A DNA stretch of 64,000 bases from Cognatiyoonia koreensis. Its GTDB lineage: Bacteria; Pseudomonadota; Alphaproteobacteria; Rhodobacterales; Rhodobacteraceae. The stretch's first letter is position 1. The number at the start of each line of letters is the position of its first letter. The stretch spans positions 434,001-498,000 of the forward strand of contig NZ_FOIZ01000001.1 in the NCBI RefSeq assembly GCF_900109295.1. The letters run 5' to 3'. Below are positions 1 to 64,000 of this stretch, piece by piece. Position numbers and translations under genes: made by a program. A model generated the notes under the pieces. It ran no database searches. It saw nothing but the letters and a program-made list of their open reading frames with translations, and was not told the DNA's origin.

Positions 1-834
1 CTGTGAAACGGGGTCTTGTCTAAGCGCGGTCCGAAAGACCAATGTTACCGTTGCAAAGCTGACGTAAAGCAACAGGTACCACGACCCCATCTTCGCGATG
101 TTCACCATTTCCAGCATGTTCTGGCCTGCATAGATCCAGGTGCCCGTTGACGTGCCGATGTTTTCGGCAATCCAGAGACAGACAGAAGACAGGAATGCGG
201 CCAGCGGCAGGGGCATCCAGTACCAGTTTTCTCCGATGCGGAACCAGATTTTCGTGCGGGCATAAAGCACCAGCGTCAGCACAAACAGGACATAGCGTGT
301 ATCAAAGATGAAATGATGCGCGAAGAAATTGACATAGATCGCAACGGCCAGTGCGATATGTGCCCAAAAGGGTGGAAAGGGCGCGAAGGTCATATCGAAA
401 AGGCGGATCACCCGCGCCATGAATGATCCGACAGCGGCATACATGAACCCGGAAAACAACGGCACGCCCATGACTTTCAGGATGCCCGGTTCAGGATAGG
501 CCCATGATCCTGCGTTGACCTTGAAAAGTTCCATCGCGGTTCCGGTCACGTGAAACAGCAGGATGACTTTCGCTTCGTCCCAGGTTTCCAGCTTGAAGAA
601 CAGCATCCCGATCTGGATGCTGATCGCGATTATGACAAGCGCGTCATAGCGGGCAAGCGGCCAATCCTGCTGCCAGATCGCCTTGGTACCAATGATTGCG
701 ATCAGCAGCAGGATGGCGAAAAGACAGGCCCAAGCCTGCTTGAGGATGAACATTACCAACTCTGCCAAGGGGACGGGGAGATGGCGGCGGGTGATGTCGC
801 CAAGATGGCGTTCAAGGGCTTGGGTCTGTCTCAT
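1..834 (-). CDS. DUF817 family integral membrane protein (3' end beyond window)
   Basis: The minus frame from ATG at 834 stays open for 278 codons to base 1, so the C-terminus lies outside the window. The product is strongly hydrophobic, with about seven or eight possible membrane segments. The stretches LETWDEAKVILLFH (about residues 80-93) and ELFKVNAGSWAYPEPG (about 100-115) match what I recall of the DUF817 family (Bacillus YoaT type), which is usually about 260-280 residues, so little should be missing. Function is not established. A short inverted repeat (GCCCG/CGGGC around an A/T run) sits just before the start. Family call fairly sure, role unknown. Confidence 0.75.
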   Translation of the reverse strand, partial: MRQTQALERHLGDITRRHLPVPLAELVMFILKQAWACLFAILLLIAIIGTKAIWQQDWPLARYDALVIIAISIQIGMLFFKLETWDEAKVILLFHVTGTAMELFKVNAGSWAYPEPGILKVMGVPLFSGFMYAAVGSFMARVIRLFDMTFAPFPPFWAHIALAVAIYVNFFAHHFIFDTRYVLFVLTLVLYARTKIWFRIGENWYWMPLPLAAFLSSVCLWIAENIGTSTGTWIYAGQNMLEMVNIAKMGSWYLLLYVSFATVTLVFRTALRQDPVSQ

Positions 835-923
835 GCCCGTTTTTTTAGCGGGCAGGCCGTGCAGCACAGGTGCGATGCTTGTGCAGGGAATGTGCAGCGC
901 GTTCACGCTGCACACAGGTGCGG

Positions 924-1388
924 TCAGTTGTTGCGCCAGTCCAGTTGCAACAGGCCACCATCAAACGGTGCCATCGCATAGACGAAAGGCCGGTCCGCCT
1001 GCGCTGGTTGCGGGAAGACCCCAAGCAGTTCGATCAACGTGAAATTCACGCGTGCGTTGGCCGGGAAATTGGCGCAGCTTTGTCCACCGGGCTGGGTCGC
1101 CATCGGGTTGATGCCCGGCGAATCGTGGGCAAGGGTGACAGGTGTCGTTCCGTTGTTGCGAAAGCAAAGACGTGACAGTCCGGCACGGCCCACGCCGGGT
1201 TGGAACGATTGTGCAAAACGTCCGACATTCTGACCTGCGCGTGTGAAATTCACCGTCTGCGCAAAGCGATCGGTATTGCCGCTATTTCCGCCGCCGCCGG
1301 GCGGGGGATCGCTGACGCTGACTTCGATGCAGGCCGCAAGCGACAGCGCCGCGCAAACGGTTGCGATGGATTGGATGGGTTTGAACAT
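924..1388 (-). CDS. Small secreted lipoprotein, function unknown
   Basis: The product has 154 residues when started at ATG 1388, which has GGAGAAG just upstream; an upstream in-frame start at 1430 would spoil the signal peptide. The N-terminus is a lipoprotein signal: MFKPIQSIATVCAALSLAAC, with lipobox LAAC and Cys20 as the lipidation site. A Pro/Gly-rich linker (about residues 28-38) follows, then a compact domain containing TRAGQNVGRF and CFRNNGTTPVTL. No family recognised. It is expected to be anchored in the cell envelope. It is transcribed toward DUF817 and is not obviously in an operon. Confidence 0.7.
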   Translation of the reverse strand: MFKPIQSIATVCAALSLAACIEVSVSDPPPGGGGNSGNTDRFAQTVNFTRAGQNVGRFAQSFQPGVGRAGLSRLCFRNNGTTPVTLAHDSPGINPMATQPGGQSCANFPANARVNFTLIELLGVFPQPAQADRPFVYAMAPFDGGLLQLDWRNN

Positions 1389-1440
1389 CGGGTCTTCTCC
1401 ATAGATTGTCTGGAGTGACCCTAGCGACACCGTTCTGCAT

Positions 1441-1477
1441 CCGGGCGGTGCCGTATCAAATACGACAGACCGCCCGG
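1441..1477. terminator. Perfect 9-bp stem-loop after the DUF533 gene
   Basis: CCGGGCGGT (1441-1449) pairs with ACCGCCCGG (1469-1477), and CGTAT/ATACG forms an inner stem. It lies 14 bases beyond the stop of the minus-strand gene at 1491. There is no T-run, so a terminator or mRNA-stabilising hairpin is an inference. Confidence 0.5.
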
Positions 1478-1490
1478 CGCTGAACGTTAT

Positions 1491-2180
1491 CTAGGTATAA
1501 AGCCGCGGTGCCCCAAGGTTGTCGTGTATTTCATTTGCCGTCTGCGGCTGGATGTTCAGCCCTTGGGCCAGCGCGTGCAGATACTGTGCCTCTGCCTGAT
1601 TGTCGGGCGTGATGGAATTGACGGCCATGGTGTAAACCTGCGTTTCCAGCCCCTGCGGCGTGTCGGACGCCAGTGCCGCCGGATCGACGGGGTCTTGTAG
1701 CATCTGCTGCACGACGGCGACGTTTTCCGGATCGGACTGACGGATCACCGCCATCAACTGTTCTTTTTCGCCCGCGTCGATGTCGCCGTCTGCACGTGCA
1801 GCCTGTGTCATCGCGCGCAGCATGAGTTGGGCGACTTCATCCTCGTCCGGTTCTTGTGCCGGGTTGTCCTGATTGATCAGTGATTCCAGCCCACCTGCGT
1901 TTCCGCCACGTGCAGCACCCAGACCGCCAAGCAGGCCGCCAAGGCCCGCAAGACTGCCAGCACCACCACCGCTGCCACCCGTCAGCTGGCCAAGCAGGCC
2001 ACCTTTGCCACCGCCAAGCGATCCAAGCATGTCACCGATCCCGCCGCCTTGGCCACCGGACCCGCCGCCCGTCAGACCTTGCATCACTTTGCCGATGCCG
2101 CCGCGTTCCTGCACCGCATCCATTCCCTTGGCCATCGCAAAGCCGATTGCCAGTTTCGTGACAGTATTCATCAGTGACAT
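1491..2180 (-). CDS. DUF533 / TerB-like protein (YebE-type)
   Basis: 229 residues, started at ATG 2180 with GGAGG upstream. The N-terminus (about 1-25) is a short hydrophobic segment, MSLMNTVTKLAIGFAMAKG. A long Gly-rich low-complexity region (about 35-95) follows, then an acidic helical domain (about 110-229) with LMLRAMTQAARADGDIDAGEKEQL, the signature of the TerB/DUF533 fold seen in E. coli YebE. Family members are thought to be inner-membrane-associated and are of unknown function. The repeated Gly-Gly tracts are presumably a flexible linker. No neighbour suggests a pathway. Confidence 0.8.
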   Translation of the reverse strand: MSLMNTVTKLAIGFAMAKGMDAVQERGGIGKVMQGLTGGGSGGQGGGIGDMLGSLGGGKGGLLGQLTGGSGGGAGSLAGLGGLLGGLGAARGGNAGGLESLINQDNPAQEPDEDEVAQLMLRAMTQAARADGDIDAGEKEQLMAVIRQSDPENVAVVQQMLQDPVDPAALASDTPQGLETQVYTMAVNSITPDNQAEAQYLHALAQGLNIQPQTANEIHDNLGAPRLYT

Positions 2181-2287
2181 GTTTTTCCTCCCTACAAGTG
2201 TCGCAGCATCATGGGTGCATTGCCCAAGTGCGTCTAGGGGAAGGGCAATTTGTCAGCCAAGTTTGGCCAGCCCACGTCCGCTTGCGC

Positions 2288-2905
2288 TCAGGCTGGCTTG
2301 CGCGCGACCGTGAACATGCGCGGGGCAAGGCCGGTTTGCACGATGTCTTCGACGATCTCGAATCCAGCACCACCCAACAGGTCGCGCAGTTCCTGTTCGG
2401 ACAGCCGCCGCACAAAGGGGGCTTTCCCGACCGCCTGCATCAACGGGATCAGCGGGCGCAGGAACCATGCCCCGTCTTTCAGTAGGCCGGTCTTGGCGAT
2501 GAACAACCCGCCTGCCGGAAGGGCGGCATATATCTTGTCCACCACGGCTTCGAGGTCTGGCAACAGGTGTAACAGGTTCAGCGCAAGGATCGCATCAAAG
2601 TCACCGGCAGGGATTTCGTTTGCCGGGCCAACTGCAAAGTTCAGATCGGCGGGCATGTCATCCGTCAGCTTGCCCCTGGCAATCTGGATCATGCCGCTGG
2701 AGACGTCGGTGCCCAGATACGTCCTTACGCCCGGGGCCAGTTCCAACGCGGTCGATCCCGTGCCGCAGCCCAGTTCCAGGACACTGTGGTCCGGTTGCAG
2801 GTAGTGTCGCATCCGCCCGAGCGTTGCGGCATAGGCCGCGGGATCGCTGATCGGGTCTTTGGCGTATTTCGGTGCGGCGCGGTCCCAGAAAGCTGTGTCA
2901 GACAT
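2288..2905 (-). CDS. Class I SAM-dependent methyltransferase
   Basis: 205 residues from ATG 2905; tandem ATGs at 2908 and 2905 follow AAAGGAGA, and the second has the better spacing. Motif I is VLELGCGTGSTALEL (about residues 43-57), followed by the acidic loop YLGTDVSSGMI and ILALNLLHLLPD typical of the Methyltransf_11/25 group that acts on small molecules. The end, EIVEDIVQTGLAPRMFTVARK, resembles other roseobacter members. It is divergent from a LysR gene with an 89-bp shared control region, so that regulator probably controls it. Substrate cannot be told from sequence. Confidence 0.85.
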   Translation of the reverse strand: MSDTAFWDRAAPKYAKDPISDPAAYAATLGRMRHYLQPDHSVLELGCGTGSTALELAPGVRTYLGTDVSSGMIQIARGKLTDDMPADLNFAVGPANEIPAGDFDAILALNLLHLLPDLEAVVDKIYAALPAGGLFIAKTGLLKDGAWFLRPLIPLMQAVGKAPFVRRLSEQELRDLLGGAGFEIVEDIVQTGLAPRMFTVARKPA

Positions 2906-2994
2906 CATGGTCTCCTTTGCTGTTACCCTTACCATATCCATGCATGAAGATTCGCGGAATTGCCAAAATTTGCCTGTCTGTTATGCATATATGC
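2906..2994. promoter_or_regulatory. Divergent control region between methyltransferase and LysR gene
   Basis: This 89-bp gap contains ATGCAT twice near its right end (TTATGCATATATGCATGA, the second overlapping the LysR start) and once more near 2940 (CCATGCATGAA). The right-hand pair forms a near-palindrome and is a plausible LysR binding site. This is inference from sequence symmetry and the divergent arrangement. Confidence 0.45.
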
Positions 2995-3906
2995 ATGAAT
3001 TGGTCGGGGCTCTCTTTTGATTGGAACCAGGCCCGCGCGTTCCTTGTGACGGCGGAAACCGGGTCGTTTTCCGCTGCTGCCCGTGCCTTGCACATGACGC
3101 AGCCGACGCTGGGGCGTCAGGTGGCCGGATTGGAGCAAGCCCTTGATATCGTGTTGTTTGAACGCATTGGGCGCAAGCTGGAACTGACACCGGCGGGCCG
3201 GGAAATGCTGGAGCATGTGCGCGCAATGGGTGACGGCGCGATGAAGGCAAGCCTGACCGCGTCGGGCCGTGCACAATCGGTTACCGGCGATGTCTGTGTA
3301 TCGGTGACGGATATTTTCGCGATCTACACCATGCCTGCCATCGTGGCCGAACTGCGCCGGATAGCCCCGCAGGTGCGGATTCGCGTGCTGGCATCAAACG
3401 CACTGTCTGACTTGCAGCGGCGGGAAGCCGATATCGCCGTGCGCCACGTCGCCCCGACACAGCCCGATCTGATCGCGCGCAAGGTGCGTGAAAGCACCGG
3501 GCACCTTTACGCTAGTCGGTCCTACCTGACAAAGTTCGGTCCCATCCGCACGCCTGACGACGTCAGAACCGCCGATTTCATCGGCATCGGGACCGAAGAC
3601 GAAATGCTACGTTTCATGCAGGAATGGGGGCTGCCGATCACCGCTGATAACATTCGCGCAGTTGGTGACAGCGGCGGGGCCGGTTGGGAAATGGCGCGGC
3701 AGGGGTTGGGGCTGGTCCCCATGTCGGTGGATCTGGCGCGCTATTATCCGGATATGGAAATGGTGCTGCCTGACCTGCCGCATGTGCCGGTGCCGTACTG
3801 GCTGACAGTCCACCGCGAATTGCACAGCTCCAAACGGATCAGGCTGGTGTTTGATCACTTGGTTGCGGTGCTGGGGCGCAAGGAACTGCCGGGACCGGGC
3901 ATGTAA
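2995..3906 (+). CDS. LysR family transcriptional regulator
   Basis: 303 residues when started at ATG 2995 (MNWSGLSFDW), the usual LysR length; in-frame ATGs further upstream would add about 40 atypical residues. The winged HTH covers residues about 8-67 (FSAAARALHMTQPTLGRQVAGLEQALD), followed by a type 2 periplasmic-binding effector domain (about 90-295). The pattern is that of LysR activators/repressors that autoregulate and control a divergent neighbour, here the methyltransferase. Effector unknown. A strong hairpin follows the stop codon. Confidence 0.9.
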   Translation: MNWSGLSFDWNQARAFLVTAETGSFSAAARALHMTQPTLGRQVAGLEQALDIVLFERIGRKLELTPAGREMLEHVRAMGDGAMKASLTASGRAQSVTGDVCVSVTDIFAIYTMPAIVAELRRIAPQVRIRVLASNALSDLQRREADIAVRHVAPTQPDLIARKVRESTGHLYASRSYLTKFGPIRTPDDVRTADFIGIGTEDEMLRFMQEWGLPITADNIRAVGDSGGAGWEMARQGLGLVPMSVDLARYYPDMEMVLPDLPHVPVPYWLTVHRELHSSKRIRLVFDHLVAVLGRKELPGPGM

Positions 3907-3933
3907 AAACCCGCCGGACTGCGGCGGGTTTTC
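3907..3933. terminator. Bidirectional rho-independent terminator
   Basis: AACCCGCCG and GCGGCGGGTT form a stem with a short loop, flanked by A-run and T-run, between the convergent LysR and glyA genes. It should work for both strands. Confidence 0.85.
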
Positions 3934-3959
3934 GTAGTGTTCTGACTTTATTGCAGTCT

Positions 3960-5255
3960 TTAGAGATTAGGATAGATCGGGAAGCGGTCGCAAAGCGCTT
4001 CGACCTCTGCGCGCACCTTTGCCTCGACCTCGCTATTACCGTCTGCGCCATTCGCGGCCAGCCCGTCGACAACCTCGACGATCCAGTCGGCAATCTGGCG
4101 GAATTCGGTTTCCGTAAAGCCGCGCGTCGTCCCGGCAGGCGACCCAAGCCGGATGCCCGATGTCACCATCGGCTTTTCCGGATCGAACGGGATGCCGTTC
4201 TTGTTGCAGGTGATATGCGCGCGCTCAAGCGCTGCTTCGGTGATGTTGCCGGTCACGGACTTGGGACGCAGATCGACCAGCATCAGGTGGCTGTCGGTGC
4301 CGCCCGACACGATATCCAGACCGCCCTTCATCAACTGATCGGCCAGCGCCTGCGCGTTCTTGACGACCTGCTGCTGGTAGGCCTTGAATTCGGGGCGCAG
4401 GGCCTCGCCAAAGGCGACAGCCTTGCCGGCGATCACGTGCATCAGCGGACCACCCTGAATGCCGGGGAAGATGGCAGAGTTGAACTTTTTCGCCAGCGCT
4501 TCGTCATTGGTCAGGATCATGCCGCCGCGCGGGCCGCGCAGGGTCTTGTGCGTGGTGGTTGTGGCCACGTGGGCGTGCGGGAAAGGCGAGGGGTAGATGC
4601 CCGCCGCGACCAGCCCGGCAAAGTGGGCCATGTCGACCAGCAGGTAGGCCCCGACGGAATCCGCAATCTCGCGCATGCGCTTGAAATCGATGATCCGCGG
4701 AATGGCAGACCCGCCCGCGATGATCAGCTTGGGCTGGTGTTCGGTGGCCAGTTCCTGCACCTGATCGTAATCCAGCAGGCTGTCCTGCTTGCGCACACCA
4801 TACTGGATCGCGTTGTAAATCTTGCCTGACTGGTTCGGTTTGGCACCATGGGTCAGGTGACCGCCCGCATCCAGCGACATGCCCAGAATGGTGTCGCCGG
4901 GCTGGATCAGGGCTTGAAACACGCCCTGGTTTGCCTGACTGCCGGAATTGGGCTGCACGTTTGCAAAATCACAGCCGAACAATTCTTTCGCACGGTCAAT
5001 GGCAAGGTTTTCGGCGACATCGACATGCTGGCAACCGCCATAGTAACGACGGCCCGGGTAACCTTCGGCGTACTTGTTCGTCATCACGCCGCCCTGTGCT
5101 TCCATCACGGCGGCAGAGACAATGTTTTCAGACGCGATCAATTCGATCTCTTTGCGCTGGCGCTTCAGTTCGTCCTGCATCGCGGCGAACAGGGCCGGAT
5201 CGCGGGTTTCAAGCGTTTCTGTAAAGAAACCGTCGTCGCGGAAGGTCGCATTCAT
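3960..5255 (-). CDS. glyA: Serine hydroxymethyltransferase
   Basis: 431 residues, full length. It interconverts serine and glycine with transfer of a one-carbon unit to tetrahydrofolate; PLP-dependent, cytoplasmic. The PLP lysine is Lys237 in [14 protein letters not shown]; other hallmarks are ASENIVS near residue 41, [14 protein letters not shown] (about 62-75) and VDMAHFAGL (about 208). The ATG has AAAGGAC upstream. It stands alone, convergent with LysR and divergent from nadK across 178 bp. Identification is secure. Confidence 0.98.
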
Positions 5256-5433
5256 GGGGGCAGTCCTTTCGGGGTGGCAGCATGATTTGCGCCCTCATAT
5301 CCCATGTTTGCGGCGTCAAAAAGCATCAAAACGACCAACAAGATGATGAAGGCGATGCAGAGGTTTCGTATCGGTCACTTGCGTTTCGGGTCCGATCCCC
5401 GCACAACTTATTGGAACAAAAGGAAGAGCACTG

Positions 5434-6198
5434 ATGCCACGCCCCAGGATCGCCTTTGTGGCAAGCCCTGTTCCGATCGCCCAGACCGCCTGCGAGACAT
5501 TGTCGCGTGCGCATGGCAACGTCGTCCCCGAAAAGGCCGACGTGATCGTGGCTTTGGGTGGTGACGGCTTCATGCTGGAAACCCTTCACGCCATGCAGGA
5601 CATTGATGTGCCGGTTTACGGGATGAACCGCGGCACGGTCGGTTTTCTGATGAACGCCTATTCAGAAGATGATCTACCCGACCGCCTTGATGCGGCCGAA
5701 GAAGAAATCATCAACCCGTTGACGATGACGGCATTGTCCGTGGATGGGCAAAGCCATACCGGTCTGGCCATCAACGAGGTGTCCTTGCTGCGTGCCGGGC
5801 CGCAGGCGGCAAAGCTGCGCATCACAATCGACGGCAAGGTGCGGATGGATGAGCTTGTCTGTGACGGTGCACTGGTCGCCACACCGGCGGGGTCCACGGC
5901 CTATAACTATTCAGCCCACGGTCCGATCTTGCCCATCGGCTCTGACGTGCTGGCGCTGACTGCGATGTCGGCGTTTCGGCCCCGGCGCTGGCGCGGGGCC
6001 TTGCTGCCCAAGAATGCGGTCGTGCGCATCGACGTACTTGACCCCGACAAACGCCCCGTCATGGCCGACGCTGACGGCAATTCCGTGCGCAATGTCGTGA
6101 ACGTTGAAATCCGATCTGAACCCGATGTGTCACACCGCATCCTCTTCGATCCCGGTCACGGGCTGGAAGAACGGCTTATTCGGGAACAGTTTGCGTAA
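5434..6198 (+). CDS. nadK: NAD kinase
   Basis: 254 residues. It phosphorylates NAD to NADP using ATP or polyphosphate. The GGDG motif ([13 protein letters not shown], about residues 40-52) with its catalytic Asp, then [11 protein letters not shown] and the second NAD-binding block [23 protein letters not shown], match the bacterial ATP-NAD kinase family, whose short members are about 250 residues. GGAAGAG precedes the ATG. The 3' end overlaps the convergent BLUF gene by 23 bp, an uncommon arrangement that leaves no terminator between them. Confidence 0.95.
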
Positions 6199-6595
6199 CG
6201 ACGGTCGGCTTCTTGTTGGCCAGCCGAACAAACACGGCAAGCACCTCGTCAACACCTGCGTTTTCGACCCGACCGGCCGCGACATCCTCGCGTGACCACA
6301 TCCAGCTTTGTACCGGATCATCGCGCATCGCCCATGCCGGGAACAGACGGAACTGAACAGGCCGCCGCACCAGTTCTATGATGTTGGCGTGACGGTCATC
6401 TTGCTTGATCCGCTCATAAAGCGAGGTCACGGTGTCCTGCGGTCCCTCGATCAGTTGCAGGTAAAGATCGTTGCGACAGATCAACGCCCCGGTCAGATCG
6501 TGCTTGGCATTGAACGCACGCGCCTGCACCAGAATGCACGACAGTATTGCGGCATCAAACCCGAGTGGACGCGAGGCATAGACGAGTTGGATCAT
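6176..6595 (-). CDS. BLUF-domain blue-light sensor protein
   Basis: 139 residues from ATG 6595 ([10 protein letters not shown]); an in-frame start at 6646 would add 17 unrelated residues. BLUF domains bind FAD and signal through a Tyr-Gln hydrogen-bond switch. The expected residues are present: Tyr6 (LVYAS), Asn29 (ARAFN), Gln47 (LYLQLIEG) and the FPAWAM segment holding the semi-conserved Trp/Met pair. After about residue 95 there is only a short tail with no effector domain, so it is a short stand-alone BLUF protein that should act through a partner. It lies downstream of the CIA30-like gene. The gene end overlaps nadK on the opposite strand. Confidence 0.9.
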
Positions 6596-6676
6596 ATGGT
6601 CCTGCTCAGCTTGTGAGGTGTCCAGACCCCAGAAAACGCGGGACAAAACTACTGTGCTGCACTTGCGCGCGCCTGT

Positions 6677-7255
6677 CTAGTCTTGCGTCACGGTGATGGA
6701 TCGGATTGCTACCTCTGCTGCGTGATCCCGGCCATATGCGACAAGACCGATACTGACGATGTCCGTGGGCGCAAGCGTCGCGGTTAGCCCGCGACCTTTC
6801 GCCGAGAAGTCCGCCCAGGTCAGGGCCACGTCTGTCCAGCCCTCGCTGGTGGGGAATTGCGCTTGATAGAACTGCCATGGTCGCCGCGTGTCGCGTGTGC
6901 GCAGGTGGACGAAATAGGGGCCGTTCCTGCCGCGCACCGTCATCTCCAATCCCGTGCTGTTGGCGGGCAGGGCGGTCACAAGATCGCGGCGCAGCTGGAT
7001 GAAACCGCCGTTGTTGGCGGTGCTGACATCGCCTGCCAGTAGCGCAAAGCGCGCGCCATCTTCCTGGCCGATCACCGCACCGCCATCGGACACGCCGCCC
7101 ATGACGCGGTCTGACAGGTATTGCCAACGGCGTTCGGCACCATCCGAGAAGTCTTCAAGAAGCATGTTCGCCTCGGCTGTCGTTGCAAGAAGGAAAGGGA
7201 TGATCCAGCGCAAGCCGCATGCCTTCGGTGACGCGTTACGTCGATTACTTGGCAT
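6677..7255 (-). CDS. CIA30-family (complex I intermediate-associated protein 30-like) exported protein
   Basis: 192 residues. The start ATG at 7255 overlaps the stop of the propionyl-CoA ligase by 11 bp, so it is probably translationally coupled. The N-terminus is basic then hydrophobic (WIIPFLLATTAEA), a likely signal peptide. The mature part shows the CIA30 pattern: WQYLSDRVMGGVSDG (about 44-58), GDVSTANNGGFIQLRRDL and IVSIGLVAYG near the C-terminus. In mitochondria the family assists complex I assembly; bacterial members are uncharacterised carbohydrate-module-like proteins, so a respiratory role should not be assumed. Confidence 0.8.
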   Translation of the reverse strand: MPSNRRNASPKACGLRWIIPFLLATTAEANMLLEDFSDGAERRWQYLSDRVMGGVSDGGAVIGQEDGARFALLAGDVSTANNGGFIQLRRDLVTALPANSTGLEMTVRGRNGPYFVHLRTRDTRRPWQFYQAQFPTSEGWTDVALTWADFSAKGRGLTATLAPTDIVSIGLVAYGRDHAAEVAIRSITVTQD

Positions 7256-9134
7256 AGCCCATCGGCTTTAGCGCCGCGCGAATTTCATCAAGGATGGCCG
7301 GATCGTCAATCGTTGCAGGCATCTTGAAGTCTTCGCTGCCCGCAATCTTGACCATCGTCGCCCGGAGAATCTTGCCAGACCGTGTCTTGGGCAGACGGTC
7401 CACGACGGCAACCAGCTTGAACGCAGCCACAGGGCCGATCTTGTCGCGCACCAGCTTGATAATCTCTGCCTTGATCTGGTCTTCGGGGATTGTGCACCCA
7501 TTGTTGAGGCAGACAAAGCCCATGGGCAGTTGACCTTTCAATTCGTCCGCTACACCGATCACCGCGCATTCACCAACCTCGGGGTGGCTGGCCAGAATTT
7601 CTTCCATCGCGCCGGTCGACAGGCGGTGTCCGGCGACGTTGATGACGTCATCAGTGCGCGCCATGATGTAAAGATAGCCGTCCTCGTCGATGATCCCCGC
7701 ATCGCCGGTTTCATAATAACCCGGAAAGGTGGTCAGGTAGGATTTCACGAACCGGTCTTCTGCGTTCCAAAGTGTCGGAAGCGTGCCGGGGGGCAGGGGC
7801 AGCTTGACCGCAATCGCGCCAAGTTCGCCTGCTGGCATCGGATTGCCGCCTTCGTCCAGAATCTGCACGTCATAGCCGGGCATCGCCACGGTGGGTGAGC
7901 CGATCTTGACCGGCAGCGCTTCGATTCCGGCAGGGTTGCCGGCGATGGTATAGCCCGTTTCGGTCTGCCACCAGTGATCGTAAACCGGCACGCCCATGAT
8001 CTTTTGCGCCCATTCAATCGTGTCCGGATCGGCGCGTTCACCGGCAAGGTACAGTGCGCGCAGGCAAGAAATGTCATAGTTCTTGATCATCTCGCCCTTT
8101 GGGTCTTCGCGTTTGATGGCGCGAAAGGCGGTCGGGGCGGTAAAGAAACTGCGCACGTTGTGTTCTTCGATCACGCGCCAGAAAGTGCCGGCGTCCGGTG
8201 TGCCGATGGGTTTGCCTTCGAACACGACTGTGGTGTTGCCGTGGATCAGCGGGGCATAGCAGATATAGCTGTGCCCGACGACCCAACCCACGTCAGAGGC
8301 GGCCCAGAACACATCACCTGGATCAACGTTGTAGATGTTCTTCATCGTCCAGTTGAGCGCCACAAGATGGCCCGCGGTCGGACGCACGACGCCTTTGGGC
8401 GCACCCGTGGTGCCGGAGGTGTAAAGGATATAGGCCGGATGGTCGCCTTTCACGGGCACACATTCGGCAGGTGCCACATCCTTTTGCACGGCGTGCCAGT
8501 CGAAATCGCGCCCTGCGATCAGGTCGGCGGTTTCCTGTTCGCGTTGGAAGATGATGCAGAACTCGGGCTTGTGCTTGGCCTGTTCGATCGCGCCGTCCAG
8601 CAGGGGTTTGTATTTGACGATGCGCCCCGGTTCGACACCGCATGATCCCGCGATGATCGCCTTGGGTGTGGCGTCGTCGATGCGAACGGCCAGTTCGGAC
8701 GCGGCAAACCCCCCGAAGACGACCGAATGGATCGCCCCAAGGCGCGCACAGGCCAGCATCGCTTCGAGCGCTTCAGGCACCATCGGCATGTAGATGATGA
8801 CGCGGTCGCCCTTTGCGACGCCCTTCGCGCGCAGCGCACCGGCAAGCGATGCGACACGGGTCTGCAGTTCAGCATAGGTAATCTTGGATTTCGTATCAGT
8901 GATGGGGCTGTCATAGATGATCGCAGTCTGATCGCCGCGTCCGTTTTCAACATGGCGGTCCACGGCGTTGTAGCAGGTGTTCACCTCTGCGTCGGTGAAC
9001 CAGCGGTACAGCGGTGCCTTGCTGTCATCGAGGGCCTTCTTGGGTGGCGTCACCCAGTCGATGGCCTGTGCCTGATCCATCCAGAACCCTTCAGGGTCGT
9101 TTTGCCAAGTCTGGTAAACGTCTTTGTAGCCCAT
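7245..9134 (-). CDS. prpE: Propionyl-CoA synthetase (propionate-CoA ligase)
   Basis: 629 residues started at ATG 9134, which has GGGGAGGAC directly upstream. It is an adenylate-forming enzyme: YILYTSGTTGAPKGVV is the AMP-binding P-loop, WWQTETGYTI the A5 core, and PKTRSGKILR carries the acetylatable/catalytic Lys near the C-terminus. The N-terminal ACS domain (YQTWQNDPEGFWMDQA) and SCGVEPGRIVKYKPLLDGAI distinguish PrpE/ACSS3 from AcsA, which lacks that block. The role is propionate or short-chain acid activation. It leads an operon with the CIA30-like gene. Acetyl-CoA synthetase is the alternative, less likely. Confidence 0.88.
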   Translation of the reverse strand: MGYKDVYQTWQNDPEGFWMDQAQAIDWVTPPKKALDDSKAPLYRWFTDAEVNTCYNAVDRHVENGRGDQTAIIYDSPITDTKSKITYAELQTRVASLAGALRAKGVAKGDRVIIYMPMVPEALEAMLACARLGAIHSVVFGGFAASELAVRIDDATPKAIIAGSCGVEPGRIVKYKPLLDGAIEQAKHKPEFCIIFQREQETADLIAGRDFDWHAVQKDVAPAECVPVKGDHPAYILYTSGTTGAPKGVVRPTAGHLVALNWTMKNIYNVDPGDVFWAASDVGWVVGHSYICYAPLIHGNTTVVFEGKPIGTPDAGTFWRVIEEHNVRSFFTAPTAFRAIKREDPKGEMIKNYDISCLRALYLAGERADPDTIEWAQKIMGVPVYDHWWQTETGYTIAGNPAGIEALPVKIGSPTVAMPGYDVQILDEGGNPMPAGELGAIAVKLPLPPGTLPTLWNAEDRFVKSYLTTFPGYYETGDAGIIDEDGYLYIMARTDDVINVAGHRLSTGAMEEILASHPEVGECAVIGVADELKGQLPMGFVCLNNGCTIPEDQIKAEIIKLVRDKIGPVAAFKLVAVVDRLPKTRSGKILRATMVKIAGSEDFKMPATIDDPAILDEIRAALKPMGYAK

Positions 9135-9232
9135 GATCGTCCTCCCCATGATCTGGCGCCATGTCTAGGGGCGCTTGCCTGACCGGGCAAGACGGGGGGT
9201 CGCGCGGGTCGCCCGCAGGAGTCAAAAAATTT

Positions 9233-9646
9233 TCAGTCGCCGCTTTGCCGCAGCCACCACCAGCCGCGCACACCCGACAGGACAAACAGGGTGCAGACCC
9301 CCATGAATAGCAGCATCATCAGTAGCAAAAGCAGGCTGGGCAGATAGAGCAACCCAAGCCATAACACCGCGCCAGCCGACCAAAGTGACCATGCAAACGA
9401 TCCGATCACGAACAGGGCGGCCAAAGGGGCGAGCCCCGCGACATGGCTGCGCAAAGCGAACCCGAAGACAATCAGCACCACGCCGATGCCAAGCTGTGTC
9501 AGCATGGTTGCGGGGTCTGAAAACGTCAGGCCTGAAAACGCTGTCGCAAGGCCAAACAAAAAGACGGGCAAGCCTGCCATGCGCACCGCCTGACGCGCGG
9601 TTTGCGCTGTTTCGATCCGCGGCCAGACAGTGATCCGATCGCCCAT
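9233..9646 (-). CDS. Small four-helix integral membrane protein
   Basis: 137 residues from ATG 9646, which sits 4 bases past the malic enzyme stop with AGG upstream; a GTG at 9652 is the alternative. About four membrane helices: residues ~25-42, ~50-66, ~73-93 and ~97-122 (the last very Leu/Met-rich), ending GVRGWWWLRQSGD. No family recognised. The tight coupling suggests co-expression with malic enzyme; no functional link is evident. Confidence 0.65.
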   Translation of the reverse strand: MGDRITVWPRIETAQTARQAVRMAGLPVFLFGLATAFSGLTFSDPATMLTQLGIGVVLIVFGFALRSHVAGLAPLAALFVIGSFAWSLWSAGAVLWLGLLYLPSLLLLLMMLLFMGVCTLFVLSGVRGWWWLRQSGD

Positions 9647-9652
9647 GGACAC

Positions 9653-11932
9653 CTATCCGTAGTGCGCCACGGGTGTTCCGGCGAGCGCGGACATATTCAG
9701 CAGACCGCGCGCCGTGATCGAAGGCGTGACGATATGCGCGCGGTTACCCATGCCCATCAGGATCGGTCCGACCTCAAGCGCGTCGCCTTTCATTTTCAGA
9801 ATGTTGCGTACACCGGATGCAGCGTCGGCATTGGCCATCACAAGGCAATTCGCGGTGCCTTCCATATGCGCCGCCGGGAACACCCGCGCCCGCAATTCAG
9901 GGTCAAGTGCGCTGTCGATATGCATTTCGCCTTCGTAATCGAAATCACGCGGGACGCTGTCTAGCAGCTCCATCGCGGCCCGCATGGTGCGGCCGGACTG
10001 GCTATCCAGATTGCCGAACTGGCTGTGTGAACACAGTGCGATATTGGGTTTGAGACCAAAGCGGCGGATGTGACGCGCGGCCCCGATCACGGTTTCGGCG
10101 ATCTGCTGCGGCGTGGGTTCGGCGTGCACCTGCGTGTCCGCGATGAACAACGGCCCGTCTTCGAGGATCAGCATCGACAGGGCGGCGATCGGTTTGTTGC
10201 CAGCCTGCCCAAGCACCTGACTGATGTAATTGAGGTGCCAGAGATACTGCCCGAATGTGCCGCATATCAGGCTGTCAGCTTCGCCGCGGTGCACCATGAC
10301 GGCACCAATCGCGGTCGTATTCGTGCGCATGATCGCCTTGGCCAGATCGGGGGTGACACCCTTGCGGGCCATCACGTCGTGATACGTGCCCCAGTAATCA
10401 CGGTATCGCGGATCGTTCTCGGGGTTCACCACCTCGAAATCAATGCCGGGGCGGATTTTCAGACCAGCGCGTTCGCAGCGCCGCTCGATCACTTCGGGGC
10501 GGCCGATCAGGATCGGCATGTCGGTCGTTTCCTCGATGATTGCCTGGGAAGAGCGCAGCACGCGTTCGTCCTCGCCCTCGGCAAAGACGATCTTGCGCTC
10601 GGCTGACCGTGCGGCTTCGAACACGGGGCGCATGAGCAGGGCGGATTTGAAGACCGATCCGTCAAGATTTGCTTTGTAGGCCTTCATGTCCGTGATCGGG
10701 CGCGTGGCCACACCGGTTTCGCAGGCCGCGCGGGCGACCGCACTTGCGACGACACCGATCAGGCGCGGATCAAAGGGTTTCGGGATCAGATAGTCGGGAC
10801 CAAATGTCAGTTGTTCGCCGCGATAGGCAGCGGCGGCTTCGGCGCTGGTCGTCTTGCGGGCAAGTTCGGCGATGCCTTCGACACAGGCGATTTTCATCGC
10901 GTCGTTGATTTCGGTTGCCCCGACATCCAGCGCGCCGCGAAAGATGAAGGGAAAGCACAGGACGTTGTTCACCTGATTGGGAAAATCGCTGCGGCCCGTG
11001 GCGATGATCGCCTTTGGGTTGGCCGCGCGGGCGGCGGCGGGGTCGATTTCTGGCTTCGGATTGGCGAGGGCAAAGATGACCGGCGCATCGGCCATTTTTT
11101 TGACCATGTCCGGCGTCAGCACGCCCGGACCGGACAGGCCAAGGAACAGGTCGGCCCCTGCGATCACATCGTCAAGTGTCGCAGGCTTTGTCCCTTGTGC
11201 GTATTCCGCCTTTTGCGGGGACATTTCAGTCTCGCGGCCATTGTATACAAGGCCGTCTATGTCGCAAAGCCAGACGTTTTCGCGTTTGACCCCCAGTTTC
11301 AGCAGCATGTTCAGACAGGCGATGCCGGCAGCACCGCCGCCGGTAGAGACGATCTTGATATCCTCGAAAGACTTGCCAGCCACGCGCAAGGCGTTCGTTG
11401 CGGCCGCCCCGACAACGATGGCGGTCCCGTGCTGGTCGTCATGAAAGACGGGGATGTTCATCCGTTCGCGACACAGTTTCTCGACGATGAAACAATCGGG
11501 GGCCTTGATGTCTTCAAGGTTGATTGCGCCGAATGTCGGTTCCAGCGCGCAGACGATATCGGCCAGTCGTTCGGGGTCGGGTTCGTTCAGCTCGATATCG
11601 AAGCAGTCGATGTTCGCGAATTTCTTGAACAGAACGGCCTTGCCTTCCATGACGGGCTTTGACGCCAGACCCCCGATATTGCCAAGGCCAAGGACGGCCG
11701 TGCCGTTCGTGACGACTGCCACCAGATTACCGCGGGCGGTGTAATCGCGGGCTGTGTCCGGGTTGGCCTTGATTTCAAGGCAGGCTTCGGCGACGCCGGG
11801 GGAATAGGCCCGCGCTAGATCACGCCCGTTGGCAAGCGGCTTGGTTGCGCGGATCTCAAGCTTTCCGGGCTTTGGATAGCGGTGATAATGCAACGCGGCG
11901 TCGCGCAGATCCTTGTCATCCGACGTGTCCAT
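9653..11932 (-). CDS. maeB: NADP-dependent malic enzyme with phosphotransacetylase-like domain
   Basis: 759 residues. Oxidative decarboxylation of malate to pyruvate, producing NADPH. The N-terminal malic enzyme half (about 1-430) has [23 protein letters not shown] and the NAD(P) fold [14 protein letters not shown]; the C-terminal half (about 440-759) is the phosphate acetyl/butyryltransferase-like domain typical of MaeB, thought to be regulatory (acetyl-CoA sensing) rather than catalytic. Length matches E. coli MaeB (759). A perfect 20-bp palindrome lies about 20 bp upstream of the start, so control by a dimeric repressor or activator is likely. Confidence 0.96.
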
Positions 11933-11951
11933 GACGTTCCTCCCCGAACAG

Positions 11952-11971
11952 ATAGTTTAACGTTAAACTAT
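11952..11971. promoter_or_regulatory. Perfect 20-bp palindromic operator upstream of maeB
   Basis: ATAGTTTAACGTTAAACTAT is exactly self-complementary over 20 bases and lies between maeB (minus, start 11932) and the bicupin gene (plus, start 12059). Such symmetry marks the site of a homodimeric regulator (GntR-, TetR- or MarR-like). The regulator is not encoded adjacent. Which of the two genes it controls is undecided; it is nearer maeB. Confidence 0.6.
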
Positions 11972-12058
11972 TATGTTTCCGCTGCGGAAACATGGTTTGC
12001 GTGTAGCGTGCTTTTCGTGATCTTGCAAATTCTCCATGCGGATAGCAGGGTGATCTTC

Positions 12059-13138
12059 ATGAATGATGAACCCCTGACCAAGGCCGAGGTCGTCCTGCCG
12101 ACATCAGACCTGCGCGCTGACCTGCCATTCTTTGGCAAGACACTGAAAATGCGTATGGATATGATCTATCCTGCTGACGATCCGTCGGTCGCTGTCTTCT
12201 CGGGGCATGGGCTGCGGGTGCGACTGGAACAGGGCGACGGAATCCCCGGTCATCTGCGTTTGCTGACCGATGAACCGATGGAGCAGACCGACATGCAAGC
12301 CCCCGGCGGCACCCGTGTCACTGTCCATCCGCTGCACCCGCCGCTGGAATTGCCGACGACGGAACACGCCTTTGTCGTGCGCCGCCTTGCCGATCAGGCC
12401 CCTTGGGTCATCGGGCGCGCCGGAATGCACTACCGCGACCTGATTCCGTCGCGCCTTGGCGGGTCGATCATCGCGTCGCATATTCGCATTCCCGACGGCG
12501 GGCCGGTGCCGGACATGGTTCATTTCCACCGTGTCGGTTTTCAGCTGATCTTTTGCTATCGCGGCTGGGTTGACGTTGTTTACGAGGATCAAGGCCCGCC
12601 GATCCGGCTGACGACAGGCGATTGCTTTATTCAGCCGCCCGAAATTCGGCATCGCGTGCTCGAAGCGTCAGATGGAATCGAGGTGATCGAAATCGGCGTC
12701 CCGGCAGAACATATCACCGAGATTGACCATGACATGACGCTGCCCACGCCAGATCTGCGCCCCGACCGTGAATGGCAAGGTCAGCGGTTCGTGTTCAATG
12801 AGGGCGCAAAGGTGCCATGGGAAACGGCGCGGCTGCCGGGCTTTATCGCACGCGATACGACGATCGCTACGAACACACAGGATGTCGCCGGTGTGATGGT
12901 GCTCCGTCGCGGCAAAGGTGCGCCGCAATGGTCAACGCATGACGCGGATATTCATTTCACGTTCGTGATGGAAGGCGGCATGACGCTGGAGGGCGAGGGC
13001 AAAGACCCTTACCGGCTAGAACCCGGCGATGCCTTTGTCATCCCGCCGGGCCTGCGTACGCGCTACAGCGACCCGACGGATGATCTTGAACTGCTTGAGG
13101 TTACGTTGCCGGGCAATCCGGCGACGCAACAGGGTTAA
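12059..13138 (+). CDS. Bicupin protein with VOC-like N-terminus
   Basis: 359 residues from ATG 12059; longer in-frame extension is possible but reads through the operator region. The first ~65 residues (VVLPTSDLRADLPFFGKTL ... VFSGHGLRVRLE) look like one half of a glyoxalase/VOC domain. Two cupin domains follow: about 140-215 (MVHFHRVGFQLIFCYRGWVDVVYEDQG, PGDCFIQPPEIRH type) and about 270-350 (HDADIHFTFVMEGGMTLEGEG, LEPGDAFVIPPGLRTRYSD). His residues of cupin motif 1 are visible in both. Probably a metal-binding dioxygenase- or isomerase-like protein; substrate unknown. Confidence 0.75.
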   Translation: MNDEPLTKAEVVLPTSDLRADLPFFGKTLKMRMDMIYPADDPSVAVFSGHGLRVRLEQGDGIPGHLRLLTDEPMEQTDMQAPGGTRVTVHPLHPPLELPTTEHAFVVRRLADQAPWVIGRAGMHYRDLIPSRLGGSIIASHIRIPDGGPVPDMVHFHRVGFQLIFCYRGWVDVVYEDQGPPIRLTTGDCFIQPPEIRHRVLEASDGIEVIEIGVPAEHITEIDHDMTLPTPDLRPDREWQGQRFVFNEGAKVPWETARLPGFIARDTTIATNTQDVAGVMVLRRGKGAPQWSTHDADIHFTFVMEGGMTLEGEGKDPYRLEPGDAFVIPPGLRTRYSDPTDDLELLEVTLPGNPATQQG

Positions 13139-13141
13139 GGA

Positions 13142-13330
13142 TCAATCAGAAAGCCGTTCAATTTCGGCATCAGCCTCGGCTTGCGTGAGATTTTCCCTGA
13201 ACTGCTCGTCACTCGCTTCGCAAAGTGCGCGCAGCTTGTCGGCCTGAAGGGATGTCATCGGTTCGACAGCAGAACCTTCATCCAGCCGCGCAGTTTCGGG
13301 GGCAATGGCTTTGGTTTTCGGCGAGATCAT
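13142..13330 (-). CDS. DUF3072 small protein
   Basis: 62 residues from ATG 13330 (MISPKTKAIAPETARLD). The core PMTSLQADKLRALCEASDE and LTQAEADAEIERL is the DUF3072 pattern as I know it: a short helical protein of unknown role. It is convergent with the bicupin gene, the stops being 3 bp apart, and divergent from cdd. Acidic; no signal or membrane segment. Confidence 0.75.
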   Translation of the reverse strand: MISPKTKAIAPETARLDEGSAVEPMTSLQADKLRALCEASDEQFRENLTQAEADAEIERLSD

Positions 13331-13446
13331 TTTGCATTCTCCTTTGGCTTCATAGGAACAACTGACAAGCGGGCCGAGAGTTCCCGCAATGGGTTGCATC
13401 CGGCGCGACAAGCCGCCACTCTCCTCCAAAGACCCGGAGCCTGCCC

Positions 13447-13839
13447 ATGTCCCTTATTGATGCTGCCCGCGAGGTGCGTGAAAACGCCCACGCCCCTTAT
13501 TCCAATTTCAAGGTCGGTGCCGCGATCCGTGCGGCCTCTGGTGCCGTATTTCAGGGCTGCAACGTGGAAAACGTGGCCTATCCCGAAGGCACCTGCGCTG
13601 AAGCCGGCGCCATCGCTGCAATGGTCGCCGCCGGAGAGCGCGAGATCGCCGAGGTTGCGGTCATCGCCGACAGCCCCAAGCCCGTCAGCCCTTGCGGCGG
13701 CTGCCGTCAGAAACTGGCCGAATTCGGCGCGCGCGACGTGCCTGTTACGCTGGCCACACTGGATGGCACTGTTCTGAAGACAACCGTTGGTGACCTGCTG
13801 CCAGGTGCCTTCGATCAAGCCTATATGTCCAAGGTCTGA
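13447..13839 (+). CDS. cdd: Cytidine deaminase
   Basis: 130 residues, the size of homotetrameric Cdd. Hydrolytic deamination of cytidine and deoxycytidine to (deoxy)uridine. Zinc site: the first ligand Cys and proton-shuttle Glu in GTCAEAGAI (about 57-65), and CGGCRQ (about 84-89) with the other two Cys ligands. First gene of a nucleoside salvage operon; a purine-rich GGAG lies upstream of the ATG, and deoA starts 3 bp after the stop. Confidence 0.96.
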   Translation: MSLIDAAREVRENAHAPYSNFKVGAAIRAASGAVFQGCNVENVAYPEGTCAEAGAIAAMVAAGEREIAEVAVIADSPKPVSPCGGCRQKLAEFGARDVPVTLATLDGTVLKTTVGDLLPGAFDQAYMSKV

Positions 13840-13842
13840 TCC

Positions 13843-15147
13843 TTGGACGCCCGCCACATCATCCGCAAGGCACGCGACGCCGAACCGCTCACACGTGAAG
13901 AATTGCTTTGGTTTACCAAAGGGTTGGCCGACGGCGGCGTCAGCGACGCGCAGGCCGGTGCCTTTGCAATGGCTGTCTGCCTGCATGGGTTGGGGCAGGA
14001 GGGGCGCGTTGCACTGACCGAAGGGATGCGCGACAGCGGCCATGTGCTGAAATGGGATCTGGACGGTCCCGTCCTTGATAAACACTCGACTGGCGGGGTC
14101 GGCGATTGCGTTTCACTGCTGCTGGCACCAATGCTGGCCGCCTGCGATGTCTACGTCCCGATGATTTCGGGGCGCGGGCTGGGGCACACGGGCGGAACGC
14201 TTGACAAGCTCGAAGCGATCCCGGGCCTGTCAACGACCGTCACCGACGCCCGCTTGCGCAAGATCACCAATGAGATCGGCTGCGCCATCGTCGGGGCGAC
14301 CGGGTCGATCGCGCCTGCGGACAAACGGCTTTACGCCATTCGCGACGTCACGGCCACGGTGGAAAGTGTCGATCTGATTACCGCCTCCATCCTGGCCAAG
14401 AAACTGGCCGCCGGTCTGGGCGGGCTGATCCTTGACGTGAAGGTCGGCAGCGGGGCGTTCATGAAAACACCGGCTGAGGCGATGGAACTTGCCCGCTCGC
14501 TGGTGGACACGGCAAACGGGGCAGGCTGCCCGACCACGGCCGCGATCACCGACATGAGCCAGCCACTCGCACCCGCGCTGGGCAACGGACTGGAAGTCGC
14601 GATCTGCATGGAAGTGCTGAGCGGGAATGATACCGCTGCGCCGCGCCTGCGTGAACTGACCTTGCAACTGGGTGCATCGCTCATGGCGCTGTCGGGCGGG
14701 GAAGAGGCCGCACATCGGACCAAGCTTGAAACGGCGCTTTCGTCAGGTGAAGCGATGGAACGTTTTGCGCGCATGATCACCGCCCTCGGCGGCCCGCCCG
14801 ATATGGCTGAAGACTGGCACACCCATCTGCCCAAAGCCCGCATCGTCGGCGACGTCGTCGCGCCGCGCGACGGGTACATTGCCGCGATGGATGGTGAGGC
14901 ACTGGGGCTGGCTGTTGTCGACCTCGGCGGCGGGCGCAACGTCGAAAGCGACAAGCTGAACTATGCGGTCGGGTTCTCGGACGTGGTCAGCCTTGGCGAA
15001 AAGGTCAGCCGGGGCCAGCCGCTGGCGACGATCCATGCAGACAGCGAAGACGATGCCGTCATGGCCGCCAAGGCGCTGCAATCGGGGATCACCATCGGTG
15101 AGATGCCCGATCTGCCACCACTTATCCACGAAAGGGTCACCGCATGA
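13843..15147 (+). CDS. deoA: Thymidine phosphorylase
   Basis: 434 residues with a TTG start at 13843, only 3 bp after the cdd stop; no ATG fits the conserved N-terminus DARHIIRKARD. Phosphorolysis of thymidine to thymine and deoxyribose-1-phosphate. Family motifs: KHSTGGVGDCVSL (about 79-91, phosphate binding), GRGLGHTGGTLDKLEAIPG (about 109-127), and KLAAGLGGLILDVKVGSGAFM. The rare start suggests reliance on coupled translation from cdd. Its stop overlaps deoB by 4 bp (ATGA). Confidence 0.96.
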   Translation: MDARHIIRKARDAEPLTREELLWFTKGLADGGVSDAQAGAFAMAVCLHGLGQEGRVALTEGMRDSGHVLKWDLDGPVLDKHSTGGVGDCVSLLLAPMLAACDVYVPMISGRGLGHTGGTLDKLEAIPGLSTTVTDARLRKITNEIGCAIVGATGSIAPADKRLYAIRDVTATVESVDLITASILAKKLAAGLGGLILDVKVGSGAFMKTPAEAMELARSLVDTANGAGCPTTAAITDMSQPLAPALGNGLEVAICMEVLSGNDTAAPRLRELTLQLGASLMALSGGEEAAHRTKLETALSSGEAMERFARMITALGGPPDMAEDWHTHLPKARIVGDVVAPRDGYIAAMDGEALGLAVVDLGGGRNVESDKLNYAVGFSDVVSLGEKVSRGQPLATIHADSEDDAVMAAKALQSGITIGEMPDLPPLIHERVTA

Positions 15148-16355
15148 GCCGGGCATTTCTGATTGTCATTGATAGTGTCGGGATCGGCGGCGCACCGGAT
15201 GCGCACGAATACTTCAACGGACCAAAGCCGGACACCGGTGCAAACACGGTCGGCCATATCGCACAGGTCTGCGCGGACGGACATGCCGACATCGGGCGTA
15301 AGGGGCCGCTGCAAGTGCCGACGATGGACAAGTTGGGATTGGGCAAGGCGGTGCGTCTTGCATCGAACCTGTCCGCACCGGGTCTTTACGCTGTGCCGAC
15401 CGGCGCATGGGGGGCCGCGACCGAAGTGTCGCGCGGCAAGGACACGCCATCGGGGCATTGGGAACTGGCGGGCGTGCCCGTGCCATGGGAATGGCACACC
15501 TTTCCCGACACCGACCCGGCCTTTCCCGAAGACCTGATTGTCGAGATTTGCGCAAAGGCAGGCACGGGCGGCACGCTGGGCAATCGCCATGCATCGGGAA
15601 CCGACATCATCGAAGAGGAAGGCGCGCGCCATCTGAAAACTGGCTGGCCGATCTGTTATACCTCGGTGGACAGCGTGCTGCAGATTGCCGCGCATGAAAC
15701 GCATTTCGGGCTGGAGCGCCTGTTGAAGCTTTGCGAGGACCTCGCCCCGACGCTGCACAAGATGAAGGTTGGGCGGGTCATCGCGCGGCCATTCACCGGC
15801 GAAAACGTATCGCAATTCAAGCGCACGGCGAACCGCAAGGATTTCGCGATGGACCCGCCCGCGCCGACGCTGTGTGATGATGTGCAGGCCGCCGGTCGCG
15901 AGGTGCACGCCATTGGCAAGATCGGCGACATCTTTTCGATGAAAGGAATCACCGATGTGCGCAAAGGGCGCGACCGTGAATTGATGGCTCACCTTGAAAC
16001 GCTGGTGTCGGACGCCGCCGACGGGTCGCTGACCTTTGCCAATTTCGTCGAGTTTGACAGCGAATATGGCCACCGGCGCGATGTGGCGGGCTATGCGCGC
16101 CACCTTGAATGGTTCGATGCGGCGCTGGGCGATCTGCTGCCGCGCCTGCGCGACGGCGATCTGCTGATCGTGACAGCCGATCATGGCAATGATCCGTCCT
16201 GGTCGGGCACGGATCATACCCGCGAACGGGTGCCCGTGCTGGTCCATGGCATTGGCAAAAAGGAACTGGGGCATTGCGCCTTTGTCGATGTCGCAGCATC
16301 GGTCGCGCAACACCTTGGCATCAAGCATGCGGGCAAGGGGCGCAGCTTTCTATGA
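15144..16355 (+). CDS. deoB: Phosphopentomutase
   Basis: 403 residues. Converts (deoxy)ribose-1-phosphate to the 5-phosphate, linking nucleoside phosphorolysis to central metabolism. Alkaline-phosphatase superfamily, two Mn ions: metal-site motifs VIDSVGIGGAPDA (about 7-19), DTPSGHWELAG (about 93-103), VTADHGNDPSWSGTDHTRE (about 338-356). Start overlaps the deoA stop in ATGA, end overlaps add. Full length and clear. Confidence 0.97.
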   Translation: MSRAFLIVIDSVGIGGAPDAHEYFNGPKPDTGANTVGHIAQVCADGHADIGRKGPLQVPTMDKLGLGKAVRLASNLSAPGLYAVPTGAWGAATEVSRGKDTPSGHWELAGVPVPWEWHTFPDTDPAFPEDLIVEICAKAGTGGTLGNRHASGTDIIEEEGARHLKTGWPICYTSVDSVLQIAAHETHFGLERLLKLCEDLAPTLHKMKVGRVIARPFTGENVSQFKRTANRKDFAMDPPAPTLCDDVQAAGREVHAIGKIGDIFSMKGITDVRKGRDRELMAHLETLVSDAADGSLTFANFVEFDSEYGHRRDVAGYARHLEWFDAALGDLLPRLRDGDLLIVTADHGNDPSWSGTDHTRERVPVLVHGIGKKELGHCAFVDVAASVAQHLGIKHAGKGRSFL

Positions 16356-17338
16356 GCTACCGATCCATGCCCAAAGTGGAATTGCATCTGCACCACGAAG
16401 CTGCCGCGCCCCCGTCGTTCATTCGGGGTCTGGCAAAGGAAAAGAACATCGACATCAGTCGCATATTCGATGCGGACGGGAACTATGTCTATCGGGACTT
16501 CGACCATTTCCTGACGGTTTATGATGCCGCCTGCGAGCCGCTGAAAACGCCGGAAGACTTCCGGCGGCTGACACTCGCCGCGCTGGAAGAAACTGCAAGG
16601 CATGGTGTGATCTATTGCGAAACTTTCGTATCGCCTGATTTCTGCGGCGGTGGCGATCTTCTGGCATGGAGAGATTTCCTTGCCGCGATGAAAGACGCAT
16701 CCGAAGAGGCAGAACGCAGCTTTGGCATCACCCATCGCACCGTTGTCACCTGCCTGCGCCACCTTGGGCCGGATCAGGCAAAGGTCACGGCGCGCTGCGC
16801 GGCAGAGACCGCGGGCGACTATCTGGTCGGTTTCGGGATGGCTGGCGCGGAAATGATGGGGCGGCCCAGCGATTTCGCCTACAGCTTTGACATGGCGCGC
16901 GAGGCCGGTCTGAAGTTGACCTGCCACGCAGGCGAATGGGGTGGGCCGGACATGGTCGCCGATACGATCCGCGATCTGAAGGTCGCGCGTATCGGACACG
17001 GGATCAACGCGATCAAGGATCCCGCGCTTGTTGAACGGCTTGCCGAGGACGGGGTCGTGCTTGAAGTCTGCCCCGGTTCCAACATTGTTTTGCAGGCCGT
17101 TACCGGTTGGGCGCAGCATCCGATTGCGCGGCTGCGCGACGCGGGCGTCAAGGTCACCGTCTCGACGGACGATCCGCCCTTTTTCCACACCACAATGACC
17201 CATGAATTCGACATGCTGAACAGGACGTTCGGCTGGGACGACGCCGATTTCAAAGCCCTGAACGAAACTGCCATCGACGCGGCATTCTGCGATGACGCCA
17301 CGCGCCGAAGGATCAAGACAAGACTGGACACCGCATGA
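16352..17338 (+). CDS. add: Adenosine deaminase
   Basis: 328 residues from ATG 16352, which overlaps the deoB stop. Hydrolyses adenosine/deoxyadenosine to (deoxy)inosine. Metal ligands are in [11 protein letters not shown] (H-x-H near residues 12-14), CHAGEW (about 190) and STDDPPFF (about 273), with the catalytic Glu in HAGEWG. Adenine deaminase-type members of the same family are an alternative, but the operon context favours nucleoside salvage. Fourth gene of the cdd-deoA-deoB-add-upp unit. Confidence 0.92.
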
Positions 17339-17967
17339 CCGAGCATCTGACCCACGTCAAACACCCGCTGGTGCAGCACAAGCTGACGCTGATGCGCAAA
17401 TCCGACACATCGACAGCGGTGTTCCGCCAGTTGCTGCGCGAAATCTCGATGCTGCTGGCTTATGAAGTCACGCGTGAACTGCCCATGACGACCGAACGCA
17501 TCGACACCCCGCTTGAACCGATGGACGCGCCAGTGCTTGACGGCAAGAAACTGGCGCTCGTGTCGATCCTGCGGGCGGGCAACGGATTGCTGGACGGGAT
17601 CCTCGAACTGATCCCCTCGGCCCGCGTCGGGTTTGTCGGGCTTTATCGTGACGAGGAAACGCTGAAGCCGGTCGAATACTACTTCAAAGTGCCCACCGAA
17701 CTTGAGGACCGACTGGTCATTGCGGTCGATCCGATGCTCGCGACCGGAAACTCTTCTGTTGCGGCAATCGACAAACTGAAAGAGGCTGGTGCCAAGAATA
17801 TCCGATTCTTATGTCTGCTGGCGGCACCCGAAGGTATCGCGCGGATGAAAGAGGCCCATCCGGATGTGCAGATCGTCACAGCTGCAGTGGATAGTCACTT
17901 GAACGACAATGGATATATTGTTCCCGGGCTAGGGGATGCGGGTGATCGCATGTTTGGCACAAAATAA
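17335..17967 (+). CDS. upp: Uracil phosphoribosyltransferase
   Basis: 210 residues. Uracil plus PRPP gives UMP. PRPP-binding signature [18 protein letters not shown] (about 131-148), [14 protein letters not shown] (about 70-83), and the C-terminal uracil-binding [13 protein letters not shown]. Last gene of the salvage operon, start overlapping the add stop by 4 bp. It completes a route by which the base released from uridine or thymidine phosphorolysis can be recovered. Confidence 0.97.
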
Positions 17968-18036
17968 GGGAACAATGCCTTTACAAAATAGGGACTGTCG
18001 TGCAATCTGACACAATATTTTGTGGGGGATACTATT

Positions 18037-19482
18037 ATGCGATTTGGTTTTGTGGGTGCCGTGGTGCTGGCAATCGCAGCAGGCAATGCCGCTTCGGCAC
18101 AGTCGGCGGCAATCCCGGCAGAGTTCCCACCCGCAAGCTTCACAGGTAACCAATTCGTTGACAGCAAGGGTTGCGCCTTTATTCGTGCCGGTACCGGCGG
18201 TGTGACGAACTGGGTTCCCCGCGTCAGCCGCAGCCGCACGCAGCTTTGCAATTTCCAGCCGACCTTTGCTGCTGGCACCGCATCCGGACCGGCCCCCGCC
18301 GCCGCCGCTCCGCGTGTTGCCCCGCTTGACGCGCCAGTGATCCAGATCAGTTCTCCGCCGCCGCAACCGCGCGGCACACTGCGCGGCCTCTTCGGTGGGG
18401 GCGAGGCACAGCCCATCGAAACCGTGGCTTCGATCCCGGCACCTGTCGCGCCCGCGCCCACGCCACTGGTGATCACGCCGCCCGCGGCCCCACAGGCCGT
18501 CGCGGCACCAGCGCCGCAGCTGACACGCGCGGATGTTTGCGAAGGGCGCTTTGGCGTTCAGCCTGGTTTTGTGAGCAACCGCACCGGCCAGCCAATCGAT
18601 TGCGGCCCGGCCCCGCAAGTTGCCGCCGCGCCGACACCGCTTGTGATCGAAGCCCCCGCACCGGTGGACGAACCGCGCCGCATCACGCTTGCACAGGCGT
18701 GCGCCGAAATCGGCACCACGGGCTTCCGCTATATCAGCGCCCAGACGGGCGAGCCAATCGTCTGCCCCGGTCCGCAAGCGGCCACCACATTGTTTGCAGG
18801 CACCACGACGAATGCCGCGCCGATGGCTCCTATGGCACCGTCCGCACCAGTCGCCGCCGTCGCGCCGACACCGCCGGAACGGATCGCGGTGACAACCACC
18901 TGCGCAAACATCCCGACGATCGAAGGTGTCGCAGTGCGCTGCGGCCCGCAGGAAATTTCGCCACACGGCCAGCCTGTCGGACCGATGGCGCGGGCAAGCG
19001 TACCCGCACAGACACGCACCTCGGCATCTGCGAATTTCTTCCGCCAGACACCGGTTCCGGCATCAAACCCTGTTGTGACCCGCCGCGAAGTGATCCGGCC
19101 ACCCGCAGGTTACGTGCGCGTCTGGGGTGATGGGCGTCTGAACGCACATCGTGGTCTGCCACCCCAGCAGGCCGTTGTCGCTCCGGCGGCAAAAGCGCCC
19201 GCACCGGTTGCCACGCAAGAGGCGCACGTGTCGACCCGGACGGCACCGCCATCTGTCGCCGGTCCGGCACACCGTTACATTCAGGTCGGGTCCTTCGGGG
19301 ATCACGCCAACGCGGATCGTTTGATCCAACGGCTAGGTGCGCAGGGCTTGCCGGTCGGTGCCGGGCGTTCCGGCGCGATGAAGATCGTCGCGGTTGGACC
19401 GTTCCGCACACAGGCCGATTTCCAACGCGGTATGCAGATCGTGCGCGGCATGGGCTTTGGAGACGCGTTCCCGCGCAATTAG
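18037..19482 (+). CDS. Exported SPOR-domain envelope protein with Cys-pair modules
   Basis: 481 residues from ATG 18037, which follows GGGGGA; an in-frame GTG at 18022 is the alternative. Signal peptide MRFGFVGAVVLAIAAGNAASAQ. The centre is Pro/Ala-rich with related modules of about 25-30 residues each carrying two Cys (DVCEGRFGVQPGF...IDCGP; QACAEIGTTGFRY...IVCPGP; TTCANIPTIEGVAVRCGP). The C-terminal SPOR domain (about 405-480: YIQVGSFGDHANADRLIQRL ... VGPFRTQADF) binds denuded septal peptidoglycan, so a cell-division or envelope location is likely. No enzymatic domain. Confidence 0.88.
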   Translation: MRFGFVGAVVLAIAAGNAASAQSAAIPAEFPPASFTGNQFVDSKGCAFIRAGTGGVTNWVPRVSRSRTQLCNFQPTFAAGTASGPAPAAAAPRVAPLDAPVIQISSPPPQPRGTLRGLFGGGEAQPIETVASIPAPVAPAPTPLVITPPAAPQAVAAPAPQLTRADVCEGRFGVQPGFVSNRTGQPIDCGPAPQVAAAPTPLVIEAPAPVDEPRRITLAQACAEIGTTGFRYISAQTGEPIVCPGPQAATTLFAGTTTNAAPMAPMAPSAPVAAVAPTPPERIAVTTTCANIPTIEGVAVRCGPQEISPHGQPVGPMARASVPAQTRTSASANFFRQTPVPASNPVVTRREVIRPPAGYVRVWGDGRLNAHRGLPPQQAVVAPAAKAPAPVATQEAHVSTRTAPPSVAGPAHRYIQVGSFGDHANADRLIQRLGAQGLPVGAGRSGAMKIVAVGPFRTQADFQRGMQIVRGMGFGDAFPRN

Positions 19483-19497
19483 AGGTTTCTCCCGGGA

Positions 19498-19531
19498 AAG
19501 GCCCTGCGGACGATTTGCAGGGCTTTTCTTT
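19498..19531 (+). terminator. Rho-independent terminator after SPOR gene
   Basis: GCCCTGC (19501-19507) pairs with GCAGGGC (19517-19523), 9-base loop, followed by TTTTCTTT. Confidence 0.9.
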
Positions 19532-19540
19532 GTCTGACGA

Positions 19541-20560
19541 TCACGTGTCGCAGATCCCCTGTAGGCTGACCCATGCACCATCACCCATGATCGGGGCGAC
19601 ATCATCGCCTGTAACCGGATCGTTCGCGATCAGATAGGGCATCGGGGCGCCATGACTGGCAAGGTGCGTCGCAAACGGTGTTGTGGACAGGCGCGCGGCG
19701 TCGAAACTTTGCACCAGTGCAACAGGATCGCGGGGCGGCAGTGCACCATCCACCAGCGACTGCGCGTAGGTCTTCAGGACCTCCGGTGCCAGTTCGCCTG
19801 TCGTGAACAGCGTAAACGTGCCGCGCAGTCCTGCCGTTTCCAGTATCGGGGCCAGCGGATCATTGATGGTGCGGGTCGTATGCGCGGCCAGCACATATCC
19901 GGCGGTAATGGCCGGATCATCGGTGCTTTCGGGAATGGATTTGTCGAGCACGATAATCCCGCCGGGCAGGCCGACTGCGTCACCAAAACCTGTTGGTGCG
20001 ACGATGATTTGCCCGTCCGCATCGCGGCCCAGAAGCCTGCGGTGCAATTGTGCGAGCGCCTGACGCCCTTGGGGGCCGCGACAACTTGGACCGGTCAGGA
20101 ACTGGATATGCCCAAGAACGGTTGCCCCGATTTCTGCCCGCTTTGATTGTGGCACGGCGGACAGGGTCTGTTCGCGCAGCGCACCCGGAAACCAGAACAC
20201 GCCTGCCGCGGCCAGTGTGCCGATAATCAGCACCGTCGACAAATGGCGCAGTTTGCGCGGCCGTGGGCGTGTTCTTGCGATGGTCTTGCGCACCTTTTCG
20301 ATCGCGTCGATCATCAGCGGGTCTTCGATTTCAAGCGTCTCGTCCGCGTCTGTATCCGGTGCAAAAAGGGCAGGACGGGTACCCGCGTTCAGACGGGTGA
20401 CGGCGGGCAGCGACCAATGGGTCAGCGCGGATCCGCTGCCATCTGACACCACCAGCGTGGCATCACCGAAAGACACGATCACCTCGCGCGCAGCCTTGTC
20501 CGGGCTTTCGCGCCAGATACCGCCGCTTTCCAACCGTGCATACTCTTTAAGCGCTGTCAT
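19541..20560 (-). CDS. Membrane-anchored M48-peptidase-like protein lacking HExxH
   Basis: 339 residues. N-terminal cytoplasmic part (1-~105), one membrane helix LSTVLIIGTLAAAGVFWF (~107-124), then an extracytoplasmic domain. The segment GGIIVLDKSIPESTDDPAITAGYVLAAHTTRTINDPLAPILETAGLR (quoted in part: ITAGYVLAAHTTRT, NDPLAPILETAGLR) aligns by eye with M48 peptidases, where VLAHEIGHV would carry the zinc motif; here AAHTTRT replaces it and the Glu is absent. So it is probably a non-catalytic relative. Product ends GDGAWVSLQGICDT. Placement in M48 is inference. Confidence 0.6.
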   Translation of the reverse strand: MTALKEYARLESGGIWRESPDKAAREVIVSFGDATLVVSDGSGSALTHWSLPAVTRLNAGTRPALFAPDTDADETLEIEDPLMIDAIEKVRKTIARTRPRPRKLRHLSTVLIIGTLAAAGVFWFPGALREQTLSAVPQSKRAEIGATVLGHIQFLTGPSCRGPQGRQALAQLHRRLLGRDADGQIIVAPTGFGDAVGLPGGIIVLDKSIPESTDDPAITAGYVLAAHTTRTINDPLAPILETAGLRGTFTLFTTGELAPEVLKTYAQSLVDGALPPRDPVALVQSFDAARLSTTPFATHLASHGAPMPYLIANDPVTGDDVAPIMGDGAWVSLQGICDT

Positions 20561-20651
20561 TTGCCTGCAACTGCCTCTGCTGCCAGTCTAGCTGCTTTTG
20601 GCGGCGGACGGTAGGCTGATTGCGTGACAGGTTCCATGCAAACGCGCGCTT

Positions 20652-22277
20652 CTAAAGGGTTTTCGCGGCCTTGCGCAGCTCGAATTTCTGGATCTTCCCA
20701 GTCGAAGTTTTCGGCAGTTCCTGGAACACGACTTTCTTGGGGCATTTGAAACCGGCCAGCCGTTCGCGCATAAACGCAATAATCTCGGCCTCGTCAGCGG
20801 ATGCCCCTTCCTTCAGTTCCACGAAAGCGCAAGGGACTTCGCCCCATTTTTCGTCCGGCTTGGCGACGACGGCACACAGATTCACGGCCGGATGGTTCAT
20901 CAAGGCCCCTTCGACCTCGACCGAAGAGATGTTCTCACCGCCCGAAATGATGATGTCCTTGGCGCGATCCGAAATCTGGATGTAGCCGTCCGGATGTTGC
21001 ACGGCGAGGTCTTCGGAATGGAAATACCCGCCCTTGAACGCCTTTTGCGTCGCCTCTGGGTTTTTGAGGTAGCCTTTCATCACCGCGTTGCCGCGCATGA
21101 CGATTTCGCCCTGTGTCGCGCCGTCCATTCTGACCTGCTGCATCTGATCGTCCATGACCGTGATGTCCTCCATCATCGGGAGGGCCACGCCCTGACGTGC
21201 CTTGATCGCCGATTGTTCATCTGGCGGAAGATCGTCCCAGTCGGCATTCCAGATGCATTCAGTGACATGCCCGTAAGTTTCGGTCAGCCCGTAAACCTGC
21301 ATGACGTTGAACCCCAGCTTGCTGATTGCAGCAAGTGTTGCCGGGGCGGGGGGCGCGCCTGCGGTGAAAACCTCGACCGTGTGATCAAAGCTGCGTCGGT
21401 CCTGAGCCTTGGCGTTGACCAGCAGGTTCAGCACGATCGGGGCCCCGCCAAAATGGGTGACACCATGATCGGCGATGGCGTTATAGATGTTCGCCGGCGT
21501 GATATCGCGGCAGCACACCACCGTGCCGCCAAGGGCCGGCATCATCCATGTGTGATTCCAGCCGTTGCAGTGAAACAGTGGCACGATTTGCAGATAGGTC
21601 GGATAAAGCGGCATCTGCCAGCTGATCGGCGTGCCGACCGTCATCAGGTAAGCGCCACGATGGTGATAGACGACGCCTTTCGGGCGGCCCGTCGTGCCGG
21701 ATGTGTAATTCAGCGCAAGGCTTTCCCATTCGTCCTCTGGCATGATCCACGCGAAATCGGGATCACCTGTGGCGATGAAATCCTCATAGTCGATCTGCTC
21801 GCCAATTCCGCCGACACCGGCAGTTGTATCAGGCACTTCGACAATACCTGGCGGCGGGCCGTCCATCAGTTCGATGGACTGCATCAGCAGCGGCAGGAAC
21901 TGGCTGTCGACCAGCACAACCTTGGCCGCCCCGTGATCAAGGATATAGGCGATGGTGTCCGCATCCAGACGGGTGTTGATCGTGTTCAGCACCGCACCAC
22001 AGGCGGGTACGCCAAATGCGGCTTCGGATTGCGCGGGGATGTTGGGCAGAATGGTGGCGACGACATCGCCCGGGTTCACGCCGATCTTGACCAGTGCAGA
22101 AGCAAGGCGCGTCACCCGGTCATGATAGGCGCGATAGGTCAGCCGCGTGTCGCCATAGATCAACGCGGTGCGATCGGCAAAGACGGTCGCTGCACGTTTG
22201 AGATGGCTCAGCGGCGTCAGCGCGACGTAATTGGCCGCGCATTTGTCCAATCCGGTCTCGTCACTCATCCAACCCAT
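20652..22277 (-). CDS. Acyl-CoA synthetase (medium/short-chain, adenylate-forming)
   Basis: 541 residues from ATG 22277, preceded by GGGGAGG; a more distal in-frame start adds 29 unlikely residues. ATP + acid + CoA to acyl-CoA. LNYTSGTTGRPKGVVYHHRG (P-loop, about 184-203), YGLTETYGHVTE, SEDLAVQHPDGYIQISDRAKDIIISGG hinge (Asp/Lys), and PKTSTGKIQKFELR with the catalytic Lys. It belongs to the branch with roseobacter acyl-CoA ligases that include methylmercaptopropionate-CoA ligase (DmdB) relatives; substrate cannot be fixed from sequence. Divergent from the DMT gene. Confidence 0.88.
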   Translation of the reverse strand: MGWMSDETGLDKCAANYVALTPLSHLKRAATVFADRTALIYGDTRLTYRAYHDRVTRLASALVKIGVNPGDVVATILPNIPAQSEAAFGVPACGAVLNTINTRLDADTIAYILDHGAAKVVLVDSQFLPLLMQSIELMDGPPPGIVEVPDTTAGVGGIGEQIDYEDFIATGDPDFAWIMPEDEWESLALNYTSGTTGRPKGVVYHHRGAYLMTVGTPISWQMPLYPTYLQIVPLFHCNGWNHTWMMPALGGTVVCCRDITPANIYNAIADHGVTHFGGAPIVLNLLVNAKAQDRRSFDHTVEVFTAGAPPAPATLAAISKLGFNVMQVYGLTETYGHVTECIWNADWDDLPPDEQSAIKARQGVALPMMEDITVMDDQMQQVRMDGATQGEIVMRGNAVMKGYLKNPEATQKAFKGGYFHSEDLAVQHPDGYIQISDRAKDIIISGGENISSVEVEGALMNHPAVNLCAVVAKPDEKWGEVPCAFVELKEGASADEAEIIAFMRERLAGFKCPKKVVFQELPKTSTGKIQKFELRKAAKTL

Positions 22278-22368
22278 GGCGAACCTCCCCGCTTTCCATC
22301 TTGAAGAAGGAGTATTGCCTCCCGTCGCCACCTTTGGAAGAGTGAATTGCGGGCAAGGGATCATTCAC

Positions 22369-23265
22369 ATGACAGCACAGACATCTGCACCGGGCCTTGC
22401 GGCACTCTTCGTGCTTGCCGGTATGATGACGCTCGGGCTGACCGACAACTTTCTGCGCTACGTGACCGAGGACAGCTCGCTTGCGCAGTTCCATTTCATC
22501 CGGGGGGCGTTTGCCTTTGCGATGCTGGCCATCGCGGCGGCCTTTGGCTGGGGGATCATCCGCCCCAAAAAGCCGCTGGCCGTGCTTGGGCGATCCGCCC
22601 TCGTGACGGGGGCGATGGTGATCTATTTCGGCTGCCTGTCGATCCTGCCCATTGGTGTCGTAGTCGCAGGGCTGTTCACGGCCCCCCTGTTCGTTGTCAT
22701 CATCACGGTACTAATCCAGCGTCAGCGTGTCGGACCCATCCGCTGGGCGGCGGTTGGCGTCGGGTTCGCAGGCACGTTGATGGTGATCCAGCCGGATCCG
22801 GCCGCACTTGATCCGGTGGTCTTTCTGCCGGTGGTGGCGGGGTTCCTTTATGCCTGTAGTGCCGTGGCCACGCGGGCGTGGTGCGAAGGCGAAGGCACGC
22901 TGGCGCTGACCGCAACGTTCTTTGCGATGCTGTCGCTGACCGGCGCTTTGGGATGCTTGTTGCTTCCGGGGACGGGCACGGGCGCGGCCGGTTTCGCGCT
23001 GCGGGGCTGGATGCCGATGACGGACGCCAACCTGTTCTGGATCGCGGTCCAGTCCGTCGGCGCGCTGATCGGCATCGCCTGCCTGTTTCGCGCGTATCAG
23101 GTGGGCGAGGCGAGCTTTGTCGCGGTCTTTGAATATTCGCTGCTGATCTTCGCCAGTTTCTGGGCCTACGTGCTTTGGCAGGAAAGCGTATCCTTGCTGG
23201 CCGGGCTCGGGATGGTGCTGATCGCGCTGGCAGGAACAATCATCGCGGTGCGGTCGGACGGATGA
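22369..23265 (+). CDS. EamA/DMT family transporter
   Basis: 298 residues from ATG 22369 (MTAQTSAPGLAAL), the normal size for a ten-helix DMT protein with two EamA repeats (about 1-135 and 145-298). Hydrophobic segments alternate through the length; the end KFW-type pattern is VLWQESVSLLAGLGMVLI. Probably a metabolite exporter of the inner membrane. The stop overlaps the sulfotransferase start (ATGA), so the two are co-translated; transport of a sulfated or amino compound would be speculation. Confidence 0.88.
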   Translation: MTAQTSAPGLAALFVLAGMMTLGLTDNFLRYVTEDSSLAQFHFIRGAFAFAMLAIAAAFGWGIIRPKKPLAVLGRSALVTGAMVIYFGCLSILPIGVVVAGLFTAPLFVVIITVLIQRQRVGPIRWAAVGVGFAGTLMVIQPDPAALDPVVFLPVVAGFLYACSAVATRAWCEGEGTLALTATFFAMLSLTGALGCLLLPGTGTGAAGFALRGWMPMTDANLFWIAVQSVGALIGIACLFRAYQVGEASFVAVFEYSLLIFASFWAYVLWQESVSLLAGLGMVLIALAGTIIAVRSDG

Positions 23266-23912
23266 TCATTTCTCCGGGGCGAAACTATATCTTCGTGCAT
23301 GCGCCCAAGACCGGCGGCACAGCAATGGCGCTGGCACTGGAAGACCGCGCGATGAAGGATGACATCCTCATCGGTGACACACCCAAGGCCATAAAACGCC
23401 GCAATCGGCTCAAGCGGCTGACGCCAAAGGGGCGGCTTTGGAAGCACAGCACGCTTGCCGATATCGAAGGGATCATCAGCCGTGACCAGATGGCAGGGAT
23501 GATGGTCTTTACCCTGACCCGCAACCCTTGGGACCGGCTGGTCAGCTACTATCACTGGCTGCAAATGCAAGACTTCGATCATCAGGCTGTGGGGCTGGCC
23601 AAGACACTGTCATTCAACGATTTCCTGCAACACGAAGCGATCCTGCCAGCCTTTGCTGCGCAACCTGTCCGCACGATGGGCACGGACGGCGCGGGTACCG
23701 ATCATCTGACGCATCTGATCCGGCTGGAACACTGGGAAAAGGATATCGCACCGGTTTGTGCGCAGCTTGGCTTTGACATTGTCCTGACACGGGTCAACGC
23801 GTCGATGCGCGCGCGCGACTATCGGCTTTATTATACAGCAGCAGAGGTCGATCTGGTCGCGCAGGCATGTGCGGATGATATCGCTGACGGCGGCTATTCC
23901 TTCGACGATTAG
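23262..23912 (+). CDS. Sulfotransferase family protein
   Basis: 216 residues starting inside the DMT stop codon. PAPS-dependent sulfotransferase fold: the 5'-phosphosulfate loop IFVHAPKTGGTAMALAL (about 9-25) and the 3'-phosphate motif TLTRNPWDRLVSYYHWL (about 84-100). Similar to the Sulfotransfer_2 / type II group found in roseobacters, thought to modify exopolysaccharide or lipids. The acceptor is not predictable. Ends YSFDD with no anchor or signal. Confidence 0.85.
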   Translation: MIISPGRNYIFVHAPKTGGTAMALALEDRAMKDDILIGDTPKAIKRRNRLKRLTPKGRLWKHSTLADIEGIISRDQMAGMMVFTLTRNPWDRLVSYYHWLQMQDFDHQAVGLAKTLSFNDFLQHEAILPAFAAQPVRTMGTDGAGTDHLTHLIRLEHWEKDIAPVCAQLGFDIVLTRVNASMRARDYRLYYTAAEVDLVAQACADDIADGGYSFDD

Positions 23913-24071
23913 GCCCCATTGTTTCGAAATCATGGTTAATCGGACCGTTCCGGCCGGATTGGAAAGGCACATCTTACCAATGACACAAACTTGCCCCTTT
24001 GTGACCCAATCGGGGGCACGGGAATCATGGCCCATGAATGCAACAGACGAAATCGTCACGAGGGGAAAGCG

Positions 24072-24725
24072 ATGTTTGCATTTGGAAATGACACCTGGGA
24101 TCGGATGCGCGCCGAAGAGGCACCGCGCCGCACCGATCTGACACTGGCTGATCTGACACATGGCATCGTTGCAGGCACCAAAGTGGCGACGCCGACAGGC
24201 TGGCGCTGCATCGAAGCGATTGCCCCCGGTGACATGGTGCTGACATTTGATGGCGGCATGCAGGCCGTCGTAAGCGTCCAGCGCGAAGTCATCTGGACTG
24301 ACAACGTGGCCGCCAACCCCGCGACCTGGCCGCTGCACGTCCCTGCCGGCGCGCTTGGCAACCGCGAGGATATGACGATCCTGCCATATCAGGCGGTTCT
24401 GGTCGAAAGTGATGCGGCCGAAAACGCCTTTGGCGATCCTTTCGCCATGATCCCCGCCGCTGCCCTTGAAGGGTTCCGCCGCATCACGCGGATGGCCCCG
24501 GCCGAGCGGATCGAAATCGTCACCCTGCAATTCGCGCAGGACGAAGTTGTTTTTGCGAATATCGGGGCGTTGTTCTTTTGCCCCAAGTCGGTCGATTTGT
24601 TGCAGGCACCAGCAGTAAATGCAGCATATCAGGTTCTGAATATCGAACAGGCCGACGCAATTGTCTGTTTGCTTGAAATGGAAGATGGCCGGACGCACGC
24701 CCCCGTGGCCAGCGCCGCAGCCTAA
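24072..24725 (+). CDS. Hint-domain protein lacking the catalytic cysteine
   Basis: 217 residues from ATG 24072, preceded by AGGGGAAAG. The Hedgehog/intein (Hint_2) domain runs from about residue 30: HGIVAGTKVATPTGWRCIEAIAPGDMVLTFDGGMQAV, with ILPYQAVLVES corresponding to the usual HPxHL block and ending near 190. In self-splicing Hints the first residue is Cys (or Ser); here the position reads Val/Ala, so autoprocessing is unlikely. Related Cys-less Hint_2 proteins are common in roseobacters, often in RTX-like exported proteins. No signal peptide. Confidence 0.8.
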   Translation: MFAFGNDTWDRMRAEEAPRRTDLTLADLTHGIVAGTKVATPTGWRCIEAIAPGDMVLTFDGGMQAVVSVQREVIWTDNVAANPATWPLHVPAGALGNREDMTILPYQAVLVESDAAENAFGDPFAMIPAAALEGFRRITRMAPAERIEIVTLQFAQDEVVFANIGALFFCPKSVDLLQAPAVNAAYQVLNIEQADAIVCLLEMEDGRTHAPVASAAA

Positions 24726-24748
24726 GAAGCGACCTCCTCACACTAAAA

Positions 24749-24784
24749 CGCCCCGCCGGTTTACCGTGCGGGGCGCTTTTTTTT
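24749..24784 (+). terminator. Rho-independent terminator
   Basis: CGCCCCG (24749-24755) pairs with CGGGGCG (24769-24775), followed by an eight-T run. It lies between the Hint gene and the convergent fadJ, and the A-run on its left allows bidirectional use. Confidence 0.9.
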
Positions 24785-24800
24785 GTGCTGTCAGAATACG

Positions 24801-26990
24801 TTACGCGGCAGACTTCGCTTGTGGTCCAAAGCGGCCATAAAAGGTCTGCGTTTTGTCCGCCATCTCGCTCAGCAGGTCTGGCGTCTTGAACCGGTCACCG
24901 AATTGTTCGGTCAACTGGTCGCAACGTTCCGCCGCATAAGGTGTGCCGATGATATCCAGCCAGCTGAACGGACCACCCGACCAAGGTGCAAAGCCCCAGC
25001 CAAGGATCGCACCCACATCGCCTTCGCGGATGTCTTCCAGAACGCCTTCTTCCAGCGCGCGAACCGCTTCCAGAACTTGCGCGAATAACAGGCGGTGCTG
25101 GACTGTGACAAGATCAGGTTGTTCATCTGCGACCGGATACTTGTCCGCCAGACCTTCCCACAAACCCTGACGTTTGCCTTTGTCATCATAAGCATAGAAG
25201 CCCGCGTTCGACTTGCGACCAAGACGCCCTTCGTCAAACATCCAGAACAGTACCTCGTCCTGCGCATCGTCATATGCGTCGCCCATCGCGGCCTTTGTCG
25301 CCTTGGCGATCTTGACGCCAAGGTCGATCGACGTTTCATCGGTCAACTGCAGCGGTCCCAGCGGCATGCCCACCAGCTTCGCCGCGTTTTCGATCAGCGC
25401 AGGTTCCACACCTTCCTTCACCATCCGAATACCTTCGTTGATGTAAGGGATGATGCAGCGGTTGGCATAGAAGAAGCGTTCGTCATTGACGACAATCGGC
25501 GTCTTCTTGATCTGGCGCACATAATCCAGCGCCTTCGCCACAGCGACGTCGCCGGTTTCCTTGCCCTTGATGATTTCCACCAGCATCATCTTGTCGACGG
25601 GGCTGAAGAAGTGGATACCGATGAACTTTGACGGATCCTTGGCGGCCTTTGCCAGTTCGGTGATCGGCAGGGTGGAAGTATTCGTGGCGAACACGCAATC
25701 AGTCTGCGCCTGCACGTTCTTGGTGACCTCGGCCTTGACGCCCACGTCTTCGAACACGGCCTCGACGATCAGATCGCAGCCTTTCAGCGCGTCATAATCA
25801 GTTGTTGCGTTGATCAGGCCAAGCATCGCCTCTTTCTGCTCTGGCGTCGCTTTCTTGCGGGCGATGCCCTTGTCCATGTAATCGGCCGTGTAGGATTTGC
25901 CTTTGTCAGCCGCTTCCTGCTTGGCGTCGATCAGAACGACTTCGATACCCGCGCGGGCAGAAACAAGCGCGATACCTGCGCCCATCATACCGGCTCCGAT
26001 GATGCCGACCTTGCTGACCTTTTGGTCGTCGACCGCAGGACGGTTCGCACCCTTTTCAAGCGCTTCCTTGTTGATGAACAGACTGCGGATCATCGCAGAG
26101 GACGACGGGTTCATCAGGATATTCGTGAAATAGCGGGCTTCGATCTGCAACGCCGTGTCAAACGGGACCAGTGCGCCTTCGTAGACAGCAGAGAGCAGCG
26201 CCTTGGCCGCCGGATAAACGCCTTGCGTCTTGCCATTGACCATCGCCGAAGCACCCACAAAGGTCATGAAACCGGCAGGGTGGTAGGGCGTGCCACCGGG
26301 CATCTTATAGCCCTTCTCATCCCATGGCTTGACGATCTTGGGTTCGGACAGAACCCATTCCTTGGCCTTTGCCAACAATTCATCGGCAGGCACGACCTCG
26401 TCGATGACACCGGCGGCCATTGCTTTCTTTGGATCGTTCAGCTTGCCTTCCAGCAGCAGCGGGGATGCGGCCATCGCACCCAGCTTGCGCACAAGGCGGG
26501 TGGTACCACCGGCGCCCGGGAAGATACCGACCATGATCTCGGGCAGACCGATCTTGGCCTTGGGGTTGTCGGCGGCAAAGATGCGGTGACAGGCCAGCGG
26601 AACTTCAAGGCCGATCCCAAGGGCGGTGCCGGGCAGAGCGGCAGCGATGGGCTTGCCACCCTTGTTGGTCTTCGGGTCCATGCCTGCGCGCTCGATCTTG
26701 CGCAGGGCCTTGTGGCCGTTCATCGTGAATTCAAACAGACCGGCAGCAGGGTTGTCGCCGCTTTCCTCGCGGATCGTGGCCAACACGTTCAGGTCCATAC
26801 CACCGGCAAAGCTGTCCTTGCCTGATGTGATGACGGCCCCCTTGATGCTGTCATCGGCAAGGACTTCGTCAATCAGGCCGTTCAATTCGGCCATGCTGTC
26901 GCGGGTCATGACGTTCATCGACTTGGACTTGACGTCCCATGTGATGACCGCAACGCCGTCGGCGTCCTTTTGCATTGTAAAATCAGTCAT
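24801..26990 (-). CDS. fadJ: Fatty acid oxidation multifunctional enzyme: enoyl-CoA hydratase / 3-hydroxyacyl-CoA dehydrogenase
   Basis: 729 residues. N-terminal crotonase domain (about 1-190: oxyanion-hole segment KDSFAGGMDLNVL and PEIMVGIFPGAGGTTRLVRK with the catalytic Glu region), then 3-hydroxyacyl-CoA dehydrogenase (about 325-505: GIIGAGMMGAGIALVSARAG Rossmann, IGIHFFSPVDKM with the catalytic His) and its C-terminal domain (VNDERFFYANRCI; GWGFAPWSGGPFSW). Catalyses steps 2 and 3 of beta-oxidation. Last gene of a minus-strand set with fadA; the enzyme is likely a complex with that thiolase. Confidence 0.95.
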   Translation of the reverse strand: MTDFTMQKDADGVAVITWDVKSKSMNVMTRDSMAELNGLIDEVLADDSIKGAVITSGKDSFAGGMDLNVLATIREESGDNPAAGLFEFTMNGHKALRKIERAGMDPKTNKGGKPIAAALPGTALGIGLEVPLACHRIFAADNPKAKIGLPEIMVGIFPGAGGTTRLVRKLGAMAASPLLLEGKLNDPKKAMAAGVIDEVVPADELLAKAKEWVLSEPKIVKPWDEKGYKMPGGTPYHPAGFMTFVGASAMVNGKTQGVYPAAKALLSAVYEGALVPFDTALQIEARYFTNILMNPSSSAMIRSLFINKEALEKGANRPAVDDQKVSKVGIIGAGMMGAGIALVSARAGIEVVLIDAKQEAADKGKSYTADYMDKGIARKKATPEQKEAMLGLINATTDYDALKGCDLIVEAVFEDVGVKAEVTKNVQAQTDCVFATNTSTLPITELAKAAKDPSKFIGIHFFSPVDKMMLVEIIKGKETGDVAVAKALDYVRQIKKTPIVVNDERFFYANRCIIPYINEGIRMVKEGVEPALIENAAKLVGMPLGPLQLTDETSIDLGVKIAKATKAAMGDAYDDAQDEVLFWMFDEGRLGRKSNAGFYAYDDKGKRQGLWEGLADKYPVADEQPDLVTVQHRLLFAQVLEAVRALEEGVLEDIREGDVGAILGWGFAPWSGGPFSWLDIIGTPYAAERCDQLTEQFGDRFKTPDLLSEMADKTQTFYGRFGPQAKSAA

Positions 26991-27031
26991 GTCGTCTCCT
27001 GTTCATTTGCGGAGTGTGTGTCTGTGCGGCC

Positions 27032-27496
27032 CTACTGGGCCGCGATATTCTGTTGGACGCAGGCCCGGACAGCGTCGCTGATGCCGGTCTCGTCCGATGA
27101 GTTGTTGTCCGAACCGCACACCATCCAGCGGCCTTGCATGCGCATGACGATGGCCTGGGTCAGGGTCGGTTGGGTCACGTTGTTTCCGTCCTTGTCCTTG
27201 TAGGACACGCGATGCGAGCCCTCGATGCAGTCCTTGGTGCGGAAACGGGCATTGATGCATTCGCGCTTGCACGAGGTCGCACCAAGTTCAGCGGCGTAGT
27301 CGACGTAGCGTCTGAAAGCGACTTCCAGCTCTTGCTGGGTGCGGATATTGAATGTTTCAGAACGGGTGCGAATGTGGTGGGGCACGTGGATCAACTCCGC
27401 GTGCCGCGCACAATCCTCCGCCATGAAACAGACGTCGATCTCGTCCATCAGGGCCTGATAAATCGCTCTTGCTTCCGCGTGGTCGCGCAGTGCCAT
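27032..27496 (-). CDS. NTF2/SnoaL-like protein of unknown function between fadJ and fadA
   Basis: 154 residues, ATG 27496, starting 2 bases past the fadA stop. The pattern of helices followed by MALRDHAEARAIYQALMDEI and then a C-terminal beta stretch (PTLTQAIVMRMQGRWMVCGSD) suggests an NTF2/SnoaL-like cone fold, but this is inferred, not recognised by motif. Several Cys residues (about 23, 29, 76, 80, 90) are present; no signal peptide. Co-transcription with the beta-oxidation genes is likely from spacing. Confidence 0.6.
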   Translation of the reverse strand: MALRDHAEARAIYQALMDEIDVCFMAEDCARHAELIHVPHHIRTRSETFNIRTQQELEVAFRRYVDYAAELGATSCKRECINARFRTKDCIEGSHRVSYKDKDGNNVTQPTLTQAIVMRMQGRWMVCGSDNNSSDETGISDAVRACVQQNIAAQ

Positions 27497-27498
27497 AC

Positions 27499-28710
27499 CT
27501 ATACCCGCTCGATAATTGTTGCAGCTCCCATACCAGATGCGATGCAGAGTGTCGCCAACCCCGTGCCCTTGCCGGTGCGCTCCAGCTCGTCCAGCAACGT
27601 GCCGATGATAATGGCACCTGTGGCCCCCAGCGGGTGGCCCATGGCAATGGACCCGCCGTTGACGTTGACCAGTGCGGGATCGACATCAAAGCGTTGCAGG
27701 AAGCGCAGCACGACGGACGCGAAAGCCTCGTTCACTTCGAAAAGGTCGATATCGCTGATGGCCATGCCGCTGTCGGCCATGATCTTTTCGGTGACTGGGA
27801 CAGGACCGGTCAGCATGATCGTCGGATCAAGGCCGATCTTGGCGGTGTGCTTGATGATGGCACGGGGCTTGATGCCCATGGCTTCGCCATATTCCTTGGA
27901 GCCGATCAAAAGGCCCGCGGCCCCGTCCACGATGCCCGAGGAGTTCCCGGCATGGTGGATGTGATTGATCTTCTCAAGGTGGGGATACTTCATCAACGCG
28001 ACCTTGTCGAAACCTGGCATCTGTTCGCCCATGGCCTGAAAGGCGGGGTTGAGCGACCCAAGGGCCTGCATATCCGTCCCGGGGCGCATGTATTCGTCAT
28101 GATCCAGAATGGTCAGCCCGTTTATGTCGGTGACAGGGACGATGGACTTGTCGAAACGCTTGTCGTCCCAGGCGGCCTTGGCGCGGCGCTGGCTTTCCAT
28201 GGCCAGCTGATCTGCGTCATCGCGGGAAAAGCCGTATTCGGTGGCGATGATGTCGGCAGAAATACCCTGCGGGACAAAGTAGGTCTCCATCGCGATGGAC
28301 GGATCGACGGCAATCGCCGCACCATCCGAGCCCATGGCAACGCGGCCCATCATCTCGACACCGCCGGCGATATAGGCCTGACCGGCTCCGCCTTTGATCT
28401 GGTTGGCGGCAAGATTCACAGCCTCCATGCCAGAGGCGCAGAACCGGTTGATGGCAAGGCCCGGAATGGACTGGTGAAGGTCAGAGGCCAGCACCGCGGT
28501 ACGGGCAAGACACCCGCCCTGTTCGCCAACCTGGGTGACATTGCCCCAGATCACGTCTTCGACGGCGTGGCCTTCAAGGCCATTGCGCTCCTTGAGTGCG
28601 TTCAGGACGCCCGCAGACAGGCGGGCAGCAGTGACTTCATGCAGGCTGCCGTCTTTGCGGCCCTTGCCGCGCGGTGTGCGCACGGCGTCGTAGATATAGG
28701 CTTCGGTCAT
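27499..28710 (-). CDS. fadA: Acetyl-CoA C-acyltransferase (thiolase)
   Basis: 403 residues. Thiolytic cleavage of 3-ketoacyl-CoA, final beta-oxidation step. Nucleophile Cys91 in AINRFCASGMEAV; VNVNGGSIAMGHPLGATGA holds the His, and CIASGMGAATI the second Cys near the C-terminus. Separated by 13 bp from the GST gene upstream and 2 bp from the NTF2-like gene downstream. Acetoacetyl-CoA thiolase cannot be excluded, but pairing with fadJ favours FadA. Confidence 0.94.
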   Translation of the reverse strand: MTEAYIYDAVRTPRGKGRKDGSLHEVTAARLSAGVLNALKERNGLEGHAVEDVIWGNVTQVGEQGGCLARTAVLASDLHQSIPGLAINRFCASGMEAVNLAANQIKGGAGQAYIAGGVEMMGRVAMGSDGAAIAVDPSIAMETYFVPQGISADIIATEYGFSRDDADQLAMESQRRAKAAWDDKRFDKSIVPVTDINGLTILDHDEYMRPGTDMQALGSLNPAFQAMGEQMPGFDKVALMKYPHLEKINHIHHAGNSSGIVDGAAGLLIGSKEYGEAMGIKPRAIIKHTAKIGLDPTIMLTGPVPVTEKIMADSGMAISDIDLFEVNEAFASVVLRFLQRFDVDPALVNVNGGSIAMGHPLGATGAIIIGTLLDELERTGKGTGLATLCIASGMGAATIIERV

Positions 28711-28723
28711 GGTGGTCCTTTCG

Positions 28724-29356
28724 TTACGCGCGGTCCGCAGGGGAGCCGGGCATCAGATCATAGGGGTGTTTCCAACCGGGCAGGGCGGCGATGTTGTCCA
28801 ACCAGCGGTCGATATGCGGGAAATCCTTGCGTTCGAAACCGAACGGTTCGGGATAATAAAGATAACTGCAGCACGAGAAATCGGCGTTGGTCACGCCATC
28901 GCCGACGATGAAGTCGCGCCCCTCAAGGTGGCTGTTCAGCACGCTATAAGCGGCAGCAAGGCGGCCTTGCGAGAAACCGATGACTTCAAGCGGTCGCTTT
29001 TCAGCGGGAAGGAAATTCATCAGAAAACGGGTCATGCCCGCGACCGATGACAGTTTGTGGTTGTCCCACAGGACCCAGCGCAACACCTCGTATTTGTCAG
29101 CCGCTCCGCCGCCGAACTTGCCGGTCTTGTCCGTGATGTACTGCTGGATCGCACCTGACTGGGTGAGGACGATATCCCCGTCGATCATGACAGGGGCTTC
29201 ACCCATGGGATTGACGGCACGAAATTCAGGGGTGCGGGCGGCACCACCAAAGAAATCGACCTTTACGGGGGACCAGTCGAGGCCGCTCAGCTCAAGTGGC
29301 AAGGCAGCCTTGTAGGAATTGCCGCTTTCGCCAAAGCAGTGCAGCTTGATGGTCAT
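28724..29356 (-). CDS. Glutathione S-transferase family protein
   Basis: 210 residues: N-terminal thioredoxin-like domain (about 1-80, with GESGNSYKAALPLELSGL and the cis-Pro in APVMIDGDIVLTQSGAIQQY) and an all-helical C-terminal domain. Substrate unknown; placement with fadA/fadJ suggests handling of an electrophilic metabolite but no more. Upstream of it (minus strand) is a 288-bp region with a long inverted repeat enclosing hairpins, which may be its leader. Confidence 0.87.
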   Translation of the reverse strand: MTIKLHCFGESGNSYKAALPLELSGLDWSPVKVDFFGGAARTPEFRAVNPMGEAPVMIDGDIVLTQSGAIQQYITDKTGKFGGGAADKYEVLRWVLWDNHKLSSVAGMTRFLMNFLPAEKRPLEVIGFSQGRLAAAYSVLNSHLEGRDFIVGDGVTNADFSCCSYLYYPEPFGFERKDFPHIDRWLDNIAALPGWKHPYDLMPGSPADRA

Positions 29357-29412
29357 GTGCCTTTCCTCCCAGACGGCGCACCCGCCGGAGCCGGCAGGAT
29401 TTCGAGTTTATT

Positions 29413-29601
29413 TGGCCAGATGAAATGGATCATCTTACCGATCTTCATCAACCGTTAAGGTTAACGGCCCTAGTGTCGACACGCGCGGCAGGCTGGAGAG
29501 CTGAGCCGCGTGCCAGGTGAAGCCCCCGCGCGATAAGCCGGTTAGCCATACCGTAAGGCGGGCGGGGGTGGATCACACTTCTTCTGGTCTTCATCTGGCC
29601 A
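29413..29601. ncRNA. Candidate structured RNA with 12-bp closing stem and internal hairpins
   Basis: TGGCCAGATGAA (29413-29424) is the exact reverse complement of TTCATCTGGCCA (29590-29601). Between them lie CCGTTAA/TTAACGG (29452-29467), CACGCGCGGC with GCCGCGTG (29480-29489 and 29505-29512), and CCCCCGC with GCGGGGG (29523-29529 and 29562-29568) with a small CGGT/ACCG hairpin inside. One long stem enclosing three branches is how riboswitches and many small RNAs are built. Strand is undecided: on the minus strand it would be the leader of the GST mRNA (start 29356); on the plus strand a free RNA. No known family matched. Confidence 0.5.
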
Positions 29602-29644
29602 GGAGAACTCCCCCCGGAGGGCCGGTCACTTTCGGATACCCCGT

Positions 29645-29857
29645 TCACTTTTTACGATCCGCCAATGTGGCCTGAAAATTGCGCAACTTGTGACCAAACG
29701 TGTCTTCGTTCAGAATTCTGTCGAAATTTTCGAACAGGAATGACAGCGCCTCGCCTTCGTCCAGATCGGACTCCTTGGCAAAACGCTTCAGCCGCCGATA
29801 TCCGTCCTCGCTCATGGCGACGGGAAACCGGCGGGTGAGACGAAGACGTTTAGGCAT
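29645..29857 (-). CDS. 70-residue basic protein, possibly ribbon-helix-helix-like
   Basis: ATG 29857 has AAAGG six bases upstream, and the gene lies 53 bp after the acyl-CoA dehydrogenase stop. The N-terminus is basic (MPKRLRLTRRFPVAMSEDGY), followed by helices RRLKRFAKESDLDEGEALSFLFENFDRIL. A strand then two helices is compatible with a RHH/CopG-type or small DNA-binding protein, but no signature was matched. It could be a regulator of the neighbouring cluster. Alternatively an RNA-only region; codon use looks ordinary for the window. Confidence 0.55.
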   Translation of the reverse strand: MPKRLRLTRRFPVAMSEDGYRRLKRFAKESDLDEGEALSFLFENFDRILNEDTFGHKLRNFQATLADRKK

Positions 29858-29910
29858 CGGAACCTTTCAGGCGGTCGGCGGTGGCGGATGGGGTTGCCCC
29901 CATCCTTCCA

Positions 29911-31689
29911 TCAAAAGGCTGCGGCTTCCAGCGCCATCACCGTATCGGCACCGGTGTTGATGCGCGCAAGGTGCATCGCGGTGGCCGGCAACTGGCGCTG
30001 CATGTAATAACGGCCCGTCGCGATCTTCGTCTCGTAGAATTCCTTGTCGGACGCACCGTCCTCCAAGGCTTCCATCGCCGCTTTCGCCATACGTGCCCAC
30101 ATCAGGCCAAGACAGACGTGACCCATCATGTGCATGAAGTCATAGGACCCGGCCAGCGCGTTGTTCGGATTCTTCATGCCGTTCTGCATAAAGTACATGC
30201 CAGCAGCCTGCAGATCCTTCGACGCAGCCTTCAAAGGCTCAAGAAAGTCCGCTTTCAGTGCTTCGTTGCCGTCGTTTTCCTTGATGAAGGTCTTGATCAT
30301 GTCAAAGAAGGCCATGACGTGCTTGCCGCCATCCTGTGCAAGCTTGCGCCCGACAAGGTCCAGCGCCTGCACGCCGTTCGCGCCTTCGTAGATCATCGCG
30401 ATCCGCGCATCACGCGCGAACTGGGACATGCCCCATTCTTCGATGTAGCCGTGCCCGCCGTAAACTTGCTGAGCGGCAACCGCATATTCAAAACCCTTGT
30501 CCGTCTGGAAGCCCTTGATGACAGGTGTCAGCAGGGAAATCAGGCCATCGGCTTCGGCGTCGTTGTTCTTGTGGGCGCGATCAATCAGATAGGCACCCCA
30601 GAAGGTCAGCGCGCGGGCACCTTCCACAAAGGATTTCTGGTCCATCAGGTTGCGACGGATATCGGGATGCACGATCAGCGGATCGGCAGGGCCATCGGGG
30701 TTTTCCGCACCTGTGACGGCGCGACCTTGCAGACGGTCGTTCGCATAAGCCACTGCGTTCTGATAGGCGGCCTCGGCCTGTGCATAGCCCTGCAGGCCAA
30801 CACCCAGACGGGCCTCGTTCATCATCACGAACATGGCGCGCATGCCCTTGTGCTCTTCCCCGATCAGATAACCTTCGGCCTCGTCATAGTTCATGACACA
30901 TGTCGAATTGCCATGGATGCCCATCTTTTCTTCGATCTTGCCAACGGACACGCCGTTGCGCGCACCCAGTTTTCCGTCATCGTCGTGCAGGATCTTGGGA
31001 ACGATGAACAGCGACACGCCCTTGATACCATCGGGGCCGCCGGGAATCTTGGCCAGCACCAGATGGATGACGTTGTCGGAGATGTCGTGGTCACCGGCCG
31101 AGATAAAGATCTTCTGGCCGGAAATTTTGTATGTGCCGTCGTCCTGCGGTACCGCCTTGGTGCGCATAAGACCCAGATCAGTGCCGCAATGGGGCTCTGT
31201 CAGGTTCATGGTGCCGGTCCACTCGCAAGACGCGAGCTTGGGCAGGTAGAGATCTTTTTGCGCGTCTGATCCGTGTTCAAGAATGGCCGAGTAGGCTCCG
31301 TGAGTGAGGCCCTGGTACATGTTGAACGCCATGTTCGCGGAGACGAAAGGTTCGTTCACCGCCGTGTGCATGACGTAAGGCAGGCCCTGGCCGCCGTATT
31401 GCTCAGCGGCGTCGAGGGCTGTCCAACCCCCTTCGCGCATCTGATCGAAGGCTTCCTTGAAACCGGTCGGCGTGCGGACCACGCCGTTTTCCAACACACA
31501 GCCTTCGGTGTCGCCTACAACGTTCAGCGGGGCCAGAACCTCGGTCGAAACCTTACCGGCTTCTTCAAGAACGGCAGCAGTGAAATCGCGGTCCAGGTCG
31601 CTGAATCCGGGGATATCCTGCTCGCTGACCTTCAAGAGATCATGCAGAACGAATTGCAGGTCTTTTGTCGGGGCGTTGTAGATGGGCAT
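29911..31689 (-). CDS. Acyl-CoA dehydrogenase, DmdC-like type with C-terminal domain
   Basis: 592 residues, longer than ordinary ACADs (about 380-400) because of N- and C-terminal extensions, as in the family of 3-methylmercaptopropionyl-CoA dehydrogenase (DmdC). FAD-dependent alpha,beta-desaturation of acyl-CoA. Key parts: the flavin-binding block [16 protein letters not shown] (about 158-173), [11 protein letters not shown], and Glu435 in [22 protein letters not shown] as the catalytic base. A preceding MerR gene (48 bp away) is transcribed in the same direction. DmdC itself or a generic long-chain/branched ACAD are both possible. Confidence 0.88.
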
Positions 31690-31737
31690 ATGTGTCGGTC
31701 CTTTGGATCGTGTGAATGTGTGGCAGGGGCCTTCAGA

Positions 31738-32139
31738 TCAGGCCGCTACGTTTTTCTTCTTGGCAAGGGCTTCAAGCTTTGCAGCACCCCAGGCCATCTG
31801 TTCTTTCAGCTCTCTGATCGCTTCTTCCAGCTCGGCCTTTTGGGCTTCCATGTCAGAAAGATGCTTCTCGGCAAGCTTGTAGCTTTGTGCCAGCTGTGCC
31901 TCGGGTCCACCTTCAAGATGGTACAGGTCCAGCAACTGGCGGATTTCTTCCAACGAAAACCCGAAACGCTTGCCGCGCAGGATCAGCTTCAACCGCACAC
32001 GGTCACGCTTTGTGAAAAGTCGCTTCTGACCTTCGCGGATCGGGAACAGCAATTCCTTTGCCTCATAAAAGCGCAGCGTGCGCGGGGTTACATCGTATGC
32101 ATCGCACATCTGGCGAATGCTGAGAGTTTCGGTCGACAT
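31738..32139 (-). CDS. MerR family transcriptional regulator
   Basis: 133 residues from ATG 32139 (MSTETLSIRQMCDAY); the longer frame upstream is not plausible as it covers the promoter. N-terminal MerR HTH with YDVTPRTLRFYEAKELLFPIREGQKRLFTKRDRVRLKLI (first part of HTH at about 8-40), then a coiled coil (about 80-130). No metal-binding Cys. Similar MerR proteins (LiuR-like) control branched-chain or fatty acid oxidation; here the downstream genes are acyl-CoA dehydrogenase and fad genes. Its own promoter contains a dyad (32219-32234). Confidence 0.88.
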   Translation of the reverse strand: MSTETLSIRQMCDAYDVTPRTLRFYEAKELLFPIREGQKRLFTKRDRVRLKLILRGKRFGFSLEEIRQLLDLYHLEGGPEAQLAQSYKLAEKHLSDMEAQKAELEEAIRELKEQMAWGAAKLEALAKKKNVAA

Positions 32140-32518
32140 TGTCTCGGCTCCTGTCATGTAAAAGTTTTGCCTTCGATGACCAGCACGTGAGACGTCTTGT
32201 GGCACTCTACAAACAAAATTGACGTTAACGTAAACGGAACGTGGCGTCACAAGAAAGCTGACGAAAGGTCACGAAAGATGACGCACGGGAAAGCGCAATG
32301 ATAAAACAGGGAGAAATATCATATTTTTCCCCCTTAGTTCCTATTTGAAACGTTTTCAGATCGGGATTCCCGTGTCGTAAGGTCTGCGTTTGCAACGCCG
32401 CAAAACGGTCATTGAGGCCCGGCAGGTCCATGTCCTGCGGCCATATTCCGCCAGTCCAGCTGTTTGATTCTGGTGGGTGAGGGGCATCGCAGTGATGAAT
32501 CGGCGGTACGTTTTTGAT
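32140..32518. other. 379-bp gap between the two MerR genes
   Basis: Apart from the MerR-type promoter and dyad near 32219-32234, there is an AT-richer stretch (about 32290-32360) and no credible coding frame of either strand. I see no repeat or hairpin of note here. It presumably holds the end of the second MerR transcript and the promoter of the first. Confidence 0.5.
32219..32234 (-). promoter_or_regulatory. MerR-type operator/promoter with 19-bp spacer
   Basis: TTGACGTTAACGTAAA is a near-palindrome (one mismatch). Read on the minus strand, TTTACG at the -35 position is followed by a 19-base spacer and TAGAGT at -10. A long (19-20 bp) spacer with the dyad at its start is the classic MerR-regulated promoter geometry. 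It drives the MerR gene ending at 31738 and probably the acyl-CoA dehydrogenase downstream. Confidence 0.6.
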
Positions 32519-32887
32519 CTAGCCGAGGCTGCTTGCGGTCAGGTCGCGCAATTCCTTCAGTTCCTGCATGGTCTCGTCCAGTTGCTTGCGCTGTTCCTGT
32601 AGTTCGACCATCTGCCGGTCCGCCAGCTCGATCCATGATTTCATCTGCGCTTCGTTGCCTTCGTTCTCGTAGATCAGCAACCACTGGCGAATGTCTTCCA
32701 GCGCGAATCCAAAGCGGCGTCCACGCAGAATCAGCGTCATCCTCGCCAGTTCGCGGGGGCCATAGTACCGCGACCGCCCTTCCTTTTCGGGGCTGAGCAA
32801 TTCGATGTATTCGTAGTAGCGCAGGGTGCGCGGTGTGACATCGAATTTGGCACACATTTCTTTGAATGACAGGCGCGGTTCGCTCAT
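32519..32887 (-). CDS. Second MerR family regulator, paralogue
   Basis: 122 residues from ATG 32887 with AAGGAGAACC upstream. MerR HTH at about 8-45 (FKEMCAKFDVTPRTLRYYEYIELLSPEKEGRSRYYG), then a coiled coil rich in Glu/Gln (about 85-118). It is similar in layout to the MerR product ending at 31738 and lies divergent from the thioesterase/MATE operon, so it may control either that operon or the beta-oxidation cluster. No metal-ligand Cys motif. Confidence 0.85.
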   Translation of the reverse strand: MSEPRLSFKEMCAKFDVTPRTLRYYEYIELLSPEKEGRSRYYGPRELARMTLILRGRRFGFALEDIRQWLLIYENEGNEAQMKSWIELADRQMVELQEQRKQLDETMQELKELRDLTASSLG

Positions 32888-33011
32888 GTGGTTCTCCTTA
32901 ACGTCAGGGTAACGCAAGGATTTGTATCGGGCAACGTGGATCAATTCACAATAAACGACTTGCGATGGCTGACTGACGTGTGACACTGCGCGTCAAGACG
33001 GGGGAAAGACC

Positions 33012-33461
33012 ATGATCGAAAAGAACGTGACCCAGCAGGACCGCAAGGACCGTGTCGCAAAGGCGTTCATACAGGCGCTTCCGCATGCGCGCGCGCTGAA
33101 TCTGAAGATGGAGGAGATCGGCGATGGCCAAGCCACGATCTCGATGCCCTATGACGAGCGGCTGATCGGTGATCCCGATACGCGCGTCATTCATGGTGGT
33201 GCAGTGTCCGCCTTGATGGATACCTGCGGCGGGGCGGCTGTGATGTCCCATCCCGCAGCCCTCGGCAGCACCGCCACGCTCGATCTGCGAATCGACTACA
33301 TGCGCCCGGCCACGCCCGGCGATACCATCACTGCGACGGCCACCTGTTATCACGTCACCCGTTCGGTTGCCTTTGTGCGTGCCATTGCCACCGATGCCGA
33401 CACCGACCGACCTGTTGCCACCGCGACCGGTGCCTTTACCGTGGTCGAGGTCGGCGCATGA
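33012..33461 (+). CDS. PaaI-family hotdog-fold thioesterase
   Basis: 149 residues. Hotdog-fold acyl-CoA thioesterase: YDERLIGDPDTRVIHGGAVSALMDTCGGAA (about 48-77) carries the HGG core and the helix residue pattern, with DLRIDYMRPA following. The role is acyl-CoA hydrolysis, perhaps to release CoA from dead-end intermediates. Starts 12 bases after AAAGACC, weak SD. Stop overlaps the next gene in ATGA, so the two thioesterases are co-translated. Confidence 0.88.
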   Translation: MIEKNVTQQDRKDRVAKAFIQALPHARALNLKMEEIGDGQATISMPYDERLIGDPDTRVIHGGAVSALMDTCGGAAVMSHPAALGSTATLDLRIDYMRPATPGDTITATATCYHVTRSVAFVRAIATDADTDRPVATATGAFTVVEVGA

Positions 33462-33949
33462 GCCGGCGTCCCGAGCCGATCCAGGTCGTCAAGCAACGCC
33501 GCGATGCAACCTTGCAGTCCCTGATCGAAGGCGTGCCTTACATCCAGTTCCTCGGTATCCGGTTTGACCGGCGCGGTGACGAATTGACCGGCTTGCTGCC
33601 CTTTGCGGACGCGCACATCGGCAATCCGGTTTTGCCCGCGCTTCATGGCGGAGTGACGGCGGCCTTTCTTGAAGTAACAGCGATCATCGAACTTAGCTGG
33701 GCGATGATGTGGGAAGATATGGAAAAGGGTGTCGCCGTTGATACCAAGGCGCGCAGCCTGCCCAAGACCATCGACTTTACCGTCGATTACTTGCGCACCG
33801 GTCTGCCCCGTGACGCCTATGCCCGCGCGCGGGTCACGCGGTCTGGCCGGCGCTATGCGTCGGTGCAGGTCGAAGCGTGGCAGGACAACCGGATGCGGCC
33901 TTTCGCGCAAGCCAATGCGCATTTCCTGATGCCGCCCCGCGATGGCTGA
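33458..33949 (+). CDS. PaaI-family hotdog-fold thioesterase, second copy
   Basis: 163 residues. GNPVLPALHGGVTAAFLEVTAIIELSW (about 50-76) holds the HGG core; DFTVDYLRTGLPRDAYARARV follows. Shorter motif agreement with the first copy suggests old duplication or a heterodimeric pair rather than a recent one. Its 3' end overlaps the MATE start by 8 bp. Substrate unknown. Confidence 0.87.
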   Translation: MSRRPEPIQVVKQRRDATLQSLIEGVPYIQFLGIRFDRRGDELTGLLPFADAHIGNPVLPALHGGVTAAFLEVTAIIELSWAMMWEDMEKGVAVDTKARSLPKTIDFTVDYLRTGLPRDAYARARVTRSGRRYASVQVEAWQDNRMRPFAQANAHFLMPPRDG

Positions 33950-35246
33950 CCTCACGCACCGCCGTATCCTGCATATCGCGGTGCCGATTGTCATATCCAA
34001 TGCAACGGTGCCGATCCTCGGGCTTGTCGATACAGGCGTGGTCGGCCAGCTGGGCGAGGCAGCCCCGATCGGTGCCGTCGGGATCGGTGCGATCATCCTC
34101 GGGTCGATCTACTGGATCTTCGGCTTTCTGCGGATGGGCACGGTCGGGCTGACATCGCAGGCGGACGGGGCAGGCGACACGGCCGAGGTCACGGCCCTGT
34201 TCAGCCGTGCTGTTCTGATCGGCATGGTCGCGGGTGCGGTCATCATCTTGGCGCAAGGCTGGCTGTTCCGTGAGGCGTTCAAGATCTCACCGGCAAGTGC
34301 CGAGGTCGAATCCCTCGCGCGGCAGTACATGGCGATCCGGGTCTGGTCCGCCCCGGCGGCGATTGCACTTTACGGGGTGACGGGATGGCTGATCGCGCAG
34401 GAACGTACGCGCGCGGTCATGGCGATCCAGCTTTTGATGAACGGGGCGAACATCGGGCTCGATATCCTGTTCGTGATCGGCTTTGACTGGGGCGTGAGCG
34501 GCGTGGCCTTCGCCACGTTCATTGCCGAATGGTCCGGGCTGGCGCTGGGCATCTGGCTGTGCCGCGATGTGTTCGACCATCCGGCATGGCGGGACCGCGT
34601 GCGGCTGCTGGACCCTGCGCGGCTCAAGAAGATGGCGATGGTGAACGTCGATATACTGATCCGGTCGGTCTTGCTGCAGGCAATCTTTGTCAGCTTCATG
34701 CTGTTCGGATCGGACTTTGGCGACGTGCCGCTGGCGGCCAATCAAGTGCTGCTGCAATTCCTGTTCTTCACGTCCTTCGCGATGGACGGCTTTGCCTTCG
34801 CGGTCGAAAGCCTTGTGGGCAAGGCGATCGGTTCAAAACAGCCGCAGGCCGTGCGCCGCGCGTCCTTGATGACAGGAACGTGGGCAGCAGGAATCTGCAT
34901 CGCGATGGCGCTGGCCTTTACGCTGGGCGGTGGTTTGATGATCGACGTGATGACCACGGCACCGGACGTGCGCAGCGCGGCACGCGCGTATCTGCCCTAC
35001 ATGATCGCCGCCCCGCTTGTCGGATGTGCGGCCTGGATGTTCGATGGCATCTTCATCGGGGCGACGCGCACCGTGGACATGCGCAACATGATGATCGTCT
35101 CGACCATCATCTACTTCCTCAGTGTCATCCCCCTGATGGCGGCCTACGGCAATCACGGGCTCTGGATCGGTCTTCTCATCAGCTTTGTTGTGCGGGGGAT
35201 CACACTGGGCTTGCGCTATCCTGCGCTTGAAGCGGCGGCGCGCTAA
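33942..35246 (+). CDS. MATE family efflux transporter
   Basis: 434 residues, twelve predicted helices in two MatE repeats. Typical features are [36 protein letters not shown] at the N-terminus (about 12-47) and the second-half [13 protein letters not shown]. DinF-subfamily-like. Likely exports a cationic or other compound using a Na+ or H+ gradient. Co-translated with the thioesterases. Ends in a 4-bp convergent overlap with pyrD. Confidence 0.93.
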
Positions 35247-36289
35247 AGCCAGCGGTCCCTCTGGGTGCCCACGGCATCGGCGACAGTGTCAAAACCATCG
35301 CGAGCCAGCAAATCATCCAACCCTTGCGCGATTTCCGTGGCAAGCGAGATGCCATGATAGACCAGCGCCGTATAAAGCTGCACCGCTGACGCACCTGCGC
35401 AGATCTTGGCATAGGCTTGCGCGGCGGACCCCACACCACCAACGCCGATGATCGGCAGATCGGTCAGGGTCGACAACTGCGCCAGAACGCGGGTGGATTT
35501 CTCGAACAGGGGTTGGCCGGACAAGCCGCCCGCTTCGGCCTTCTTCGGCGATGTCAAACCATCGCGGTCCAGCGTTGTGTTCGTGGCGATCAGACCGTCG
35601 ATGCCGGACGCATTGGCCACTTCGGCCACATCGCTGATTTCGTCGCGCGACAGATCGGGGGCGATCTTCAGGAAAACCGGCACCGGCGTTTCAAGTTGCG
35701 CGTTCGCGGCCATGACACCGGCGAGCAGGGCGGACAAGGCATCCTTGCCCTGCAGATCGCGCAGCTTTTCAGTGTTGGGCGACGACACGTTGACGGTGGC
35801 AAATGCAATGTGATCGCCGCACCGGGTCAGCACTCTGGCGAAATCGCCTGCGCGATCTGTGCTGTCCTTGTTCGCGCCAAGGTTCAGCCCGATCAGACCT
35901 TGCGTGGCGGCCAGCCGCGCGGCAATCGCATCCATCCCGTCGTTGTTGAACCCAAAGCGGTTGATGGCAGCCTGATCTTCGCTCAGACGGAACAGGCGCG
36001 GCTGGGGGTTGCCAGGTTGCGGGCGCGGGGTGGCGGCACCAACCTCCAGAAAGCCGAAACCGGTGCGCAGCAGCGCGGGCAGGGCGGTCGCGTTCTTGTC
36101 AAATCCGGCGGCCAGCCCGACGGGGTTGGGCAGGTCTATACCGGCAAGGGTGGTGCGCAGCCGGGGCGATGTGACAGGCCCGCCTTTCGGACCCAGCCCA
36201 AGGTTCAATGCGGTCAGTGCCAGCCCATGCGCCCGTTCGGGATCAAAGCTGCGCAGGGCGCGCAGACCGATCTGTTCCAGCGCGCTCAT
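35243..36289 (-). CDS. pyrD: Dihydroorotate dehydrogenase (quinone), class 2
   Basis: 348 residues from ATG 36289 ([21 protein letters not shown]); the longer frame to 36343 is not needed. Fourth step of pyrimidine synthesis, membrane-associated, electrons passed to quinone. FMN/substrate motifs: [17 protein letters not shown] (about 54-70), [11 protein letters not shown] (about 113), [16 protein letters not shown] with the catalytic Ser (about 169-184), and [17 protein letters not shown]. The N-terminal amphipathic helix typical of class 2 is present. The DUF952 gene overlaps its start by 4 bp. Confidence 0.96.
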
Positions 36290-36618
36290 GCCAGGGCCGG
36301 AAACTGGTGGACACCATCGACCAGCGGCAGGGCCTTGTGCCAAACTACATCATCAAGGCGCAGCGCGCGGTAAAGATGCGGGAATAACTGGCCGCCGCGC
36401 GCTTCTTCCCATTTGACCGGTGCCAGCCCGTCGCTTTGCACCGCGACAAGGACCAGATCGTCGGCGTCCGCGAAATACATGGCCGCTGTCTTGGCGACCG
36501 TTTCAGCGGTGGAAAAATGGATATAGCCATCGGCCAGATCAATCGGTGCGCCGTCAGTCTGGCCATTTGCCTGCAGGTCTGCCCATTCGGGCGCGCGGAA
36601 TATCTTGTAGATCAGCAT
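36286..36618 (-). CDS. DUF952 family protein
   Basis: 110 residues. [15 protein letters not shown] ... [15 protein letters not shown] ... [22 protein letters not shown] is the DUF952 signature (small soluble protein, ADP-ribosyl-transferase-like fold has been suggested for relatives; function unproven). The stop codon lies within the pyrD start region (ATGA), so it precedes pyrD in the same transcript. Confidence 0.92.
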
Positions 36619-36775
36619 GTCTGCCCCCCGTTCGCGGGATGCTTAGAATGGCAGCAGCGGTTGCGCAACCACCCGCCTGTCGCGCGGGTGTCGTAACGTC
36701 GGCCTCGCAGACTGTTTGACTCTGCCGCGGGGCTTGCCCAAGCTGAGTCATTACCAACTTTGGGGGTTCAAAACC

Positions 36776-38332
36776 ATGATTTCACGAATCTTAACAACAA
36801 GCTGCGCAATGGCCCTGATGGCCGGAACAGCTGCAGCGGAATACACGCTGACAATCCTGCACACCAACGACTTTCACGCGCGTTTCGAGCCGATCAGCCG
36901 CTTTGACGGGCCGTGTTCTGCCGAAGACAACGACGCTGGCGAATGCTTTGGTGGCACGGCGCGCCTGATCACAGCTGTGAACGATGCGCGCGCACGTTCC
37001 AACAACACCATCCTTGTGGACGGCGGCGACCAGTTTCAGGGTACGTTGTTCTACACCTACTACAAAGGTGCGATGGCGGCAGAGTTCATGAATCAGCTTG
37101 GTTATGACGGTATGACTGTCGGCAACCACGAATTCGACGACGGCCCCGAAGTGTTGGCCGGATTCATCGACACGGTCGAATTCCCCGTGCTGATGTCAAA
37201 CGCCGATGTCTCGCAAGAACCGCTTCTGGCTGAAAAGCTGCCGAAATCCGCGGTGATCGAACGGGGCGGCGAAAAAATCGGCCTGATCGGTCTGACACCT
37301 GAGGACACCGATGAACTGGCCAGCCCGGGCGACAACATCACGTTTTCTGATCCCGCATCAGCCGTGCAGGCCGAAGTGGACAAGATGACTGCCGAAGGCG
37401 TGAACAAGATCATCGTGCTGTCCCACTCCGGCTATGCTGTCGATCTGGCCGTGGCCGAAGCGACAACCGGCGTTGACGTCATCGTCGGTGGGCACTCCAA
37501 CACGCTCCTTGGTGACATGGACGGCGCTGCCGGACCTTATCCGACGATGGTGGGCGATACTGCGGTCGTGCAGGCCTATGCCTATGGCAAGTTCCTGGGT
37601 GAACTGAACGTCACTTTTGATGATGACGGTGTCGTCACCGAAGCCGCTGGCGCGCCTGTGATCATCGACGGTGAAGTTGTCGAAGACGCAGCCGCAAAGG
37701 CCCGCATCGCCGAACTGGCCACGCCCCTGGATGAAATCCGCAACAAGGTTGTTGCCAGCACCGATGCACCGATCGGCGGTGAACGTGATGTCTGTCGGGC
37801 GATGGAATGCGAAATGGGGTCGCTGATCGCTGATGCGATGCTCGCACGCGTTGCCGATCAGGGCATTCAGGTCGCGATCCAGAACGGTGGTGGTATCCGT
37901 GCGTCCATTGATGCCGGTGAAATCACCATGGGCGAAGTCCTGACCGTGCTGCCGTTCCAGAACACGCTGTCGACCTTCCAGGTCACTGGCGACGTGCTGC
38001 TTGCCGCACTTGAAAACGGCGTCAGCCAGCTGGAAGAAGGTGCTGGCCGTTTCCCGCAGGTTGCAGGCATGAGCTATACCGTCGATCCGGCAGCCGAAGC
38101 AGGCAGCCGCATCTCTGACGTGATGGTCGGTGATGCACCGCTTGATCCTGCTGCGACCTACGGCGTTGTGTCCAACAACTACGTGCGCAATGGTGGCGAC
38201 GGTTACGACATGTTCAAGGACGCCGCGAACGCCTATGACTTCGGCCCCGATCTGGCCGACGTCACAGCCGAATACATCGCCGCACAGGGTGACTTCACAC
38301 CCTACACCGACGGTCGTATCACGGTGAAGTAA
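36776..38332 (+). CDS. Periplasmic 5'-nucleotidase / UshA-type metallophosphatase
   Basis: 518 residues from ATG 36776. Signal peptide MISRILTTSCAMALMAGTAAAE. Metallophosphatase domain (about 25-290): ILHTNDFHARFEP (metal site), DGGDQFQGTLFY, MTVGNHEFDDGPE, and VIVGGHSNTLL; C-terminal 5-nucleotidase domain (about 320-510) with IQNGGGIRASIDAGEIT and NNYVRNGGDGYDMF for base/ribose binding. Hydrolyses extracellular nucleotides to nucleosides and phosphate. Nearby nucleoside salvage and phosphate economy make sense. Stands alone with its own terminator. Confidence 0.94.
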   Translation: MISRILTTSCAMALMAGTAAAEYTLTILHTNDFHARFEPISRFDGPCSAEDNDAGECFGGTARLITAVNDARARSNNTILVDGGDQFQGTLFYTYYKGAMAAEFMNQLGYDGMTVGNHEFDDGPEVLAGFIDTVEFPVLMSNADVSQEPLLAEKLPKSAVIERGGEKIGLIGLTPEDTDELASPGDNITFSDPASAVQAEVDKMTAEGVNKIIVLSHSGYAVDLAVAEATTGVDVIVGGHSNTLLGDMDGAAGPYPTMVGDTAVVQAYAYGKFLGELNVTFDDDGVVTEAAGAPVIIDGEVVEDAAAKARIAELATPLDEIRNKVVASTDAPIGGERDVCRAMECEMGSLIADAMLARVADQGIQVAIQNGGGIRASIDAGEITMGEVLTVLPFQNTLSTFQVTGDVLLAALENGVSQLEEGAGRFPQVAGMSYTVDPAAEAGSRISDVMVGDAPLDPAATYGVVSNNYVRNGGDGYDMFKDAANAYDFGPDLADVTAEYIAAQGDFTPYTDGRITVK

Positions 38333-38359
38333 ACCGTTTACGATATGTGAATGTATTGA

Positions 38360-38391
38360 ACGCGCCGCAGGTCACTGCGGCGCGTTTTTTT
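38360..38391 (+). terminator. Rho-independent terminator
   Basis: ACGCGCCGCAG and CTGCGGCGCGT form a perfect 11-bp stem with a GTCA loop, followed by a run of seven T. Confidence 0.95.
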
Positions 38392-38455
38392 GTAATTTGG
38401 TCATACGCGTTGTGCACACGTTGTGCACGTCCGGTGCATCGCCTATTTTGGGGTC

Positions 38456-39124
38456 ATGTGCGGACGTATGGCCCTGACCCTCCCCCATGATGCGATGGTG
38501 CACGTCTTTGGCGCGACACCGGCAAACGACCTGCCCGAAACGCCCAATTACAACATCTGCCCGACGACACAGATCCACACCGTTACCTCTGACGAAGGCC
38601 AACGACGGCTGCGTCCGATGCGCTGGGGCTTCATCCCGCACTGGTACAAGAAACCGTCCGGCGGCCCGCTGCTGATCAATGCGCGGTCGGAAACCATCGC
38701 CGAAAAACCGGCGTTCAAGGCGGCCTGCCGCGCGCGGCGCTGCCTTGTGCCGGCCAGCGGATTTTACGAATGGAAGCGCGTCGAAGGCGAGACCCCCAAG
38801 CCCTGGTGGGTGACACGTGCGGACGGCGAAATCATGGTCTTTGCTGCGATCTGGCAGGACTGGTCGGCTGGCGATGAGAGCCTGACAACGTGTGCCATTG
38901 TGACAACCGCAGCCAATGACGCCATGGCCCCGATCCACCATCGTCTGCCGGTGATCCTGACACCGGACCAATGGGCGCTTTGGCTGGGAGAGGACGGAAA
39001 AGGGGCCGCCACATTGATGAAAAGCGCACCCGAAGATGCGCTTTCATTCACCCGCGTCAGGACCGCGGTCAATTCAAACAGAGCGTCCGGGCCCGAACTG
39101 ATCGAACCCTGGGAAGGTGATTAG
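38456..39124 (+). CDS. SOS-response-associated peptidase (SRAP), HMCES/YedK-type
   Basis: 222 residues from ATG 38456, so that the catalytic Cys is residue 2 (MCGRMALTL), as the mechanism requires after Met removal. Makes a thiazolidine crosslink with abasic sites in single-stranded DNA, shielding them. Other key residues: INARSETIAEKPAFK (about 73-87), GFYEWKRV with Glu (about 101-108), and APIHHRLPVIL with the His (about 159-169). Length normal. Ends 4 bp into the convergent cupredoxin-like gene. Confidence 0.95.
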   Translation: MCGRMALTLPHDAMVHVFGATPANDLPETPNYNICPTTQIHTVTSDEGQRRLRPMRWGFIPHWYKKPSGGPLLINARSETIAEKPAFKAACRARRCLVPASGFYEWKRVEGETPKPWWVTRADGEIMVFAAIWQDWSAGDESLTTCAIVTTAANDAMAPIHHRLPVILTPDQWALWLGEDGKGAATLMKSAPEDALSFTRVRTAVNSNRASGPELIEPWEGD

Positions 39125-39558
39125 CCGTTTGGCGCTTCGCCATAGACGATCAGGTCGATCCGCTTGTTCCAGTCCGTCCCGCCGGAGTTGTAGACTTCCG
39201 GAGCGTAAAAGCGTGTTTCGGAGCAGGCTGACACTTGGTAAGTGCGCTGTGATCCAATGCTGAACCAGCTGATCGAGAAGCCGTCACGGCTACCGTCGAA
39301 GTTTTCACCATCATCGTCACAAGGATCGTCGTCCTCGTAGTCAGGGCCGTTGTCATAGGGATCTTCCGAGAAGAGACGCACCCAGTTCGGAGAGCGGTTT
39401 TCAAAGACGATCGTATCACCCGCCTCGACGTAGATTTTGCTTGGATAGAAGCCGTAGCGTTCGACAAGAACAAGATGCTCTGTCGCTTCCTGCGCCGAAG
39501 ACGCGGCCGCTGGCAGCGCCAGAACGGCGGCCAAGGCGAGGTTCTTAATATGTTTCAT
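39121..39558 (-). CDS. Exported cupredoxin-like protein without classical copper ligands
   Basis: 145 residues. Signal peptide MKHIKNLALAAVLALPAAASSAQ. Then LVERYGFYPSKIYVEAGDTIVFENRSP looks like the first strands of a cupredoxin fold. An acidic insert (YDNGPDYEDDDPCDDDGEN) and a second Cys (SACSETRFY) follow; the expected His/Cys/Met set is not visible, so copper binding is doubtful. A calcium-binding or disulfide-stabilised variant is possible. Function unknown. Confidence 0.6.
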   Translation of the reverse strand: MKHIKNLALAAVLALPAAASSAQEATEHLVLVERYGFYPSKIYVEAGDTIVFENRSPNWVRLFSEDPYDNGPDYEDDDPCDDDGENFDGSRDGFSISWFSIGSQRTYQVSACSETRFYAPEVYNSGGTDWNKRIDLIVYGEAPNG

Positions 39559-39715
39559 CGCAGCAATCCTTCATCGTTACCCCCCACAGGGCACACCCGG
39601 TCAAAGACAATGCTTAACGGTCAATTTGGGCGAATATATGGCGGGATAAGTGACGAATCGTGGAGAATAGGCCTTGCAGCCCTGCACTTGCTGGACATAT
39701 ATCAACAATTAGCGC

Positions 39716-39789
39716 GCGGGCGTTGTGTAATGGTAAGACCTTAGCCTTCCAAGCTAAAGATACGGGTTCGATTCCCGTCGCCCGCTCCA
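39716..39789 (+). tRNA. tRNA-Gly(TCC)
   Basis: 74 nt including encoded CCA. Acceptor GCGGGCG pairs with CGCCCGC; anticodon loop CTTCCAA gives TCC; T-loop GGTTCGATTCC. Sequence fits the tRNA-Gly consensus; a short tract upstream (TTGCTG... TATATC) may serve as promoter. Confidence 0.97.
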
Positions 39790-39872
39790 TGTCCATTCGT
39801 CGCAGCGTTCCGGGTTGTGGTCCTTTCGGGTCACACGTAAGCAATTGCAAAGAAAACGACGACGAGAGACGC

Positions 39873-41666
39873 ATGGCAGAAGCCCCAAAAACCACGGACG
39901 CGGAACGCGCAGCCTCTAAGCAGGTCGGATCACTGCGCGCGCTCTGGCCGTTTATGTGGCCATATCGCGGCATGATGGTTCTTGCCGGTCTGGCGCTGAC
40001 GTTAACCGCGATTGTGTCCCTTGTCCTGCCTCTTGCCGTCCGCCGTGTCGTTGACAGTTTCGAGTCCGGGTCCGGCGAGCTTTTGAACCAGTATTTCGCG
40101 GCGGCCCTTGCGATTGCGGCCTTGCTCGCGCTGGGTACGGCGCTGCGATATTACCTTGTGACCCGGCTTGGCGAACGTGTCGTTGCCGATATCCGCATGG
40201 CCGTGTTTGATCGCATGATCGGCATGTCGCCTGCGTTCTTTGAAAAGATCATGACCGGCGAGGTGCTGAGCCGCATTACCACGGACACTACGTTGATCCT
40301 GTCCGTCATTGGCAGTTCTGTGTCCGTTGCGCTGCGCAATGTGCTTATTTTCATTGGCGGAATGATCCTGATGCTGATCACCTCTGCCAAACTGTCGGGT
40401 CTTGTCCTGCTGATCGTTCCCGCTGTGATCGTGCCAATCGTTGTGCTTGGCCGCCGCTTGCGCACACTGAGCCGCGAGAACCAGGATTGGATCGCCGCGA
40501 GTTCGGGCAATGCCTCTGAGGCATTGCTGTCCGTCCAGACCGTGCAGGCCTTCACCCATGAACGCGCAAGCCGGTCCAAGTTTAACGACGTGACAGAAAA
40601 AAGCTTTGTCGCTGCCCGAAAACGGATCGGCACGCGCGCCCTGATGACGGCCATTGTCATCTTTCTGATCTTTTCCGGCGTTGTTGGTGTCTTGTGGATC
40701 GGCGCGACCGATGTGCGCAACGAGATGATGACCGTGGGCGAGCTGGTGCAGTTCGTCATCTATGCCGTGATGGTTGCCGGGGCCGTTGGTTCCCTGACCG
40801 AGGTTTGGGGTGAGGTGCAGCGCGCAGCGGGTGCAACCGAGCGACTGGTCGAGCTGTTGAATGCCGATGATGCCGTAATCGATCCGGTTGCCGCGCTGCC
40901 TGTTCCGAACGTGCAGGGCGGCGAGATTGTCTTTGATAACGTCAGTTTCCGCTATCCAAGCCGCCCGACGGTTGCCGCGCTGGACGGAATCAACCTGCGT
41001 GTCTTACCGGGTGAAACGGTCGCGCTTGTCGGTCCGTCGGGTGCGGGCAAGACAACGATCATCCAGTTGCTGCAACGCTTTTACGATCCGACCGAAGGCG
41101 CGATCCTGCTGGACGGCGTTGATCTGAAAGACATGCACCGTGGTGCGTTCCGTGCGCATATGGCCCTTGTACCACAAGACCCCGTCATCTTCGCTGACAC
41201 CGCCCGCGAGAATATTCGCTTTGGACGGCCAGGTGCATCTGACGCCGAAGTCGAAACTGCTGCCAAAGCTGCCGCCGCCCACGATTTCCTGATGGCCTTG
41301 CCGGAAGGTTACGATTCCTATGTGGGAGAGCGTGGTGTGATGCTGTCCGGCGGTCAGAAACAGCGTATTGCCATTGCCCGCGCAATTCTGCGCGATGCGC
41401 CTGTGTTGCTTTTGGACGAAGCGACCTCTGCCCTTGATGCGGAAAGCGAAAGTGCCGTGCAGCAGGCGGTCGAGGAACTGGCCCGTAATCGCACGACCCT
41501 GATCGTGGCCCACCGTCTTGCCACCGTGAAGAAAGCGGACCGCATCGTCGTGTTCGAGGACGGCAAGATCGTCGCCCAGGGCACGCACGACAGCCTTGTA
41601 GCCGAAGGCGGGCTTTATGCCCGGCTGGCGCGCCTGCAGTTTACGTCCGGTCTTGCCGCTGAATAA
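39873..41666 (+). CDS. ABC exporter, fused permease and ATPase (MsbA/lipid-A-type)
   Basis: 597 residues from ATG 39873 (MAEAPKTTDAERAASK); upstream in-frame sequence overlaps the tRNA. Six-helix ABC transmembrane domain (about 35-320) followed by the NBD: Walker A GPSGAGKTT (about 387-395), signature LSGGQKQRIAIARAIL (about 491-506), Walker B VLLLDEATSALD, H-loop VAHRL. Functions as a dimer, exporting lipids, peptides or drugs. Homologues in this lineage are annotated as general ABC exporters; substrate unknown. Confidence 0.93.
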   Translation: MAEAPKTTDAERAASKQVGSLRALWPFMWPYRGMMVLAGLALTLTAIVSLVLPLAVRRVVDSFESGSGELLNQYFAAALAIAALLALGTALRYYLVTRLGERVVADIRMAVFDRMIGMSPAFFEKIMTGEVLSRITTDTTLILSVIGSSVSVALRNVLIFIGGMILMLITSAKLSGLVLLIVPAVIVPIVVLGRRLRTLSRENQDWIAASSGNASEALLSVQTVQAFTHERASRSKFNDVTEKSFVAARKRIGTRALMTAIVIFLIFSGVVGVLWIGATDVRNEMMTVGELVQFVIYAVMVAGAVGSLTEVWGEVQRAAGATERLVELLNADDAVIDPVAALPVPNVQGGEIVFDNVSFRYPSRPTVAALDGINLRVLPGETVALVGPSGAGKTTIIQLLQRFYDPTEGAILLDGVDLKDMHRGAFRAHMALVPQDPVIFADTARENIRFGRPGASDAEVETAAKAAAAHDFLMALPEGYDSYVGERGVMLSGGQKQRIAIARAILRDAPVLLLDEATSALDAESESAVQQAVEELARNRTTLIVAHRLATVKKADRIVVFEDGKIVAQGTHDSLVAEGGLYARLARLQFTSGLAAE

Positions 41667-41679
41667 CGTGGCGTTTCCT

Positions 41680-41712
41680 GCGCAAGTCCCTTGCGCGGCA
41701 GCCCCTTTTTTT
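41680..41712 (+). terminator. Rho-independent terminator
   Basis: GCGCAAG (41680-41686) pairs with CTTGCGC (41690-41696), and a T-rich tract (41706-41712) lies 10 bases later. Slightly detached T-run, so moderate confidence. Confidence 0.65.
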
Positions 41713-41786
41713 CCATCGTATCCCGCAGGGAGGCGGCCGTTCGTGTGACTGGCCCGCAATAAGACAGAAAAAGAAGGGGAGGACGC

Positions 41787-43685
41787 ATGACATATGCAAA
41801 CATGGCCGATCGTGATGCGATCGAAGCAGAGGGCCCGTGGGATACCCGCGATATGCCCAAGACGACGTTCGCACTGCTGTCGCAGACAGCCGCCAAGCAT
41901 GGGAACCGCAAGGCGCTCAGCTATCAACTACAATCGGGTCCGACTGATCCGTGTGAGACATTCACCTGGAACGAGTTGCGTGAACTGACAGCCCAGACGG
42001 CCAACCTTTTCCGCTCTCTCGGTGTGGGCGAAAACGATGTCGTCGCCTACATTCTGCCGAACGCGAATGAAACGGTTCTGTCCTTCCTTGGTGGGCAGGT
42101 CGCGGGCATCGTGAACCCGATCAACCCCTTGCTGGACGCCGAACAGATTGCGGCCATCCTGCGCGAAACGAAGGCCAAGGTGCTTGTCACCCTGCGTGCG
42201 TTTCCAAAGACAGACGTGGCCCAAAAGGCCGCTGAAGCCGTCGCGATGGCGCCGAATGTCGAAACTGTGCTGGAAGTCGACCTGCTGCGCTATCTGACTG
42301 GTGTCAAGAAGTTCATCGTCCCGCTGATCCGTCCCAAGAACCCGGTGACGCACAAGGCCAAGGTGCTGAATTTCAATGCTGAAATTGCCAAACAGCCCAA
42401 GACCCTTGCGTTCGAGGACAGCAAGGAAGACCGCGTCGCTGCCTATTTCCATACTGGCGGAACCACCGGCATGCCAAAGGTCGCGCAGCACCGTTACTCT
42501 GGCATCGTCTATAACGCCTGGCTGGGTGCCCGTTTGCTGTTCACTGAAACCGATGTGCAGATTTGCCCGCTGCCGATGTTCCACGTTTTTGCAGGGATCG
42601 TATCGTTGGGGGCCTCGCTTGCGTCGGGCGCGCAGATCGTCTTTCCGACCCCGCAGGGCTATCGCGGTGAAGGCGTTTTCGACAACTTCTGGAAGCTGGT
42701 CGAGCGTCACAAGGTGACTTTCATGATCACTGTCCCGACAGCCATGTCTGCCCTGATGCAGCGCAAGGTCGATGCTGATATTTCGACCCTGAAACTTGCG
42801 TTCTGCGGGTCTGCCCCGTTGCCGCTGGAGCTTTATCGTCGTTTCGAGGAAGCTGCCGGTGTCACCATCTGCGAAGGCTATGGTCTGACAGAGGCGACAT
42901 GTCTTGTTTCCATCAACCCGCCGGATGGTGAAAAGAAGGTCGGGTCCATCGGTATTCCGTTCCCCTACACCCATGTGCGCATCGTCAGTGTCGCCACACA
43001 GGTTGATTGCGGTGTGGACGAGATCGGCGAAATATGCGTCGCCTCGCCCGGTGTCTATGACGGTAAGACCTACACGGAGACCGACAAGAACAAGGACCTG
43101 TTCTATCCCGGTGCCGATTCGCCGTTGGGACCGTCGGTGCAATACCTGCGCACGGGCGATCTGGGCCGGATCGACGAGGACGGCTATCTGTGGATCACCG
43201 GACGTGCGAAGGACCTGATCATTCGCGGCGGTCACAACATCGACCCGGCCGAGATCGAAGAGGCGCTTGCCGGGCACCCCGCCGTCGCGTTTGCCGGTGC
43301 CATTGGCCAGCCCGATGCCCATGCGGGCGAATTGCCTTGCGCCTTTGTCGAACTGGTGGACGGTGCCAAGGTGACCGAGGACGAGCTGATGACTTATGCC
43401 AAGGAGCATATCCACGAACGCGCGGCCTTTCCAAAGCATCTGACCATTCTTGACGAACTCCCCAAGACGGCGGTCGGCAAGGTGTTCAAGCCGGACCTGC
43501 GCAAGAACGCTATGAAGCGCGTGTTCAACGCAGCGCTGGCAGATCACGGTGTCACGGTTGTTGACGTCGTCGAAGACAAGAAGCGCGGTCTTGTTGCCAA
43601 GCTCGACAAGCCAAGCGGTGTGGATGAGGACGCGGTCAAGAAAGTCATGTCCAGCTATACCAATCCATGGGACTGGGCTGCTTAG
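41787..43685 (+). CDS. Acyl-CoA synthetase, 632-residue roseobacter type
   Basis: AGGGGAGGAC precedes the ATG. Adenylate-forming enzyme: YFHTGGTTGMPKVAQHRYS is the P-loop (about 226-244; the usual second Ser is Gly), EGYGLTEATCLVSINPP, YLRTGDLGRIDEDGYLWITGRAKDLIIRGG hinge with its Asp, and the catalytic Lys in LPKTAVGKVFKPDLR. Longer than ordinary FadD (about 560) with an N-terminal extension (about 1-50) and a C-terminal extension (about 600-632). Substrate probably a medium/long-chain or aromatic acid. Single-gene unit with terminators on both sides. Confidence 0.87.
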   Translation: MTYANMADRDAIEAEGPWDTRDMPKTTFALLSQTAAKHGNRKALSYQLQSGPTDPCETFTWNELRELTAQTANLFRSLGVGENDVVAYILPNANETVLSFLGGQVAGIVNPINPLLDAEQIAAILRETKAKVLVTLRAFPKTDVAQKAAEAVAMAPNVETVLEVDLLRYLTGVKKFIVPLIRPKNPVTHKAKVLNFNAEIAKQPKTLAFEDSKEDRVAAYFHTGGTTGMPKVAQHRYSGIVYNAWLGARLLFTETDVQICPLPMFHVFAGIVSLGASLASGAQIVFPTPQGYRGEGVFDNFWKLVERHKVTFMITVPTAMSALMQRKVDADISTLKLAFCGSAPLPLELYRRFEEAAGVTICEGYGLTEATCLVSINPPDGEKKVGSIGIPFPYTHVRIVSVATQVDCGVDEIGEICVASPGVYDGKTYTETDKNKDLFYPGADSPLGPSVQYLRTGDLGRIDEDGYLWITGRAKDLIIRGGHNIDPAEIEEALAGHPAVAFAGAIGQPDAHAGELPCAFVELVDGAKVTEDELMTYAKEHIHERAAFPKHLTILDELPKTAVGKVFKPDLRKNAMKRVFNAALADHGVTVVDVVEDKKRGLVAKLDKPSGVDEDAVKKVMSSYTNPWDWAA

Positions 43686-43707
43686 GCCACATCCTGAAAA
43701 TCATGCA

Positions 43708-43736
43708 GCAAGGGCGGTCCATCGGGCCGCCCTTGT
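43708..43736 (+). terminator. Rho-independent terminator-like hairpin
   Basis: AAGGGCGG (43710-43717) pairs with CCGCCCTT (43727-43734), 9-base loop, following the acyl-CoA synthetase stop. No strong T-run. Confidence 0.6.
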
Positions 43737-43799
43737 GCTATTCTGACACATGCCAGTGGGCTGATTTCAAACCATCTTATCAGGTGGAAGGACGACGGA

Positions 43800-44204
43800 A
43801 TGCATAACGACCAGCCCATCGCGGTGATGGATGCGACCTGCGCTTTGTGCAGTTTCGGCGCGCGCATGATCCATCGGCTTGACCGGTCCGGCGATATCCG
43901 CATTTGCCCGATCCAGACAGACAAGGGACGCCTGTTGCTGGCCGCGCAAGGGCTGGATGCGCTGGACCCGGACAGCTGGCTGTTTATTGAAGGCCCCCGT
44001 GTTTATCACAACTTTGATGCAGTCATTCGCGTCGGCGAACGTTGCGGCGGGTTCGGCCGTATCCTGTCGGTGTTGCGCCTTTTGCCCAAAGGCACACGTA
44101 ATTGGCTTTACTACACGATTGCCCGCAACCGCTATCGCCTGTTCGGGCGCGGAGACATGTGCGCAATTCCTGATGAGTCCTTCCAGCGCAGGCTGATGCA
44201 ATGA
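43800..44204 (+). CDS. Thiol-disulfide oxidoreductase DCC family protein (DUF393)
   Basis: 134 residues. The DCC motif, MDATCALCSF (Asp-x-x-Cys-x-x-Cys, about residues 10-19), starts a thioredoxin-like domain; FIEGPRVYHNFDAVIRVGERCGG fits DUF393. The product ends with a hydrophobic/basic tail YYTIARNRYRLFGRGD. Family members are probably membrane-associated redox proteins of unproved role. Starts with AAGGACG upstream. Overlaps the next gene by 4 bp (ATGA), so the two are co-translated. Confidence 0.87.
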   Translation: MHNDQPIAVMDATCALCSFGARMIHRLDRSGDIRICPIQTDKGRLLLAAQGLDALDPDSWLFIEGPRVYHNFDAVIRVGERCGGFGRILSVLRLLPKGTRNWLYYTIARNRYRLFGRGDMCAIPDESFQRRLMQ

Positions 44205-45814
44205 AAGTTGCCGTCCTTGGCGGCTATGGCGTGTTTGGCAGCCGCTTGTGCCGCCTTTTGGTGCGCGACAAGCATGACGTCATCGTGGCGGGCCGCAATG
44301 CAGAGTCTGCTGGTGCATTGGCCCAGGAATTGGACGCGTCGTCCCTGACGCTTGATCGCGCTGGCAATCTTGCGCCGCTGTGGGCTATGGCACCGGATGC
44401 CATTGTTGATGCTGCCGGACCGTTTCACGCCTATGGGGACGATCCCTATCGGCTGGCACGCGAAGCGATCGCGAACGGTGTGCACTATCTTGATCTTGCC
44501 GATGATGCCGATTTTTGCGCAGGCATCAAAGTGCTGGATGAAGCGGCAAAAGCGGCAGGCGTCTTTGCCCTGTCTGGCATGTCGAGTGTGCCGGCCTTGT
44601 CATCCGCAGCAGTTGCAGCGCTGCGTGAAGGGGCGGACAGCATTGATCTGATCGAAACCGCGATCCTGCCCGGTAACCGTGCTCCACGCGGGCAGGCGGT
44701 CGTGGACAGTATCCTGTTTCAAGCGGGGACCGATATTGATGTCACTGTCGATGGCGCTGTCACGCAGGTGCAAAGCTGGTCGCATGCGCAGGTTTTTGAT
44801 CTGCCTGGCGGCATCAAGCGGCGTGGCTATGCCATTCGTGTGCCGGATCAATCGCTGTTTCCTGCGCATTTCGGGGCGCGCACCGTCACCTTTCATGCGG
44901 GGTTGGAAGTTGGATTGATGAACCACGGCCTTGCCGCGTTTGCATGGCTACGCCACAAGATCGGGTTCGGGATTCCTGACTGGTTTGCCCGTACTGTTCG
45001 GCGCGCGGCCGTGTTGGTGGGTTGGCTGGGCACGGATACGGGCGGCATGAGCGTGCGTGTCGTGCAGCGCAATGGCGCGCAATGGCATGCGCGCACATGG
45101 CGTTTGCTGGCTCGCAAGGGCGAGGGGCCTTTCATTCCCGCAGTGTCTGCGCGGACCGTCTTGCGCAAACCCTACGATGTACCGACGGGCGCGCGAGCTG
45201 GTCTAGAGGCGTTTACCTTGACAGAGGCCGAGAACGCGATGTCGGACCTTGCCGTTGAGACGGACATGGCGGCAGAGGTGCTTGTTCCCCTGTTCCCTTC
45301 GGTACTTGGCACGGAATTCATGACACTTGCCCCGGCTGTGCAGGCGTCCCATCAGGTATTCGCCCCCAAACGTCTGACAGGAACGGCGCGCATCACCCGC
45401 AGTCGTGGTATTTGGCCAAATCTGATCGCGATAATTTTCGGATTTCCTGCAGCGGCGCAAGACATACCCGTGCGCGTTCTGAAAACACCGCATGCAAAGG
45501 GCGAAACCTGGGTGCGCCAGTTCGGCAGGCAATCGTTCATGTCGCATCTGCGCCGTGGTCCGCGCGGGATCACCGAAAGCTTTGGCCCCTTCACATTCGA
45601 TCTGGGTCTTTACGCCAAGGACGGCAATCTGCACTATCCGATCACGGGCGGGCGGCTTGGCCCCTTGCCACTGCCCACCGCGTTTCTGCCCGAAAGCGTC
45701 GCCGTCGAGCGCGCGGTCGACGGCGCGTTTACATTCGATGTCAGTATCAGGGCCCCGCTGACCCGACAGCTGATTGTCCGATACGAAGGCACGCTTTTTC
45801 ACACAGATCGGTAA
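44201..45814 (+). CDS. Saccharopine dehydrogenase-like NADP-binding protein fused to DUF4166
   Basis: 537 residues. N-terminal Rossmann domain (about 1-130: VAVLGGYGVFGSRLCRLLV, HYLDLADDADFC), then a middle saccharopine dehydrogenase-like region, and a C-terminal DUF4166 domain (about 360-537: FPSVLGTEFMTLAPAVQ ... RQFGRQSFMSHLRR ... ESFGPFTFDLGLY ... VRYEGTL). This two-domain protein paired with a DCC thiol-disulfide protein recurs in proteobacteria, but its reaction is unknown. It is probably a cytosolic/peripheral oxidoreductase. Confidence 0.85.
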   Translation: MKVAVLGGYGVFGSRLCRLLVRDKHDVIVAGRNAESAGALAQELDASSLTLDRAGNLAPLWAMAPDAIVDAAGPFHAYGDDPYRLAREAIANGVHYLDLADDADFCAGIKVLDEAAKAAGVFALSGMSSVPALSSAAVAALREGADSIDLIETAILPGNRAPRGQAVVDSILFQAGTDIDVTVDGAVTQVQSWSHAQVFDLPGGIKRRGYAIRVPDQSLFPAHFGARTVTFHAGLEVGLMNHGLAAFAWLRHKIGFGIPDWFARTVRRAAVLVGWLGTDTGGMSVRVVQRNGAQWHARTWRLLARKGEGPFIPAVSARTVLRKPYDVPTGARAGLEAFTLTEAENAMSDLAVETDMAAEVLVPLFPSVLGTEFMTLAPAVQASHQVFAPKRLTGTARITRSRGIWPNLIAIIFGFPAAAQDIPVRVLKTPHAKGETWVRQFGRQSFMSHLRRGPRGITESFGPFTFDLGLYAKDGNLHYPITGGRLGPLPLPTAFLPESVAVERAVDGAFTFDVSIRAPLTRQLIVRYEGTLFHTDR

Positions 45815-45863
45815 ATCTTCTGCTGGTAGTTTTGCCGCATGTTAAGGATTATGCGGCATCAAG

Positions 45864-45888
45864 GGAACGAATGGCGCTGTCGCGCGTT
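45864..45888 (+). promoter_or_regulatory. EcfG-type (general stress) promoter: GGAAC-N16-CGTT
   Basis: GGAAC at 45864-45868 is followed by a 16-base spacer and CGTT at 45885-45888, which exactly fits the alphaproteobacterial EcfG consensus (GGAAC-N16/17-CGTT). It lies 49 bp before the ATG of a NepR homologue, the anti-sigma factor of the same system. GGTTCGAACC (45924-45933), a perfect palindrome, lies between promoter and start. Position and target make a chance match less likely; it remains an inference without transcript data. Confidence 0.65.
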
Positions 45889-45937
45889 GTATGAGCACAC
45901 CGCCGTTGGCCCCACCTGGTGAAGGTTCGAACCGATC

Positions 45938-46102
45938 ATGACGATGAATGACAGACGCCGCGATAGATCCGTCGATGAATATATCGACCAGAACCTGCGG
46001 CTTGTCTTCTCGAATATTGAAACGGCCGAAATCCCTGACCGCTTCAAGGAATTGCTGGATCGCCTGCGACAGCAGGATGAAAACCAATCCCAACATCAAT
46101 GA
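45938..46102 (+). CDS. nepR: NepR-family anti-sigma factor (54 residues)
   Basis: Small ORF ATG 45938 to TGA 46100. The product (54 residues) begins MTMNDRRRDRSVDEY. Its core, YIDQNLRLVFSNIETAEI then PDRFKELLDRLRQQD (residues 15-47), matches NepR, whose two helices hold EcfG inactive until phosphorylated PhyR takes NepR away. An in-frame ATG at 45944 is possible. No ecfG or phyR adjoins it, which is unusual because nepR normally sits beside them. It is preceded by a promoter of exactly the kind EcfG recognises, giving negative feedback. Short, but the family pattern is clear. Confidence 0.78.
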   Translation: MTMNDRRRDRSVDEYIDQNLRLVFSNIETAEIPDRFKELLDRLRQQDENQSQHQ

Positions 46103-46285
46103 GTCAGGGTAATCCCAATGTCGAAGTTGTCGGTCGTATTCCTACCCTGCGCTGACAATGTCGCCGCTTTGCCCTGCATTGTTTCGCGGAATCCCTGTTT
46201 CCCATCGCTGATCAGGTGCCGAACCTAGTATTGCTGACCCAAAACGCCTAACGTAGGGGCGTTTCTGTGATGCAAGGTTGAGCGA

Positions 46286-48022
46286 ATGGCCCCGAATACG
46301 ATTTACGGCACATCCGGTGCGGACAATTTGCCGGGAACGTTGTTTGACGATTACATCCTGGCCTACGAAGGGGATGATTTCGTTCAAGGATTTGGCGGCA
46401 ACGACAGCATCTTTGGCTGGACCGGCAATGATATCCTGTATGGTGGTGATGATGACGACTATGTCTATGCCTCTTACGGGTCCAATTACCTTTATGGCGG
46501 GTCCGGAAACGACGCGCTTGAGGCGCGGGGCAACGGCAACAACACATTGGACGGTGGCATTGGCGATGACACCCTTTATGTCCGCTCGACCGGCGATGCG
46601 ACTTTCTATGGTGGCGATGGCAACGATACGATCAGTGTGCATTCCGGCACGAACGTGCTGTTCGGGGGGCTGGGTGACGACCTGATCGGCACGGGGTCCG
46701 GAAACGATACGCTTTATGGTGAAAACGGCAACGATACGGTCAATGGCACGCAAGGGATTGACCATGCGTACGGCGGCAGCGGAAATGACCGCGTCACGGG
46801 GGCGTATGCCTATGGCGGGGCCGGTGACGATTCCGTCAGGGCGCTGACAGGATATGGATCGTTCTTGTATGGCGGCACGCATGACACGGAGGCCGGCAAT
46901 GACGAATTGCGCGGCAGCAGTCAGGGTGATCGGGCCTATGGCCGTGCGGGCAACGACTATTTCGACATGTTCGGTGGCAATGATGTCGCCGATGGTGGCC
47001 GTGGACATGATACGATTTTTGGCGGTGCGGGGGATGACACGCTTTCTGGCATGTCGGGCAATGATACGATCTATGGCGGTGTCGGGAATGACCGTGTCTA
47101 TAGTGGCAGCGGTGCCGATGAAGTCTTTCTTGATGACGGCGACGATTATGTGCTCGCCGGAGGCGGGGCAGAGGCGTTCTATGGCGGTGCGGGCACCGAC
47201 TATATCAGCTATTACCGCAGCAGTAGTGGCGTCACAATCAATCTTGCGGCGAATACGGCGTCCGGGTCATGGGCAGAAAACGACCTTGTCGCGAATTTCG
47301 AGGGTGTGTCCGGCTCGAAAACCGGTGGCGACAAGATCGTCGGCACGTCCGGCGCAAATCTTATCAAAACCTACGGCGGCGACGACAAGGTCTATGGCGG
47401 CAGTGGTGCTGACGTGATCCATCTTGGCGACGGCAACGACTATGTGCGTGTCGGCGGAGGCGCAGAGCAGTTCTATGGGGGCAATGGAACCGATTATATT
47501 AGCTACTACTACAGCACTGGCGGCGTGACGCTTGACCTGCAGGCGAACACCGTTTCCCGGTCATGGGGGGCCAACGATGCAATATCCGGTTTCGAGGGCG
47601 CATCCGGATCGCGGACCGGTGGCGACAATATATCCGGCACGTCCACCGTGAATGTCATCAGATCCTATGGTGGTGATGACCGGCTGAACGGGCGCGGTGG
47701 CAATGACAAGCTGTTCGGCGGGTCCGGTTCTGACCGGATTGACGGGGGTGGAGGCGACGATATCCTTTATGGCGGAGCCAATTCGGACGTCTTTCATTTC
47801 GACCGCGGAGAGGACCGCGACACCATCAGGGATTTCCAGAATAATATCGACACGATCGAACTGGATAACTTCCAGTTTTCAGGCGGTTCCAATACTGACG
47901 ATCCATTCGATTTCGCAGACCAGGTCGGCGCGGACGTCGTTTTTGATTTTGGGGGCGGCGACACGCTGACGATCGAAGACGTCACCATTGGCCAACTGCG
48001 AAACGATCTGGAGGTCGTCTGA
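46286..48022 (+). CDS. RTX-type calcium-binding repeat protein
   Basis: 578 residues, nearly all nonapeptide GGxGxDxUx repeats (GGDGNDTI, GGSGNDAL, YGGAGDDSV), which bind Ca2+ and form beta-rolls outside the cell. Residues about 290-485 hold two tandem 98-residue modules (GGGAEAFYGGAGTDYISYYRS, GGGAEQFYGGNGTDYISYYYS; DNA about 47153-47446 and 47447-47740). The C-terminus, VFHFDRGEDRDTIRDFQNNIDTIELDNF, is the usual RTX end and likely type I secretion signal. No cleavable signal peptide; no T1SS genes in this window. Upstream is a weak hairpin (46242-46264). Confidence 0.88.
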   Translation: MAPNTIYGTSGADNLPGTLFDDYILAYEGDDFVQGFGGNDSIFGWTGNDILYGGDDDDYVYASYGSNYLYGGSGNDALEARGNGNNTLDGGIGDDTLYVRSTGDATFYGGDGNDTISVHSGTNVLFGGLGDDLIGTGSGNDTLYGENGNDTVNGTQGIDHAYGGSGNDRVTGAYAYGGAGDDSVRALTGYGSFLYGGTHDTEAGNDELRGSSQGDRAYGRAGNDYFDMFGGNDVADGGRGHDTIFGGAGDDTLSGMSGNDTIYGGVGNDRVYSGSGADEVFLDDGDDYVLAGGGAEAFYGGAGTDYISYYRSSSGVTINLAANTASGSWAENDLVANFEGVSGSKTGGDKIVGTSGANLIKTYGGDDKVYGGSGADVIHLGDGNDYVRVGGGAEQFYGGNGTDYISYYYSTGGVTLDLQANTVSRSWGANDAISGFEGASGSRTGGDNISGTSTVNVIRSYGGDDRLNGRGGNDKLFGGSGSDRIDGGGGDDILYGGANSDVFHFDRGEDRDTIRDFQNNIDTIELDNFQFSGGSNTDDPFDFADQVGADVVFDFGGGDTLTIEDVTIGQLRNDLEVV

Positions 48023-48032
48023 CCGAGGGGGA

Positions 48033-48107
48033 TGGTGCTGTGAGAGAGGATTGAACTCTCGACCTCACCCTTACCAAGGGTGTGCTCTGCCACTGAGCTA
48101 CCACAGC
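48033..48107 (-). tRNA. tRNA-Thr(GGT)
   Basis: 75 nt including encoded CCA, on the minus strand. Reading from 48107: GCTGTGGTAGCTCAGTGGCA start, anticodon loop TTGGTAA giving GGT, T-loop GTTCAATCC, 3' CCA at 48033-48035. Fits tRNA-Thr; lies 10 bases after the RTX stop, with no room for a separate terminator. Confidence 0.95.
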
Positions 48108-48192
48108 ATCCGTCGCGCGGATTTAGCCCTGAATGGCAAATGGTGCAAGCCCTCTCTGGACGCTTTTTGCCCACCTTGCTAACAGGGTGGTC

Positions 48193-48336
48193 ATGACAAA
48201 TAAGCGCGACAAGCCACCCAAGAACGCTGCAGAAACCCGCGAAGATCGGTTGAAGGCGGCGCTGAAGGCAAATATGGCGAAACGCAAGGCACAGGCACGG
48301 GCGCGCAAGGCATCCGATACAGACCGCAAAGAGTAG
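48193..48336 (+). CDS. 47-residue basic helical protein upstream of murA
   Basis: From ATG 48193, [20 protein letters not shown], then a Lys/Ala/Arg-rich helix ([21 protein letters not shown]) and TDRKE. In-frame sequence upstream of the ATG lacks a sensible start. Very basic and probably nucleic-acid-associated; a similar small ORF commonly precedes murA in Rhodobacterales as I recall. 8 bp before the murA start, so probably co-transcribed. Function unknown. Confidence 0.7.
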
Positions 48337-48344
48337 GGCAGGGC

Positions 48345-49619
48345 ATGGATTCCATCGTAGTTAAAGGCGGCAAACCGCTGAACGGCAAGATTGCCATCGC
48401 GGGGGCGAAGAATGCCGCGCTGACGCTGATGCCTGCGACCTTGCTGTCTGAAGAACCACTGACCCTGACCAATGCACCGCGCCTGTCGGATATCAAGACG
48501 ATGACAGCCTTGCTGCAATCGCTGGGTGTCGAGGTTACGTCCATGCAAGGTGGCAAGGTGCAGGTCATGTCGAGCCATGACATGACCTCGACCACGGCTG
48601 ACTATGAAATCGTGCGCAAGATGCGCGCGTCCAACCTTGTTCTTGGTCCCTTGCTCGCGCGCCACCACAAGGCCACCGTTTCGCTGCCTGGCGGCTGTGC
48701 CATCGGAGCCCGTCCGATGGATATTCATACAACCGCGCTTGAGGCGATGGGTGCCGAAATCGAATTGAAGGACGGCTATCTTCATGCGGTCGCCAAGGGC
48801 GGTTTGAAAGGGGCAGTTGTCAAGCTGCGCTTTGCCTCTGTCGGTGCCACGGAAAACGTACTGATGGCAGCGACCCTTGCGAAAGGCACCACCGTCATCG
48901 AGAACGCCGCGCGCGAACCCGAAATCGTGGACCTTGCCGACTGCCTGCGCCGGATGGGCGCGCAGATCGAAGGTGACGGTTCGTCCCGCATCGAAATTCA
49001 GGGCGTTGACCGGTTGGGCGCTGCAACCCACCCCGTTGTCACTGACCGCATCGAGCTTGGCACATATATGCTGGCCCCCGTCTTTACGGGAGGCGAGGTC
49101 GAGTGTCTTGGTGGCCGCCTGTCGCTGGTCACATCCTTCGTTGAGAAGCTGGAAATGGCCGGTGTCGATGTGACAGAGACCCCCGATGGGCTGAAGGTCA
49201 AGCGTTCCAACGGTCGTCCGCGCGCTGTCAACGTCACGACCGAACCCTTCCCCGGGTTTCCCACCGATCTGCAGGCGCAGATGATGGCGATGCTCTGTAT
49301 TGCGGAGGGCACGTCGGTTTTGGAAGAGAAGATTTTCGAGAACCGCTTCATGCACGCCCCCGAACTGATCCGCATGGGGGCCGATATCGAAGTCCACGGT
49401 GGTACGGCGACTGTGCATGGTGTGGACCGCATGAAAGGTGCGCCGGTCATGGCGACCGATTTGCGCGCTTCTGTGTCGCTGATCCTTGCCGGACTGGCTG
49501 CCGAAGGCGAAACCGTTGTCAACCGCGTCTACCACCTTGATCGCGGCTATGAACATGTCGAGGAAAAGCTGGGTGCCGTGGGTGCGCAGATCGAAAGGGT
49601 CAGTGACCGCGATGGTTGA
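48345..49619 (+). CDS. murA: UDP-N-acetylglucosamine 1-carboxyvinyltransferase
   Basis: 424 residues. First committed step of peptidoglycan synthesis (PEP + UDP-GlcNAc). The active-site Cys is about residue 118 in [16 protein letters not shown], so the fosfomycin-reactive thiol is intact; GAKNAAL near the N-terminus and [14 protein letters not shown] at the C-terminus are characteristic. First of a chain murA - DUF2948 - hisD - UPF0262 - phosphatase, with overlaps or short gaps. Identification is secure. Confidence 0.97.
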
Positions 49620-50085
49620 TGCAACATTTGAAGACGGAGCCGAACGCCCGCTGCGCCTGAAAGCGCTGGATGCCGACGACCTGCAAATTCTGTCGGCACT
49701 TGCGCAGGATGCGGTCTTTCCGGCGAACGAAATGACCTGGTCGCGCAAGGATCGCCGCTTTGCTATCTTGCTGAACCGGTTCCGCTGGGAAGATGCCGAC
49801 GGGGCAAGCGCGCGCAAGCGGGCCTATGAACGTGTCCAGTCAGTGCTGGTTATCGAAGACGTGATGGCCGTCAAGAAACATGGTGTCGAGAAGGATGCCG
49901 AAACCGTCATGTCGCTGTTGTCGATCACGTTCGAGCCTGCCGAGGACGGCATGGGCCGTGTCGTGCTGACACTGGCGGGGGACGGGGCAATTGCCTGCGA
50001 TGTCGAGGCGCTCGAAGTGATGCTGAAAGATGTCACGCGCCCCTATATTGCGCCATCGGGTAAGGCCCCGTCGCATCCTGCCTGA
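49612..50085 (+). CDS. DUF2948 family protein
   Basis: 157 residues from ATG 49612, overlapping the murA stop by 8 bp. [22 protein letters not shown] (about 14-35), [22 protein letters not shown] and ISCDVEAL-like [17 protein letters not shown] resemble the DUF2948 family of alphaproteobacteria. Soluble, acidic, role unknown. Its strict position after murA and before hisD in this lineage suggests co-expression, not necessarily shared function. Confidence 0.82.
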
Positions 50086-50180
50086 CCGGGCAGTCCGTAC
50101 ACACTGACACAGACGAGAGGTTTCGCCGTTGAAGCGCGGGGTATGCCCCGCTATGTCACGGGCGGTAAAGGAGCCTTTTG

Positions 50181-51485
50181 ATGCCACAGTACCTGTCGAC
50201 ACGTGATGCTGATTTCGAAGCCCGCTTTCAGGCATTGCTGTCTGCCAAGCGCGAAGACAGCCCGGACGTGGATCAGATCGTGGCTGATATCATTGCCGAT
50301 GTGCGCGCGCGTGGGGATGCTGCCGTTCTTGAACTGACTGCGCGATTTGACCGGTTGGATATGAGCGCCGACCAGATCCGCTTTTCCGATGCAGAGATTG
50401 ACGCCGCCTGCGCTGATGTCTCGCCAGAAGATCGGGACGCGCTGGAACTGGCAGCGGAGCGCATCCGTGCCTATCACGCCCGCCAGATGCCTGAAGACGC
50501 ATCATGGACTGATGATGTGGGTGCGATGCTGGGCTGGCGCTGGACCCCGGTGTCTGCTGCAGGGCTTTATGTGCCGGGTGGGCTTGCGACCTATCCGTCG
50601 TCTGTCCTGATGAATGCGATACCGGCCAAGGTGGCGGGTGTCGCGCGTCTTGCGATGGTCGTTCCGACGCCTGACGGTGCCATCAATCCGCTGGTTCTGA
50701 TGGCTGCCCGCCTTTCCGGCGTTGATGAGGTATACCGAATCGGCGGTGCGCAGGCTGTCGCGGCACTGGCGTATGGCACCGAAACGATTGCGCCGGTGGA
50801 CAAGATCACCGGGCCCGGCAACGCCTTTGTTGCCGCCGCCAAGCGCCGTGTCTTTGGCAAGGTCGGTATCGACATGATTGCTGGTCCTTCTGAAATTCTT
50901 GTCATCGCAGACAAGGACAACGATCCTGATTGGATCGCGCTTGATCTGCTTTCGCAGGCGGAACACGACGAGAGCGCGCAATCGCTGCTGATTACGGATG
51001 ATGCGGATTTTGGCCGTGCCGTGGCGGACGCCGTCGACAAGCGGCTGGAAACGCTTGAACGGCGGGCGATTGCAGGGCCAAGCTGGCGTGACTTTGGCGC
51101 GATCATCACGGTCGCGGATATGGCCGAAGCCGTTGTGCTGTCCGACCGGATTGCCCCGGAACATCTGGAGCTCTGTGTCGCTGATGCCGACGCGCTGGCT
51201 GGGCAGGTCACCCATGCCGGTGCCATCTTCATCGGTGGTTGGACCCCCGAAGCGATCGGTGATTACATCGGTGGGCCCAACCACGTGTTACCCACGGCGC
51301 GGTCTGCACGGTTTTCAAGCGGATTGTCGGTGATGGATTTCGTCAAACGCACGACACTGGCCAGAATGACTCCCGAGGCGCTTGCCGCAATCGGCCCATC
51401 AGCTGCGCGACTGGCGCAATCGGAAAGCCTTGAGGCACACGGTCTGTCCGTACTTGCCCGGTTGGAGAGGTTGAATCGCACATGA
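50181..51485 (+). CDS. hisD: Histidinol dehydrogenase
   Basis: 434 residues from ATG 50181, with AAAGGAG upstream; a TTG one codon upstream is not needed. Last two steps of histidine synthesis, NAD- and Zn-dependent. Motifs: MIAGPSEILVIAD (about 233-245), LLSQAEHDESAQSLLIT with the Zn ligands (about 255-271), AGAIFIGGWTPEAIGDYIGGPNHVLPT (in part) near the C-terminus. Stop overlaps UPF0262 start (ATGA). Confidence 0.97.
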   Translation: MPQYLSTRDADFEARFQALLSAKREDSPDVDQIVADIIADVRARGDAAVLELTARFDRLDMSADQIRFSDAEIDAACADVSPEDRDALELAAERIRAYHARQMPEDASWTDDVGAMLGWRWTPVSAAGLYVPGGLATYPSSVLMNAIPAKVAGVARLAMVVPTPDGAINPLVLMAARLSGVDEVYRIGGAQAVAALAYGTETIAPVDKITGPGNAFVAAAKRRVFGKVGIDMIAGPSEILVIADKDNDPDWIALDLLSQAEHDESAQSLLITDDADFGRAVADAVDKRLETLERRAIAGPSWRDFGAIITVADMAEAVVLSDRIAPEHLELCVADADALAGQVTHAGAIFIGGWTPEAIGDYIGGPNHVLPTARSARFSSGLSVMDFVKRTTLARMTPEALAAIGPSAARLAQSESLEAHGLSVLARLERLNRT

Positions 51486-51955
51486 GCAAGATTATCGACT
51501 TGGAACTGGATGACAGCGGCCTGCCGCCGCCAACCCCGGAAATCGAACAGGAGCGCAAGGTCGCTATCTTCGATCTTCTGGAGGACAACAGCTTTGTCCT
51601 TGCCGGTCGCGAGGATCGCGATGTGCCATCGGGGCCCTACAAGCTGGGGCTGTCGATCCAGGAACGGCGTCTGGTCTTTGCCCTGTCCGACGACACGGGC
51701 GAGGCTGCGTTCTATCTGTCGCTTGGTCCTTTCCGGCAGGTGGTGAAGGATTATTTCCAGATCTGTGAAAGCTATTTCGACGCGGTGAAATCCCTACCGC
51801 CCAGCCAGATCGAAACGATCGATATGGCCCGCCGCGGCATCCACAATGAAGGGGCCCGCGTACTGCAAGAACGGCTGGAAGGCAAAGCCGACGTCGATAT
51901 CGACACTGCGCGCCGCCTTTTTACACTGATTTGCGTCCTACATTTTGGGGGCTAA
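51482..51955 (+). CDS. UPF0262 family protein
   Basis: 157 residues. IIDLELDDSGLPPPTPEIEQER at the N-terminus, ERRLVFALSDDTGE and DMARRGIHNEGARVLQERL are typical of UPF0262, a cytosolic alphaproteobacterial family always near hisD in roseobacters, function unknown. Translationally coupled with hisD (4-bp overlap) and followed at once by the phosphatase. Confidence 0.9.
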   Translation: MSKIIDLELDDSGLPPPTPEIEQERKVAIFDLLEDNSFVLAGREDRDVPSGPYKLGLSIQERRLVFALSDDTGEAAFYLSLGPFRQVVKDYFQICESYFDAVKSLPPSQIETIDMARRGIHNEGARVLQERLEGKADVDIDTARRLFTLICVLHFGG

Positions 51956-51956
51956 T

Positions 51957-52439
51957 GTGAGAGGCGACTCCTTCCCACAGTCGGTGCTTTTTTGTTGCGA
52001 TCACAATGCCGTTCGTTCGCCCATGGCCGAGGGGATCATGAAAAAGATGTACGGCACGCGCTGCTACATCCAGTCGGTCGGTGTGAAAAATGATCTTGAA
52101 ATTGATGGTTTTTCAATTGCTGTCTGTGCAGAGATCGGGGTTGAACTGTCGCGCCATCGTTCGCGGTCTTTCGATGAAATGGAGGATTGGGGGGATGATT
52201 TGTCGTCATTTGACCTTGTTCTGGCCCTGTCGCCCGCAAGCCAGCGCCGTGCACTAGATCTGACGCAGTTCTATCACCTTGAGGTGGAGTACTGGCCGAT
52301 TCTGGACCCGACCGGTCTTGGCGAAACCCGCGAGGCGCGCATGGTCGGCTATCGTCAGGCCCGCGATCAGATCATCGCCCGGCTGAAAGAGCGTTTCGGT
52401 CCCCCGACAGAGCCCTTCGCTCCGGAAGAAGAAGGTTAA
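51957..52439 (+). CDS. Low-molecular-weight protein-tyrosine-phosphatase/arsenate reductase family protein
   Basis: 160 residues with GTG start at 51957, one base after the UPF0262 stop; an ATG at 51955 is out of frame. P-loop CCDHNAVRSPMAEG contains C-x5-R (about residues 14-21), and the C-terminal Asp-Pro is in WPILDPTGLGETREA. This loop lacks the extra Cys pair of thioredoxin-coupled ArsC, favouring a phosphatase, but it cannot be settled. Part of the murA-hisD chain. Confidence 0.83.
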   Translation: MRGDSFPQSVLFCCDHNAVRSPMAEGIMKKMYGTRCYIQSVGVKNDLEIDGFSIAVCAEIGVELSRHRSRSFDEMEDWGDDLSSFDLVLALSPASQRRALDLTQFYHLEVEYWPILDPTGLGETREARMVGYRQARDQIIARLKERFGPPTEPFAPEEEG

Positions 52440-52525
52440 CAGAACCTTACGTCAAACGGGTTTCTGCCTAAAAGTAGTCACAATTGTATGTGAAAAGCGT
52501 CGTGAATTTAGACCGGAGAACCCGC

Positions 52526-53140
52526 ATGCGCTTGCTTGCTGCCACTATTGCTGCCCTTATCGGATTGAGTATTCCGGCGTCTGCCGCGACGATCAAGGCA
52601 TTGAATGACGCAAGTTTCGTCGGCGTCGCACCCGCCGAGGTTGCCAACCCGATTTATGGGAATAACGACGGGATAACAGTCGGTTTCAACGAAAGATCCA
52701 ACGTCATTTTCGATACGGATATGGTGTTTAACGGCACATTGGTCGTTGCCGGTACGGCACTGGACAGCCACCTGCTTTATCACGACCGCGCCTCAGGCAC
52801 CGAATACATCACATCGCTGAACGCGTTTAGCTTCTCGCAGAAAATCATCGCAGTCATCATGACGACTGAAGAACTGAATGCGACGCATGATCTTTTTAAG
52901 TTGCCCGGAACGATTTACAAATCCGCATTCGGATTCTTCGGCCTTGAAGATGACGAGCGCAATGAAATCTTTGTTGGCACGAATGAAGTGCGTGCCCGCT
53001 TTACCGTCAATCAGGGCTTTGATGCTGTGCGCGTTCTGACCGTTGCCGCTGTTCCGCTTCCGTCTGCGGGCTTGCTCCTGTTGGCCGGTCTTGGCGGGCT
53101 GTTGGGAATGCGCCGTCTGCGCAAGACCAAGACAGCCTGA
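52526..53140 (+). CDS. VPLPA-CTERM sorting-domain protein
   Basis: 204 residues from ATG 52526, with GGAG seven bases upstream. Signal peptide MRLLAATIAALIGLSIPASA. The C-terminus, VPLPSAGLLLLAGLGGLLG then MRRLRK, is the VPLPA-CTERM tripartite signal (motif, hydrophobic helix, basic tail) that marks export and processing by a dedicated exosortase-like system, common in Rhodobacterales. The mature body (about 20-180) has no recognised domain; ITVGFNERSNVIFDTDMVF and QGFDAVRVL look beta-rich. Role at the cell surface or matrix is inference. Confidence 0.87.
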   Translation: MRLLAATIAALIGLSIPASAATIKALNDASFVGVAPAEVANPIYGNNDGITVGFNERSNVIFDTDMVFNGTLVVAGTALDSHLLYHDRASGTEYITSLNAFSFSQKIIAVIMTTEELNATHDLFKLPGTIYKSAFGFFGLEDDERNEIFVGTNEVRARFTVNQGFDAVRVLTVAAVPLPSAGLLLLAGLGGLLGMRRLRKTKTA

Positions 53141-53251
53141 CCAGATCTCGCCCCTATTACCAAAAGCTGAAGCGCAATTGCGCGGATTAGCCCTTGAAAA
53201 GGTGACCAATCCGGCGCATTTACACGCTCAGAAGCAAAGATAGGAGATCAC

Positions 53252-53470
53252 ATGGCCAAGGAAGACATTCTCGAATTCCCCGGTGTCGTGAAGGAACTTC
53301 TGCCGAACGCGACATTTCGGGTCGAACTTGAGAATGGCCATGAGATCATCGCACATACGGCAGGTAAGATGCGCAAGAACCGCATCCGTGTTCTGGCTGG
53401 CGACAAGGTGCAGGTGGAAATGACACCGTATGATCTGACTAAGGGTCGGATTAACTACAGATTCAAATAA
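53252..53470 (+). CDS. infA: Translation initiation factor IF-1
   Basis: 72 residues, S1/OB fold. [40 protein letters not shown] and [10 protein letters not shown] are the invariant blocks. Starts 8 bases after AGGAGA. First gene of infA-maf-RNase E/G-yacG; maf overlaps its stop by one base (TAATG). Confidence 0.99.
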
Positions 53471-54075
53471 TGACGACGCTTGCGGCCCAACCGGGCCTCA
53501 AGTTGGTGCTTGGCTCTGGCTCGCCCCGGCGACTGGAGCTTTTGGCGTTGTTGGGACTGACACCCAGCGATATCCGCCCGCCTGATATCGACGAAGATCC
53601 TGCCAAGGCGGAAGTGCCGCGCGACTATGTCAATCGCGTCGCCCGCCAGAAGGCAGAGGCCGTGACCATCGGCCCGGATGAAGTCGCCCTTTGCGCTGAT
53701 ACGACTGTCGCGCTGGGCCGCCGGATCATGGGCAAACCCGCCGATGCGGATGAAGCCCGCGATTTCCTGCAAAAGATGTCGGGCCGCCGTCACAAGGTGA
53801 TCACCGCTGTTGCCGTGAAGCGGGGCACCACGATCTGGTCCAAGGATGTGCAGACCACCGTCGCGCTCAAGACTTTGTCGTCGCGGGAAATCGATTGGTA
53901 TCTTGCCACGCAGGACTGGCACGGCAAGGCGGGTGGCTATGGTATTCAAGGTCCGGCCGCTGCCTTTGTCACGTGGATCAACGGATCATTCCACGCGGTC
54001 ATGGGCTTGCCCGTCCCCGAAACCGCGGGGCTTTTGACAGCAGCTGGTTTTTCACTTTTCGAGGGCAAGGCGTGA
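53470..54075 (+). CDS. maf: Maf-family nucleoside triphosphate pyrophosphatase
   Basis: 201 residues. House-cleaning NTP pyrophosphatase, removing aberrant or modified nucleotides. [18 protein letters not shown] (about 13-30) holds the Ser/Arg substrate loop; [20 protein letters not shown] (about 75-94) the catalytic Asp; [25 protein letters not shown] the C-terminal block. Substrate class (dTTP/UTP-type or m7GTP-type) not fixed. One-base overlap with infA, 4-bp overlap with the RNase. Confidence 0.95.
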
Positions 54076-55097
54076 AGGGTCGCACGATCATTCTGGATCA
54101 TATCGCAGACCGCGAGGCGGCGGCTTTGCTGGTGGATGGCAGACTTGATGATCTGTTGATCGACGACGATACCGCCCCACGCCCTGGTGCGATCTTTCGC
54201 GCGATCTGCGACAGGCCTTTGAAGGGGCAGGGTGGCATGATGCTGCGCTTGCCAGATGGTGAAACGGCGTTTCTGCGTCAAGGTAAGGGGTTGCGTCCCG
54301 GTCAGCCGCTGCTGGTGCAGGTGACGGGCTACGGCGAAGATGGCAAAGCGATACCCGTTACGGACCGTGTCCTGTTCAAATCCCGCTATGCCATTGTGAC
54401 TCCTGGAAAACCGGGTCTGAACATCAGTCGCCAAATCGATGACGAAGAACTGCGCGACAGCTTGCTTGAAACCGCACACGAAGTTCACGACGGTGTGCAC
54501 GGGCTGATTTTGCGGTCGTCCTGCGCTGGTGCCGCTTCGGAAGACATTGCAGAAGACATTCTCGCGATGCAGGATCTGGCCGCGGCAATCATGAGCGAAG
54601 GCGAGGGGGCTGATCCCGAGGCGCTGACAGATGGCGACGGGCCACATGTGCTGGCTTGGCGGGAATGGACGGCCCGGGCGGACGTGGTGACCGAACCGGG
54701 CAGTTTCGAAGCCCTTGGGGTGCTTGACCAGATTGAGGCACTTGGCCAGCCGCGGTCTGATCTGAACGAAGGTACGATGTATGTCGAGCCGACCCGTGCC
54801 CTTGTCGCAGTCGATGTGAACACCGGTGGCGATATGTCGCCCGCCGCCGCGTTGAAGGCTAATCTGGCGGCTGCACGTGCGCTTCCACGAGCGTTGCGGG
54901 TACGCGGGCTGGGCGGACAGATATCGGTCGACTTCGTGTCGATGTCAAAGGCGCATCGCAAGCAGGTTGAACAATCGCTGCGCGCGGCCTTCAAGGCGGA
55001 TCCGATCGAAACATCGCTTGTCGGATGGTCGCCCATGGGCCTGTTTGAATTGCAAAGAAAACGCGAGCGTCGCCCGATCAGGAACCTTCTGACATGA
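54072..55097 (+). CDS. Short ribonuclease E/G family protein
   Basis: 341 residues with GTG start at 54072, overlapping the maf stop (GTGA). Catalytic Asp residues: [13 protein letters not shown] (about 242-254) and [13 protein letters not shown] (about 285-297), corresponding to the two Mg-binding Asp of RNase E. It is much shorter than RNase G (about 490) and ends [14 protein letters not shown], without the Zn-link Cys pair region and small domain. Upstream S1 region is not evident. It likely processes rRNA or small RNA, but a trimmed family member with a changed role is possible. Confidence 0.88.
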
Positions 55098-55276
55098 GCT
55101 GTCCGATCTGCAACAAGGACACCGATCCGAAGTACCGCCCATTCTGTTCCAAGCGCTGCGCGGACCTTGATCTGGCAAAATGGCTGACGGGAAGTTATGC
55201 GATCCCTTCGGCGCAGGAAGACGATGACGAGGCCCTGTCAGAGGCGCTTGAAGAAGAGCAGCGCAAACCACACTAG
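55094..55276 (+). CDS. yacG: DNA gyrase inhibitor YacG-type zinc protein
   Basis: 60 residues, overlapping the RNase stop (ATGA). Zinc ribbon CPICNKDTDPKYRPFCSKRC gives C-x2-C ... C-x3-C, followed by ADLDLAKWLTGSYAIP and an acidic tail. The family binds GyrB and blocks DNA binding. Last gene of its operon, 78 bp before tRNA-Phe. Confidence 0.96.
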   Translation: MSCPICNKDTDPKYRPFCSKRCADLDLAKWLTGSYAIPSAQEDDDEALSEALEEEQRKPH

Positions 55277-55354
55277 AAAATCAGATTTTCGGTATGGACA
55301 CACCCCGAACTTGCGCCTAAACACCCGCTACCCAACGGTCTTCACCGTTCCCGT

Positions 55355-55429
55355 GCCCGGGTAGCTCAGGGGTAGAGCAGTGGATTGAAAATCCTCGTGT
55401 CGGTGGTTCGATTCCGCCCCCGGGCACCA
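55355..55429 (+). tRNA. tRNA-Phe(GAA)
   Basis: 75 nt including encoded CCA. Acceptor GCCCGGG with CCCGGGC; anticodon loop TTGAAAA gives GAA; T-loop GGTTCGATTCC. Everything to its right up to 62 kb differs in composition from the flanks; tRNA genes are frequent integration sites, but I found no second copy of the 3' end in the window. Confidence 0.97.
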
Positions 55430-56315
55430 TTCCAACATCAGATATTGAGATTAATCTGTATCTTGGGTTGTCGTGAGAAGTCTGATTTCCCAATTCCTGC
55501 AGCAGTCGCGTCTGTCGAAGGGTTGCTGCGAACATTTCTGCCGAAGCCAGAGCGATCATCTTTGTGTAGCGACGCAGCAATCATTGGAAGCGGGAAGACG
55601 CTCGCGTTCTGCTCATCGGCTGGTTTTTGCGCCGGCACCATGTTGTTCTTACGAAGAGGGCGGAAAGCGGCGCCGGTCGGGACGCGGGAAGCGAAGTGGT
55701 CATGGCCACATTCAACACATTCGACAATCTGCTGAACGCTAATATCATCACTTTGTTTTAACTGATCAGTATCGGGGCAATTCTTTCGGCCGGTGGGTTG
55801 GTATGTCGTGGCCTTCCCACGCCTCCCGCGGTACCCGTACCCCCACCCCTCTAGCTCTCTCTGGGCGCCTTGGGACCCGAAGTGAGGAGACGCTGATTGG
55901 CTGCTTCATAAGGCACCCTGTTGGATTTCATCGCATCTCCTAAATCGGCATCTGCGTGGACGCCGCGAAACCCGCAGCGGGACAGCAGGTTTCGGGCGGA
56001 ACTCTGAAAGCAGCGACGCGGCCCATTGTGCGCGTGGTTCGATCGCTCCAAGATCAGCAGAGAGCCCAAACGGTGAATTCGGCGATTGTGCTGCGTGCGC
56101 TCGCGGCACGAAATCTGCCGCAGTTGTTAAGAGGAAGAAGCTGTCATGCCGTGGCCAAACCAGCCAGTCACACCCACGAGCACAAAATTTGGACCCAACT
56201 CACTCGTTGCGGGACCTTGCTGTTTTCCAAATTAGTCGTAGCAGCGATGTAGCGACGTTCGGGACGTAAGAAATCTGTCTGAACTCAGACTCGGCTCGAT
56301 TTTGAAAGCGCCGAG
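55430..56315. other. Gene-free, AT-richer 0.9 kb after tRNA-Phe
   Basis: No frame looks like a real gene: codons are erratic, no start carries a good ribosome site, and no family was recognised on either strand. A short stretch (about 55772-55856) reads ISIGAILSAGGLVCRG then PPAVPVPPPL, vaguely like a degraded CTERM-type end. GACTCGGC (56288-56295) and GCCGAGTC (56310-56317) form a stem just after the response regulator stop and may end that transcript. The remainder looks like decayed DNA. Confidence 0.5.
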
Positions 56316-56660
56316 TCAGCTACTCTTTTCCGCTCCAGCGATCATTTTAATCAAGTCATCGTAGTTGATCGGCTTCGTCAGGATCTTGCTGGTTCGTAAA
56401 TCTTCGGGAAGAGCGGATGCATCGTTACCCGAGACAAAAGCAAATGGTACGCCTTGCTCGCGGAGCTCTCTTGCCAGATCGAAACTTGTATCTGTTCTGA
56501 GATGCATATCGAGAAATGCAAAAGATGGCGCTTGCCGCTCCAACAATTTCCGCGCATCCGGAACAGTCGCGGCAGAAACCGGGTCATATCCGCGATCAGA
56601 GAGCTCGTCCTCAAGATCCATCGCGATGGTAGGGTCATCTTCAACAATCAATATCTTCAT
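56316..56660 (-). CDS. Single-domain response regulator
   Basis: 114 residues, receiver domain only: MKILIVEDDPTIAMDL (acidic pair), phospho-acceptor Asp in FAFLDMHLRTD (about residue 51), PFAFVSGNDAS (Ser/Thr) and ILTKPINYDD (Lys). No output domain, so it passes a phosphoryl group to another protein or acts by binding. Start overlaps the HWE kinase stop by 4 bp. In the general stress system such regulators (SdrG/MrrA-type) tune HWE-kinase signalling. Confidence 0.93.
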   Translation of the reverse strand: MKILIVEDDPTIAMDLEDELSDRGYDPVSAATVPDARKLLERQAPSFAFLDMHLRTDTSFDLARELREQGVPFAFVSGNDASALPEDLRTSKILTKPINYDDLIKMIAGAEKSS

Positions 56661-58024
56661 TCGAGATCCATCAGTATTTCGCAGGAAAGCCCCCGGGGAT
56701 CATAGTCAATCACCGCGCTGTCACCCTTGGGTGCAAGGCTTCGTTCGATCAGGCGACTACCAAAACCCTTGTGGGTTGGCACCTTCACTTCAGGTCCGCC
56801 ACGTTCACACCATGACAGGAAGAGCCTCGTTTTGCCGCCATCGACGATGACATGCCAAGACACTTTCACGGTCCCGGATTCGGACGATAACGCACCATAC
56901 TTTGACGCATTCGTCGCCAGCTCGTGCAAAACCAAACCCAGCGCGTGCGCGACATCTCCGGGCAGGTCAATATTTTCGCCATTCATCACAAGTTGTGTAT
57001 CGTCTGCTGCATACTGCAGGACCTGCCCCTGCAGGAGGGCCTTGAGCGGAACGACGTCATGATCGAACTCGACCAGCAGATCGTGCGACGCCGCGATGGC
57101 GCGCAGGCGTGCATTAAACGACGACCGAAAGCCATCTATGTTCTCAGCGGCCCGGACGGACTGCCCCGCGATTGACTGGATCGTGGCCAGCGTATTCTTA
57201 ACCCGGTGGCTCAGTTCCCTGATCAAAAGCTCTCGGTGCGCTTCCGCGGCCTTGCGTTCGCTAATATCAACCCCGGATGGAATAAGCTCTGTCACCTCCC
57301 CGGCAGCATTGAACACTGGCGCGATCTGAAAATCGATCCAAAGTTGCTGGTCACCGGCAACGCGAATTTTCGCGTCATATCGAATCCGTTCACCACTGGC
57401 CGCAGTGACAACCGCACGTTTCAGCTTATCCTTCGTAGCCTCATCGACATCCCACCAGAAACAATCCCAGAAAGGACGACCGATCACCTGATCACGCTCC
57501 CCCCCTGCGGCGGCAATGGCCGGTTCATTCGCCTCTAACAAGGTGCCGTCAAGAGAGAGAACACCAACAAAGGCGAGCACACCATCAATTAGGTTCTTGA
57601 GCCTTTCCTCACCCGCGCGTGCTTCGGAGATGTCCGCAAATGATAGTGCCAATCCATCGCCAGACTTGGTAGCCGTGGTTCGGAACCAAGCCTTGATGCT
57701 GCCGTGATCGTAATGAAATTCATTCTGCCAGGTCTTGCCGGTCTCTAGGACCTCTACGTAGGCATCAAACAGACCTTCATCCCGGTTTCCTGGCATCTCG
57801 ACCAAGAGACGCTTACCCAGCAGCGTCTCCGGGTCGCGACCAATAATTTTGCCCGCAGCCTTGTTTGCAAACGTCCATTCGAGGTCGACAATATCGCCAG
57901 CGTCTCCCCTCACCGGGTCGAACATCATGAAGCCATCGGGGGTCACATCGTGAAATGCGAGGAAAGCGCTTTCTGCGGAAACGCCGCCACGCGACGCCAG
58001 GCCAGTGTTGGCTTTCTGGATCAC
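56657..58024 (-). CDS. HWE-family histidine kinase with two PAS domains
   Basis: 455 residues with GTG start at 58024, preceded by GGGGGA; an ATG slightly upstream is out of frame. PAS domain A (about 22-135: VTPDGFMMFDPVRGD) and PAS B (about 142-255: IDGVLAFVGVLSLDGTLLEANE). HWE kinase: H-box LIRELSHRVKNTLATIQSI (about 267-285), N-box VLHELATNASKYGAL, and LFLSWCERGGP with the W-x-E. No membrane helix, so it senses in the cytosol. This class feeds PhyR-NepR-EcfG. Partner is the coupled receiver. Confidence 0.93.
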   Translation of the reverse strand: MIQKANTGLASRGGVSAESAFLAFHDVTPDGFMMFDPVRGDAGDIVDLEWTFANKAAGKIIGRDPETLLGKRLLVEMPGNRDEGLFDAYVEVLETGKTWQNEFHYDHGSIKAWFRTTATKSGDGLALSFADISEARAGEERLKNLIDGVLAFVGVLSLDGTLLEANEPAIAAAGGERDQVIGRPFWDCFWWDVDEATKDKLKRAVVTAASGERIRYDAKIRVAGDQQLWIDFQIAPVFNAAGEVTELIPSGVDISERKAAEAHRELLIRELSHRVKNTLATIQSIAGQSVRAAENIDGFRSSFNARLRAIAASHDLLVEFDHDVVPLKALLQGQVLQYAADDTQLVMNGENIDLPGDVAHALGLVLHELATNASKYGALSSESGTVKVSWHVIVDGGKTRLFLSWCERGGPEVKVPTHKGFGSRLIERSLAPKGDSAVIDYDPRGLSCEILMDLE

Positions 58025-58096
58025 TCATATCCCCCATTGGTGGCGTTCAATTCAATAATATAGGTTTTTACTATACAGGTGACCAAGTCAATCTAA

Positions 58097-58396
58097 CACA
58101 CCCCATACGCCTTTGTTGAACGTGACGACCTGACTACAGAAGACCTCACCGGCGCACGGGTTTATGGTCCGGATAACGAAGACGTGGGCGAAATCAGTGA
58201 ATTGATGCTGACGGACGACGGTCAACTAGACCGCGCAGTGACTGATGTCGGCGGGTTCTTGGGTATGGGTGAACGCCCGATTGCTGTGACACGAGACGAG
58301 ATGGAAATCGTTCGGTTCCACGACGGTGGCGATCTGCGTGTTTGCATCGACAGCACGCAGGAAGCGTTGGAACAACTGCCAGAAAACGAAGGCTAG
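58097..58396 (+). pseudogene. 5'-truncated PRC-barrel domain gene
   Basis: After an in-frame stop at 58094, the frame reads YAFVERDDLTTEDLTGARVY then GPDNEDVGEISELML, LDRAVTDVGGFLGMGERP, and ends EALEQLPENEG. This is the C-terminal PRC-barrel portion of secreted/stress proteins that normally carry a signal peptide and about 80 more residues. No ATG lies upstream in frame; a GTG at 58184 could start only half the domain. Read as a remnant. A weak hairpin and T-run (58424-58446) follow. Confidence 0.7.
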
Positions 58397-58423
58397 TTTG
58401 ATCAGTTGACGGGATGAACGGCC

Positions 58424-58446
58424 GGGGCCCAAGCCCGACCTTTTTT
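58424..58446 (+). terminator. Hairpin with T-run after the PRC-barrel remnant
   Basis: GGGC (58425-58428) and GCCC (58433-58436) flank CCAA, followed by GACC and six T. Short stem, moderate confidence. Confidence 0.55.
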
Positions 58447-58599
58447 GCGCCCATCGCAAGTTATGCCGCATCATAAAAACGAAACTCCAAGGGAATAAGA
58501 TTAGAAAATTCTCTCGGCACGCACATCGCACGATCAATTGGGAGATACAGGTAAGCAAACCGGCATCTCGTTGTAAGAATTCGCATCAACGTACTATGT

Positions 58600-58755
58600 G
58601 CGGAAGGATGCTGGCGCAGAGATTGAGCTGGCATCGGCCCTTGGAGGTCAAGGGCGAAGACTGGGAGTCAGTTGTTCTGATCGACGGTTAGCTGGTGACT
58701 GGCCAGAACTCCGCGTTGTCAGAGAAAGCCACCTGGAAGCTGCTCAGCCGCATCT
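58600..58755 (+). pseudogene. Remnant of a DJ-1/PfpI-type glutamine amidotransferase-like gene
   Basis: One frame reads EVKGEDWESVVLIDG, then an in-frame TAG (58689-58691), then LVTGQNSALSEKATWKLL; this matches the C-terminal end of the DJ-1/PfpI superfamily (consensus about DWxxxVVxDGxLITGQNPASS). A neighbouring frame upstream reads IELASALGGQG, which would fit the preceding helix, so a frameshift near 58645 is also likely. The rest of the gene is missing. Identification is by eye and only moderate. Confidence 0.5.
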
Positions 58756-59736
58756 TCATTCGAACTTCGTGTCGTCTTGCACAGCAATGATAGCCTTCAT
58801 CGGGAAATGATCAGACCCGACAGGATCCAATCGACTGAATGAGATAAGGTCCAGTCCCTCGGTCAGGTAGAGCTGATCAATGGGAAAACGCATCCACCAG
58901 GACGTTGCATCGAAGCTGGGGATCATGCCGCGACCGACACGCGGGTCACGGAACTCTCCATATTCCTTGAACCGCTCGGAAGTCCGCGACCAAGCAACAT
59001 CGTTGAAATCCCCCATCGCCACAACCGGCAACACTTCGCGGTCCGCCAGAAGCGCTGCACGCTTGATCTGCTCATCCCGTTCGTCAGTGTCCTGTCCAGG
59101 AACCGGCGGACGTGGATGCAAACCTACAAAGAAGAAGTTTCCAGTCGGTCCTTCGAGATCAGCAAGAATACTGGGGGTTTCGTCATCGCTCAGGAAGACA
59201 ACGTCTGCGTCAACTACAGGAAGGTTTGTCGCAAAAACGACACCGTAGTGATTTTCAAGCGGATAGGTGATTACCGTTTCGAAACGTGCCAACACCGGTT
59301 TCAACGCTTCAACCCATGTTTCATCAGTTTCCATTAGAAACAGGACGTCAGGGACCTCGCGCTCGACCATCTCAATAACGCTTGAGTAGTCAGTGTTCTG
59401 CATGAGGACGTTGACCGAAATGATCGAAATCTGCTCCTCTTCCGGAGCATTGTCCGTGATGGCAATCTCTTGAGTTGCCCACATGGTGTACGGAAAAATC
59501 CGGAGTGACTGATATGCAAACGCTGCAGCCAAGAGGGCGATACCAAAGACGATACTTCTGCTGCAAAACAGGAGCCCAAGGGCGGCGGTTGCAAGGGCTA
59601 CCAATGCGATGTGCAAGCGCGGAAAATCCCAACCTCTGATCCACCATTCCTGGTTTCCGGACAACGGAAGAAGCGTCGTTGCAACGACCAAACCGGTGAG
59701 AACCCAGAAGAGTACGCGCGGAAGAAATTTGCTCAT
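58756..59736 (-). CDS. Membrane-anchored endonuclease/exonuclease/phosphatase family protein
   Basis: 326 residues. Three N-terminal membrane helices (about 7-25, 42-60, 62-80), then an EEP domain (about 100-326): ISIISVNVLMQN, LFLMETDETW (Glu), VVAMGDFNDVAWS (Asp-x-Asn), and VGSDHFPMKAI (Ser-Asp-His) as the metal/catalytic set. The family includes phospholipase-like and phosphodiesterase activities on surface substrates; with a membrane anchor it likely acts in the periplasm on lipid or nucleotide. Not in an operon with its neighbours. Confidence 0.9.
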   Translation of the reverse strand: MSKFLPRVLFWVLTGLVVATTLLPLSGNQEWWIRGWDFPRLHIALVALATAALGLLFCSRSIVFGIALLAAAFAYQSLRIFPYTMWATQEIAITDNAPEEEQISIISVNVLMQNTDYSSVIEMVEREVPDVLFLMETDETWVEALKPVLARFETVITYPLENHYGVVFATNLPVVDADVVFLSDDETPSILADLEGPTGNFFFVGLHPRPPVPGQDTDERDEQIKRAALLADREVLPVVAMGDFNDVAWSRTSERFKEYGEFRDPRVGRGMIPSFDATSWWMRFPIDQLYLTEGLDLISFSRLDPVGSDHFPMKAIIAVQDDTKFE

Positions 59737-60095
59737 TTCTTGGTTTGCCTTGTCTTCGTCGCCTGCAGCAACGTTGTCGCGGTTAATGCAACGCCCAAAC
59801 GCCAGTATTGTTACCTTGTAGTATTCGAAACTGGTGAACGCCTCAGGCGTTCCATATTCACGACGAAGTATACCGCTGTATGCTGAAATCCAACTAGACT
59901 TCTTTACAGATCAACTCTTGCCCTTGCTGTGAACCCAGTTTCGCGAAGCTAAGCAACAAGCGAGGATAGTCACATGCCTGTACCTGCCTGCGGTTTGTTG
60001 AGGTCGCATGCCAATTCGCAAAACATTGGAACTAAAGAAGTGCTGCCGAGTTAATTGGCTAGAGTGCAAGCAATCGCAGCAAAAGGCATCTTGTC
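59737..60095. other. 359-bp gap, divergent upstream region
   Basis: AT-richer, no convincing gene. It holds AACGCCTCAGGCGTT (59837-59851, an inverted repeat with 6-bp arms) and, near its right end, a near-match to an EcfG promoter (60028-60052). It must supply promoters for the membrane phosphodiesterase (minus) and the small stress genes (plus). Confidence 0.5.
60028..60052 (+). promoter_or_regulatory. Near-match EcfG promoter before the PLDc_N gene
   Basis: GGAAC at 60028-60032, 16 bases, then AGTT (60049-60052), against the consensus CGTT. It is 44 bp before the PLDc_N start and in the proper orientation. One mismatch in the -10, so moderate support only. Confidence 0.4.
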
Positions 60096-60281
60096 ATGGA
60101 ATACGGCATCTTCGGCCTTCTGGTCCTCGTCGCAGACGTCTACGCAATCATCAACATTATTTCGAGCCGCGCTTCGGTTGGTGCCAAGGTTCTTTGGACA
60201 CTTCTCGTGCTCGTTCTGCCGGTCGTTGGTTTTATCATCTGGTTCTTTGCAGGACCCCGAGGGAACGCCGCAACGGCGTAA
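60096..60281 (+). CDS. PLDc_N-domain small membrane protein
   Basis: 61 residues. MEYGIFGLLVLVADVYAIIN, then ISSRASVGAKVLWTLLVLVLPVVGFIIWFFAGP, two hydrophobic helices with a short polar loop and the GFIIWFFAGP end characteristic of PLDc_N (phospholipase D nuclease N-terminal) peptides, the short ones being YtzE/PspC-like membrane proteins of unknown function. First of a stress-type row with csbD. GCATCTTGTC upstream is not a strong SD. Confidence 0.82.
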   Translation: MEYGIFGLLVLVADVYAIINIISSRASVGAKVLWTLLVLVLPVVGFIIWFFAGPRGNAATA

Positions 60282-60355
60282 CGCGGCATCGATCACCGCA
60301 ACGCGGGATGGCACCAGCCACCCGTCAACACTCAACATGAAAAAGGAATATCATC

Positions 60356-60553
60356 ATGAATTGGGATCAAGTCGAAGGTAAGTGGAAAGAAATGGTCGGC
60401 TCTGTCAAAGCAAAATGGGGCGATTTGACCGACGACGAAGTCGCCGAAGTGGACGGCAACCGTGAGGCACTGGAGGGCAAAATTCAGGCCAAGTACGGTA
60501 AGTCCAAGGAAGAAGCCAAGAAAGAAGTTGATGAGTTTATAGACGGGCTTTGA
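60356..60553 (+). CDS. CsbD family stress protein
   Basis: 65 residues. MNWDQVEGKWKEMVGSVKAK, GDLTDDEVAEVDGNREALEGKIQAKYGKSKEEA is the CsbD pattern (a small, helical, very hydrophilic stress protein seen in Bacillus sigB regulon and in proteobacterial stress regulons). AAAAAGGAA lies upstream. Probably in one transcript with the PLDc_N gene, 74 bp away. Terminator follows. Confidence 0.95.
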   Translation: MNWDQVEGKWKEMVGSVKAKWGDLTDDEVAEVDGNREALEGKIQAKYGKSKEEAKKEVDEFIDGL

Positions 60554-60556
60554 TTG

Positions 60557-60583
60557 CATGAGCCGCCCGGTGGGGCGGCTCAT
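60557..60583 (+). terminator. Rho-independent-type hairpin after CsbD
   Basis: GAGCCGCC pairs with GGCGGCTC across CGGTGG, followed by an AT-rich tract without a long T-run. Confidence 0.65.
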
Positions 60584-60631
60584 TACATCTTAATCGCCAC
60601 GTTGGTTTGAATTTCGTAGGGAGGGGATACA

Positions 60632-60706
60632 GTGAACCGTATCATTTACATTATTGGTCTAGTTGTTGTTGTTCTGTTCATCTTGGGCTTTTTAGGCCTT
60701 CGGTAA
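60632..60706 (+). CDS. 24-residue single-helix membrane peptide
   Basis: GTG 60632 to TAA 60704, with a strong AGGGAGGGG five to eight bases upstream. Product: MNRIIYIIGLVVVVLFILGF then LGLR. It resembles the small hydrophobic peptides found beside CsbD genes in alphaproteobacteria as I recall. A very good ribosome site and clean hydrophobic/basic layout support translation; function is unknown (perhaps inner-membrane stress peptide). Confidence 0.6.
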   Translation: MNRIIYIIGLVVVVLFILGFLGLR

Positions 60707-60850
60707 GATTTAAGGTGACTGCAACCGGGTGTCTCTTGCCGGAGCGAACCTTAGGGTAATCACTGGATAGGGACGTCGTGGTATGCTTCGCACGCGGAGA
60801 GCCATGACGTACCATCGAGCGGTTCCACAAAATCCAAGTCAGGGCGTCAA

Positions 60851-61921
60851 TTGGACGAGCAAAAGATAACAAACCGGCTGCTTGCGGCCATTCTATTACT
60901 CATGATTTTTGCGACAGTCTTTTTTGCCAAGGACGTCGTTCTGCCCGTCGTGATAGGGATTTTGCTGTCTCTGACACTTGGGCCCGTTGTGCGTAAGTTT
61001 CGGCGGCTAGGCGTGCCCGCCGTGATTTCTTCCGCGATCCTAATTCTTGGCTTCTGCGGAATTATTGGCACCGGTGTCGGCCTACTTGGAGGATCTGTAT
61101 CAAGTTGGTTCGATGATATTCCGCGGATCGAGGCGGAGGTTCGCCAGAAACTACGCGGGCTAACAGACTCTGTCGAAGCGGTGCAGGAAGCCGCTGAACA
61201 AGTTGAGGAAATCGCCAGCGGTGAAGCAGACAGTGTTCAGACTGTCGTTGTGCAACAACCTGGGTTGATCACCGCCGCTGTCAGTAATCTGGCCAGTTTT
61301 GTGACGTCTCTCACAGTAGGATTGATTCTTGCACTTTTCTTGCTGTCGTCTGGCAACCTGTTCTACGAAAAAATCATCGAATCCTTTCCAAATCTCAGTG
61401 GCAAGAAGGCCGCCCTTACAGCGGTCTATGAGATCGAGCGCAGTATCTCTCATTACCTCCTTGCGATAACACTAATAAATGCAGCGCTGGGCCTTGCTGT
61501 TGGGCTCGCGATGTTTGCCATCGGTGTGCCCTATGCCTTTGTGTGGGGTGTGGCTGCGTTCTTCTTGAACTACTTGCCGTTTGTCGGTGGCGTTGTCGGC
61601 ACACTTGGCGTGGCTGGGTTTTCGATCGTCAGCTTTGACAGTATCACTTATGCAGTCTTAGCACCTATAACCTACCTCCTCTTGACCTCTATTGAGGCTC
61701 AGTTTGTGACGCCATACCTGCTGGGCAAACGTCTACAACTCAACACCGTTGCGGTGTTCATAACCGTCATATTTTGGGGTTGGCTATGGGGCATTCCGGG
61801 CGCGCTCATGGCTGTGCCCATTCTGGTGCTGGTGAAGGTCATTTGTGACCATGTCTCGTCTCTAAGTACATTTGGAAATTTTCTGGGTGCACGCGTCACG
61901 CAAAACTCATTGCAGGACTGA
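60851..61921 (+). CDS. AI-2E family transporter (permease)
   Basis: 356 residues with TTG start (60851, LDEQKITNRL), AGGG nearby; an ATG at 60902 would omit part of the first helix. About eight membrane helices: VVLPVVIGILLSLTLGPVV early, and the FLNYLPFVGGVVGTLGVAG region plus QFVTPYLLGKRLQLNTVAVF typical of the family. Periplasmic loop (about 85-140) is acidic with a coiled coil. The family exports autoinducer-2 in name, but many members are ion or stress-linked. Adjacent to CsbD-type genes. Confidence 0.9.
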   Translation: MDEQKITNRLLAAILLLMIFATVFFAKDVVLPVVIGILLSLTLGPVVRKFRRLGVPAVISSAILILGFCGIIGTGVGLLGGSVSSWFDDIPRIEAEVRQKLRGLTDSVEAVQEAAEQVEEIASGEADSVQTVVVQQPGLITAAVSNLASFVTSLTVGLILALFLLSSGNLFYEKIIESFPNLSGKKAALTAVYEIERSISHYLLAITLINAALGLAVGLAMFAIGVPYAFVWGVAAFFLNYLPFVGGVVGTLGVAGFSIVSFDSITYAVLAPITYLLLTSIEAQFVTPYLLGKRLQLNTVAVFITVIFWGWLWGIPGALMAVPILVLVKVICDHVSSLSTFGNFLGARVTQNSLQD

Positions 61922-62042
61922 TGCTTCAGATGACATGTGCGGTCAATTTTCTGATCCAGTCTCGCGCATGGCCATGCATTTCTCCTTATTCACGCGCTCG
62001 GACCGGCCGGGTGAGCCAATGCTTTCGATTTTTTTGTCAGGA

Positions 62043-62579
62043 TCAGACGCTGATTTCTCCTGTTTCAGGCGACTTCGGATTGCGGAAGCCCATCGCAACC
62101 CATGCGCCAAAAAGTTTTGCAAAGAAGCCAAGGCTCTGTTTCTTGGAATTGGGAATGTCGCCCGGTAAATGCGCTCCTTCGGGCAGGTCCGACGCCATGG
62201 TCCGCATTTCCGGTGGCGGTATCGCGCCCTCTGGCCAAAGCGTGCCGTACAGGCTCAGCCAATGGCCGTGTTTGAATTCCAGATAGACCGGCGTATTGCA
62301 GCAGGTGGCGATCACCCGCTCGGACGATGACTCCGGCGCCAACCGAAACGAGGCAAGGTTTTCGATCCCAGACACGAACTGCACCCGGTCCTTGCGATAC
62401 ATCACATAAGGCGTGGCGTCATAGTCGGTTAGGATCGGCGGTGCACCATCGAGATTCTGCATTCGTACAGCCGCTTCGCGACACGAAGAACAGCAGCATT
62501 CGACGCTCGCGATATGCTTGCCGTGCACCTCAAGGCGGGTTTGTCCGCAGGAACATGCGATTTCGGTGCTCTCACTCAT
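62043..62579 (-). CDS. GFA-like zinc protein (DUF6151-type)
   Basis: 178 residues. The N-terminus IACSCGQTRLEVHG has CxC and ECCCSSCREAAV the second Cys cluster (residues about 9-11 and 28-33), with CCNTPVYLEFKHG later; this layout is that of glutathione-dependent formaldehyde-activating/CENP-V relatives with about six Zn ligands. Enzymatic role unproved. It starts inside the end of the VOC gene (8-bp overlap). Confidence 0.75.
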   Translation of the reverse strand: MSESTEIACSCGQTRLEVHGKHIASVECCCSSCREAAVRMQNLDGAPPILTDYDATPYVMYRKDRVQFVSGIENLASFRLAPESSSERVIATCCNTPVYLEFKHGHWLSLYGTLWPEGAIPPPEMRTMASDLPEGAHLPGDIPNSKKQSLGFFAKLFGAWVAMGFRNPKSPETGEISV

Positions 62580-63051
62580 GTGCTGGCTCCTTAGCGGCTT
62601 TTTCTAGTGCCGCGATGTCGATCTTTCCCATCTGCATCATGGTTTCGCTTACCCGGCCCACTACGGCAGGATCATCGCTGGCAAGAAGGTCCGGCATCCG
62701 CTTCGGCACGACCTGCCATGAGACGCCAAAACGATCCACGACCCAACCGCAGCGCCCCGGCTCACCGCCATTGGCGATCAGCGCATTCCAGAGCCGGTCG
62801 GTTTCCTCCTGATCCTCGGTGAGGATGCTGATCGACGCGGCGGGCGTCAGCTCAAACCCTAGCCCTGCTGTCAGGATCATCATCGGCGCACCGGCCAAGG
62901 TGAACTCAACAATCATCGGATCGTCGGGCTGACCGTTCTCGCGCACCGCCTCGATCCGGCTGTCGGGCACCAGGGCAACGTATTCCTTTGCGGCCTCATG
63001 GCCCTTTTTCTCGAACCAAAAGCAGGTTCGGACTTTTGCGGCGTGTTCCAT
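62572..63051 (-). CDS. PhnB-like VOC (3-demethylubiquinone methyltransferase-type) protein
   Basis: 159 residues from ATG 63051 (MEHAAKVRTCFWFEKKGHEAAKEY). VOC fold: EFTLAGAPMMILTAGLG, WVVDRFGVSWQVVPKRMPDLL. PhnB-family proteins are widespread, often without enzymatic proof. In the same run as the AHSA1 and TetR genes; the set is typical of reporter-like detox or small-molecule response loci, inference. Confidence 0.87.
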   Translation of the reverse strand: MEHAAKVRTCFWFEKKGHEAAKEYVALVPDSRIEAVRENGQPDDPMIVEFTLAGAPMMILTAGLGFELTPAASISILTEDQEETDRLWNALIANGGEPGRCGWVVDRFGVSWQVVPKRMPDLLASDDPAVVGRVSETMMQMGKIDIAALEKAAKEPAHE

Positions 63052-63113
63052 CTTGTGTTTCTCCCTTGTTGAGCCTTTCGGCTTGCCGTCTCGTCCTGCC
63101 GAGCCTGAGGTGT

Positions 63114-63536
63114 TCAGCCGCGCTTGCCTTCGGTGTGGGCCCTGAAGCTGTCCAGAATCGCCTGCCATCCGCCGCGCTGCATCTCGGCCGGGTTTTGCGT
63201 CTCGGGGTCGAACGTGGTCGCTACGTGGGTTTTTCCGTCCCGGTCCGTGAAGGTCGTATGTACCTTGCGGCCGTCATCGAGAACGAACGTGATCGACTCC
63301 TGCGGTTCGATTGCTTCGAAGGTGCCGCCAAAGTCGAAGCCCATGCTGCCATCCTTGGCTTCCATGCGTGCGGTCTGCCTGCCGCCGACCCGCAGGTCGA
63401 CATCGGCGCGCGGGCAGCACCAGTCATCGCTCGCGAAATTCCATTGCGTGATATCTGCCGGGGTCGTGTAGGCGCTCCAGACCTTTTCCACGGGAGCGTT
63501 GATCGTCGTCTCGACGGTAATCTTCTGGCTGGTCAT
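63114..63536 (-). CDS. SRPBCC / AHSA1-domain protein
   Basis: 140 residues. VETTINAPVEKVWSAYTTPADITQWNFASDDW (in part: APVEKVWSAYTTP) and GGTFEAIEPQESITFVLDDGRKV are the AHSA1/START-like pattern, ending with GGWQAILDSFRAHTEG. A hydrophobic-pocket fold, possibly binding a small ligand or acting as stress co-factor. Its start overlaps the TetR stop by 4 bp (ATGA). Confidence 0.9.
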   Translation of the reverse strand: MTSQKITVETTINAPVEKVWSAYTTPADITQWNFASDDWCCPRADVDLRVGGRQTARMEAKDGSMGFDFGGTFEAIEPQESITFVLDDGRKVHTTFTDRDGKTHVATTFDPETQNPAEMQRGGWQAILDSFRAHTEGKRG

Positions 63537-64000
63537 GATTTTTGTTCCTTTCGGTTGGATTGAAGAGTTTCGCGTGGATTCGGTCCGAGGCCGAACAGGC
63601 CCCGCACGTAGCGGATCAGGTGATCGACGCTCTCACGCGCGAGATCTGGATCGCCGGTAGCTTTCGCCAGAATGAAACCGCCCTGAAGAACCGCCTGGGT
63701 GTGGCGGGCGAGGCTTTCGGCGGTCCAATCGGCATCGATGCCGCGTTGCGTACGGGCCGCTTCGATATCCGCTTCAAGCGTCGCGGCATGTCCGAAAATA
63801 CTTGCGGCGCAGGCATCACGGATCGCTGGGGTGCTTTCATGGACCTCCTGCGTCATTGTGCCGACGAGGCAGGTATATTCAAAGGTTTCGCCGTCGATGA
63901 TCGCCCGGCGAAAATCGAGATAGGCCAGAACACGGTCCAGCGGATCGTCGTGTTTGTGATAGGGCGCACTGGCAAACAGGGCACTGGTCGTTTCGGCCCA
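63533..64000 (-). CDS. TetR family regulator (5' end beyond window)
   Basis: The minus frame ends at 63533 and is open to the window edge (156 codons, no stop), so the N-terminal HTH lies outside. The visible part is the ligand-binding domain: VLAYLDFRRAIIDGETFEYT then CLVGTMTQEVHESTPAIRDA, ADWTAESLARHTQAVLQGGFILAKAT, ARESVDHLIRYVRGLFG. This matches TetR C-terminal domains of the small-molecule-responsive type. Probably represses the downstream AHSA1-VOC-GFA set, with which it is co-translated. Confidence 0.85.
   Translation of the reverse strand, partial: WAETTSALFASAPYHKHDDPLDRVLAYLDFRRAIIDGETFEYTCLVGTMTQEVHESTPAIRDACAASIFGHAATLEADIEAARTQRGIDADWTAESLARHTQAVLQGGFILAKATGDPDLARESVDHLIRYVRGLFGLGPNPRETLQSNRKEQKS

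Follow-up and report, generated by a model that had tools for sequence, protein, structure and literature searches.

A second, free-standing nepR gene behind a predicted EcfG-type promoter in Cognatiyoonia koreensis

Introduction

The described systems closest to the gene treated here are the NepR paralogues of Methylobacterium extorquens, Sphingomonas melonis and Sinorhizobium meliloti. META2p0735 of M. extorquens is reported to have a putative EcfG-type promoter, and its induction by ethanol or salt was abolished in the absence of PhyR or of the six EcfG proteins (PMC4814048). The protein pulls down PhyR, showed no interaction with EcfG and sensitises the cells when overexpressed (PMC4814048). 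According to the same report, the M. extorquens NepR paralogues that bind PhyR did not interact with any EcfG, and META1_2700, which also has a putative EcfG promoter, pulled down no PhyR (PMC4814048). In S. melonis, NepR2 is assigned to the EcfG regulon, with a stress induction slightly below the authors' cut-off; it binds PhyR, and deletion of nepR2 raises the activity of the general stress response (GSR) while overexpression lowers it (PMC6599016). The corresponding experiment with NepR2 and EcfG failed, both proteins being unstable, which the authors take as suggesting that no complex is formed (PMC6599016). Alanine changes that weaken the S. melonis proteins are L32 and Y36 in NepR, and L31 and F35 in NepR2 (PMC6599016). 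For S. meliloti, rsiA2 is described as not rpoE2-dependent (PMC3616915), and RsiA2 is said to bind the sigma factor as well as both PhyR proteins (PMC4814048).

Stress control by PhyR, NepR and EcfG is little studied in the Rhodobacterales: a 2018 paper on Rhodobacter sphaeroides states that no earlier study had addressed the role of PhyR in a member of this order (PMC5830050). The genome described here offers a natural test of a NepR without its usual neighbours, as it holds two EcfG, two PhyR and two NepR, with one set complete and the other one split.

The orphan nepR gene and its promoter

The window, i.e. the whole 64-kb stretch of DNA that was analysed, is part of a 2.37-Mb contig in an assembly of 3.65 Mb and 99.99% completeness. 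Its MurA is 92% identical to the MurA of Yoonia maritima, and best matches are mostly to Yoonia, Loktanella and Rhodobacteraceae. The features of the locus are listed in Table 1.

Table 1. Features around the orphan nepR gene (positions within the window)
Feature	Position	Strand	Remarks
DCC1-like thiol-disulfide oxidoreductase	43800..44204	+	PF04134; left neighbour pair, outside the stress system
Sacchrp_dh/DUF4166 protein	44201..45814	+	PF03435, PF13761; left edge of the variable slot with nepR
EcfG-type promoter GGAAC-N16-CGTT (predicted)	45864..45888	+	exact match; placed similarly in most relatives examined
Orphan nepR (second nepR, nepR2-like)	45938..46102	+	54 aa; Pfam PF18557, E = 8.6e-11
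RTX-repeat protein, 578 aa	46286..48022	+	PF00353; downstream of nepR, same slot
tRNA-Thr(GGT)	48033..48107	-	ARAGORN; right edge of the variable slot

A preliminary description of this DNA had recognized a NepR gene 49 bp behind an exact GGAAC-N16-CGTT promoter and had reckoned with the case that an alignment would reveal no NepR relatives. The Pfam match to residues 15 to 47, with 41.7 bits against a cut-off of 25.7, bears out the assignment along with the coordinates; at the sequence level it confirms the ORF as a NepR homologue and refutes its being a chance ORF. In a genome-wide profile search the product scored 41.4 bits. A second in-frame ATG lies two codons on, at 45944, and would give a form of 52 residues, which is already present with its NepR domain in the protein collection (P0001). 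The gene was thus not missed there by annotation, as had been considered possible in view of its size.

In an alignment through the 2lfw_B sequence, Leu20, Arg21 and Phe24 of the orphan correspond to Leu32, Arg33 and Tyr36 of S. melonis NepR. Two of these, L20 and F24, therefore align with the functionally important L32 and Y36, and F24 is a phenylalanine as is F35 of S. melonis NepR2. The consensus of the second helix, PDRFKELL.RL, is better preserved in the orphan than in NepR1 of the same genome, and the Pfam score of NepR1 (30.1 bits) is also the lower of the two.

The promoter consists of GGAAC at 45864-45868, a spacer of 16 bases and CGTT at 45885-45888, from where 49 bases lead to the ATG at 45938. 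Allowing spacers of 15 to 18 bases, the motif occurs once in the window compared with 2.5 times expected from shuffles, and by itself it therefore proves nothing. Genome-wide and on both strands, the exact motif with a spacer of 16 or 17 was found at 54 sites and the reversed pattern at 165. The chance of a correctly oriented site within the 85 start positions 5' of the orphan gene is about 6e-4. GGAAC-N16/17-NGTT was present within 150 bp in 75 of 96 distinct nepR upstream regions (exactly CGTT in 44), compared with none of the 96 for the reversed pattern; these regions, which include the window's own, come from loci fetched for various reasons, many of which went into the profile, and are not a random sample. 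An EcfG-driven nepR is accordingly nothing unusual among the family members compared.

Genomic neighbourhood

The neighbours named in the preliminary description, a DCC/DUF4166 pair and an RTX protein, were recovered with the Pfam matches given in Table 1. The orphan gene sits between the DUF4166 gene and tRNA-Thr(GGT), and the RTX gene follows it. DUF4166 was matched in 73 family genomes. Of the best 30 loci, 27 have a DCC match ahead of DUF4166, and one, the window's own, has nepR after it; no nepR was detected beside DUF4166 in the other 29, of which L085 spans only about 400 bp beyond that gene. A conserved neighbourhood of nepR with the common DCC/DUF4166 pair was therefore rejected. Likewise, a profile built from the family found no nepR in any of 80 murA loci. 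In the loci L108 and L122 of two relatives, DUF4166 is followed by the same tRNA-Thr and murA, and both nepR and the RTX gene are absent; the contents of the slot differ, with another ORF in L108 (by eye) and about 100 bp, or next to nothing, in L122. ARAGORN, applied to 7 murA loci, found the tRNA-Thr(GGT) in these as well. Positions 45815-48032 of the window, located 3' of tRNA-Thr(GGT) beside murA, thus appear as a variable slot.

The GC content falls to 0.51-0.53 around 45750-46500, a dip too short for an argument for import from base composition. A plasmid-type cassette was also rejected, since a plasmid DNA search with 44201-48020 returned 7 records with short matches, all of them inside the RTX gene. 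Because no plus-strand terminator-like site is listed in 46103-46285, between the end of nepR and the start of the RTX gene, the latter might be read from the predicted EcfG promoter of nepR. A hairpin-like AAACGCC...GGCGTTT can be seen by eye shortly 5' of the RTX start.

Two GSR sets in the same genome

The orphan gene does not adjoin ecfG or phyR, which is the usual, if not obligatory, arrangement of nepR, and neither of these genes lies within the window. Its separation from both had been noted in the preliminary description, and a genome search for phyR, ecfG and further nepR, proposed there, yielded two of each; one phyR-ecfG locus shares the contig of the orphan, at a distance of about 1.0 Mb, and the other is on a second contig. 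Of the two alternatives put forward earlier, a second nepR or a displaced only copy, the former holds, and the latter falls with the presence of a complete locus. This canonical GSR locus at C1:1.505 Mb has phyR on one strand and, divergently, nepR, ecfG and a PhyK-like HWE/HisKA_2 kinase gene, with nepR1 and ecfG1 overlapping by 4 bases.

The second phyR and ecfG are at C2:1.130 Mb (L221:7677-9169, equal to G000:C2:1129676-1131168), again divergent, and 89 bp separate their longest ORFs. This pair without nepR lies outside the window, beyond the view of the preliminary description. The slot that it occupies between mscL and alaDH holds a DUF2585 gene, ecfG2 and phyR2; no nepR and no kinase-sized ORF was found in it, and between ecfG2 and phyR2 there was no EcfG motif even when one mismatch was allowed. 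Both products look intact from their sequences: in PhyR2 the sigma-like domain and the receiver domain are both present, with LADV around the phosphoacceptor compared with LADI in PhyR1, and EcfG2 has sigma regions 2 and 4.

Proposed function of the orphan NepR

A predicted promoter at 45864-45888 in front of a separate nepR is most naturally read as EcfG-driven negative feedback, as suggested in the preliminary description. The idea is sound and the promoter supports it, but it is neither new nor special to this gene, given that EcfG-linked NepR paralogues have been published and that the promoter precedes most of the family nepR examined. The accompanying statement that NepR holds down EcfG is right in calling the product a NepR, but such an activity cannot be assumed for a paralogue in view of META2p0735 and NepR2.

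We consider it fairly probable that the orphan is a second NepR which the GSR switches on when needed, an EcfG-induced brake on PhyR and/or EcfG. This reading is favoured because of the NepR domain, the placement of the promoter, the residues kept, the presence of GSR sets in the genome and the precedents of META2p0735 and NepR2. Upon stress, EcfG would be activated and EcfG-RNA polymerase would transcribe the orphan gene; the two-helix product would occupy phosphorylated PhyR and so free NepR1 to recapture EcfG, and/or it would bind EcfG1 or EcfG2 directly. Possible targets are thus the complete PhyR1/NepR1/EcfG1/kinase locus as well as PhyR2 and EcfG2. The orphan belongs to an already described type of GSR feedback regulator; its transcription by EcfG, its binding partners and the negative feedback are inferred. 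Against the brake it can be argued by analogy that other nepR paralogues are not always EcfG-driven or active (rsiA2, META1_2700). There is also no conservation showing selection on the orphan, because no ortholog was found at this position in the genomes examined. Two of the alternatives, a PhyR decoy and a cognate partner of the second set, are narrower versions of the brake, and our confidence in the one does not detract from that in the others.

As a pure decoy, the orphan would bind PhyR but no EcfG, acting as an anti-anti-anti-sigma factor without a cognate sigma factor. This is what the respective authors propose for META2p0735 and for S. melonis NepR2, both of which are linked to EcfG in their expression (PMC4814048; PMC6599016), and the contact residues of helix 1 are preserved in the orphan. 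We nevertheless regard it as somewhat doubtful that the orphan is a decoy only, as sigma binding in addition to PhyR binding is stated for S. meliloti RsiA2 (PMC4814048). Sigma binding does not appear less likely here, since the consensus of the second helix is kept, more closely than in NepR1, and one of the two EcfG of the genome has no accompanying nepR.

The second-set slot in relatives

The gene order pheT, GST, mscL, slot, alaDH, lrp is common to the relatives, with GST missing in some. Two intact slots are known. In the relative G334, whose flanking proteins are similar to those of our genome (PheT 82%, GST 77%, MscL 74%, AlaDH 88% and Lrp 87% identity), a kinase gene, ecfG, nepR and phyR lie between mscL and alaDH, with an exact EcfG promoter before nepR; this genome carries another GSR set elsewhere. 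In G382 the slot contains a kinase gene, ecfG, nepR, phyR and a crp-type gene, and its PhyR and NepR are the only ones found in that genome. Because two relatives keep both genes at the same place, the genome studied here has probably lost nepR and the kinase gene from its slot. No GSR proteins were matched in the stretches fetched at mscL and alaDH of G001, G295, G034, G029, G051, G186, G026, G246 and G107; these nine regions around alaDH included both genes, and in a tenth, from G267, mscL was not found. An alaDH match was obtained in 321 genomes; among the best 30 of these loci, taken with up to about 1.5 kb of flank on each side, a PhyR match was seen only in this genome and in G334, the PhyR of G382 being beyond that flank.

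Within the genus, G002 has a single GSR set, whereas neither a NepR match (E <= 0.01) nor a PhyR homologue (E <= 1e-20) was found in G001, which is rated 100% complete. G001 contains one PF22029 match of 37.9 bits with one in-frame stop, a type of match also given by EcfG-type sigma factors. The GSR system may be missing or decayed within the genus. For comparative work, G334 with two complete sets, G382 with its single PhyR and NepR in the same slot, G002 with one set and G001 without a detected NepR or PhyR form a useful series.

The orphan could be the cognate anti-sigma factor of EcfG2/PhyR2, if nepR had moved with its promoter out of an mscL-[kinase-ecfG-nepR-phyR]-alaDH arrangement, the kinase gene had been lost, and ecfG2 had given up the self-activation that nepR kept. 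The gene counts agree with this, as do the present slot, lacking nepR, kinase and EcfG motif, and the complete slots of G334 and G382. In addition, a tree constrained to join the orphan with the two slot NepRs was not rejected (p-AU 0.81) and scored above the free tree, which means that the free search was not exhaustive; with about 50 columns, these trees have too few positions to settle the origin. The free search, in contrast, grouped the orphan with NepR1 of this genome, G002, G295 and G334 (support 85, unstarred). Nor does sequence similarity favour the slot, in that G332 provided the closest of 97 NepR sequences (24/48 identical, a similarity within the NepR core), with our own NepR1 ranking 30th, the slot NepR of G334 57th and that of G382 outside the top 30. 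Moreover, PhyR2 and EcfG2 share 52% and 57% identity with the slot proteins of G334 and no less (53% and 57%) with its other set, the PhyR and EcfG trees, in which G334 is absent, leave set 2 unplaced on long branches, and nine other relatives looked at, G001 among them, show no GSR genes at this place. Altogether we judge a cognate role with this history rather unlikely.

Origin of the orphan

A lost slot copy, a duplicate of NepR1 and an import are all possible origins judging from the sequences. One version of the first, which we hold to be quite improbable, is that nepR moved away from phyR2-ecfG2 and took along the EcfG-type promoter of nepR-ecfG at that locus, so that ecfG2 would have lost its self-activation while its inhibitor, now next to the tRNA gene, would have stayed EcfG-driven. 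If true, a self-amplifying switch would have turned into a self-limiting one, and the two EcfG/PhyR sets would be open to cross-talk via a free-standing NepR.

Alternatively, the orphan may have arisen by duplication of the clade's nepR1, come to lie beside tRNA-Thr along with its promoter, and have little function left under ongoing drift. The placement in the free tree and the lack of anything similar at this place in the other genomes examined are in line with such a duplicate, but erosion would be expected, and the promoter is exact and the NepR score exceeds that of NepR1, so that we find drift very improbable. A chance ORF or chance promoter is negligible as an explanation, for although the motif as such would be expected more than twice in the window, the NepR match is highly significant and the motif is placed as in relatives.

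nepR in the family and on plasmids

Of 394 family genomes, 190 gave a PF18557 match at E <= 0.01, and in 186 the match was over the cut-off. Regions were fetched around 40 nepR matches, a part of 54, covering main and second copies from genomes with more than one nepR match and from G002, and 36 of them contained an EcfG or PhyR match. Of the four others, L067 and L072 fall below the Pfam cut-off and L038 and L051 exceed it; an exact upstream motif is present in L072 and none in the remaining three. The two that exceed it, L051 (G278:C1) and L038 (G039:C108), are further examples of a free-standing nepR, the flanks as fetched matching neither ecfG nor phyR. Among three candidates in the protein collection, the orphan had one relative beyond itself, a 52-aa protein of 49% identity on a contig of 1237 bp. 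Comparison of the protein with named genomes, a weak test with so short a query, found no relative.

A search for nepR on plasmids gave 11 matches, two of them to tssM rather than nepR. Whole phyR-nepR-ecfG-kinase sets are present on four of the 11 matching records looked at, and their NepRs are only 31-41% identical to the orphan over the matched part. These sets (L306-L309) belong to the Rhodobacterales plasmids pDSHI02, pRLO149_94, S2214 unnamed4 and pRA01, and a gene for a DNA starvation/stationary phase protection protein adjoins two of the four.

Comparison with known systems

Like META2p0735 of M. extorquens AM1, the orphan is an extra NepR with an EcfG-type promoter and conserved core residues. 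Binding, induction and the effect of overexpression were measured for META2p0735, whereas the orphan is known from sequence alone, and the six EcfG of M. extorquens AM1 compare with two in our genome (PMC4814048). With NepR2 of S. melonis Fr1, which is EcfG-regulated and for which negative feedback is proposed, it shares the status of a second NepR and the leucine and phenylalanine contact residues; S. melonis nepR2, however, adjoins ecfG and was inconclusive in BLAST prediction, while the orphan is remote and a clear Pfam NepR (PMC6599016). S. meliloti, with its two PhyR-type regulators, has a second NepR as well, RsiA2, but rsiA2 is reported as not rpoE2-dependent, unlike what the EcfG-type promoter of the orphan would suggest (PMC3616915).

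In the literature covered, from which subscription journals are mostly absent, we found no report of a genome that combines a free-standing nepR with a phyR-ecfG pair lacking nepR. The nearest case is Rubellimicrobium thermophilum, whose GSR and GSR' loci likewise provide two PhyR and two EcfG, with one locus lacking nepR; a single NepR is reported there, as opposed to the second nepR located elsewhere in our genome (PMC12148442). Sphingopyxis granuli TFA has nepR1 and nepR2 at separate places and GGAAC-N16-CGTT before one of them, but in contrast to the orphan these genes adjoin ecfG in one case and a phyR in the other (PMC7083833). Spare copies of nepR are thus already known, and the unusual feature of the genome described here is its split second GSR set.
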